Position numbers and translations under genes: made by a program
Notes under the pieces: generated by a model
What the model saw: the letters and a program-made list of their open reading frames with translations, nothing else
Told to the model about the DNA's origin: nothing
Database searches by the model: none
In this document: one piece after another, positions 1-34,226 of the stretch
Layout: the number at the start of each line of letters is the position of its first letter
Position numbering within the stretch: the stretch's first letter is position 1
NCBI GenBank assembly: GCA_001795535.1
Contig: MGPK01000049.1
Span: 1-34,226, forward strand
Source of the DNA: Deltaproteobacteria bacterium GWA2_54_12
GTDB lineage: Bacteria; Desulfobacterota; GWC2-55-46
Length of the DNA stretch: 34,226 bases
Direction of reading: 5' to 3'

Positions 1-62
1 AGCGGCAGAGTGCCACCTTCACACGGTGGAAGTCACAGGTTCAAATCCTGTACCGCCCACCA
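1..62 (+). tRNA. tRNA-Val (anticodon CAC), 5' end cut off by the window
   Basis: The anticodon stem is CCACC (13-17) pairing with GGTGG (25-29) around a 7-base loop with CAC at 20-22, which reads the valine codon GTG. The T arm is ACAGG (35-39) and CCTGT (47-51) around a TTCAAAT loop. The 3' acceptor strand ACCGCCC (52-58), discriminator A59 and an encoded CCA (60-62) complete the 3' half. The first bases of the acceptor and D arms lie before the window. Confidence 0.93.
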
Positions 63-161
63 TTTTTAAAATGTCCACACATTCACCCTCTGTTTTCCAC
101 TTTGTTATCCATATGAATCAGCCTGGAATTATTATCATTAAATAAGCCTTTATTATTCATA

Positions 162-190
162 TTGACAGTCTTTTTCAAAAGGTCTATAAT
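162..190 (+). promoter_or_regulatory. Consensus sigma70-type promoter upstream of the CI-like gene
   Basis: TTGACA at 162-167 and TATAAT at 185-190 are both perfect consensus hexamers with the optimal 17-bp spacer. Transcription would start near 197, about 210 bases before the first convincing gene at 411, so the transcript has a long leader. The 63-410 interval holds this promoter and otherwise nothing I can assign. Confidence 0.8.
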
Positions 191-410
191 TTGTTAAATA
201 ATGTTTGTATGTCCCCTTCTTGATTAACACCGGGTGACAAAGCACCTCGGCAAATTCTTGCAGCTCCGGCTTTCCCAAAAGCTCCGCTCTCGTACTGAAT
301 TGCCCTCTTTGCCACTCTCCTGAGAACGCGGAAAATTGCTTCAGGACCGGTTATCGTGTGACCCTCAACCAAGATGACACAACAAGATAATGTGAGTAAA
401 GGAGAGTAAA

Positions 411-902
411 ATGGGCGTCAGTTATTCAGATATAATAGAGAGGATGAGATGGGCCGGCAAGCTCAAGAACGACTCTGCCGTTGCCAGGGTGCTTGGCGTA
501 ACCCCGCAGGCCCTCTCCAACTATAAGAAAAGGGGCGAGATGCCGACCGACCTGGTCCTGAGGTTCGCGAACATCTACGGCCTTTCGGTCGACTGGCTCA
601 TCTCCGGCGAAGGCGAGATGTACAAGCCCGGAAGAGGCGGCGAGTTCGCCGCCAAGGGCTATATGATAGCCGCTGAAGAGTCGAGCGCCTACGGCAAGGA
701 AGGCAAAGAGTTCAGGCCTCCTGATTTTGCCTCGCTCTCCCCTGACGAGATAATTTATGTCGGCAAGCTCCTTAAGATCCTCCGCAGCAGCAACAAAAGC
801 ACAGCCGCTGCCATCAAGTACAGCGTGGACGCTTTCCTGAAGGCATCCGAGCTGCCGGTTGAGGCGTATGAGCCTGAGAAGGAAGCCGTAAACAAGAATT
901 AA
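411..902 (+). CDS. CI-repressor-like helix-turn-helix transcriptional regulator
   Basis: 163 residues. The N-terminal ~65 residues match the bacteriophage CI-repressor-type helix-turn-helix family: a helix with NDSAVARVLGVTPQALSNYK followed by KRGEMP, then a segment containing SVDWLISGEGEM that is typical of chromosomal members. The usual C-terminal S24 self-cleaving peptidase domain is absent. The remaining ~95 residues are hydrophilic and unassigned, so SOS-type autoproteolysis is not expected. ATG 411 has a good ribosome site (AAGGAGA about 7 bases upstream). A perfect-consensus promoter lies about 210 bp upstream and a repeat element begins 2 bp after the stop. Its position behind a tRNA 3' end is reminiscent of integrated elements, but no integrase or other phage gene is present. 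Targets are unknown. Confidence 0.75.
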   Translation: MGVSYSDIIERMRWAGKLKNDSAVARVLGVTPQALSNYKKRGEMPTDLVLRFANIYGLSVDWLISGEGEMYKPGRGGEFAAKGYMIAAEESSAYGKEGKEFRPPDFASLSPDEIIYVGKLLKILRSSNKSTAAAIKYSVDAFLKASELPVEAYEPEKEAVNKN

Positions 903-904
903 GG

Positions 905-1032
905 TCTAAAAATTGCTCTTTTTCCTGATCTCTTCGTCAGGGCGTAAATAAAAATGCTCACATATTGTCATATAAGCTCCGCTTTTTATTTCCACCCTTC
1001 CTCGACCTCAGAAAAAATATCTAATTTTTAGA
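905..1032 (+). repeat. 128-bp dispersed palindromic element, copy 1
   Basis: This is an imperfect inverted repeat with 10-bp perfect ends (TCTAAAAATT at 905-914, AATTTTTAGA at 1023-1032) and an inner 9-bp stem AAATAAAAA (946-954) with TTTTTATTT (983-991). The same 128-bp unit occurs at 15708 and 30549. It begins 2 bp after the stop codon of the CI-like gene. No open frame of useful length lies inside. It is about 94% identical to copy 2 and about 88% to copy 3 by hand alignment. Confidence 0.9.
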
Positions 1033-1054
1033 GTAGCGATAAGTTAAAAGACTC

Positions 1055-1089
1055 AAAGGCCGCGTCCTGAAAAGGACGCGGCCTTTTTT
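1055..1089 (+). terminator. Rho-independent terminator
   Basis: GGCCGCGTCC (1058-1067), a TGAAAA loop and GGACGCGGCC (1074-1083) form a perfect 10-bp GC-rich stem followed by six T residues. It ends the transcript of the CI-like gene and repeat copy 1, and insulates them from the quinone operon that starts at 1137. Confidence 0.9.
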
Positions 1090-1136
1090 CATTTCAGGAG
1101 CGCCCGGCTTACCATTGTTGACCGGATGGAATCTAT

Positions 1137-1754
1137 ATGGTAATTTCACAACTTATGGGAAAAGGCTTCTCTCTTACTGTTCTGGATGGTTGGCTTGCTC
1201 CTTCAAGCGAGGCCGCGTCCAGATTGCTCGATGGCTTGCTGGCGCATGAAAAGCTCCTCCTTTTTTCGGAAGGCTCCATGACCCTTGAGCTCGAGCTCTT
1301 GACCGGAAAGCGGGTTGATGTGGAACTCAAGCTCAAGGACGAGCGCGCCCTTACCGGAGAGGAAGCTGAATTCCTCGGCGTAGAGCCGGGCGCGCCTGCC
1401 ATGGAACGGGAGGTCTGGCTTGTTGCCGGAGGGACAAAGCTCCTTTACGCCCACACTCTCATCCCTGTGCAATGTCTCGACAAAGAGGTCAGGCGCGCCC
1501 TTGACGAGAAAAGCTTGGAGCCCCTGGGAAGGGTGCTCTCTTCCAGAGGAATACTCTTTGCCAAAGAAAAGCTTGAAGCCGGTTTGGTCAGATGTGAGGC
1601 CGCTTCAAAAGACCTTGAACTGAACCCTGAAGCGTCCCTGTACGCGAGACGCTACATACTTTACAACAAGGGGACGCGGAACTGGGTAATAAAGGCCGCC
1701 GTAACCGAAGTCTTCAGCCCCACTCTGGTTGGCGCTGAGGGGGCCGCGAAGTGA
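1137..1754 (+). CDS. ubiC: Chorismate lyase (UbiC-like)
   Basis: 205 residues, predicted cytosolic. Chorismate-pyruvate lyases release pyruvate from chorismate to give 4-hydroxybenzoate, the head group of ubiquinone-type quinones. Family features are MEREVWL with R91 near the position of the E. coli catalytic arginine, then TLIP, EPLGRVL, ARRYILY, and a terminal VTEVFSP in which E191 corresponds to the catalytic glutamate of the TELF motif. The protein is about 40 residues longer than E. coli UbiC (165), with extra sequence between the PLG motif and the C-terminal strand. The start is ATG 1137 with a modest GGATGGA upstream. The stop overlaps the GTG start of ubiA, so the two are translationally coupled. 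A more distant UbiC-fold protein is the alternative, but the neighbours ubiA, ubiD and ubiG support the assignment. Confidence 0.82.
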   Translation: MVISQLMGKGFSLTVLDGWLAPSSEAASRLLDGLLAHEKLLLFSEGSMTLELELLTGKRVDVELKLKDERALTGEEAEFLGVEPGAPAMEREVWLVAGGTKLLYAHTLIPVQCLDKEVRRALDEKSLEPLGRVLSSRGILFAKEKLEAGLVRCEAASKDLELNPEASLYARRYILYNKGTRNWVIKAAVTEVFSPTLVGAEGAAK

Positions 1755-2626
1755 GCGCCTGCGCCCCTGCCCTGGGGAAGCTGTCCGCAATATCAGACCT
1801 CGTGCGCCTGCCTAAACAGCAGGGCACGCTTTTGTTGCTCTGGCCGACAATGTGGTCGCTTTTCATTGCTTCCAGCGGCGCGCCTTCGTGGAAGCACATT
1901 CTGATATTCCTGCTGGGCACCTTCTTTATGAGGAGCGCGGGCTGCGCCATAAATGACCTGGCTGACAGGAAGTTCGACCCCGAAGTGGAAAGGACCAGGA
2001 CAAGGCCCCTGGCAAGCGGCAGACTCAAGCCCGTTGAGGCGCTCTTTGTGTTCGCCCTTCTCACTTTTTTGGCCTTCATTCTTGTCCTTCAGCTCAACAC
2101 CCTGACGGTCATGCTCTCGCTTGCGGGCCTCGCGCTCGCGGCTGTCTACCCTTTCGTGAAAAGGGTGAGCCACTTCCCGCAGGTCGTCCTGGGCATGGCC
2201 TTTGGCTGGGGTTCGGTCATGGCCTGGAGCGCCGTGCGCGGCGAGCTATCTGTTGTGCCGTTTCTCATATTCGTGGGGAACATATTCTGGTCAACGGCAT
2301 ATGACACCATATACGCTCTCATGGACAAGGAAGACGATATAAAGATAGGCGTCAAATCGACGGCCATATTCTTCGGCAGCCATGTTTTCAACGCCCTCGT
2401 GGCGCTTTATTTATTGACCTGCCTGGCGCTCGGAGCCGCTGGAATTATCGAAGGGCTCGGCCTTGTTTATCTTGCCGGCCTGGTCATCTGTCTTGTGCTG
2501 TTCCTTGCGGTAGTAGGCATGGTAAAATCAAACCCGACAAGACAGACTGCGAACTGGGGCTTTATAGCGAACGCTTTCATCGGCGGGGTGCTGCTTGTTT
2601 TCATAATAATCGATATGAATTTATAA
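1751..2626 (+). CDS. ubiA: 4-hydroxybenzoate polyprenyltransferase
   Basis: 291 residues, an integral inner-membrane protein with about eight hydrophobic segments. UbiA enzymes attach a polyprenyl chain to 4-hydroxybenzoate. The two Mg-diphosphate motifs are visible: AINDLADRKFD around residues 67-76, followed by the RTRTRPLASG segment, and a second motif YDTIYALMDKEDDIKIGVKS near residue 190. The length is that of the family. The GTG start at 1751 overlaps the ubiC stop (GTGA), so no independent ribosome site is needed. It lies between ubiC and ubiD, which fits the pathway order. Related menaquinone and heme O prenyltransferases are less likely given the chorismate lyase next door. Confidence 0.9.
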   Translation: MSACAPALGKLSAISDLVRLPKQQGTLLLLWPTMWSLFIASSGAPSWKHILIFLLGTFFMRSAGCAINDLADRKFDPEVERTRTRPLASGRLKPVEALFVFALLTFLAFILVLQLNTLTVMLSLAGLALAAVYPFVKRVSHFPQVVLGMAFGWGSVMAWSAVRGELSVVPFLIFVGNIFWSTAYDTIYALMDKEDDIKIGVKSTAIFFGSHVFNALVALYLLTCLALGAAGIIEGLGLVYLAGLVICLVLFLAVVGMVKSNPTRQTANWGFIANAFIGGVLLVFIIIDMNL

Positions 2627-2635
2627 AGGTGGCCG

Positions 2636-4087
2636 ATGCCGTACACAGACCTGCGGGAGTACCTCGAAGAGCTTGAAAAAAAAGGGCTCCTCAAAAGGAT
2701 AAAGACAGAGGTCGACCCTGACCTTGAAGTAGCCGAGATACAGGACAGGCTCGTCAGAAGCGGCGGCCCGGCTGTTATCTTCGAGAAGGTCAAAGGCCAC
2801 TCCATGCCGATAGTCGCCAACCTGTTCGGCACAAGGGAGCGGGTCGCGCTCGGCCTCGGAGTAAACGAAGAAGACCTCGGCGAGATAGGCCAGTTCATAG
2901 CCATGCTTCAGAGGCCCGAGCCGCCAGAGGGGCTCTGGGACGCGGTGAAGAAGATCCCGTTCTTCGGGAAAGTGCTGACGCTCGGCCCCAAGACCGTAAG
3001 GAGCGGCCCCTGCCAGGAGGTAGTACATACCGACAACGCCGACCTCTCGAAGATACCTATAATAAAATGCTGGCCCGGGGACGCGGCCCCTCTCATCACA
3101 TGGCCTCTTGTCATAACTCAATCCCCTGATGGCGGCCCGTACAATGTCGGCGTCTACAGGATGCAGTACCTTGATTCAAAGCGCGCCATCATGCGCTGGC
3201 TCAAGCACAGGGGCGGGGCGACCCACCAGAGGCAGTGGGAAGCCGCGGGCAAAGCAATGCCGGTTGCCATTGCGATTGGCTGCGACCCGGCGACCATTAT
3301 CGCAGGTGTAACGCCTGTCCCCGAAAATGTCGGCGAGTACCATTTCGCCGGAGTTTTGAGAAAGAAAGCTATAGAGCTGGTCGAGTGCAAGACAATACCT
3401 CTGAAAGTCCCCGCGACCGCCGAGATAATCATCGAAGGCGAGATAAGGCATGAAGACCTGGCGATGGAAGGGCCGTTCGGCGACCACACCGGCTACTATA
3501 ACGCGGCTGAGCCCTTTCCGGTTTTCCATGTGAAGGCCATAACGCACAGGAAAGACCCGCTCTACCTGACGACCATAACCGGAAGGCCGCCAAAGGAGGA
3601 CGCTGTAATCGGCACCGTCCTCAACAAGCTCTATTTGCCGTCTCTCAAGCTCCAGTTCCCTGAGGTCGTTGATTTCAGCCTCCCGATGGAGGCGGTCTCA
3701 TACAGGATAGCGGTCGTCTCGATTAAAAAAGAATACCCCGGACACGCCCGCAGGATAATGATGGGCCTCTGGGGGATCTTAAAGCAGTTCACTTATGTGA
3801 AGTACATAATTGTCGTCGACGAAGACATAGATGTGCACAACTGGGCAGATGTAATCTGGGCCATCTCCACGAGGGTCGACCCGAAGAGGGATAGCTTCTT
3901 TGTCGAGAACACGCCGATCGACTATCTTGATTTTTCTTCCCCGCTGGATTCCCTCGGGTCCAAGATGGGAATAGACGCGACGAACAAGTACCCGCCAGAG
4001 GTCACGCGCAGGTGGGGCGAGACAATGAAGATGGACAAGGCAACCGTCGAGCTCGTCGACAGGAAGTGGAAGGATTACGGGTTTTGA
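2636..4087 (+). CDS. ubiD: UbiD-family prenylated-FMN decarboxylase
   Basis: 483 residues, the normal length for UbiD. These enzymes decarboxylate prenyl-4-hydroxybenzoate using prenylated FMN supplied by a UbiX flavin prenyltransferase, which is not in this window. It begins with the family signature YTDLREYLEELEKKGLLKRI. The central cofactor and metal region contains YNVGVYRMQ, MRWLKHRGG and EGPFGDHTGYY, carrying the Arg and Glu residues of the active site. The C-terminal part includes VVDEDIDVHNWADVIWA. ATG 2636 has AAGGTGG upstream and follows ubiA by 9 bp. The same family serves menaquinone and aromatic-acid pathways, so substrate assignment rests on the operon. Confidence 0.92.
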   Translation: MPYTDLREYLEELEKKGLLKRIKTEVDPDLEVAEIQDRLVRSGGPAVIFEKVKGHSMPIVANLFGTRERVALGLGVNEEDLGEIGQFIAMLQRPEPPEGLWDAVKKIPFFGKVLTLGPKTVRSGPCQEVVHTDNADLSKIPIIKCWPGDAAPLITWPLVITQSPDGGPYNVGVYRMQYLDSKRAIMRWLKHRGGATHQRQWEAAGKAMPVAIAIGCDPATIIAGVTPVPENVGEYHFAGVLRKKAIELVECKTIPLKVPATAEIIIEGEIRHEDLAMEGPFGDHTGYYNAAEPFPVFHVKAITHRKDPLYLTTITGRPPKEDAVIGTVLNKLYLPSLKLQFPEVVDFSLPMEAVSYRIAVVSIKKEYPGHARRIMMGLWGILKQFTYVKYIIVVDEDIDVHNWADVIWAISTRVDPKRDSFFVENTPIDYLDFSSPLDSLGSKMGIDATNKYPPEVTRRWGETMKMDKATVELVDRKWKDYGF

Positions 4088-4094
4088 TTTGTGA

Positions 4095-4164
4095 TTGCGA
4101 GGAGCAAAGCGACGAAGCGATCTCGCAGTTGGTGTTATAAAAAACGAGATTGCTTTGCTCGCAA
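4095..4164. repeat. Palindromic intergenic repeat inside the ubi operon
   Basis: TTGCGAG-gag-CAAAGC (4095-4110) pairs with GCTTTGCTCGCAA (4152-4164), and ATCTCG (4120-4125) pairs with CGAGAT (4145-4150), giving a two-step hairpin that fills most of the 100-bp ubiD-ubiG gap. A short related stretch (ATTGCGAGCGAAAGC) appears near 22730. It has no coding content. In the mRNA it would sit just upstream of the ubiG ribosome site. Confidence 0.7.
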
Positions 4165-4187
4165 AGACAACCAGAGAGAAGAGGACT

Positions 4188-4871
4188 ATGACAACAGACG
4201 CCGAAAAATTTGACCAGTGGGGCCGCGAGTGGTGGAACCCGGCAGGAAAGCTCTTCTCGCTGCACAGGATAAATCCGCTGCGCTTCGAGTACTTCTCAAA
4301 CGCGGCAGGCTCACTTGACGGAAAGGCGGTCCTCGATGTCGGATGCGGCGGCGGCCTTCTTGCCGAAGAGTTCGCCAAGGCGGGCTCTGTTGTGACCGGC
4401 ATAGACCTTTCGCCGGTGGCGATAGAGGCGGCCAGCAGGCACGCGAATGAGTCGGGTTTATCCATTGATTACAAAGTCGGCTCGCCGCAAACGCTCGCCA
4501 AAGAGCGGCAGGTCTTTGACATCATCGTCTGCGCCGAAGTACTGGAACATGTCGACGACCTTGGCGCGTTTTTGAAAGACACCCTTTCCATGCTTAAATC
4601 CGGCGGGCTTTTTTTCTTCGGGACGATTAACAAAACGGTAAGGGCGCGCTTTCTCGCGCTGTTCGTTGCCGAAGACCTCCTCGGCATGGTGCCCCGGGGC
4701 ACGCACGACTACAACAGGTTCGTGAGGCCTTCGGTCCTCAAGGAGCTTCTCGAAGACAACGGCGTGGAGATGAAGGAATTGAAGGGCATGAGCTATGACC
4801 CGTTGAAGCTCGAGTTCAGGATATCAAATGACACTTCAGTCAACTATCTCGGTTACGCCGTGAAGAGGTAA
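4188..4871 (+). CDS. ubiG: UbiG-like quinone O-methyltransferase
   Basis: 227 residues. UbiG is a class I SAM-dependent methyltransferase that acts on hydroxyl groups of the prenylated ring during ubiquinone synthesis. DVGCGGGLL (near residue 60) is the SAM-binding glycine loop, GIDLSPVAIEAA is motif post-I and VCAEVLEHV is motif II. The stretch MVPRGTHDYNRFVRP is the hallmark UbiG insertion that contacts the membrane. The N-terminal KFDQWGREWWNP is also typical of UbiG. I place the start at ATG 4188 behind AGAGAAGAGG. The frame is open to 4095, but that extension is repeat sequence and matches no UbiG N terminus. The substrate may differ from classical demethylubiquinone if the organism makes another benzoquinone. 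Confidence 0.88.
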   Translation: MTTDAEKFDQWGREWWNPAGKLFSLHRINPLRFEYFSNAAGSLDGKAVLDVGCGGGLLAEEFAKAGSVVTGIDLSPVAIEAASRHANESGLSIDYKVGSPQTLAKERQVFDIIVCAEVLEHVDDLGAFLKDTLSMLKSGGLFFFGTINKTVRARFLALFVAEDLLGMVPRGTHDYNRFVRPSVLKELLEDNGVEMKELKGMSYDPLKLEFRISNDTSVNYLGYAVKR

Positions 4872-4881
4872 AATTTTTTTG

Positions 4882-5793
4882 ATGTTCCTTCTAATGGCCG
4901 TCATATTGACTTTTCTTACGGTCGCCGTCCCTCTGCTTGCGACAGCCTGGCTGTGGAAAGGCAAGTACAAGAGCAGGGTCGACTGGCTTCTGCGTGTTTT
5001 TGTCTCAACCGCCGTGGTCGTTTTTTTCGTGCTCGCTGGCACATGGGTATTCCTTAGCGTATGGCTCAAGTATGTCGTAAAAGCCCTTTTCATCTTCGCG
5101 GTCATAAAGACCTTTCCCAGGCTCGAGGACAGAAAGATATTCGGCAAGAGGGATAGCCTTGGCAAGGTCAGTTATAACGGCCGCATAGCCGTGCTCGTAA
5201 TATTTGTGGCCCTCGACTTCTTTGTCATAAAGGGCAGGTTCTTCAAGGGCGAAACAATAGACTTGAGCTTCCCCTTGAGGGACGGCAGGTTTCTCGTGGT
5301 GCAGGGCGGGGCCAGCCCGATAACGAACTTTTTTCATAACAGCGACCCGTCGCAGAAGTACGCGCTTGATATTGTGAAGCTCAACGCCGTCGGGAACAGG
5401 GCCAACGGATTTTTTCCGGAGGAGCTCTCCAGGTACAAGGCATTCGGAGAGGTCGTCTACAGCCCATGCTCTGGCGTCATCGCTGGAGTGGCCGACGGCC
5501 TGCCCGATAACAAGCCGAGAGAAGCTGACGCGAAAAACCCGGCCGGCAACCACATAGTAATAGACTGCGGGCAAGCAAGGGTACTGCTGGCGCATCTGAT
5601 GAACGGCAGCATCACAGTAAAAGCCGGGCAGTTCGTAAAGGGCAGCCAGGTAATCGGCCGGGTGGGAAACTCGGGGAACACGGCTGAGCCGCACCTCCAC
5701 ATACAGGCATGGAAAATAGACAAGGCGGATGAAGCCGTCCCTCTCACCTTCGGCGGGGAATTCCTCGTCATGAACAGCACCTTAAGGAATTAG
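4882..5793 (+). CDS. Membrane-anchored M23 (LytM-like) peptidase-family protein
   Basis: About 303 residues. The N-terminal ~125 residues contain about four hydrophobic segments (roughly 1-25, 38-60, 62-80, 103-117). The C-terminal half is an M23-type domain with LLAHL, the GQFVKGSQVIGRVGNSG stretch and the HxH motif EPHLHI. The first zinc motif, normally HxxxD, reads KYALD, so the aspartate is kept but the histidine is missing. The protein may be a non-canonical peptidase or an inactive LytM-type scaffold. ATG 4882 follows TTG 4879, and either could be used with GAGG at 4865-4868. It is 10 bp behind ubiG and probably in the same operon. No functional link to quinone synthesis is evident. Confidence 0.72.
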   Translation: MFLLMAVILTFLTVAVPLLATAWLWKGKYKSRVDWLLRVFVSTAVVVFFVLAGTWVFLSVWLKYVVKALFIFAVIKTFPRLEDRKIFGKRDSLGKVSYNGRIAVLVIFVALDFFVIKGRFFKGETIDLSFPLRDGRFLVVQGGASPITNFFHNSDPSQKYALDIVKLNAVGNRANGFFPEELSRYKAFGEVVYSPCSGVIAGVADGLPDNKPREADAKNPAGNHIVIDCGQARVLLAHLMNGSITVKAGQFVKGSQVIGRVGNSGNTAEPHLHIQAWKIDKADEAVPLTFGGEFLVMNSTLRN

Positions 5794-5797
5794 GGAT

Positions 5798-6241
5798 ATG
5801 ACAGAACGAAAAAAAAATCTTCTCATCTGGACTTTACTGATAATAGCGTCGGCGGTAAGCGCGTGGTTTATCGTGGCTGGCAAGATGGCTTACATGGAAA
5901 GGGAGTTCGTTGACTTCGGCGCGGCAAAGGCCGCGGGCGAGTTTGAAAAAGGATGGCTACCCGGCTTCCTGCCTTCGAGCGCGACGGCCATAAAGGCAAT
6001 AAACAACACGGATAATAAATCCGCTCTTGTCTCTTTCAGTTACGCCGGGGACCTTGATATGAGCGGGTGCAAAGAGTTGTCCCTTCTAGAGGCAACGCTT
6101 CCGGCCGAAAGGATCGTCCTGTGGTGGCCCGAAGAGCTTACGAAAAAGGGCACTCAGCAAGCGGGCTACGCCTTCTTTAAATGTGGCGACGGGCAGGCTG
6201 CGGTGAACGCGGGGAAAAAGGAAGTTTATTTCTGGAAGTGA
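5798..6241 (+). CDS. Small single-pass membrane protein of unknown function
   Basis: 147 residues. A short charged start (MTERKK) precedes one hydrophobic helix (about residues 8-27), and the rest is predicted to be outside the cytoplasm. It contains the segment WLPGFLPSSATAIKA, a WWPEE stretch and two cysteines (CKELS, KCGDG) that could form a disulfide. I do not recognise a named family. The start ATG 5798 lies 4 bp after the stop of the M23-like gene with AAGGA about 9 bases upstream, so it is the last gene of the operon. Pairing with the M23-like protein suggests an envelope role, which is inference only. Confidence 0.6.
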   Translation: MTERKKNLLIWTLLIIASAVSAWFIVAGKMAYMEREFVDFGAAKAAGEFEKGWLPGFLPSSATAIKAINNTDNKSALVSFSYAGDLDMSGCKELSLLEATLPAERIVLWWPEELTKKGTQQAGYAFFKCGDGQAAVNAGKKEVYFWK

Positions 6242-6248
6242 GTTTAAC

Positions 6249-6322
6249 TACCCCATTTTTCTAAATGAGGAATGAGGGGGATTAAAATAATCTCCCCTGC
6301 CCCTCTTTAGAAAAGAGGGGTT
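6249..6322. repeat. Palindromic element between convergent genes
   Basis: Left arm ACCCCATTTTTCTAAAT...GAGGGGGATT and right arm AATCTCCCCTGCCCCTCTTT...GAGGGG form a long imperfect hairpin. The right arm also contains a self-contained perfect stem CCCCTCTTT-AGA-AAAGAGGGG (6300-6320). It fills the gap between the end of the plus-strand operon and the stop of pyrF and may act as a two-way terminator. The base pattern resembles the element at 22752-22845. Confidence 0.65.
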
Positions 6323-7029
6323 CACCCAGCCTTCTCAATATCTCCCGCTATCCTCTTCGCAGCTTCTACCGGGTCAGGCGCATTTCTTATCGGCCTTCCG
6401 ACGACTATATAATCAGCTCCGTTTTTAATTGCTTCGAACGGAGTCACCACCCTCTTCTGGTCGCCGGCCGCGTCGTCAGCTGACCTTACGCCCGGCGTCA
6501 CGATGAGAAAGTCCGGGCCGAACGAATCTCTTATTGCCCTCGCCTCCTGTCCCGAGGACACGATTCCAGCGCAGCCCGCGGCCTTCGCGGATTTTGCCCT
6601 GTGAAGGACAAGCGAAGCAGGAGTGAAACTTTTGTCTATCCCGGCTTCGGGGAAGGCGTCAGCGGAAAGGCTCGTAAGGACGGTGACGCCCAATACCTTC
6701 GATGCGCCTGCCGCTTCCACCGCGGCCTTCATCATGGCCTGCCCGTCAGAGGTGTGGACTGTGATGAGGTCAACGCCAAGGCTGGACGCAGACTTCATCG
6801 CGCCCCTTACCGTCTCTGGTATGTCGTGGAATTTCAGGTCAAGGAATATGCCCCTGCCCCCGTTTTCGCGCACGGCCTTTATTATCTGCGGCCCGCAGGC
6901 GACAAAAAGCTCGAGACCTATCTTGAACATGCCGACATGGTCCTTTAAGAGGCCGGTGAATCTGGCGGCCTCTGCTACGCCCGGCACATCAAGGGCGAAT
7001 ATGATGCGGTCCTTCGGGGAGATGGTCAT
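6322..7029 (-). CDS. pyrF: Orotidine 5'-phosphate decarboxylase
   Basis: 235 residues, the usual length of the short-type OMP decarboxylase, a cytosolic TIM barrel dimer. It converts OMP to UMP, the last step of de novo pyrimidine synthesis. The catalytic signature DLKFHDIPET supplies D64, K66 and D69. RIIFALDVPG at the start, KIGLELF and the C-terminal phosphate loop ADYIVVGRPI are all present. ATG 7029 has AAGGTG upstream. It lies downstream of pyrE on the same strand, but a strong terminator at 7164-7200 separates them, so it probably has its own promoter. Confidence 0.96.
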   Translation of the reverse strand: MTISPKDRIIFALDVPGVAEAARFTGLLKDHVGMFKIGLELFVACGPQIIKAVRENGGRGIFLDLKFHDIPETVRGAMKSASSLGVDLITVHTSDGQAMMKAAVEAAGASKVLGVTVLTSLSADAFPEAGIDKSFTPASLVLHRAKSAKAAGCAGIVSSGQEARAIRDSFGPDFLIVTPGVRSADDAAGDQKRVVTPFEAIKNGADYIVVGRPIRNAPDPVEAAKRIAGDIEKAG

Positions 7030-7094
7030 TCAATCACCTTGAGAAAACTTTTTTGTATGTCTTGACTCTGCGGAGATATGGTCCCGGCCCACGA

Positions 7095-7122
7095 TTGTGC
7101 GCAAAAAGGCATTTTGGCACAA
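7095..7122 (-). other. Hairpin in the pyrF upstream region
   Basis: On the minus strand TTGTGCCAAAA and TTTTGCGCACAA form an 11-bp stem with one bulged C and a 5-base loop. It lies 66 bp before the pyrF start, between the pyrE terminator and pyrF. I see no attached T run and no competing structure, so an attenuation role is only a possibility. Confidence 0.4.
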
Positions 7123-7163
7123 AGCCTGAAATTGCTTCGCTCTGCTGCCAACGACTTCTGACC

Positions 7164-7200
7164 AAAAAAAAGGCCCGGCCCTTCAGGGCGCGGGCCTTTT
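7164..7200 (-). terminator. Rho-independent terminator of pyrE
   Basis: On the minus strand AAAAGGCCCGCGCCC, TGAA loop and GGGCCGGGCC form a GC-rich stem with one bulge, followed by seven to eight T residues. It begins 18 bp after the pyrE stop codon. Confidence 0.85.
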
Positions 7201-7217
7201 AAGCTCATGCGAATCGA

Positions 7218-7871
7218 TCAGAAATCAGGCTTGTCCTTTGCCGCCTGTCCTTTCTTCGTTTCCTTTTCCTCTTCCTCCATATGCTTCTTGTGGGCTTCCA
7301 TGAGGTCGGTCATGGTGAAGATCGGGTCTACCTTGACTCCGGTCTCCTTCTCGATCGCCTCGGCCCCGCCCTCTTCCCTGTCAACAAGAGGTATCACGCG
7401 CAGGACATTGAAGCCAGCCTCTTTGGCCCTGTTCACGGCCTTTATGGTCGAGGCCCCGGTAGTAATGACATCCTCGACGATGACCACATTGGCCCCTGAC
7501 TGTACCTTGCCTTCAATGGCGGCCTGGGTTCCGTGGCCCTTCGCTTCTTTCCTCACGATGAAGACATCGAGGTATTTTCCCCTCAGCGTGCACATGAACG
7601 CCGCGGCGTAGGCTATGGGATCGGCCCCGAGAGTCATTCCGCCGATGGCGTCGATGGGCGCGAGCTTGAGCTTCTGGAAGTAGGCGTAGCCGATAGGCTC
7701 CATCGCCACGGCCGAAAGAGCGGTCTTTTTCACATCTATGTAGACATTGCTCTTTTTGCCGCTCGAGAGGGTGAAGCCCTCTTCGCTGTACTTGAATGAA
7801 TTGGAATAAAGGGTATGGAGGAGGTCTTTCTTATAGTCCTCCTCCATTATCTGATGGGAGAAATCTTCCAT
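7218..7871 (-). CDS. pyrE: Orotate phosphoribosyltransferase
   Basis: 217 residues. It transfers phosphoribose from PRPP to orotate to give OMP, the substrate of PyrF. The PRPP-binding signature VVIVEDVITTGAST is intact, and FTLSSGKKSNVYID and the mobile catalytic loop RKEAKGHGT are typical. The C-terminal ~20 residues are very charged (Glu/Lys rich). The frame is open 24 codons further upstream, but ATG 7871 has an excellent AAAGGAG 8 bases before it and a promoter at 7909-7937, so the extension is rejected. A transcript from that promoter would carry a leader of about 30 bases. Confidence 0.95.
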   Translation of the reverse strand: MEDFSHQIMEEDYKKDLLHTLYSNSFKYSEEGFTLSSGKKSNVYIDVKKTALSAVAMEPIGYAYFQKLKLAPIDAIGGMTLGADPIAYAAAFMCTLRGKYLDVFIVRKEAKGHGTQAAIEGKVQSGANVVIVEDVITTGASTIKAVNRAKEAGFNVLRVIPLVDREEGGAEAIEKETGVKVDPIFTMTDLMEAHKKHMEEEEKETKKGQAAKDKPDF

Positions 7872-7908
7872 TGTGCCGCTCCTTTGCCTGTTATGGTATA
7901 TCCTGAAT

Positions 7909-7937
7909 AATATAGTACCAACAGGCTCTGAAATCAA
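7909..7937 (-). promoter_or_regulatory. Probable promoter of pyrE
   Basis: On the minus strand TTGATT (7932-7937) and TATATT (7909-7914) are separated by 17 bp, and transcription would start near 7902. This makes pyrE independent of the upstream kamA cluster. Confidence 0.65.
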
Positions 7938-7954
7938 GGACAACGGAACGGAGG

Positions 7955-8206
7955 TTATTTCCTGGAGCGGAGCTTGAAGGGGATGACATTCCTGCTCCTC
8001 TCCCTGTGGAGAACGGAAAGGACGGTCTCGAACCTCTTGTCAGGGTCGACCGCGGCGCTCCTCATTTGCGTAGAAGTAGCCGTAAGCCAGCTCAGGAGAT
8101 AGTTCTGCTTGTCCGTGAGGCGTTTTGTCTGCGTTATCTCGAAGACCTCTTCCATCGTAGATACTCCAGCTTCCTCCGGGACAGGGAAGATGTCAGGTTT
8201 CACCAT
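7955..8206 (-). CDS. 83-residue protein of unknown function behind kamA
   Basis: 83 residues beginning MVKPDIFPVPEEAG. No family is recognised. It is soluble and charged, with a likely helical centre (TDKQNYLLSWLTATSTQM) and a basic C terminus (FKLRSRK). The frame is open upstream to 8377, but that part overlaps kamA and is shadow sequence. The chosen start, ATG 8206 (or GTG 8203 with better spacing from GGAG), lies 7 bp after the kamA stop. The tight spacing suggests co-transcription with kamA and perhaps a helper role, which is inference. Confidence 0.55.
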   Translation of the reverse strand: MVKPDIFPVPEEAGVSTMEEVFEITQTKRLTDKQNYLLSWLTATSTQMRSAAVDPDKRFETVLSVLHRERSRNVIPFKLRSRK

Positions 8207-8213
8207 GCTCCAT

Positions 8214-9380
8214 TTATTCGGGTTCCGTGTAGGTAAATATCTTGTTCTCGTAGTTCCGCAAGACGACCTTGCCCTTTGCCTGGGAAAGGAGGTATGTGGG
8301 AGCCACGGGTATCTTGCCGCCCCCGCCGGGCGCGTCCACGACGAATGTCGGGATAGCGTAACCGGTCGTGTGTCCACGGAGCTCTTCTATTATGTTCATG
8401 CCTACGGTCACGGGCGTGCGGAAGTGGCCCGTTCCCATCGCCATGTCGCACTGATAGAGGTAATACGGGCGCACCCTTATTTTCAAGAGCTCATGCATGA
8501 GCTTTTTCATGGTGGCAGGCCTGTCGTTCACGCCCTTCAAAAGCACCGTCTGGCTGCCGAGCGGTATCCCCGCGTCGGACAGGAGCGTGCATGCTTTCGC
8601 GACTTCAGGGGTTATCTCCCTGGGGTGCGAGAAATGGATGCTTATGTAAAGGGGGTGATATTTCTTCAACATGGAGACAAGCTCTTCGGTCACCCTCATG
8701 GGAAGCGTTACGGGTACCCTGGTGCCTATCCTTATGATGTCAAGGTGCGGTATGGCCCGAAGCCTTGAGATGTAGTTCTCAAGGATCTCGGACTTCATCA
8801 TGAGCGGGTCGCCGCCGGAGATGAGGACATCCCTTATTGATTTTTTTGACCTGATATATTTAAGCGCGTCGTCGAATCGGTCGACGGGCATTGGCGGGTG
8901 CTCTTCTCCCACCATTCTCTTGCGCGTGCAGTATCTGCAATACATCGCGCAGGAGTCGGTGACAATGAGGAGCGCCCTGTCAGGGTACCTGTGGACAAGG
9001 CCCGGCACAGGGGAATGAGAGTCCTCGCCGCATGGGTCTACCATCTCGCAGGGAGCGACGCTGAATTCTTCGAGCCTCGGAATGGCCTGCTTCCTGATGG
9101 GGCACTTCGGGTCCTGCCGGTCGATGAGCGAGAAGAAATACGGGGTTATGGCCATCGCGAGCCTGCCGGTGGCCCTCTTGATGCCTTCCTCTTCCCTTCT
9201 CGTTAGGGGTATGAGCTCCCTTATGACATCGAGGGATGTTATCCTGTTCCTTAACTGCCATTTCCAGTCGTACCAGCAGTCCGGGCGCGCATCGGGAAAA
9301 TCGATGTACTCAGAGAGGCTGGACCTGCGGACTGCAAGGTTACTACTGGGCGGTTCAGAGCTTATTGAAAGCCCTTCCAT
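8214..9380 (-). CDS. kamA: Lysine 2,3-aminomutase (radical SAM, KamA family)
   Basis: 388 residues. It converts L-lysine to L-beta-lysine using a 4Fe-4S cluster, SAM and PLP. The cluster motif is CxxxCxxC at C144, C148 and C151. R153 (after the cluster), D312 (in YQCDMAMGTGHF), D349 and K356 (in VDAPGGGGKIP) keep the exact spacing known for clostridial residues R134, D293, D330 and the PLP lysine K337. These bind the substrate carboxylate, the amino groups and PLP. This favours a true lysine 2,3-aminomutase over the EF-P-modifying EpmB or a glutamate mutase. ATG 9380 has AGGAGG 6 bases upstream. It sits 14 bp behind a merR gene and 7 bp before an unknown small gene. No beta-lysine acetyltransferase (ablB) is adjacent. 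Confidence 0.88.
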   Translation of the reverse strand: MEGLSISSEPPSSNLAVRRSSLSEYIDFPDARPDCWYDWKWQLRNRITSLDVIRELIPLTRREEEGIKRATGRLAMAITPYFFSLIDRQDPKCPIRKQAIPRLEEFSVAPCEMVDPCGEDSHSPVPGLVHRYPDRALLIVTDSCAMYCRYCTRKRMVGEEHPPMPVDRFDDALKYIRSKKSIRDVLISGGDPLMMKSEILENYISRLRAIPHLDIIRIGTRVPVTLPMRVTEELVSMLKKYHPLYISIHFSHPREITPEVAKACTLLSDAGIPLGSQTVLLKGVNDRPATMKKLMHELLKIRVRPYYLYQCDMAMGTGHFRTPVTVGMNIIEELRGHTTGYAIPTFVVDAPGGGGKIPVAPTYLLSQAKGKVVLRNYENKIFTYTEPE

Positions 9381-9394
9381 TCGGCTCCTCCTAC

Positions 9395-9664
9395 CTACGC
9401 GGGTTTATCGGTTTTTATCAAGCTAAGTTGCGGGTTCTGGATTTCTTCCATAGCCTTTTCATAGGCTATTTTGTATTTGAATCCCTTTTTCAGGTACTTC
9501 CAGATGTATTCGACTTTCCTTACATCTTCCTCGGAATATTCCCTGAACTCCTTGTCCCCGATAGTGATCTTCTGGGGCCTGATAAACCCCTTCTGCTCAA
9601 GGTAGTAGAGCTTTTGCCGTGGAATATCTATTTTCGCAAGCAGGTCTGGAGTTCGTATGCCCAC
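9395..9664 (-). CDS. Small MerR-family transcriptional regulator
   Basis: 89 residues. The N-terminal winged helix-turn-helix of the MerR family is visible (LLAKIDIPRQKLYYLEQKGF followed by an FREYSEEDVRKVEYIWKYLK segment). The usual long dimerisation coiled coil and effector domain are nearly absent, leaving ~20 residues, so sensing may depend on dimer contacts or a partner. The start is GTG 9664 with AGGAG about 10 bases upstream. A good promoter and two dyads lie just upstream, which suggests autoregulation. kamA follows 14 bp behind, so the regulator probably controls lysine aminomutase expression. Confidence 0.75.
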   Translation of the reverse strand: MGIRTPDLLAKIDIPRQKLYYLEQKGFIRPQKITIGDKEFREYSEEDVRKVEYIWKYLKKGFKYKIAYEKAMEEIQNPQLSLIKTDKPA

Positions 9665-9708
9665 CCGGTTGTTTACTCCTGTCTGTTGTGAAAAAAGAGT
9701 ACATTTTT

Positions 9709-9743
9709 AAGTCTAATATTAATCTTATTACAAGTTTAAACTT
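9709..9743 (-). promoter_or_regulatory. Two dyads at the transcription start of the merR-kamA operon
   Basis: AAGTTTAAACTT (9732-9743) is a perfect 12-bp palindrome directly after the -10 box. AAGTCTAATATTAATCTT (9709-9726) is an inverted repeat of the form AAG-NN-TAATATTA-NN-CTT. Both share AAG...CTT ends and are centred 20 bp apart, near two helical turns, consistent with two operator sites for an autoregulating repressor. Confidence 0.55.
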
Positions 9744-9771
9744 ATTTTACAATTAAATAAAAACTTGTCAA
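9744..9771 (-). promoter_or_regulatory. Promoter of the merR-kamA operon
   Basis: On the minus strand TTGACA (9766-9771) and TAAAAT (9744-9749) are spaced 16 bp apart. Transcription would start near 9737, inside the first dyad. Confidence 0.7.
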
Positions 9772-10033
9772 GTGGAAAACTACTCAAAGCACCCGTTTTT
9801 AAAAAACTTTCCAGGGTCCGCAGGGAAGGAACAAGCACTGTAACGCAAATTAAGTCTAAATTTGTTTTTCCAATTCCTTCCTGTTTTATTAAAAACATAG
9901 AAATAGGATATATATCAGTGACTTTGATCGAAAAATGTATAAAATAAGGCTGTTTTTGGTTGAAAGACAGCCCTTGTAAACCCTGGGCTTAAACGCCGTA
10001 AGGGGGCATTGATTTGGCAAGGGGCTAAAAACA
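9772..10033. other. AT-rich intergenic stretch without a recognisable gene
   Basis: This interval lies between the divergent merR and FmdE-like promoters. The only structure seen is a short hairpin, GGCTGT (9948-9953) with ACAGCC (9967-9972), extended by AAG/CTT, followed by a GC-richer stretch up to about 10025. No open frame with a ribosome site and no riboswitch consensus was recognised. Confidence 0.4.
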
Positions 10034-10061
10034 TTGACTTTTTTGTTCTTTTTGTTACACT
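10034..10061 (+). promoter_or_regulatory. Probable promoter of the FmdE-like gene
   Basis: TTGACT (10034-10039) and TACACT (10056-10061) are spaced 16 bp apart, with a T-rich spacer. Transcription would begin near 10068, about 45 bases before the start codon. Confidence 0.6.
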
Positions 10062-10112
10062 TTAAATTTGTGTGGCCGATAAAAAAGTCCGCGCTGTGAA
10101 AAGAGGTATTCA

Positions 10113-10784
10113 ATGAAGAAAACAACCGTCTGGCGTCAGGAGTTTTTCGAAATGGTCGAGCCGATAAGGCTCAGAGAACCGCTTGCCCATATCCTCGGCG
10201 CCCAGGATGAAGACGAGCTTTTTGTAATAAACTACACCGACGCGGTCCTGGTCGCCGGACATTCGTGCCCGGCGGTATCAGGGGCCTACAAGGTCACCCA
10301 GAAGGCGTTGAAAGCGCTCTACGGAGCCGAGACCCCGGTGAGGGGACAGATAAAGGTGCTCATAAAAGGCGGCCCTGAAGACCTGGCCTACGGCCCGCAA
10401 TCCCATGTGATCTCGCTCATTACCGGCGCTGCCGGGGCAACCGGCTTCAAGGGGCTGGGCGGCAGGTGGGGCAGGAACAACAGGCTGTTTTTCGATACAG
10501 AGGATGTACAGTTCAATACCTTCATCTTCCAGAGGGAAGACAACGGCAAAGCTGTTCAGGTTACTTACAACCCGCAGGCCCTTCCCGGAGACCCGAGGAT
10601 GAATGATGTAATCCCGCTTGTAATGCGCGGATCAGCCTCAAAGGAGCAAAAGGAGCTTTTCTATTCGCTGTGGCAGGGCAATGTGAAGAGGATACTCCTG
10701 GAAGATGAGAAGTATCCCGGCCTTTTCGAGGTAACGGAATTAAAGGACTTCAAGTTTCCCGCTTCCAAAGCGTCTGTTTATTAG
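10113..10784 (+). CDS. FmdE-like protein of uncertain function
   Basis: 223 residues, apparently soluble and without signal peptide. The segment VAGHSCPAVSGAYKVTQKAL resembles the Cys-containing N-terminal motif of FmdE (formylmethanofuran dehydrogenase subunit E) domains, and ETPVRGQIKVLIKGG followed by GAAGATGFKGLGGRWGRNN continues a well-structured glycine-rich core. It contains only one cysteine in the motif and no zinc ribbon, so it is a divergent stand-alone member. ATG 10113 has AGAGG upstream and its own promoter at 10034-10061. It is monocistronic and followed by a palindromic element and a terminator. The substrate is unknown. FmdE relatives occur in non-methanogens, so the name does not imply methanogenesis. 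Confidence 0.55.
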   Translation: MKKTTVWRQEFFEMVEPIRLREPLAHILGAQDEDELFVINYTDAVLVAGHSCPAVSGAYKVTQKALKALYGAETPVRGQIKVLIKGGPEDLAYGPQSHVISLITGAAGATGFKGLGGRWGRNNRLFFDTEDVQFNTFIFQREDNGKAVQVTYNPQALPGDPRMNDVIPLVMRGSASKEQKELFYSLWQGNVKRILLEDEKYPGLFEVTELKDFKFPASKASVY

Positions 10785-10811
10785 AAGATACTGAAAAAAG
10801 CCGAATCATGG

Positions 10812-10934
10812 CAGGTTGCTCAAAAAGTTCCAGATGCTAGAGGCGAGAAGCGAGGAATGAGGCGTTCGTTGTTTGTACGCCGCAATTACGAGCTTTGATG
10901 ACGACAACGCAGATGGGAAGCTTGAGGCGACCTG
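10812..10934. repeat. 123-bp imperfect palindromic element
   Basis: Left end CAGGTTGCTCAAAAAGTTCC-AGATGC and right end (reverse complement) CAGGTCGCCTCAAGCTTCCCATCTGCG are imperfect inverted copies. The interior is also partly self-complementary (GAGGCG...TACGCC). It has the look of a MITE or REP-type element found in many copies in related genomes, but only one copy is in this window. It sits between the FmdE-like gene and its terminator. Confidence 0.6.
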
Positions 10935-10967
10935 AAGGGGCAGGCCCGCAAGGGCTTGCCCCTTTTT
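10935..10967 (+). terminator. Rho-independent terminator
   Basis: AAGGGGCAGGCCC (10935-10947), GCAA tetraloop and GGGCTTGCCCCTT (10952-10964) form a 13-bp stem with one G-T pair, followed by a T run to about 10968. It ends transcription from the FmdE-like gene. Confidence 0.88.
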
Positions 10968-10990
10968 TATTCAGAGGAGAGACAAACAAC

Positions 10991-11018
10991 TTCACAAACA
11001 ATTTTTTCGATATATAAT
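10991..11018 (+). promoter_or_regulatory. Probable promoter of fbp
   Basis: TTCACA (10991-10996) and a perfect TATAAT (11013-11018) are spaced 16 bp apart. The start near 11025 would give a 60-base leader before ATG 11085. Confidence 0.6.
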
Positions 11019-11084
11019 ATTGAAGGTCGCATCTTTATTCCGGCTCCATCGCTCAAGGTCAAAATTCGTCCATTAGGAGACTCC

Positions 11085-12074
11085 ATGCCCGTCGGAATGA
11101 CCCTCACGAAGTTCCTTCACGAAGAACAAATGCGCCACCCTGATTCATCAGGAAACTTCACCTCGCTTTTTTCTGACCTTGTCATCGCGGCCAAGATAAT
11201 CTCCCGAGAGGTGAGAAAGGCCGGGCTCGGCGGCATAATCGGCGCGGCCGGCACGAAGAATGTGCACGGCGAAGAGGTCCAGAAGCTCGACGAGCTCGCC
11301 AATGAGATGTTCGTGCGGACCATGGAACACGGCGGCCACCTCGCGGCGATGGCGTCCGAGGAGATGGACAACATAATCCATGTGGACGGCAGGTACCCCA
11401 AGGGGAAATATGTCCTTTTGTTCGACCCGCTCGACGGCTCTTCGAACATCGATGTCAACATATCAGTCGGCACTATATTCTCGATCCTGCGCGTGGAGGA
11501 CGGCCGTAATGTAACGGAAAAGGATTTTTTAAAGCCCGGCATGGAGCAGGTCTGCGCCGGTTACATCCTCTACGGATCAAGCACCATGCTCGTCTACACT
11601 ACGGGCCACGGGGTGCACGGCTTCACGCTCGACCCGTCAGTCGGCGAGTTCTTCCTTTCGCACGAGGACATAAAGATCCCGGAGAGGGGAAAGATATTCA
11701 GCATCAACGAGGGGAACAGCCGCCACTGGCTTCCCGGCACTGTCCAGTACATGGACAAGATAAAGTCAAACGGCAAGGAGATGACCGCGAGGTATGTTGG
11801 CTCGCTCGTGGCGGATTTCCACAGGAACCTGCTGAAGGGCGGTATATTCCTTTACCCGGCTGACAGAAAATCCACAAGGGGCAAGCTCCGGCTCCTGTAC
11901 GAGGCCAATCCGCTCGCCTTCATAGTCGAGCAGGCGGGAGGCGCGGCATCAACAGGCGAGGGCAGGATAATGGAGGTCGTCCCCGGCGAGCTCCACCAGA
12001 GGACGCCGCTTATTATCGGCAGCAGGGCGGATGTCGAGGAGGCTGTCTCGTTCTGTAAGGCGCCCACGGCATAA
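11085..12074 (+). CDS. fbp: Fructose-1,6-bisphosphatase class I
   Basis: 329 residues, matching the class I family length. It hydrolyses fructose 1,6-bisphosphate to fructose 6-phosphate in gluconeogenesis or a pentose or Calvin cycle. The metal and phosphate signature FDPLDGSSNIDVN (around residues 113-125) is intact, as are SEEMDN and the substrate loop near RYVGSLVADFHRNLL. The frame is open back to 10956, but ATG 11085 follows AGGAGA and begins MPVGMTLTKFL, which fits family N termini. It has a promoter just upstream and a strong terminator 40 bp downstream, so it is transcribed alone. No Calvin-cycle genes are adjacent. Confidence 0.95.
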   Translation: MPVGMTLTKFLHEEQMRHPDSSGNFTSLFSDLVIAAKIISREVRKAGLGGIIGAAGTKNVHGEEVQKLDELANEMFVRTMEHGGHLAAMASEEMDNIIHVDGRYPKGKYVLLFDPLDGSSNIDVNISVGTIFSILRVEDGRNVTEKDFLKPGMEQVCAGYILYGSSTMLVYTTGHGVHGFTLDPSVGEFFLSHEDIKIPERGKIFSINEGNSRHWLPGTVQYMDKIKSNGKEMTARYVGSLVADFHRNLLKGGIFLYPADRKSTRGKLRLLYEANPLAFIVEQAGGAASTGEGRIMEVVPGELHQRTPLIIGSRADVEEAVSFCKAPTA

Positions 12075-12114
12075 ACCAGCTATCCCATAGAGTTCAAAAA
12101 CCAAATTTGAGATC

Positions 12115-12147
12115 AAGCCCCTGGCTAAAACCAGGGGCTTTTTTTTT
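12115..12147 (+). terminator. Rho-independent terminator of fbp
   Basis: AAGCCCCTGG (12115-12124), CTAAAA loop and CCAGGGGCTT (12131-12140) form a perfect 10-bp stem followed by seven more T residues. Confidence 0.92.
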
Positions 12148-12185
12148 GAGAGAGTTTTATCTTGGGGCAGGGGGAGAGTAAATTT

Positions 12186-12692
12186 TCACGGCACCCTGTA
12201 GTGGAGCTGAACCAGCCCGCTGTCGAAAGAGGCAGAGTTTACAAGTTCAAGGCCTGTCTCGGTCCATTCGCCGGTAAAAAGCGCAATGCCTCCTCCGAGT
12301 ATTCTTGGATGAATTGAGATAATGAAGTCATCTATGAGATGCTTAAGGGCGGCAATGGTCTCGGAGCCGCCCACAAGCCAGATATCGCTGCCTGGTTCGT
12401 CCTTGAGGCCCTTTGTGAACTCAGCTATATCACCTGAGACAAAGGTCACGGGGCCTGATTTTCCGCTGGCCTTCCTTGTGAAGACATAGCATTGTTTGCC
12501 GCTGAAAGGATTATTTTCGAGTGTGAGAGCCTGTTCGTAGGTCTTTCTGCCCGCGACGACAGTGTCTATTGAGGAAAAGAAATCCTTGTAGCCGTAGTCG
12601 GCGTCTGTAAAGAGCCAGTCTATCGAGCCGTCCATGCGCGCGATATAACCGTCAAGGCTCGTGGCTATGAAGAGCTTGAGCCTTCTGGCCAT
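12186..12692 (-). CDS. Dihydrofolate-reductase-fold protein (RibD C-terminal-like)
   Basis: 168 residues. It begins RLKLFIATSLDGYIARMDGS, the classic start of the small RibD-C/DHFR-like reductases (YyaP/YwjB type). VVAGRKTYEQ, YVFTR, DIWLVGGSETIAAL and IISIHPRILGGGIALF follow, covering the NADPH-binding fold. The family is widespread, and members have mostly unknown substrates. They are not classical FolA enzymes. Its ATG directly follows the stop codon of the SDR gene with no intervening base, so the two are coupled in one transcript. Both are predicted NADPH-dependent, which may indicate a small detoxification pair (inference). Confidence 0.85.
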   Translation of the reverse strand: MARRLKLFIATSLDGYIARMDGSIDWLFTDADYGYKDFFSSIDTVVAGRKTYEQALTLENNPFSGKQCYVFTRKASGKSGPVTFVSGDIAEFTKGLKDEPGSDIWLVGGSETIAALKHLIDDFIISIHPRILGGGIALFTGEWTETGLELVNSASFDSGLVQLHYRVP

Positions 12693-13574
12693 TTATGCCG
12701 CCGCCCTGAACGCCGCGGCATTATCCCTCGCGAAATCATCGAACGAGAAAGGAGCGCGCCCGGCTATCTCCTCGACAGCCCCTGAGACCCGTTCGGCCCT
12801 TCCGTCCCTCTGGAACTCGTAGAGCTCTATCATCGACTCGATAGCCCAGTCCGGCATCCCGGCGGCTTTCATGCCGAGTTTTGCTTCAGCGGGAGAGATG
12901 TCCATATACTGGACAGGCCTGCCCGTGGCCCTTGAAATAGCGGCAGCCACGGCGTCCATGGTAACAGGCGCGGGGCCGGTCAACGCATAAGCCCTGTTGA
13001 CATGCTCTTCCTTGACGCTTCCGGCAAGGAGAGTGGCCGCTACGGCAGCGATATCGCGCGCGTCTATATAGCTCACGGCCGCGTTCTTCAAAGGCAGGTG
13101 CAGCCTGCCTGAGGTCCTGATGGAGTCGCTGAAAAAGTTCACGAAGTTCTGCATGAACGAGTTGGGGCGAAGGTGCGTATACGGTATGCCGGACTCCTCT
13201 ACCCTGGCCTCTGCCATCCTGTGGCCTCGAAGCAGAGTTATGGCTTCGGTTTCAGCCCCGGCGGCCGATTGCCGGACAATATACCTGACGCCTGCCTCAA
13301 CGGCGCGGTCTATGAAAAAGCCCGCCATCTCGACCTGGCCCGGGCTGAACGGCGTGAGAAGATAGACTTTCTCGATGCCTTTCAGGGCCGCGTCTACTGA
13401 GGCCTTGTCAGCGAAATCCATCTCGAAAATCTCTATATTGGCTTCGGCTATCCTGCCTGCCTTTGCTTCCGTATGGACAGCCGCACGCGTAGGCTCGCCC
13501 CTTTTAGACAGCTCCCTTACGAGAAAAGAACCCACGGTGCCAGTGGCCCCGGTGACAAGCGTTCTGCTGGGCAT
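12693..13574 (-). CDS. NmrA/atypical SDR-family NAD(P)-binding protein
   Basis: 293 residues. The N terminus TLVTGATGTVGSFLVRELSK is the Rossmann glycine motif of atypical short-chain dehydrogenases. The following VYLLTPF, VRQSAAGA, THLRPNSFMQNF and VSYIDARDIAAVAA segments match the NmrA and quinone-oxidoreductase-2 (QorB) type, which lacks the YxxxK active site and binds NADPH, acting as redox sensor or quinone reductase. ATG 13574 has GGGGTG upstream, and a promoter is visible at 13609-13636. It is co-transcribed with the downstream DHFR-like gene. Whether it is catalytic or a sensor cannot be told. Confidence 0.82.
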   Translation of the reverse strand: MPSRTLVTGATGTVGSFLVRELSKRGEPTRAAVHTEAKAGRIAEANIEIFEMDFADKASVDAALKGIEKVYLLTPFSPGQVEMAGFFIDRAVEAGVRYIVRQSAAGAETEAITLLRGHRMAEARVEESGIPYTHLRPNSFMQNFVNFFSDSIRTSGRLHLPLKNAAVSYIDARDIAAVAATLLAGSVKEEHVNRAYALTGPAPVTMDAVAAAISRATGRPVQYMDISPAEAKLGMKAAGMPDWAIESMIELYEFQRDGRAERVSGAVEEIAGRAPFSFDDFARDNAAAFRAAA

Positions 13575-13608
13575 AAAATAACACCCCCTGGTTTTTTTGC
13601 CTATTTTG

Positions 13609-13636
13609 AATATATCAGATGAAAGGAGGGTGTCAA
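13609..13636 (-). promoter_or_regulatory. Promoter of the SDR/DHFR-like pair
   Basis: On the minus strand TTGACA (13631-13636) and TATATT (13609-13614) are spaced 16 bp apart. Transcription would start near 13602, about 28 bases before ATG 13574. Confidence 0.68.
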
Positions 13637-13671
13637 ACTTCGGAGGTTTTTAAGCAATTAAAGAAAGGAAT

Positions 13672-13705
13672 AAAAAGGCCCCTCCCGCTTGAGGGGAGGG
13701 GCCTT
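13672..13705 (-). terminator. Rho-independent terminator of the TRASH-domain gene
   Basis: On the minus strand AAGGCCCCTCCC, a short loop and GGGAGGGGCC form a 12-bp stem followed by five T residues. It lies 14 bp after the stop of the gene at 13719-14108. Confidence 0.85.
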
Positions 13706-13718
13706 GCGGAAAGCGTTG

Positions 13719-14108
13719 TTATAAGGACTTCCTCGAAGCTGAAAATTGCTCGGCTGTCTCCCTTGATTCGAAGTAAGTCACAGTGCCGTCCTTGTTCCCG
13801 ATTATGAAGGCCTTTGCCTTGTCGACTTCCTTTCCGGTGACAGGGTCTTTTGAAAAGCGCACTGCCGAATTGTACTTCAATTTACCCACGCACCCGGCGC
13901 AGCAGCCGTAATACATCTTCCCGTCTATTTCCACGGGTATCATCTTCATGATGCCGTGCCTGTTCTGTACCATGCAAACGCCAGAGTGCTTGAGGCTCTG
14001 GAGCGAGTGCGTTGGAGCCTCTTTCACGGCTGCGGCTTGCATGGCTAAAGCAGGAGCGGCAATTGAGACAAGCACGAGTAAAATGAAAGCCGTTAGTTTT
14101 TTCATCAT
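13719..14108 (-). CDS. Secreted TRASH/YHS-like metal-binding protein
   Basis: 129 residues with a clear Sec signal peptide (MMKKLTAFILLVLVSIAAP, cleavage after ALA near residue 22), so it is periplasmic. The mature part has a lone cysteine in GVCMVQ, then YYGCCAGCV, the Cys pattern of TRASH-type metal-binding motifs, followed by KDPVTGKEVDKAKAFI, which resembles a YHS domain. A heavy-metal (copper-like) binding or sensing role fits the family but the metal is unknown. ATG 14108 has GGAGG 6 bases upstream. The open frame extends to 14201 but lacks a signal sequence in that position. It sits downstream of mnmE on the same strand and ends at its own terminator. Confidence 0.72.
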   Translation of the reverse strand: MMKKLTAFILLVLVSIAAPALAMQAAAVKEAPTHSLQSLKHSGVCMVQNRHGIMKMIPVEIDGKMYYGCCAGCVGKLKYNSAVRFSKDPVTGKEVDKAKAFIIGNKDGTVTYFESRETAEQFSASRKSL

Positions 14109-14190
14109 GCGTATCCTCCAAAAGATGAGAACAAAGCAAAAGCATTTTAGCATTTCAGGGCTGGTTTTAAAAGAGCGGCAAAAAGCCTTT

Positions 14191-15564
14191 TTACTTGCCA
14201 ATACAGAACGAACTGAAAATTATATCGAGTATGTCTTCGCTTGTCGTCTCGCCCGTTATCTCGCCGAGCGCGTCTATCGAAGAGCGGATGTCGGCAGCGG
14301 CAAGCTCTCTCGGCAGGCCTTCGATCAGGGCGGCCTGAGCCCGCTCAAGGCCTTCGAGGCATTTCACAAGGCAGTCCCTGTGCCTGACGGACGCGACAAG
14401 CTCGCCGACAGGTGTTTCCATGGCTGTCTTTCCACCGGCTGCTTTTTCGAATAAGAGGTCTTTCAAGGCCTCGATGCCCTGCTCAGTGGTGGCAGAGATG
14501 GATACGACATCAAAGCCATCGAATTTGGCCCTTGCCTCCTGGAGCCTTGCGGAGCCTATATCAACTTTGTTAGCGGCAATTATGGTCTTGTCAAAAGGAA
14601 GCCCCGAGAGTATCTCGATATCCGCATTGAGGTCGGCCGTGAGGTCTGCTACGAAGATTATGAGCCCCGCCTCTTCAATCCTGCTTCTGGCAAGGCGTAC
14701 GCCGATTGCTTCGACTTCGTCGGCGGCTTCGCGAAGTCCCGCCGTGTCCATGAGCCGCACTGGCATGCCTCTGATCTCGAGCGTTTCTTCTATCACATCC
14801 CTTGTTGTTCCGGGTATGGGCGTGACTATCGCGCGCTCTTCCTGCAGAAGGACATTCATGAGGCTGGATTTCCCGGCGTTCGGACGGCCCAGGATTAGGA
14901 CTTTCAGACCTTCTCTCAATGCCCTGCCTTCGGCGAATGTGGAAAGGAGTTTTTCAACGCTTGCGGCAGCTTCGGATATCTTCGAGGCAATGGCTTCGGC
15001 CGGAAGCCCGTCTATCTCTTCCTCGGTAAAATCGAGCTCCGCCTCAATATGGGCCAGCAGTTCAACGAGCGGGGTCTTGAGAGCGGCCACCTTTCTTGAA
15101 AGTCCGCCTTCGAGCCTGCCCCTCGCCGAAAACAACGAAAGCGAAGTCTGCGCCCTTATGAGGTCTATTACAGCCTCGGCCTGGGAGAGGTCGAGTTTTC
15201 CGTTCACAAAGGCGCGCCTGGTGAACTCGCCCGGCCCGGCAGGCCTCGCGCCTGCCTTTACAAAAGAGGAGAGTACTTGTCTTAAAATGAGCGGGCCGCC
15301 GTGGCAGTGGAACTCAATGACATCTTCTCCCGTATAAGACCTTGGGGAGGGCATGTAGGCGAGAAAGCCTACATCGAGTCTTTCATCTGCCGGGCCCAGG
15401 ATGCTCCCGTAGATGAGCCGCCTTTCCTCGACGGGCCCTTTTACGCTGAAGCGCTTCAAAGCTACCTCAAGCGCTTTCGGGCCGCTCAGGCGTATTATGC
15501 CGATGCCGCCTTCGCCCTGCGCGGTCGCTATGGCGGCTATTGTGTCTGAAGGGTTTTCTTTCAT
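14191..15564 (-). CDS. mnmE: tRNA modification GTPase MnmE
   Basis: 457 residues, full length. With MnmG it forms the carboxymethylaminomethyl group on uridine 34 of tRNAs. The N-terminal tetrahydrofolate domain begins DTIAAIATAQGEGGIGIIRL. The GTPase domain is inserted in the helical domain, with G1 GRPNAGKSS near residue 225, G3 DTAGL and G4 NKVD. It ends with the invariant FCIGK, whose Cys is essential in E. coli. ATG 15564 has no clear ribosome site, but the N terminus fits the family. A hairpin at 15631-15662 separates it from the upstream cytochrome gene. The common neighbours yidC, rnpA and mnmG are not adjacent here. Confidence 0.96.
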   Translation of the reverse strand: MKENPSDTIAAIATAQGEGGIGIIRLSGPKALEVALKRFSVKGPVEERRLIYGSILGPADERLDVGFLAYMPSPRSYTGEDVIEFHCHGGPLILRQVLSSFVKAGARPAGPGEFTRRAFVNGKLDLSQAEAVIDLIRAQTSLSLFSARGRLEGGLSRKVAALKTPLVELLAHIEAELDFTEEEIDGLPAEAIASKISEAAASVEKLLSTFAEGRALREGLKVLILGRPNAGKSSLMNVLLQEERAIVTPIPGTTRDVIEETLEIRGMPVRLMDTAGLREAADEVEAIGVRLARSRIEEAGLIIFVADLTADLNADIEILSGLPFDKTIIAANKVDIGSARLQEARAKFDGFDVVSISATTEQGIEALKDLLFEKAAGGKTAMETPVGELVASVRHRDCLVKCLEGLERAQAALIEGLPRELAAADIRSSIDALGEITGETTSEDILDIIFSSFCIGK

Positions 15565-15630
15565 GGAAGATATTAAAACTCAGAAGAGCGTTCTTTTCAA
15601 TTGGAATGAGGACTGGGGCATAAAAGGAGC

Positions 15631-15662
15631 GGCCCCCCTGCCTCTGGCGTGGCAGGGGGGCC
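15631..15662 (-). terminator. Strong GC hairpin, possible terminator of the cytochrome transcript
   Basis: GGCCCCCCTGCC (15631-15642) pairs perfectly with GGCAGGGGGGCC (15651-15662) around an 8-base loop. On the minus strand it is followed by GCTCCTTTTATG, with only four T residues, so termination is plausible but not certain. It lies between repeat copy 2 and the mnmE start. Confidence 0.5.
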
Positions 15663-15707
15663 TGGCGTTGTGTCAGAGACTGGCCTCTCTAACGCTTCAA
15701 GGCTACC

Positions 15708-15835
15708 TCTAAAAATTGCTCTTTTCCCTGACCTCTGCGTCAGGGCGTAAATAAAAATGCTCACATATTGTCATATATGCTGCGTTTTTTATTTCCACCC
15801 TTCCTTGACTTCAGAAAAAATATCTAATTTTTAGA
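15708..15835 (+). repeat. 128-bp dispersed palindromic element, copy 2
   Basis: This copy is the same length as copy 1 with about eight substitutions. Its terminal inverted repeat is slightly longer, 12 bp (CCTCTAAAAATT at 15706-15717 with AATTTTTAGAGG at 15826-15837). It lies 28 bp beyond the stop codon of the minus-strand cytochrome gene, in the opposite orientation to that gene. Confidence 0.9.
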
Positions 15836-15863
15836 GGCAGCCCTACTTCTGTTATTCAAATAT

Positions 15864-16319
15864 TCAAGGCCTGAACCGGTCATGACAGGACACGCAGCCG
15901 TCGAGGAGTTTCTTGGTGACGGCTGTCATGTTCTGACGGTCGCCCTTGTGTGCAGCCGTGGCGAGCGATTCGAGGTTGGCGTGGAAATCCTTGTCCATCC
16001 TCTCGAACTCCGCAACCTTTGAGGCGTTCTTCCTGAGCTTCACCTCTCCGGCGTGAAGCGCTTTCTGGGTCTTTTCCATCTTGCCGTGCATGGTCTCGAG
16101 CGCCTGGTGGACCCTGTGGCCGTCGCCAAGGGCGACTGCCGAGACGACTTCCCTGAAGACCGCGTCAAGCGCCTTCATCTCTTCGATAAGCGCGCCTGAC
16201 CCTGCTGAATGGACAGATGCCTTGTGCTGGCTGTGGTCAGCCGAGATTGCGGCGAAAGGCGTAATTGAGATAAACAGCGCCGATATAAAAGCCGCATTCA
16301 GGAAAGTTCTCTTTTTCAT
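15864..16319 (-). CDS. Monoheme cytochrome c (cytochrome c'-like)
   Basis: 151 residues with a Sec signal peptide (MKKRTFLNAAFISALFISIT to about ISA, residue 27), so it is periplasmic. The only heme-binding motif is CVSCH at residues 142-146, near the C terminus, preceded by a long helical region. This layout, a four-helix bundle with a C-terminal CxxCH, is that of cytochrome c' and relatives, which bind small gases or transfer electrons. The His-rich stretch DHSQHKASVH follows the signal peptide. ATG 16319 has AAGGAG 8 bases upstream. It is 66 bp behind the RND operon and may be a separate transcript. Confidence 0.78.
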   Translation of the reverse strand: MKKRTFLNAAFISALFISITPFAAISADHSQHKASVHSAGSGALIEEMKALDAVFREVVSAVALGDGHRVHQALETMHGKMEKTQKALHAGEVKLRKNASKVAEFERMDKDFHANLESLATAAHKGDRQNMTAVTKKLLDGCVSCHDRFRP

Positions 16320-16385
16320 GCAGTGTTCTCCTTGTTAATCAGTAAAGATATTAACAGAGGCCGAAAGCGGAAAATATGATTTCTG

Positions 16386-19300
16386 TCACCTGTCTTTATT
16401 TCTGAAAAATTCAAAGTACAGAAGCGGCACCGCGGCTAGGGTAAGGAAGGTGGCCGCGACCGCCCCGAACATCATCGATATGGCAAGTCCCTGGAATATG
16501 GGGTCAAAGAGCATCACGAAAGAGCCGACTACTACGGCCGCCGCCGTAAGTAGTATCGGGCGGGTGCGTACGGCCCCGGCTTTAATGACGGCGTCTTTGA
16601 GCGCCATCCCGGCCTCCTGCTCGCGCTCTATGAAGTCCACGAGAAGGATCGAGTTTCTGACGATTATCCCTGCAAGGGCTATGAAGCCTATCATCGAGGT
16701 CGCCGTGAAAAACGCGCCGAAAAGCCAGTGGCCCGGCAGTATGCCGACGAGCGTCATCGGTATTGGGGCCATTATGACAAGCGGGGTTATAAAGCTTTTA
16801 AACCAGGCGACGACCAGTATGTATATGAGGACTAGGACAGCTGCAAAGGCAATCCCCAGGTCACGGAAGACCTCGTATGTTATGTGCCATTCGCCGTCCC
16901 ACTTCATCGAGTATTTGTCTTCGAGCCACGGCTGGGTTGATGAGAACTGCTCAATGGAATAGCCTTCGGGCGATTTCAGTTCGGCTATCTTCGAGCCCAT
17001 GTCGAGTATGGCGTAAACAGGGCTTTCAGCGACCCCCGCGACATCCCCCGTAACATAAGTGACCGCCTTGAGGTTCTTGTGATGGATTGTCCTTTCGGAC
17101 GAGGCATCTTTCATAGATACCAGCTCGGACAAGGGTATGAGCTGGCCGGTTGCCGATGGCACGCCCATGGATTTGAGAGAGGAAAGGTCAGCTCTCTGGC
17201 CCATGGGCATTCTGAGGAATATCTCCACGGGGTCTTTGGCGTACTCGGCGTGGATAAGCCCGGCGCTCATGCCGGAGACTGCCGTCCTGAGGGAAGCCGC
17301 TACAGCCTCTGTCGAGACCCCGCTCAATGAGGCCTTTGTCCTGTCGACTTCGAACATGAGCTTTTTCTGGCTCTCCTCTACATACCAGTCTATGTCGACA
17401 ACGCCCGGCGTTGTTTCGAAGACCTCTTTTATCTTTCTGGCTACTTCAATGCGGCCCTCTTCTTTCGGGCCGTAGACCTCTGCCACGAGAGTGCTTAAAA
17501 CAGGCGGGCCAGGAGGTATCTCGGCGAGCTTTATTCTCGCCCCGTACTTCATCGCTATTTCCTGAAGGCCGGGCCTGAGCCTCTTGGCTATGTCGTGGCT
17601 CTGGGAATTTCTTTTATCCTTGGCGACGAAGTTGGCCTGTATGTCCGCCACATTCGCCCCGCTTCTCAGGTAGTAATGGCGAACAAGGCCGTTGAAGTTG
17701 TAAGGCGAGGCGGTCCCGATATAGCTCTGAAAGTCCGTGACTTCAGGGACGGCCCTCAGATATTCACCGAGGGCCTTTGTCACCCTGGCTGTCTCTTCGA
17801 GTGTCGAGCCTTCCGGCATATCGACAACTATTTGCAGCTCGCTCTTGTTGTCGAACGGGAGCATCTTCATGGTCACGGCTTTTAGGGGCACAAGGAGGGC
17901 CGCAAGAAGAAGGAGTACGATAACGCCGCCAAAGGCGGCAAGCCTTTTGGACCTGCTCTCGATAAGAGGCGTGAGAAGTCTTGAATACAGGGTGTTAAGC
18001 CTTGATGATTCCTCAGTGCCAGCTGCCTCATGTTTAACATTCTTCAATACCTTGTAGCCGAGCCAGGGGCTCACGATAAAGGCTACGAGCAGGGAAAAGA
18101 GCATTGCCGCAGACGCGCCAACCGGGATGGGCCTCATGTACGGGCCCATGAGTCCGGAGACGAATGCCATGGGCAGGAGCGCGGCTATGACCGTGAAGGT
18201 GGCGAGTATCGTGGGGTTGCCTACCTCGTCGACCGCCGCAATCGCGGTGTCTGTGCTCACTCCCTTCAGCTTGAAGTGCCTGTGTATGTTTTCGACGACC
18301 ACTATCGCGTCGTCGACAAGGATACCGATTGAGAATATGAGAGCGAAGAGAGTTACCCTGTTGAGCGTGTAGCCGTACAGGTAATTGACGAGAAGCGTTA
18401 ATGCGAGAGTCACGGGCACGGCGACCGCCACGACCGCCGACTCTCTCGTGCCAAGGGCCAGCGCGATAAGGACTATCACGGCGATCGTTGCGACAAGCAT
18501 ATGCTCAAGGAGTTCGTCCGATTTTTCCTTGGCGGTCTCGCCGTAGTTTCGGGTTGTAGTAATATTTATGCCTGAGGGAACTACGACGCCCTTCAACGCC
18601 TCTGTCTTCTCAAGCGCTTTTTCAGCGACTACGCTCGCGTTCGCGCCAGCCTTCTTGGAAAGGGCTATCGTGACCGCTTCAAAGTCAGCCGCCGGGTTTG
18701 AGGCAGTTATGCCCTTTTCAGAGGCGGCGGGCCCCAGTCCCATGAATACATAATTCGAAGGCTCCTCAGGGCCGTCAGATACCTTCGCGACATCATTGAG
18801 GTAGACGGGCCTGCCATCGTGCACTCCGACCACGACAGATTTGACATCTTCCGCGTTTTCAAGAAACCCTCCGGCCTGAAGCAGGAGTTCGGTATTCGCG
18901 GACGGGATTGACCCGGACGGCAGGCTTGCGTTGGCCTGCTTGAGCGCCCCGATTATCTGGAAGGTCGATTGGGAATAAGCGCGAAGGCGCGAGGGGTCGA
19001 GCTCTACTTTTACCTGACGCTTCTGTCCTCCGATGACAGAGACCTCTGATACGCTGTCGTCTTTTTTCAACTCATCGGCGAGCACGGTTGCGACCCTTCT
19101 GAGCTCAAAGCCCGTGTACTTCTCGCTCCAGAGCGTCAATGCCAGCACAGGCACATCGTCAATTGATTTCGGTTTTACAAGCGGCTCGGTAACGCCGGGG
19201 GGTATGCGGTCGTAATTGGACATGAGCTTGTTGTAAAGCCTGACGACCGCATCTTCCATATCGGTACCGACATAAAAGCGGACGATGGTGAGGTTGCCCC

Positions 19301-19574
19301 CGGAGCTGGCCATTGAGTAGATATACTCGACGCCTTCTACTTCCCAGAGGAGCTTTTCCATCGGAGTCGTAACGCGCTCTTCGACTTCTTTCGCGGACGC
19401 GCCCGGATAGCCGACGAAAACATCTATCATCGGTACTTTTATCTGGGGCTCCTCTTCGCGCGGGGTTACGAATACGGCAAAGAGGCCAAGAAGGAGTGAG
19501 GCTATGACAATGAGGGGAGTAAGCCTGGAGTGGATAAAGGCCCTGGCTATGCGGCCTGACAAGCCCGTATTCAT
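16386..19574 (-). CDS. RND efflux transporter inner-membrane permease
   Basis: 1062 residues, the standard size for an AcrB/HAE-type pump, which uses proton entry to export substrates. It starts with one transmembrane helix, then TPREEEPQI and the porter region [22 protein letters not shown]4 contains [18 protein letters not shown], whose paired aspartates form the proton relay. The second half repeats the layout and includes [20 protein letters not shown]. The ATG overlaps the stop of the adaptor gene by 4 bp (ATGA), ensuring coupled translation. It is the last gene of the arsR-DUF2892-tolC-mfp-rnd operon. It lacks an obvious metal-specific CzcA motif set, so substrate class is open. Confidence 0.93.
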
Positions 19575-20677
19575 CTGACGCCGCCCAGGAGCCCGCCGTC
19601 AAAAGCGGCCTCGGCTCCTTTTGAAATGACCTGGTCGCCTTCAGTGAGGCCGGAGATGACCTCGACCTCGTCACCATAGGCGCCAGCGACCCTTATAAGA
19701 GTGTAGGCAACGACACCTTTTTTATCGACCGTGTATACGCCGGTGAGCTGGCCTTTTGCGACTATCGAGGCGGCTGGCACAATAAGGGCCTGCCTCTCAA
19801 CGCCGGGTATTGTTACCTTCGCGTAAAGCCCTGTCCGGAGGCCATCGCCTTTTATCGAGGCCTTTACGAGAAAGGTCCTCGTCGCCGAGTCTATTGAAGG
19901 GATGACCTCGGTTACCCGTGCGGTGTATTCATTGCCGTCGATGCTGGCGCGCAAATCCATTCCGGGCCTTATAAGTCCAGCGAGCCGTCCGTCAAGGCTG
20001 GCCTCTAACACGAATTTGGAGTCGTCTTCTATCGTTATAAGAGGCGTGCCCGGGGCAGTCATGCTGCCCACATCTATTTTCTTTTCAGAGACGACCCCCG
20101 CAAACGGGGCCACGACCCTGGCGTAGCCCTTGTACACGCGGGCTTCCTCTGCCCCGGCACTTGCCCTTCTGACTGACTCCTCCATCCCGGCCAGATTCAG
20201 CCTCGCGGTATCTCGCTGCAGGGTGATGTTGTCGAATTCCTGGCGGGAGAGGGCGTTTGCCTCAAAAAGTTTCGCGTACCTCTGGTATGTAGCCTCTGTC
20301 AGCTGCGCCTGCCTTCTCGCGCTCTCAAGACCGAAACCAGCCTCCTTGAGGCCCGCCTCAGCGCCGGCTACTTTCTGGGCCATGTCGCTGTCGTCTATGG
20401 TGAGAAGCACCTGGCCTTTTTTGACCCTCTGCCCCTCTTTGACCATGACAGCGGTGACTGTGCCCATCGCCTTTGAAGAGACAGCCCCTATTGTGGCGGC
20501 CTTTATGGTCCCGGCCGCCTCGATGCTCTCCGGATATGTCTTGAAGGTGGCGGTTGTCGTCTCAACGCCGGTTATCGACTTTCTCTGGACCTCGGCTTCG
20601 CCTTGGCCTGTTTTCTCAGAGCACCCGCCAAGAAGGAGCGGGGCAGCGAGGATAGTGATGAGAAGCATGCGTTTCAT
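19571..20677 (-). CDS. RND periplasmic adaptor (membrane fusion) lipoprotein
   Basis: 368 residues. A lipoprotein signal peptide ends in LLLGGC (lipobox Cys near residue 19), anchoring it in the membrane. The mature part shows the HlyD/MFP layout: an IEAAGTI start, lipoyl-like half [20 protein letters not shown], an alpha-hairpin with heptad character (about 100-160), second lipoyl half, beta-barrel and the distal VYTVDKKG segment. It bridges the RND permease and TolC. ATG 20677 has GGAG about 7 bases upstream and follows tolC by 12 bp. Confidence 0.92.
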
Positions 20678-20689
20678 AGATAACTCCGT

Positions 20690-22021
20690 TTATTCAAGGC
20701 CAAGGTCCTTTAATATCGTGCCGGCCTCAAAGCTCAAGGCGGCAAGGCTTGCGGCATGGGCGTTCTTTCTCATGACAACAGAAGCCCTGGCCCCGCTCAG
20801 GCTCGCTTCCGCGTCGAGGAGGTCTACAATCGGGGAGAGGGAATTCTCGAACCTCAGCCTTACGAGCCGTTCTCCCTCTTCGGCGCTCTTCAATGCCGCC
20901 TCAGTAAGCTCGGCGTTCTTCCTGGCTTCTTCGACATTGAAGTATGCCTGATGGACGCTGAACGAGACGAACTGCTTCATGCCTTCAAGGCGCTCGCCTG
21001 CCTCGACGGATTTGAGCCTTGCCCTGGATGCTTCAAAGCTCCTCGTAGAGTCAAATATATTCCACCTCAGGAAGGCCGAGACCTGCCAGCTCTCTCCCTC
21101 GCTCCCGAACGGCGTTTCATGGTCGTTCAGAAAATATGAGCCGCCAACGCCTACGATTGGAAAATAATCGGAATTAGCGAGAGAGACCGCGGCCCTGGCG
21201 TTCTCTCGCCGTTTTATCATTGATTTAAGGTCGCCTCGTTCCTGGGCAGACGAAAGGTAGTGGCTGACATTATGGAGCGGCATATCAAAGCCCGAAGAAT
21301 CTGCCTGGGCCTCCTCGTCAAGTCCGAGGAGCAATCCGAGCGACCTTTTGGCAAGCGAAAGACCTTTCTGGGCTGAAACAAGCCTCTGTTCAGATTCTAA
21401 AAGGCCTGTCCTGGCCCGGAGCACATCCGAGAAGAGGCCCAGGCCGCCCGTGTGCCTTGCCTCGGCTATCCTGAGGTGCTCTTTGCTGTCATTGAGGCCC
21501 GCTTCTGCGGCCTGTTTGAAACCTTCGGCAGTGTTGACCGAAAGAAAGGCGTTCACTATATTGAAGGCGGCCTCTTCGCGGCTACGCGAAAGCTCGTCCC
21601 TGCTGGCAGAGTATTCTTCTTTTGCCATGCTGAGGCCGACCCGGGCTTTCCTCGCGTAAACGGGCTGCTCGATCGAAAGCGAGGTCTGGAAGTCGTTTAT
21701 CGCTTCCGGGCTGTTAAGCGAGTTTATGGCGAAGTCCTGTGATGAAAACCTTTCCTGGTTGAGCTTGGACGAGAAGGCGAAGGTCGGGTTGTTCGTCCTC
21801 ATGTAGCGCTCTTCGAATGTTATCTTCGGCAGGAGGCGGCCCCTTGCCATGCCTATCTCTTCGGCGGCAGCGCCGGTTGCGGCCGCGGCGGCCCTCAAGC
21901 CGTGGTTCTGGTTGAGGCCCAGCTCGACTGCCTCTTTCAACGAGAAAGGGCCGGCGGCTTGCGAGCTTGCGGTTGAGAGAATGATTAATGAGAGTGCGGC
22001 GAGGGTATGTTTCATTTTCAT
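20690..22021 (-). CDS. TolC-family outer-membrane efflux protein
   Basis: 443 residues. A Sec signal peptide (MKMKHTLAALSLIILSTASS, cleavage near residue 22) is followed by two structural repeats of the outer-membrane efflux protein family, rich in Ala, Glu and Leu as expected for the long alpha-barrel helices. The GPFSLKEAVELGLNQNHGLR start of the mature protein is typical. It forms the exit duct for the adaptor and permease encoded downstream. ATG 22021 is supported by GAAGG about 10 bases upstream. ATG 22015, two codons later, is possible and would keep the signal peptide. A gap of about 115 bp separates it from the DUF2892 gene. Confidence 0.9.
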   Translation of the reverse strand: MKMKHTLAALSLIILSTASSQAAGPFSLKEAVELGLNQNHGLRAAAAATGAAAEEIGMARGRLLPKITFEERYMRTNNPTFAFSSKLNQERFSSQDFAINSLNSPEAINDFQTSLSIEQPVYARKARVGLSMAKEEYSASRDELSRSREEAAFNIVNAFLSVNTAEGFKQAAEAGLNDSKEHLRIAEARHTGGLGLFSDVLRARTGLLESEQRLVSAQKGLSLAKRSLGLLLGLDEEAQADSSGFDMPLHNVSHYLSSAQERGDLKSMIKRRENARAAVSLANSDYFPIVGVGGSYFLNDHETPFGSEGESWQVSAFLRWNIFDSTRSFEASRARLKSVEAGERLEGMKQFVSFSVHQAYFNVEEARKNAELTEAALKSAEEGERLVRLRFENSLSPIVDLLDAEASLSGARASVVMRKNAHAASLAALSFEAGTILKDLGLE

Positions 22022-22136
22022 GGCATGCGGGCCTTCGATAGATTACGGCGGAGTGGGCCGCCGGGACAAATCCCTTAAATGGCGCTGATAAAGTATACCA
22101 GCGCCCGGGAAAAACGCAGCCCATCCATGGAATTGT

Positions 22137-22337
22137 TCAGCAGGTCTGGCAGCCCTTTACGCCGAGTCTTTTTAGGAAGCTCATCATGGGGCACCAGTTG
22201 GTGAAAAAAGACTGGAGAAGGTTGAGCCCCACGAACGCCGTGAAGTAGAGCCAGTGCTCGGAGTGGACCCGTGAAAGGACAAGGGAAAGAAGGATGAAAA
22301 AACCGGCTATAAGCCTCAGGTATCTATCGACAGTCAT
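22137..22337 (-). CDS. YgaP-like inner-membrane protein (DUF2892)
   Basis: 66 residues with two hydrophobic helices (about 6-22 and 30-46), followed by NWCPMMSFLKRLGVKGCQTC. The DRYLRLIAGFF start and the NWCP...LG pattern are those of the DUF2892 membrane domain found at the C terminus of the rhodanese YgaP. Here the rhodanese domain is absent. Cysteines C49, C63 and C66 face the region after the second helix and may handle sulfane sulfur or metal. The start is ATG 22337, 10 bp after the arsR stop. In E. coli an ArsR-type regulator (YgaV) is paired with YgaP, so this gene pair has a precedent. Confidence 0.8.
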   Translation of the reverse strand: MTVDRYLRLIAGFFILLSLVLSRVHSEHWLYFTAFVGLNLLQSFFTNWCPMMSFLKRLGVKGCQTC

Positions 22338-22347
22338 GTGAGCCTCC

Positions 22348-22668
22348 TTATTTGATTCTGCGGGCGAGCTTTTCGCTCTCCGCGAGCTGCTCCATGAGGA
22401 CGGACTTCATGAGCGAGCATGCTTCTAGTATCTTGGGGTTGTTTATGTGGTAGTAGATGTTGACCCCGTCCCTTCTGGTATCGACGACTCTCGCCTGCCT
22501 CAGGACCGCGAGGTGCTGGGAGACATTGGCCTTGGTTATGCCGAGCCTTTCCACGAGGTCGCCGACAGAGAGCTCGCCGTCCTTCAGCGCGTTTATTATT
22601 TCGAGCCGCTTCGGGTTGGCCAGGGTCTTGCAGATTTCAGCCTGTAGTATGAACACTTCTTTCTTCAT
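22348..22668 (-). CDS. ArsR-family transcriptional regulator
   Basis: 106 residues, a winged helix-turn-helix dimer. LANPKRLEIINALKDGELSV leads into the recognition region ITKANVSQHLAVLRQARVV and the wing TRRDGVNIYYHI. Two cysteines, C13 (EICKTL) and C84 (EACSLM), lie in the dimerising helices and could sense metal or reactive sulfur. Their spacing does not match the BigR/SqrR pair exactly. The frame is open to 22746 through a poly-G tract, but ATG 22668 fits the family N terminus. The promoter at 22675-22703 places transcription start at the ATG itself, and no ribosome site exists, so the mRNA is probably leaderless. It heads the efflux operon and probably represses it. Confidence 0.88.
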   Translation of the reverse strand: MKKEVFILQAEICKTLANPKRLEIINALKDGELSVGDLVERLGITKANVSQHLAVLRQARVVDTRRDGVNIYYHINNPKILEACSLMKSVLMEQLAESEKLARRIK

Positions 22669-22674
22669 ATTTGC

Positions 22675-22703
22675 ATTATTGCGAAATCTTGAAACAATGT
22701 CAA
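22675..22703 (-). promoter_or_regulatory. Promoter and likely operator of the arsR efflux operon
   Basis: On the minus strand TTGACA (22698-22703) and AATAAT (22675-22680) are spaced exactly 17 bp apart. The expected start, 7 bases after the -10 box, is 22668, the A of the arsR ATG. An imperfect dyad ATTTCGCA-ATAA-TGCAAAT covers the -10 box and is a candidate ArsR site. Confidence 0.72.
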
Positions 22704-22713
22704 GGGGAAAGTT

Positions 22714-22728
22714 GGGGGGGGGGGGGGG
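22714..22728. repeat. 15-base poly-G homopolymer
   Basis: An uninterrupted run of 15 G (plus strand) lies 11 bp upstream of the arsR -35 box. Such tracts slip during replication and are also hard to sequence, so the exact length is uncertain. Confidence 0.75.
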
Positions 22729-22751
22729 CATTGCGAGCGAAAGCATATAAA

Positions 22752-22845
22752 CTTCCCCCCTTTCTAAGTGAGGGGGATTATAGTAGGGTGGGCTGCGCCC
22801 ACCAATTAACTGAAATCAAAAATCCCCCTTTAAAAAAGGGGGAAG
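22752..22845. repeat. 94-bp palindromic element with a nested hairpin
   Basis: Outer arms CTTCCCCCCTTTCTAAGTGAGGGGGATT (22752-22779, shown in the sequence as two blocks) and its imperfect inverse (22821-22845) enclose a perfect nested stem GGTGGGC (22787-22793) / GCCCACC (22797-22803). A half copy with the right-arm pattern occurs near 31090-31135, and the element at 6249-6322 is related in pattern. It is a MITE-like structure without coding capacity. Confidence 0.7.
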
Positions 22846-22889
22846 CTTAAAAGGTACGGACACGGTCATAGAATTCGGATTATCTCGCT

Positions 22890-23732
22890 TTACGCGTGCG
22901 CCGAGTATCCTCTGGCGCGTATCTTCTGGATGGTTTCGAGGTCGGGCTTGAATGGAAGTTCAAGAGGAGGCGCCGGGAGTTCTATCCTGTAGCCCTGGCA
23001 GAACGGGGTCTGCTCGAGTTTCATATTGTGGGCCGTGACCATGAGGGGCTCGAGGTTCACGACATCCTGTATGTTGTAGGCAAGGAGCGTTTCCATGACC
23101 TTCGGGTTCCGGCTCTTTCTGTACTCTTTCCAGAGAAGCACGGCAAAGTAGCCGTCCACCCCATCAAGTCCGCCCCTGTCTATTCCTATCATCTTTTCGC
23201 AGCCCTTGAGGCCGCCCCTGAAGCCGAGATCGCGCAGCACATACAGGAGGTCTATGTGCGCGTGGGGGAGTTTTATGCCCAGATGGCTCTCAATGAAAGG
23301 GATGTCGAAGCACTTGCCGTTGTAAGTGACCAGGACCTTGTACTCCATGATATCTTCCATGAAGTCGTCGAGGTTCTCGCCCTTCACATAATAGCGTATC
23401 CTCTTGCCGTCATACAGGGAGATGGCGGTAATGTACCCGTAAGGGCCCATATATCCGTTCGTCTCGATGTCGATATAGGCAATGCTGTCCCTGAAATCGG
23501 GGAATATGCGCCAGGATTCCTTTGGAGGAAGGAGCTCCGAAAAGAAAGCAGGTTCTCCCAGCGCGAGCTTCTCGCGGGAGGTATCCAGAAGGGTTCTTAT
23601 CGCTTCGGCAGAGGCTCTCTTGAGGCGCACATGGCCAAGCGGCGAGTCCCAATCGAGTACGCCGTTGTCCCATAACCTGCGTTCAGTTTTAAGTCCTATG
23701 CCGGGCACATGACAGAAGGTATGTTTAAGCAT
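22890..23732 (-). CDS. YprB-like ribonuclease H-fold 3'-5' exonuclease
   Basis: 280 residues. The DEDD-type exonuclease motifs are in order: AYIDIETNG (Exo I), LVTYNGKCFDIPF (Exo II) and AYNIQDVVNL (Exo III), with HIDLL between them. This matches the RNase_H_2 family that includes B. subtilis YprB. The N terminus FCHVPGIGLKTERRLWDNG resembles a helix-hairpin-helix, a common DNA- or RNA-binding addition in this group. The substrate is unknown. ATG 23732 has no strong ribosome site. It stands between a repeat-rich gap and the acyl-CoA dehydrogenase gene, with no obvious operon. Confidence 0.8.
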   Translation of the reverse strand: MLKHTFCHVPGIGLKTERRLWDNGVLDWDSPLGHVRLKRASAEAIRTLLDTSREKLALGEPAFFSELLPPKESWRIFPDFRDSIAYIDIETNGYMGPYGYITAISLYDGKRIRYYVKGENLDDFMEDIMEYKVLVTYNGKCFDIPFIESHLGIKLPHAHIDLLYVLRDLGFRGGLKGCEKMIGIDRGGLDGVDGYFAVLLWKEYRKSRNPKVMETLLAYNIQDVVNLEPLMVTAHNMKLEQTPFCQGYRIELPAPPLELPFKPDLETIQKIRARGYSAHA

Positions 23733-23852
23733 CGAAACATTCTACCATGGAAGTGCGCAAGGTAGAAAGGAAAAGGATGAGGCAGGATGAAAGTTGATGA
23801 GATTCTTCTTCGGCGGGCGCAATTATAAACTGAAAGGGGGTGCCTCTGGCCG

Positions 23853-25007
23853 TTAAAAAAAGGCCCTTACCCCCAGGAGGCTTTCGCCTATGATGAGCTT
23901 CTGGATCTGGGAAGTGCCTTCGTATATGGTCGTGACCTTCGCGTCCCTTAAGTATCTTTCGACAGGGTACTGGTTCGAGTAGCCGTAAGCTCCGTGCACC
24001 TGTATGGCGTCCACCGCCGCCCTTACAGCCGCCTCAGAGGCGAAATATTTGGCGATTGAAGACTCCGTGGTGTTCCGTAGATTCCTGTTTTTCATCTCGG
24101 CAGCCCGGTAGACAAGCAGGCGCGAGGCGTCCCGGTCGACCGCCATCCTGGCGATAAGGTCCTGAACCGATTGGAAGGAGGCTATGGGTTTTTTGAACTG
24201 GACCCGCTCCCTAGCGTACTTCACAGAGGCTTCAACGCAGGCCTGAATTATGCCAACGCACCCGGCCGCGACCCCGAACCTGCCGTTGTCGAGGGCCGAA
24301 AGGGCGATTTTGAAGCCTTCGCCCTCAGCGCCCAGAAGGGCTTCCGGCGGAAGGAGGCAGTTTTCAAAGAAAAGCTCTGCCGTGTTGGCTGATTTGAGAC
24401 CGAGCTTGCCTTTTATCTCTTTTGTCGTGAAGCCGGGCGCGCCTTTTTCGACTATGAAGGCCGCTACATTCCTGTGCCCCTCCTCAGGGCTCGTACGGGC
24501 GAAGACTATGAGTACGTCGGCCCTGCCGCCGGTTGTTATCCATGTCTTTGAGCCGTTAAGCGCCCAGCCGTCCTTCTTTCGCGTGGCAATCGTCTTTATA
24601 GAGGCGGCGTCGCTCCCGGCCCCGGGCTCGGTCAGAGCGAAAGCGCCGAGCAGCCTTCCGTTGCAAAGGCCCGGTATATATTTGTCTTTCTGCTCGTCAG
24701 TTCCCCATTTTAAAAGGGAATATTCGACCAGGGAAAGCTGGACTGAGAGGATCGTCCTCAGGGAAGAGCAACCCCTACCGACCTCTTCGAGGATTATGGC
24801 CTGGGAGATGTAATCAAAGCCAGCTCCACCGTACTCTTTTGGGACAAGGGCTCCCAGAAAGCCCAGAGGGGCCATTTTTTGCAGAATGTCTTCGGGAAAT
24901 CGCTCATTTATGTCGTTTTCGCGGGCAGCGGGGACGATCTCCCTGTCCGTAAAATCACGCGCAGCCTCCTGGAGCTTCTTCTGGGCCTCGTTAAGCTCAA
25001 AATCCAT
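23853..25007 (-). CDS. Acyl-CoA dehydrogenase
   Basis: 384 residues, the length of short- and medium-chain acyl-CoA dehydrogenases, FAD-dependent homotetramers that introduce the first double bond in acyl-CoA oxidation. FALTEPGAGSDAASIKT and WITTGGRADV are the two family signatures that bind FAD and substrate. The catalytic glutamate is in IYEGTSQIQ (E363). ATG 25007 has AGGAGGGG upstream and a promoter at 25036-25064. No electron-transfer flavoprotein genes are adjacent, so the chain length and pathway (fatty acid, amino acid or butyryl type) cannot be fixed. Confidence 0.93.
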   Translation of the reverse strand: MDFELNEAQKKLQEAARDFTDREIVPAARENDINERFPEDILQKMAPLGFLGALVPKEYGGAGFDYISQAIILEEVGRGCSSLRTILSVQLSLVEYSLLKWGTDEQKDKYIPGLCNGRLLGAFALTEPGAGSDAASIKTIATRKKDGWALNGSKTWITTGGRADVLIVFARTSPEEGHRNVAAFIVEKGAPGFTTKEIKGKLGLKSANTAELFFENCLLPPEALLGAEGEGFKIALSALDNGRFGVAAGCVGIIQACVEASVKYARERVQFKKPIASFQSVQDLIARMAVDRDASRLLVYRAAEMKNRNLRNTTESSIAKYFASEAAVRAAVDAIQVHGAYGYSNQYPVERYLRDAKVTTIYEGTSQIQKLIIGESLLGVRAFF

Positions 25008-25035
25008 GGGGATTCCCCTCCTGAGAAGATGTTAA

Positions 25036-25064
25036 AGTATTTTCCTGTAAGCACGGGTTGTCAA
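25036..25064 (-). promoter_or_regulatory. Promoter of the acyl-CoA dehydrogenase gene
   Basis: On the minus strand TTGACA (25059-25064) and AATACT (25036-25041) are spaced 17 bp apart. Transcription would start near 25029, about 22 bases before the ATG. Confidence 0.68.
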
Positions 25065-25114
25065 GAAAGGAGGGCGTTTGTGTATTGTTATTCTGAGGAG
25101 CCGACAGCAAGACT

Positions 25115-25137
25115 CCCTCTCCCCTTGTGGGAGAGGG
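25115..25137. repeat. Short perfect hairpin between the Clp1-like and acyl-CoA dehydrogenase genes
   Basis: CCCTCTCCC (25115-25123), CTTGT loop and GGGAGAGGG (25129-25137). On the minus strand it lies 10 bp past the stop of the Clp1-like gene and could end that transcript, although no T run follows. Confidence 0.5.
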
Positions 25138-25146
25138 GGATAATGT

Positions 25147-25986
25147 TCAGAACACCGCTGTAGCCCTTCCTATAATGATGCAGGCGTAAACAGTGCCCGC
25201 CCTTAATGGCGAGCGGACAATCAACAGCCCGTTATTCAGGTCTGCTTTTTCTATGACTCCAAGACAAATATCCGAGCCCGCATGGTCCCTGAACGACAGA
25301 AGCCTGCCTTCGAGCTCTTCTTCGCCGCCATCTCTCGTGTATCTTACGCCGCACCTGTTCATGTCGACCTCAAAGACACGGGAACCTTCGAAGTAGGCCC
25401 TGAACCTTTCGGCCCTGAAACCGGCTCTTCTTGGTATACCTTTTATCCTTGTGAGGGTTGACGGCTTGAGCCTTATTATGACGGGACTTCTCATCAGGGT
25501 GTAGGGTGAGATTATGTGTTCGAGCTCGTCATTTTTCTGCACCGCCAGGACAACATCAGGCCGGAGGAGGTCTATCTTATACTGCTTATAGAGCCTGCCG
25601 ATGGGGCCTGTCACAAGCCCGGTCGTGTCTATTATGAGTTTAGGGCACTTTGCCTGGGCACTTTCCATTAACAGCTTCGCTCCGGTAAGAGATGGCAGCA
25701 TGTTGCCCGGAGGGCTTAAAGCACCGGTAAAGTAAAAGCCCTCTGCTTTTATCTCCTCCCACCTTTTAAAGCCGCCCTCGACAAGCCCCCACGCGATAGT
25801 TGACGGAGGACCGATGTGCGCCTGCCCCATGTCGAGGTCGAGCACTCCGGCCCTGCCTTTTTTTGAAAGGAGGTCCGCAACAATGGCCGCGAGGGCCGTC
25901 TTTCCGGTGTCAGGCCCGCCCAGGAGCATTATGCTTTTTGAGCGCGGCGATAAAAGGGCCTCTGTTATGCGCTCTTCCAGGTCCAT
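25147..25986 (-). CDS. Clp1/Grc3-type polynucleotide kinase homologue
   Basis: 279 residues. The Clp1/NOL9/Grc3 P-loop family phosphorylates 5'-hydroxyl ends of RNA. Walker A GGPDTGKT is at residues 23-30. D50 lies in the motif LDLDMGQAHIGPPSTIAWG, the family signature DxDxGQxxxGPP, and FYFTGALSPPGNMLPSLTGA matches the conserved lid-side segment. LIIDTTGLVTGPIGR supplies Walker B-like DTTG. The C-terminal ~90 residues form a small beta domain. The protein is shorter than eukaryotic members. ATG 25986 has GAGG 6 bases upstream. It is apparently transcribed alone, with no RNA ligase or RtcA/B neighbour, so its RNA substrate is unknown. A GTPase of related fold is the alternative. Confidence 0.78.
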   Translation of the reverse strand: MDLEERITEALLSPRSKSIMLLGGPDTGKTALAAIVADLLSKKGRAGVLDLDMGQAHIGPPSTIAWGLVEGGFKRWEEIKAEGFYFTGALSPPGNMLPSLTGAKLLMESAQAKCPKLIIDTTGLVTGPIGRLYKQYKIDLLRPDVVLAVQKNDELEHIISPYTLMRSPVIIRLKPSTLTRIKGIPRRAGFRAERFRAYFEGSRVFEVDMNRCGVRYTRDGGEEELEGRLLSFRDHAGSDICLGVIEKADLNNGLLIVRSPLRAGTVYACIIIGRATAVF

Positions 25987-26083
25987 CCATACCTCGCCTG
26001 ATTGTATACATTGTCAGGATATCAGAAATAAGCCCGGCAGGTTGCGGGGCAAAAAAACTTTGCCGGAACGCTGGTTTTTTTCT

Positions 26084-26111
26084 TTGACATTTCCGGACCG
26101 TTTGGTAATAT
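26084..26111 (+). promoter_or_regulatory. Promoter of the glycine-cleavage operon
   Basis: TTGACA (26084-26089) and TAATAT (26106-26111) are spaced 16 bp apart. The start would be near 26118, giving a leader of under 60 bases. That is too short for a glycine riboswitch, and no such motif is seen. Confidence 0.7.
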
Positions 26112-26175
26112 TCAAATTGTCCGCAAATACCAATGGAGATTCAAAGGCTTTTTAAGTCTTTTTTGAAACATCTTA

Positions 26176-27270
26176 GTGCTAAAGAAAACATCATTATATG
26201 AAATACATAAGTCACTCGGCGCCAGGATGGTCCCTTTTGCCGGGTGGGAGATGCCGGTCCAGTATACGGGCGTAATCGATGAGCACCTGGCAGTGCGCTC
26301 CGCGTGCGGCCTCTTTGATGTGAGCCACATGGGCGAGATCGAAGTCTCCGGCGACAGCGCGATAGACTTCGTCCAGTTCGTGATGACCAACGACATCGAG
26401 CGCATAAAGGACGGCCAGTGCCAGTATTCGCCCTTGTGCCGCGAGGACGGCGGCGTGGTCGACGACACCATCGTCTACCGCTTCAACATCGACCGCTACC
26501 TTTTTGTCGTGAACGCTTCGAATACCGCCAAGGTTCTTGACTGGTTCAGGCAGGTCCAGAAAAAAGAGGCCTTCCCTGACCTTTTCATAGAGGACTTGAG
26601 CGGCATATACTCTCAGATAGCGCTTCAGGGGCCCAAGTCGGCTGAAGTTATTAAGTCGCTCCTCGATTTGGACCCGAAAGAGATAAAGACCTTTTACTTC
26701 CACATGGGGCTTTTAAACGGCGAGATAGAGGCCTTGGTCTCCAGGACCGGGTATACCGGTGAAGACGGCTTCGAGATATACCTCGACCCGGCTGACGCCC
26801 CGGCTGTCTGGCAGGCGCTGATGGAAGCGGGCAAGCCCTTCGGCATTGCCCCGATCGGTCTTGGCGCGAGAGACACGCTGAGGCTCGAGATGGGATATCC
26901 TCTTTACGGGCACGAGCTTTCGGATGAGATAACGCCCATAGAGGCCGGGCTCGGAAAATATGTCAAGTTCACGAAGGACTTCATCGGCAGGGAAGTCCTT
27001 GAGAGGCAGTCTGCCAGCGGGACGGAGAAGTCTCTGGTCGGCCTCAAGATGATAGACGCCGGCATACCCAGGGAAGGCTACGAGATACAGGCGAGCGGGA
27101 ACAGTGTCGGGACAGTCGTAAGCGGCACCAGCTCCCCTTCATTAAAAGCAGGCATAGGGACAGGGTTCGTGACAGCGCCCCATAAGGCCGTCGGCACGGA
27201 GCTCGATGTCCTTATAAGGGGGAGGGCCGCGAAGGCCCAGGTCGTTCCCCTGCCCTTTTACAGAAAATAA
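26176..27270 (+). CDS. gcvT: Glycine cleavage system T protein (aminomethyltransferase)
   Basis: 364 residues. GcvT takes the aminomethyl group from lipoyl-GcvH and gives methylene-tetrahydrofolate and ammonia. The start LKKTSLYEIHKSLGARMVPF, then GWEMPVQYTG, CGLFDVSHMGE, SRTGYTGEDGFE and ARDTLRLEMGYPLYGHEL are all family motifs for folate binding and catalysis. The GTG at 26176 gives the expected N terminus, but no Shine-Dalgarno is visible upstream, which is odd for the first gene of an operon. gcvH follows after 36 bp. Confidence 0.95.
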   Translation: MLKKTSLYEIHKSLGARMVPFAGWEMPVQYTGVIDEHLAVRSACGLFDVSHMGEIEVSGDSAIDFVQFVMTNDIERIKDGQCQYSPLCREDGGVVDDTIVYRFNIDRYLFVVNASNTAKVLDWFRQVQKKEAFPDLFIEDLSGIYSQIALQGPKSAEVIKSLLDLDPKEIKTFYFHMGLLNGEIEALVSRTGYTGEDGFEIYLDPADAPAVWQALMEAGKPFGIAPIGLGARDTLRLEMGYPLYGHELSDEITPIEAGLGKYVKFTKDFIGREVLERQSASGTEKSLVGLKMIDAGIPREGYEIQASGNSVGTVVSGTSSPSLKAGIGTGFVTAPHKAVGTELDVLIRGRAAKAQVVPLPFYRK

Positions 27271-27306
27271 ACAGAGTTTTATTTACAAGTTGAAAGGAGA
27301 ATCACT

Positions 27307-27693
27307 ATGGAGTTCCCGAAGGACCTTAAGTACACCAAGGAGCATGAATGGGTTAAGGTCGAAGGCAATATCGCAACGGTCGGCATAACCGATTACGCTC
27401 AAGACTCCCTTGGAGACGTGGTCTATGTGGAACTTCCACAGGAAGGCGCGTCCGTCACCAAGCACGAGCCCTTTGGCGTGGTCGAGTCCGTAAAGGCGGT
27501 CTCTGACCTTTACTCGCCCCTTTCCGGCAGCGTCACCGAGGTAAACGACGCGATAGTCGACAGCCCCGAGGCCATAAACGAAGACCCCTACGGCGACGCC
27601 TGGATGATAAAGGTCGAGATATCCAGCGACAGCGACCTGGGCGACCTTCTTACCGCTGACGAGTATCAGAAGTTCATAGAAGAAGAGAAGTAA
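27307..27693 (+). CDS. gcvH: Glycine cleavage system H protein
   Basis: 128 residues, the usual size. GcvH carries the aminomethyl group on a lipoyl arm between P, T and L proteins. The lipoylated lysine is K63 in VVESVKAVSDLYSPL. KYTKEHEWVKVEG at the start is the family signature. ATG 27307 has a strong AAAGGAG site. It lies between gcvT and gcvPA. The dihydrolipoyl dehydrogenase (gcvL) and lipoylation genes are not in the window. Confidence 0.97.
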   Translation: MEFPKDLKYTKEHEWVKVEGNIATVGITDYAQDSLGDVVYVELPQEGASVTKHEPFGVVESVKAVSDLYSPLSGSVTEVNDAIVDSPEAINEDPYGDAWMIKVEISSDSDLGDLLTADEYQKFIEEEK

Positions 27694-27699
27694 GCCGCT

Positions 27700-29037
27700 G
27701 TGCCGTACATACCCCATACTGCAAAAGACATTGAAAAGATACTCAAGGCGGTTGGAGCCGGGTCTGCGGAAGAGCTTTTCTCCCAGCTTCCAGCCGCGTC
27801 CAGGCTTAAAGGGCCGCTTGCCATCCCCGACGGGCTGAGCGAGCAGGACCTCCTGAGCCACCTGAAGGCCCTGAGCTCGAAGAACTCGACCGTCGAAGAG
27901 TACTCGTGCTTTCTGGGCGCTGGCGCGTACAACCACTACATACCCTCGATAGTCGATGCCGTCATATCGAGGTCCGAGTTCTATACCTCGTACACTCCAT
28001 ATCAGCCCGAGCTCTCGCAGGGCACGCTCCAGGCCATATTCGAATACCAGACCCTCGTATGCCAGCTGACCGGCATGGATGTCGCCAACGCCTCGCTTTA
28101 TGACGGGGCTACAGCCGTTGCCGAGGCCGCTCTCATGGCCAGAAGGATCACCGGCAGGCAGGGGATAGTCCTGGCAAGCGCCCTGCACCCTGAGTACAGG
28201 GAGACCGTCGCGACTTACCTGACGGGCACCGGCGACCACCTCTCTCAGGCGCTTTATTGCGCCGAGACCGGCACGACGCTGCCGGAGTCGATTGACGCTG
28301 CCTGCGACGATAATACCGCCTGCGTCATAATCCAGCACCCCAACTTTTTCGGCTCGCTTGAAGACATCGAGGCGATAGCCGAGGTGGTTCACAGGAAAAA
28401 GGCCCTGCTTGTCGTCGCCGTGACTGAGGCGGTCTCATTCGGGCTCCTTAAGTCCCTTGGAGATTCCGGCTGCGATATCGCCGTCGGGGAGAACCAGTCA
28501 TTCGGAAACCCCTTGAGCTATGGAGGGCCGTACCTGGGCTTCATGGCTACGAAAAGCGAGTTTGTCCGCCAGATGCCCGGCCGCCTCATCGGCCAGACGG
28601 TCGACAGGGAAGGAAGGAGAGCGTTCTGCCTCACCTTCGCCACGAGGGAGCAGCACATAAGAAGGGAGCGGGCCACTTCCAACATCTGCACGAACCACGG
28701 CCTGTGCGCCCTGGCGGCCTCAGTCCACATGGTGAGCCTCGGCTCAGGCGGGCTCAGGAAGCTTGCCGCGCTTAACCTCTCCAAGGCCGAGTACCTGAAG
28801 AAAAAACTCAAAGAATCCGGAGTCGAAGCGGCGTTCACCTCCCCGACCTTCAACGAATTCACCGTTAAGGTAAAGGGCGGCGCTGAGGCAGCTCTCAAAA
28901 AGCTCCTCGACAAGAAGATCATAGGCGGCCTTGCGTTGAAGAGGTACTACCCCGAGCTCGGAGAGCATCTCCTCATAGCGGCAACCGAGATGAACTCGAA
29001 AGAAGAGATGGACAATCTGGCCGGTTTGCTGAAATAG
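27700..29037 (+). CDS. gcvPA: Glycine dehydrogenase (decarboxylating) subunit 1
   Basis: 445 residues, the N-terminal half of the P protein, which is split in two genes in many bacteria. It starts PYIPHTAKDIEKILKAVG, typical of GcvPA, and continues with CFLGAGAYNHYIPSIVD, SYTPYQPELSQGTLQAIFEY and LYDGATAVAEA. Together with GcvPB it decarboxylates glycine with PLP and loads the aminomethyl group on GcvH. The GTG start at 27700 lies 6 bp after the gcvH stop, with only a weak AGAGAAG upstream, so coupling to gcvH is likely. Confidence 0.96.
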   Translation: MPYIPHTAKDIEKILKAVGAGSAEELFSQLPAASRLKGPLAIPDGLSEQDLLSHLKALSSKNSTVEEYSCFLGAGAYNHYIPSIVDAVISRSEFYTSYTPYQPELSQGTLQAIFEYQTLVCQLTGMDVANASLYDGATAVAEAALMARRITGRQGIVLASALHPEYRETVATYLTGTGDHLSQALYCAETGTTLPESIDAACDDNTACVIIQHPNFFGSLEDIEAIAEVVHRKKALLVVAVTEAVSFGLLKSLGDSGCDIAVGENQSFGNPLSYGGPYLGFMATKSEFVRQMPGRLIGQTVDREGRRAFCLTFATREQHIRRERATSNICTNHGLCALAASVHMVSLGSGGLRKLAALNLSKAEYLKKKLKESGVEAAFTSPTFNEFTVKVKGGAEAALKKLLDKKIIGGLALKRYYPELGEHLLIAATEMNSKEEMDNLAGLLK

Positions 29038-29080
29038 AATTCGCCCGACGCCTTTTAAAACCACAGAAAGAAAATTGAAT

Positions 29081-30553
29081 ATGGAAGCAAACGGCACAAA
29101 GGGTCTGGTTCTCGAAGAGCCACTCATATTTGAAAAATCCTTTCCGGGGCGCGCAGGCATCGGGCCCGCGCCCTCTGATGTCCCGGAGGCTGACCCGGCA
29201 TCGGTCCTTCCCTCGAAGTTCCTGAGGAAGGGGATAGAAGGGTTCCCGGACATCTCCGAGATGGACGCGGCGCGCCATTACACGAGGCTTTCGCAGTGGA
29301 ACTTCGGGCTTGACTCGGGCTTCTATCCGCTCGGGTCGTGCACCATGAAGTACAACCCCAAGATAAACGAGACGGCCGCGAGGCTCCCCGGCTTTGCCAT
29401 GCTCCACCCGTACCAGCCCGAGCACCTTTCACAGGGGGCCCTTGAGCTCATGCACTCGCTCGAAGGCTATCTCGCCGAGATAAGCGGCATGGAAGCGATA
29501 ACGCTCCAGCCCTCGGCCGGGGCGCACGGCGAGCTCTGCGGCCTTCTCATGATGGCCGCCTATTTCAAGGCCCAGGGAAAGCCCCGCACAAAGATAATCA
29601 TCCCTGACACCGCCCACGGCACGAACCCCGCGAGCTCGCACCTTGCCGGCTTCAAGGTCGTGCCCGTCAAGACCGAGGGCAAGGGCGCGCTTTCGGTCGA
29701 GATGGTCAGGGCAGTGATGGACGAAGACACGGCCGGGCTCATGCTCACGAACCCGAATACGATAGGCCTTTTCGAGCGGAACATAAAAGAGATAGCAGAT
29801 CTCGTCCACTCAAAGGGCGGCCTGGTGTACTGCGACGGCGCGAACATGAACGCCATCATGGGCCTTGTGAAGCTCGGCGACCTGGGCGTGGATGTAGTCC
29901 AGCTGAACCTCCACAAGACCTTTTCCACCCCGCACGGCGGCGGCGGCCCCGGAAGCGGGCCGGTCGGCGTAGGCAAGGTGCTGGAGCCTTACCTCCCCTG
30001 CCCGAGGATAAAGAAGGAAGGCGGAAAGTACAGTCTCGATTTCAACAGGCCCGATACAATCGGCAGGATGAAGGCCTTCTACGGGAACTTCTCCATAATG
30101 GTGAGGGCTTACAGCTACATAAGGCGCATGGGCGGGGCCGGATTGAAGCGCGCTTCAGAGACGGCCATCCTCAACGCCAACTACATAAAAGAGAGGCTCA
30201 AGGGCACTTATCATCTCGCCTTTGACGAGCCCTGCATGCACGAAGCCGTATTCTCCGACAAGTTCCAGCTCGGAAGCGGCATCTCCACGATGGACATCGC
30301 CAAGAGGCTCATCGACTACGGCTATCACCCGCCGACGGTCTACTTCCCGCTGGTCGTTCACGGCGCGATAATGATAGAGCCGACCGAGACCGAGACTGTC
30401 GATACGCTGGACAGGTTCATAGAAGTCATGAAGGCTATTGCGGAAGAGGCGAAGACAAACCCGCAGCTCCTGAAGGACGCGCCCACCAAGACGAAGATAA
30501 GAAGGGTCGATGAGACCCGGGCGGCCAGGGAGCCGATCCTGAGGTGGAAATAA
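29081..30553 (+). CDS. gcvPB: Glycine dehydrogenase (decarboxylating) subunit 2
   Basis: 490 residues, the PLP-binding half of the P protein. The PLP lysine lies in LNLHKTFSTPHGGGGPG, and PLGSCTMKYNPKINE, TLQPSAGAHGE and PDTAHGTNPAS are conserved. An in-frame TTG at 29075 precedes ATG 29081 by two codons. I prefer the ATG. A gap of 43 bp separates it from gcvPA. Its stop codon TAA (30551-30553) lies inside repeat copy 3, so the repeat supplies the end of the gene. A terminator follows at 30698-30723. Confidence 0.96.
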   Translation: MEANGTKGLVLEEPLIFEKSFPGRAGIGPAPSDVPEADPASVLPSKFLRKGIEGFPDISEMDAARHYTRLSQWNFGLDSGFYPLGSCTMKYNPKINETAARLPGFAMLHPYQPEHLSQGALELMHSLEGYLAEISGMEAITLQPSAGAHGELCGLLMMAAYFKAQGKPRTKIIIPDTAHGTNPASSHLAGFKVVPVKTEGKGALSVEMVRAVMDEDTAGLMLTNPNTIGLFERNIKEIADLVHSKGGLVYCDGANMNAIMGLVKLGDLGVDVVQLNLHKTFSTPHGGGGPGSGPVGVGKVLEPYLPCPRIKKEGGKYSLDFNRPDTIGRMKAFYGNFSIMVRAYSYIRRMGGAGLKRASETAILNANYIKERLKGTYHLAFDEPCMHEAVFSDKFQLGSGISTMDIAKRLIDYGYHPPTVYFPLVVHGAIMIEPTETETVDTLDRFIEVMKAIAEEAKTNPQLLKDAPTKTKIRRVDETRAAREPILRWK

Positions 30554-30676
30554 AAATCGCTCTTTTTCCCGATCTCTGCGTCAGACCGTAAATAAAAATG
30601 CTCACATATTGTCATATATGCTGCGCTTTTTATTTCCGCTCTTCCTTGATCTCAGAAAAAATAGCTGATTTTTAGG
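30549..30676 (+). repeat. 128-bp dispersed palindromic element, copy 3
   Basis: This is the most diverged copy, about 16 substitutions from copy 1 with no length change. Several changes preserve or restore pairing: T914-A1023 of copy 1 is C30558-G30667 here, G941-C996 is A-T, and the C943/A994 mismatch is a C-G pair. The gcvPB stop codon lies within its first five bases. Confidence 0.88.
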
Positions 30677-30697
30677 AGCACTGATAAATAGAAAGAA

Positions 30698-30723
30698 AAA
30701 AGCCCGCGAAAGCGGGTTTTTCT
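30698..30723 (+). terminator. Rho-independent terminator of the gcv operon
   Basis: CCCGC (30703-30707), GAAA tetraloop and GCGGG (30712-30716), extended by A-T and G-T pairs, followed by TTTTTCT. It lies 22 bp beyond repeat copy 3. Confidence 0.82.
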
Positions 30724-30750
30724 ATTTTGCGGAGTGAGGGAGATTGATTT

Positions 30751-30832
30751 TGTCATTCTGAGGGAGCGAAGTGACCGAAGAATCTCGTAATGATGATAAA
30801 AGCAGATTCTTCGCTTCTCTCAGAATGACATC
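30751..30832. repeat. 82-bp palindromic repeat
   Basis: TGTCATTCTGAG...GAAGAATCTCG (30751-30787) is mirrored by AGATTCTTCGCTTCTCTCAGAATGACA, ending near 30832. A second, partial relative lies at 31163-31214, so the element occurs twice in this 660-bp intergenic stretch. It has no coding content. Confidence 0.75.
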
Positions 30833-30887
30833 AGAACCAACCCACTTCAAAGCTTTCGCTTGCTCCGCCCTGTTACGGGGTATATGT

Positions 30888-30928
30888 TAAGACAATACAA
30901 GAACAAGTCTCGCTTTTGTTTTGTCTTA
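30888..30928. other. Hairpin in the gcvPB-tonB intergenic region
   Basis: TAAGACAA near 30888 pairs with TTGTCTTA ending near 30928, with extra AC-rich/GT-rich pairing in between. It may be part of the larger palindromic patchwork here. No function is assigned. Confidence 0.4.
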
Positions 30929-30939
30929 CCCAAACCCCA

Positions 30940-31026
30940 GGGGGATATCAGAGTGAGCCTAAAGGAGGCCGAGCGCGCGCCTCTTATTTCTAGCGAACGA
31001 GGCCGACAGCGAGCCCGATATCCCCC
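30940..31026. repeat. 87-bp palindromic element with 10-bp perfect ends
   Basis: GGGGGATATC (30940-30949) and GATATCCCCC (31017-31026) are exact inverted copies. Inside, GAGCC / GGAGGCC and ACGAGGCCGAC / GCGAGCCC blocks give further partial pairing. It is a different sequence type from the 128-bp element. Only one copy is in the window. Confidence 0.6.
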
Positions 31027-31162
31027 GAAGCGCACGGCAGTGCGCAAAGAGGCCTTTTGCAAAAATATGCTCAGTCAGGTAGGTAGGATGTGCCCACAGT
31101 GTAATCCCCTGTTCACTCTTTAAAAAAGAGGGGAGCCAGTAATCGCACCTTTGGTTAAAAAG

Positions 31163-31214
31163 CGAGATTCTTCCGCTTCTCTTCGCTCAGGGCTTCTCAC
31201 TTGCTCAGAATGAC
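31163..31214. repeat. Partial copy of the 30751-type repeat
   Basis: GAGATTCTTCCGCTTCTCTTCGC and CTCAGAATGACAG match the right half of the 30751-30832 element, with an insertion of about 15 bases between the two blocks. It ends just before the stop codon of the tonB-like gene. The stretch 31090-31135 before it resembles half of the 22752-22845 element. Confidence 0.6.
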
Positions 31215-31218
31215 AGAC

Positions 31219-32130
31219 CTACCTCCCCATTGGCAAATCGATCAGGTGATAAGTGAACTGCCCTTTTATGCTTATGTCGTCGATGCTGAAGTTTTCCGGG
31301 AAGGGCGCGAAAGGGGCTGAGAGTCTTACGGCGGTAATGGCGGCGTCATCGAGCATCGGATAGCCTGAGGACCGTTCAAGCGATACATCCGACACTGACC
31401 CGTCCCTGTTTATCTTGAAGTTGACCTTGAGGCTCCCCTGCCAGCCGTTTCGCGCGGCGAGAGCGGGGTATTCCCAGTAGAACTCTATCCTGTTCTTCAT
31501 GTCCATCAGGTACTTCTGGTACTTGAGTTCAGAGGTATTGAGCGACAGGGTCTTGCCGACCTCGCCCTTCGGGGCCTCTGCTTCGTACTTCCTCGCAAGC
31601 TCGGCTATGCGGTCGTCTGTCGGGAAAAGGCTCGGTTTTTTGGGCTCTGCCAGGATCCTGGGCTGGGGCCTTGTCTCTTCTTTTGTCGCGGTTTCGCTTC
31701 CTTTTTGGGCTGGCTCGGCCCTTACCGGCTCTTCAACAGGGCCGACGCTTTCTTTTACGGTCTTTTCCTGAATACTTCCTTCCTTCAGGGAAGGCCTCGC
31801 CGCGGGCCTGCTTTGCTCAGCCGGATTTGACGGCACAGCCGGGGCAGGCAAAAGGACCTTCGGCAAAGGCTCAGGCCAGCTCTCCTTTTTAACGCTCTGC
31901 TCCCTTTGGGCGCCGTGGGTCGAAGGCTTTTTTACAGGCGAGAGGTCCTCCGGCGGAAGAGCCGGCAAATCGACCACATCGACAAGTATAGGGGGCGCCT
32001 CACCCCTCGGACGAGCCTGCCCGCCGGAGGGCAAAAGCTGCAAGGCTCCCCATATGCCCAGGTGCACAAGCAGCGAAAGTATAAGGAATATGGGGAAGGC
32101 GGCTGGCTCGCCTCCGGTTTTGATTGACAT
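31219..32130 (-). CDS. TonB-family energy-transducing protein
   Basis: 303 residues. One N-terminal transmembrane helix (about 14-34, FPIFLILSLLVHLGIWGALQ) follows a short cytoplasmic tail. A long Pro/Glu/Lys-rich periplasmic spacer (about 40-195) leads to a C-terminal TonB domain with GWQGSLKVNFKINRDGSVSD and SSGYPMLDDAAITAVRLSAPF. It couples ExbB/ExbD-derived energy to outer-membrane receptors or, like TolA-type proteins, to envelope integrity. No exbBD, tolB or receptor gene is adjacent in the window. It is divergent from tatA. Confidence 0.88.
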   Translation of the reverse strand: MSIKTGGEPAAFPIFLILSLLVHLGIWGALQLLPSGGQARPRGEAPPILVDVVDLPALPPEDLSPVKKPSTHGAQREQSVKKESWPEPLPKVLLPAPAVPSNPAEQSRPAARPSLKEGSIQEKTVKESVGPVEEPVRAEPAQKGSETATKEETRPQPRILAEPKKPSLFPTDDRIAELARKYEAEAPKGEVGKTLSLNTSELKYQKYLMDMKNRIEFYWEYPALAARNGWQGSLKVNFKINRDGSVSDVSLERSSGYPMLDDAAITAVRLSAPFAPFPENFSIDDISIKGQFTYHLIDLPMGR

Positions 32131-32201
32131 GGGCTCTTAATTCTGTCAAGATTTAATGAGAGACACTAAAGATATTCTACACTTTATCGCGGGGTTATAC
32201 A

Positions 32202-32381
32202 ATGTTCGGGCTCGGGACGACAGAGCTTATAGTAATACTCGTCATCATCATGGTACTGTTCGGGGCTGGCAAACTCCCGGAGATAGGCTCTGGTCTTGGC
32301 AAGGCGATAAAGAACTTCAAGAAGGCCTCGAACGAGGACGCCGACGCTCCCAAAGAAGGCAAAGAGAAGCTCGAAAAATAA
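32202..32381 (+). CDS. tatA: Sec-independent translocase subunit TatA
   Basis: 59 residues: [20 protein letters not shown], then [20 protein letters not shown] and a short charged tail. This is the complete TatA plan: a short N-terminal membrane helix, the FGAGKLPE hinge, an amphipathic helix and an acidic/basic tail. TatA forms the pore of the twin-arginine pathway for folded proteins. ATG 32202 has GGGG about 8 bases upstream. It stands alone between the divergent tonB-like gene and a convergent gene whose stop lies 5 bp away. No tatC is present in the window. TatB is excluded by the short tail. Confidence 0.93.
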
Positions 32382-32386
32382 GCTTC

Positions 32387-33154
32387 CTATTGCCCCTTTC
32401 TCTTTCCCTTTTTACCCCTTTTTAAAAGCAGGTCCTTCGCTATTTCCCTGACCTCCGGGTGTATCGTCCCGTCTTCCGATATCGCGGATAAGTCCTGGGT
32501 GAGCATCTTTTCAATCAGCGCTATGGAGACCCTTGGCAAGGTGTACGGGTTCAAGGTCACGGCCTTGGCGACTTCGTACCTTTTCGACCACTTCGGGTGC
32601 AGGGCGACAAGCTTCAATATGCGGCCGGAGTTCGGCCTCTTCGAGGCGATCTTGAGGACTTCGGCCTCGGTTATGCGCGGGTTGTCCAGGAGGTTGCCTA
32701 TGACGACGGGGTCAGGGTCTGAAAGGAGCATGTCTATGCGGGTTTTGAGCTGGCTTTTGGAAAGGGCCCGGCGCTCGCCGAGAGTCAGGTGCTCCATCCT
32801 GATGAACTCTTCTTCCTCGTAGCCGCTTACGCCTTTTTTGTGCGGTTCGTACCCGGTAAACAGGCGCGATATCCTGGTCAAGCCGCCCCTGAGGGCGGCA
32901 AGATAGATGGAGTTGTACGCGGCGTCCCCCAACAGGCCCTGTACCGCGTCGTCGTCGACCATCAATGAGCGCACGATAGAGGCCTGTCTGTCTTTAATGT
33001 CTCTGTTGTAGACGGCGTCCAGAAGGCGGGCGCTGTCTTCCGGTGCAAGCGCCGCGAGGGTCCTGCAGAGCAAGGCAAGCCTCATCCGCTCTTCAGGGAG
33101 CGCTGAGATGTCTTTAAGGAGTTTTGCTGCCAGGGCCTCGATGTCGGGCATCAA
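32387..33154 (-). CDS. Repeat-like helical protein of unknown function
   Basis: 255 residues, predicted all-helical and soluble. The C-terminal half contains tandem helical units reminiscent of HEAT-like or leucine-rich variant repeats: DPDPVVIGNLLDNPRITEAE, ILKLVALHPKWSKRYEVAK and NPYTLPRVSIALIEKML. The tail is very basic (KRGKKGKRKG). Such proteins usually bind partners rather than catalyse. It lies 42 bp downstream of the DUF3426 gene on the same strand and is probably co-transcribed with it, so the two may work together. The start is ATG 33154 (MMPD; second ATG 33151 possible). Confidence 0.62.
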   Translation of the reverse strand: MMPDIEALAAKLLKDISALPEERMRLALLCRTLAALAPEDSARLLDAVYNRDIKDRQASIVRSLMVDDDAVQGLLGDAAYNSIYLAALRGGLTRISRLFTGYEPHKKGVSGYEEEEFIRMEHLTLGERRALSKSQLKTRIDMLLSDPDPVVIGNLLDNPRITEAEVLKIASKRPNSGRILKLVALHPKWSKRYEVAKAVTLNPYTLPRVSIALIEKMLTQDLSAISEDGTIHPEVREIAKDLLLKRGKKGKRKGQ

Positions 33155-33196
33155 GAAGACCGGTTAAGTGGGAAGGGCAGGGGAAAAAGTGTCCCC

Positions 33197-34226
33197 TTAC
33201 CTTACGATATCGAGGCCGAATTCTGAAAGACCCTCCGGGACCTCAATAAAGAGGACCATGACCGGCACGCTGCCCCTGGGAGGTATGACGCCGCCGGAAG
33301 GGTCCCTGAAGGCCCGTTCAAGCTCTTCTTTCTGAAGGTTCCTGACATCGTCTATCGATACTATCCTGCCGGGAGAGACAAACTTTTCGGCTAACACGCC
33401 GCCCCTGTCGTTGTATATTACGCCTGTGGCGGCTTTTATCTCCTGAGGCTCGTCGGTGATGTTCTTGACGCGGGCGTCTATTACGAAGAGCTTGCCGAAG
33501 TTTTTGTTCTCTTCGTAGAAGCCCTTGATGGACTCTATCTCGACCACCTTGATTTCGGCGGTCGGCATCACGAGGTGCGTGAGCTTGTCTATGACGCCGG
33601 TGAAGTATATGAGCCCGCCGCCGAGGACTATTACGAGGACGGCGATTATAAGGCCCATCCTGGGCTGGCTTGTCCTGTGAGGAGCGCGCAAATCTTCTTC
33701 CTCCTCTTCTTCCTGTTCGTCAGGGGCTCCAAAGGACAGGGGTTCGCCTTTTTCGACTGCCCTTGAGAGTATTGACTTGAAAGCCTCTTCCTCTTCTTCC
33801 GCTGGTCCATCCGCGCCGGGCTTCGGTTGCGCTGGAGCCTTGCCTTCATTTGTATAGGCGGCCGCGGAAAACGGGATGACATTCTCGGCTATCGCGGGTT
33901 TTTGGGGCTCTGGCGCTCTGGCTTTGCTTTCATCGCCAGGCCAGGGCTCGTCTGTCTTCGGGCTTTCAGCTGCGAATTCGTCGAAGTTGAAATCGGGTTC
34001 AGTCCTGTCGGCACCGGCTTCGCCGCTCAAGTCCTCGCCGGAGTCTTCCCCGGTATCTATTGGCTCGTCCGGCAGAGGCTTTTCAAAAGCCCTTGAAAAC
34101 GGGTCGTCCTCTTCTTCTGAGGCTTCCCAGCCGTCTTCCTGGTTCTTTTTTTCGTTTGAACGGTCTTCGCTGAAGGAAAAGTCCAGGTCGTTGATGGAGA
34201 TCTTATGACCTTCCCCCTCCTTTTGC
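33197..34226 (-). CDS. DUF3426-domain membrane protein, N terminus beyond the window
   Basis: At least 342 residues, open in frame to the right edge, so the gene is 5'-truncated by the window. A start at 34030 (TTG) is not convincing because the acidic frame continues upstream (FEKPLPDEP, WEASEEEDDPF, ISINDLDFSFSEDRS). A long acidic region precedes one transmembrane helix (MGLIIAVLVIVLGGGLIYF). The last ~110 residues match the DUF3426 domain: KLFVIDARVKNITDEP, ATGVIYNDRG and an IPPRGSVPVMVLFIEVPEGL end. Relatives usually begin with an MJ0042-type zinc ribbon, expected just outside the window. The function is unknown. Confidence 0.72.
   Translation of the reverse strand, partial: QKEGEGHKISINDLDFSFSEDRSNEKKNQEDGWEASEEEDDPFSRAFEKPLPDEPIDTGEDSGEDLSGEAGADRTEPDFNFDEFAAESPKTDEPWPGDESKARAPEPQKPAIAENVIPFSAAAYTNEGKAPAQPKPGADGPAEEEEEAFKSILSRAVEKGEPLSFGAPDEQEEEEEEDLRAPHRTSQPRMGLIIAVLVIVLGGGLIYFTGVIDKLTHLVMPTAEIKVVEIESIKGFYEENKNFGKLFVIDARVKNITDEPQEIKAATGVIYNDRGGVLAEKFVSPGRIVSIDDVRNLQKEELERAFRDPSGGVIPPRGSVPVMVLFIEVPEGLSEFGLDIVR

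Follow-up and report, generated by a model that had tools for sequence, protein, structure and literature searches.

The palindromic element that occurs three times in the window (the whole 34,226-nucleotide stretch analyzed) is almost certainly a MITE of ~142 bp, present in about 100 copies in its genome. Its unusual part is a strict, strand-specific order of stop codon, element and terminator that holds across a bacterial family. Two readings compete to explain this order: an ERIC-like function of the element in the 3' UTR has about an even chance, and selfish insertion behind stop codons with an oriented preference is a serious rival.

Copies in the window

The features of the window on which the analysis rests are as follows; "docked" refers to the position of an element end at a stop codon, as measured below.

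898-1039, plus strand: copy 1; core 905-1032, outer 7-bp ends decayed, start inside or just past the stop codon of gene 411-902
900-902, plus strand: stop codon TAA at which the left end of copy 1 is docked; it ends gene 411-902, which encodes a phage-CI-type HTH protein
1055-1086, plus strand: canonical intrinsic terminator behind copy 1, with a 14-pair stem and a T tail
15701-15842, plus strand: copy 2; both outer ends intact (GGCTACC...GGCAGCC), undocked
30542-30683, plus strand: copy 3; outer ends decayed; the upstream gcvPB-like gene takes its stop codon from this copy
30551-30553, plus strand: stop codon TAA of gene 29081-30553 (GcvP subunit 2-like), which comes from TAAAAAT in the left arm of copy 3
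30698-30721, plus strand: intrinsic terminator behind copy 3, AAAAGCCCGC-GAAA-GCGGGTTTTT
32140-32175, no strand: empty site; a copy that the window lacks is present at this point (C62:11074-11214) on contig C62, which is collinear and 87-90% identical

A sequence-only reading had described a 128-bp palindrome at 905-1032, 15708-15835 and 30549-30676. All three copies were recovered, all on the plus strand and free of indels, with 94% and 87-90% identity to copy 1 (~94% and 88% in that reading). An unfiltered covariance-model search of the window returned just these three (E 1e-41, 6e-37 and 3e-32), and the window contains no further repeat of 35 bp or longer besides the element. The 128-bp unit stands as the core but not as the full element, which is really ~142 bp, with 7 bp more inverted repeat on each side in many copies. 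The distances of 2, 28 and less than 0 nt to a stop codon were also right: the TAA at 900-902 lies 2 nt before copy 1, a minus-strand stop at 15864 lies 28 nt from copy 2, and copy 3 contains the TAA at 30551-30553. The sense of copy 2 is opposite to that of both its neighbors, mnmE and a cytochrome c'-like gene, the gene that ends near it included.

Orthologues of copy 3 lie at L220 in G002, a genome of the same genus, and at L074 on contig C62. The latter contig (L022, L074) is collinear with window positions 29063-33668 at ~84-90% DNA identity, gcvPB included. The MAG probably includes contigs from another, closely related species, and some of the ~100 copies may therefore come from two genomes. 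In the spacer behind copy 3, TGTCATTCTGAG occurs three times (window 30751, 30819 and 31204). This sequence and TGTCATTGCGAG recur in many loci of the same genome, with 20 and 8 matches in the analyzed stretches; thus, another repeat family exists.

Copy number and taxonomic range

A 19-bp anchor allowing up to 3 mismatches gave 101 matches in the genome, equally on both strands, and the reversed control pattern gave 0, so the repeat is not due to chance. In this genome, a draft of 2.08 Mb in 77 contigs that is ~80% complete, 99 distinct copies were placed, none of them inside a gene predicted by a codon-usage script. The element was found in 30 of the 48 genomes searched in the order. It is carried by 26 of 30 genomes of the window's own family; outside that family, one genome of a second family has it, and a third family has a weaker form of it in three genomes. 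It was absent from 11 examined genomes elsewhere in the class. A scan of a genome collection gave matches solely in uncultured MAGs, mostly deltaproteobacterial and many from groundwater. The high-copy element is a marker of an entire family of uncultured Deltaproteobacteria from groundwater.

At the gathering score the only Rfam match in the window was a partial tRNA, and at E up to 1 the three element loci gave no match overlapping an element. The plasmid collection and 5,426 E. coli genomes gave no match to the element, and the viral contigs gave no exact match to the core pattern. These searches agree with the earlier remark that the sequence was not recognized as a named family. As far as the literature shows, the MITE family is undescribed, with neither an Rfam match nor a description in the literature searched. 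A different long palindrome, at L018:386-545 (C68 about 21558-21717), gave many chance matches to Rfam microRNA precursors, as is usual for palindromes.

Ends, target sites and mobility

Alignment of the genome copies defined the outer ends. On the left (A)GGCTACC is followed by TCTAAAAATT, and on the right AATTTTTAGA is followed by GGCAGCC(T); in a variant the outermost bases are GGGTGCC and GGCACCC.

Element ends: GGSTRCCTCTAAAAATT

These are the short terminal inverted repeats of a MITE, GGCTACC/GGCAGCC or GGGTGCC/GGCACCC, continued inward by TCTAAAAATT/AATTTTTAGA. The element has no coding capacity, and its arms carry TAA stops. Among the 45 copies with both outer ends recognizable, 9 are flanked by an exact 4-bp duplication where 1.2 are expected, a count reached in 0 of 2000 shuffles; in the same 45 copies there is no excess of duplications at 5-10 bp. 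The target consensus is TTAA. Where an occupied site can be compared with an empty one, the tetramer is present once at the latter: TTGA in the pair L043/L135 and TTTA in the pair of L004 and the G002 locus L223. Further pairs of occupied and empty sites, including that of L022 and the window, were also found. Internally deleted derivatives occur as well, one of 58 bp in L179 flanked by TTAA on both sides and another, also short, in L058. Together with the inverted ends, the 4-bp duplications and the empty sites, these derivatives identify the element as a MITE. The empty sites in close relatives that had been proposed as a check are thus present, and mobility, earlier stated only as a condition, follows from them and from the target duplications; movement in trans is presumed.

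Several variant forms were seen. Short derivatives made of the ends only, about 37-69 bp long, lie at L179:~1958-2015, L058:2515-2580, L299:1482-1517 and G016:C325:13783-13851. Some of them sit directly behind stop codons, and the one in L299 lies behind a reading frame that we take, by eye, to be ZapA-like. In a chimeric subfamily the right two thirds are the element and the left third is an unrelated yet conserved sequence (...CAGCCGTTTGATACGAATTTGCCCGTCCGGC...).

Members of the chimeric subfamily: L124:3181, L165:7082, L112:1902, L164:4111, L132:1429, L151:304

The copy at L177:6295-6571 is broken by other small inserts, including a CCCCGCAGCAAGCTGCGGGG hairpin, and so represents nested small elements. 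Tandem pairs and one triple, at a spacing of about 130-145 bp, occur at C33:9945-10369 (L056), C59:31377-31634 (L003), C51:3910-4158 (L007), L071 and L226.

An autonomous IS with the same termini was not found in searches, among incomplete MAGs, for the TIR pattern in 7 genomes, PF01609 in 10, PF13701 in 29 and PF01797 in 29. The TIR pattern retrieved elements or their short derivatives and nothing else in the seven genomes; PF01609 (DDE_Tnp_1) gave 2 partial matches in its 10 genomes, neither with element ends, and PF13701 (IS1380 type) gave one sub-threshold partial match. An origin as a REP/REPIN-type element, mobilized by a RAYT (Y1 tyrosine transposase), is very improbable, even though Y1_Tnp-like genes of about 190 aa are present in the window's own and related genomes: i) none of the 12 Y1_Tnp loci examined has an element within 1.5 kb; ii) the copy-rich genomes G001, G014 and G017 lack Y1_Tnp; and iii) REPs differ from the element in size, 4-bp duplication and termini. 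A RAYT/REP origin was therefore rejected, as the element is not linked to Y1_Tnp loci. The window's own genome has two Y1-type transposase-like genes, G000:C9:4851-5219 and C64:5323-5667. The C9 locus (L277), the one of the two that was looked at, has no element within 1.5 kb. Both genes are possibly RAYTs of another palindrome family.

Placement at stop codons

The association with gene 3' ends, first suspected from the three window copies, extends across the genome and to other genomes, and it is specific to orientation. No analyzed copy falls within a predicted gene. Where the gene to the left ends at the element, and so reads its plus strand, the left end lies -13 to +12 nt from the last base of the gene in 44 of 59 cases, against 16.8 expected if copies were placed uniformly within the spacer. 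Where the gene to the right ends at the element, the right end is docked in 5 of 44, against 13.1 expected on the same basis. Genomes of other species show left docking in 32 of 42 (12.0 expected) versus right docking in 10 of 39 (13.3 expected), and two same-genus genomes show left docking in 17 of 18 and 15 of 15 and right docking in 5 of 14 and 2 of 10. The window's own genome has zero copies at 13 to 46 nt from the stop, and docking is kept even when the spacer is hundreds of bases long. In all, 49 docked copies are in the plus sense versus 6 in the minus sense. At nine copies the gene stops at a TAA that the element itself supplies, in TCTAAAAATT. Sequence alone does not trivially explain this, since the right end has the same TCTAA reading inward.

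Tight tandem gaps hold 13 plus-sense and 7 minus-sense copies in the window's own genome and 18 and 16, respectively, in others. An orientation filter against minus-sense copies inside transcripts is unsupported, as both senses occur in such gaps. A general rule that the left end faces the nearest gene was also rejected; the tendency is strong at stop codons and weak at start codons.

Intrinsic terminators tend to lie on one side of the element. All docked plus-sense copies with a recognized terminator have it behind the element, 12 of 12 in the window's own genome and 12 of 12 in others, window copies 1 and 3 among them, and genes that read the element in the minus sense have their terminator before it in 24 of 27 cases. 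The difference in order between the senses is significant (Fisher p 4e-7; tandem pairs only, p 0.005), with some convergent copies entering both counts. The result is a quantitative placement rule: the left end within about 12 nt of the stop codon, and the terminator behind. Termination, one of the roles first suggested, is not borne out as the main role, because the canonical terminators are separate and positioned after docked copies. Furthermore, a scan for Rho-independent terminators (GC-rich stem plus T tract) flags none within copy 1 on either strand.

Conservation and the hairpin

Many sites are common to genomes of the genus: at least 14 of 24 sites in G001 and at least 15 of 23 in G002 are also occupied in the window's own genome, in the same orientation. 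The core is better conserved than the spacer beside it; in orthologous pairs the identity is 0.869 for the element, 0.728 for the 60 bp to its right and 0.81 for coding sequence further left. The outer ends are often lost up to the stop codon with the core retained, as in L056 compared with G001 L240. The long hairpin covaries: double-sided changes were counted in 97 cells versus 42 +/- 5 in shuffles and 25-43 in slid-partner controls, and clean pair swaps occur at columns 29-113 (TA/CG), 51-92 (AT/GC) and 3-140 (CG/GC). Templated correction of palindromes during replication could also yield pair swaps; thus, the covariation supports selection on the hairpin, short of proof.

The stronger RNA hairpin belongs to the minus strand, at -44 versus -24 kcal/mol for copy 1, and so to the opposite of the strand that docked genes carry; the minus-strand fold has a z of -7.9. 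Two column pairs, 63/80 and 27/115, form near-invariant A.C mismatches when the plus strand is read (250/255 and 224/255), and the minus strand has G.U pairs there; once these two fixed mismatch columns are set aside, G.U and A.C counts do not decide which strand is the functional RNA. The fold and the two column pairs would suit a barrier in which the inner hairpin of the minus strand, with a U tract after it, blocks antisense transcription arriving from downstream, hence the left-end-first arrangement behind stops. Such a barrier is nonetheless improbable: the scan of copy 1 flags no canonical terminator, minus-sense copies are tolerated in tight tandem gaps, and many docked copies have genes of one and the same direction on both sides.

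Older copies are docked no more often than younger ones: docking was found in 23 of 48 copies with intact ends and 26 of 51 with decayed ends. Docked copies are no better conserved than undocked ones (0.844 versus 0.888, small n). Orthologous copies are 0.902 identical and paralogs 0.882, a slight gap; therefore, conversion or re-insertion could mimic constraint.

Function or insertion preference

There is about an even chance that the element is a new MITE family kept as an ERIC-like hairpin in 3' UTRs. It would have been moved in trans, lacking coding capacity, into TTAA-like tetramers that are duplicated at insertion. The plus strand of a docked copy would then form the 3' UTR of the upstream gene or, in operons, an intercistronic stretch. 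The footprint of a terminating ribosome extends about 12 nt beyond the stop codon. Given this footprint and the 12-nt limit of docking, a ribosome at the stop codon would overlap the left arm and hold the outer stem open, and the hairpin may fold, or expose its right arm, depending on translation. The geometry fits an ERIC-like mechanism in that the right arm is A/U-rich and would be freed once the left arm is covered. Such translation-dependent folding could tune mRNA stability or termination, much in the manner of ERIC in yersiniae. The element may also act through spacing, in that it shifts the terminator about 140 nt away; ribosomes repress terminators sited a few bases past the stop codon (PMC4824070).

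Several points speak against function: the age-independence of docking, the conservation of docked copies, the closeness of orthologs to paralogs, the occurrence of both senses in tight gaps, and the stronger minus-strand hairpin. They make an oriented insertion preference without host function a serious rival, plausible at somewhat less than an even chance. Here the transposase would use a TTAA/TTRA tetramer that resembles or overlaps a stop codon and would favor, in one orientation, the interval between stop and terminator; the core would seem conserved because copies are young, converted or re-inserted. The target consensus TTAA contains TAA, and both shared and independently occupied sites occur, as this rival would have it; the first three of the points listed also favor it. 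A symmetric TTAA target alone, however, leaves the orientation bias of docked copies unexplained, and the core is retained while the outer ends decay, in a hairpin that covaries.

A bolder reading is unlikely: integration would be coupled to gene expression through a strand-specific choice of the few bases between stop codon and terminator (e.g., via terminating ribosomes, a paused polymerase or an exposed strand), and the element, once docked, would act as a 3'-UTR switch gated by translation, on dozens of genes in each genome and family-wide.

With the placement rule, a long-standing question about bacterial MITEs at gene ends can be tested: are they targeted there, merely tolerated, or kept for control of mRNA ends? 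If targeted, the element would choose its sites in an unusual way; if kept, it would add an ERIC-like layer of control in an uncultured lineage.

Comparison with known systems

The element shares features with several families of small repeats. REP/REPIN sequences with their RAYTs are likewise intergenic palindromes of high copy number, but REPs measure 20-40 bp and have a tagged end (PMC3733652), whereas the present element is 142 bp, makes 4-bp duplications and has no RAYT linkage. Pneumococcal BOX and RUP are also small interspersed mobile repeats, and BOX provides the stop codon of 36 annotated genes (PMC3049150). BOX differs in being modular (boxA/B/C) with ends that link it to ISSpn2 (PMC3049150); no IS partner was found for the present element. 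Coxiella QMITE2, a 150-190 bp MITE, lies mainly in 3' untranslated regions, overlaps gene C-termini and is conserved between strains (PMC5896051). Its duplications, 7-11 bp long, vary in sequence, and it has a GTAG REP inside (PMC5896051); the present element shows neither feature.

ERIC/IRU (127 bp) resembles the element in size, in being an imperfect full-length palindrome, in its intergenic location and in its tens to hundreds of copies. Yersinia ERIC at gene 3' ends destabilizes the upstream transcript in one orientation only: its conformation changes in a ribosome-dependent way, and an RNase E site within the 3' inverted repeat becomes exposed (see the reviews PMC2229807, PMC10969869). 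For the present element, the placement that such an orientation-dependent effect would need was measured. ERIC is carried by E. coli genomes, whereas the element matches nothing in 5,426 of them; it also makes a 4-bp TTAA-type duplication and is confined to one uncultured deltaproteobacterial order. The order of stop, element and terminator was measured here, and the literature searched gave no comparable figure for ERIC. Neither its sequence nor its target duplication makes the element a member of ERIC, BOX or QMITE2, the families whose action at gene ends it would most resemble.
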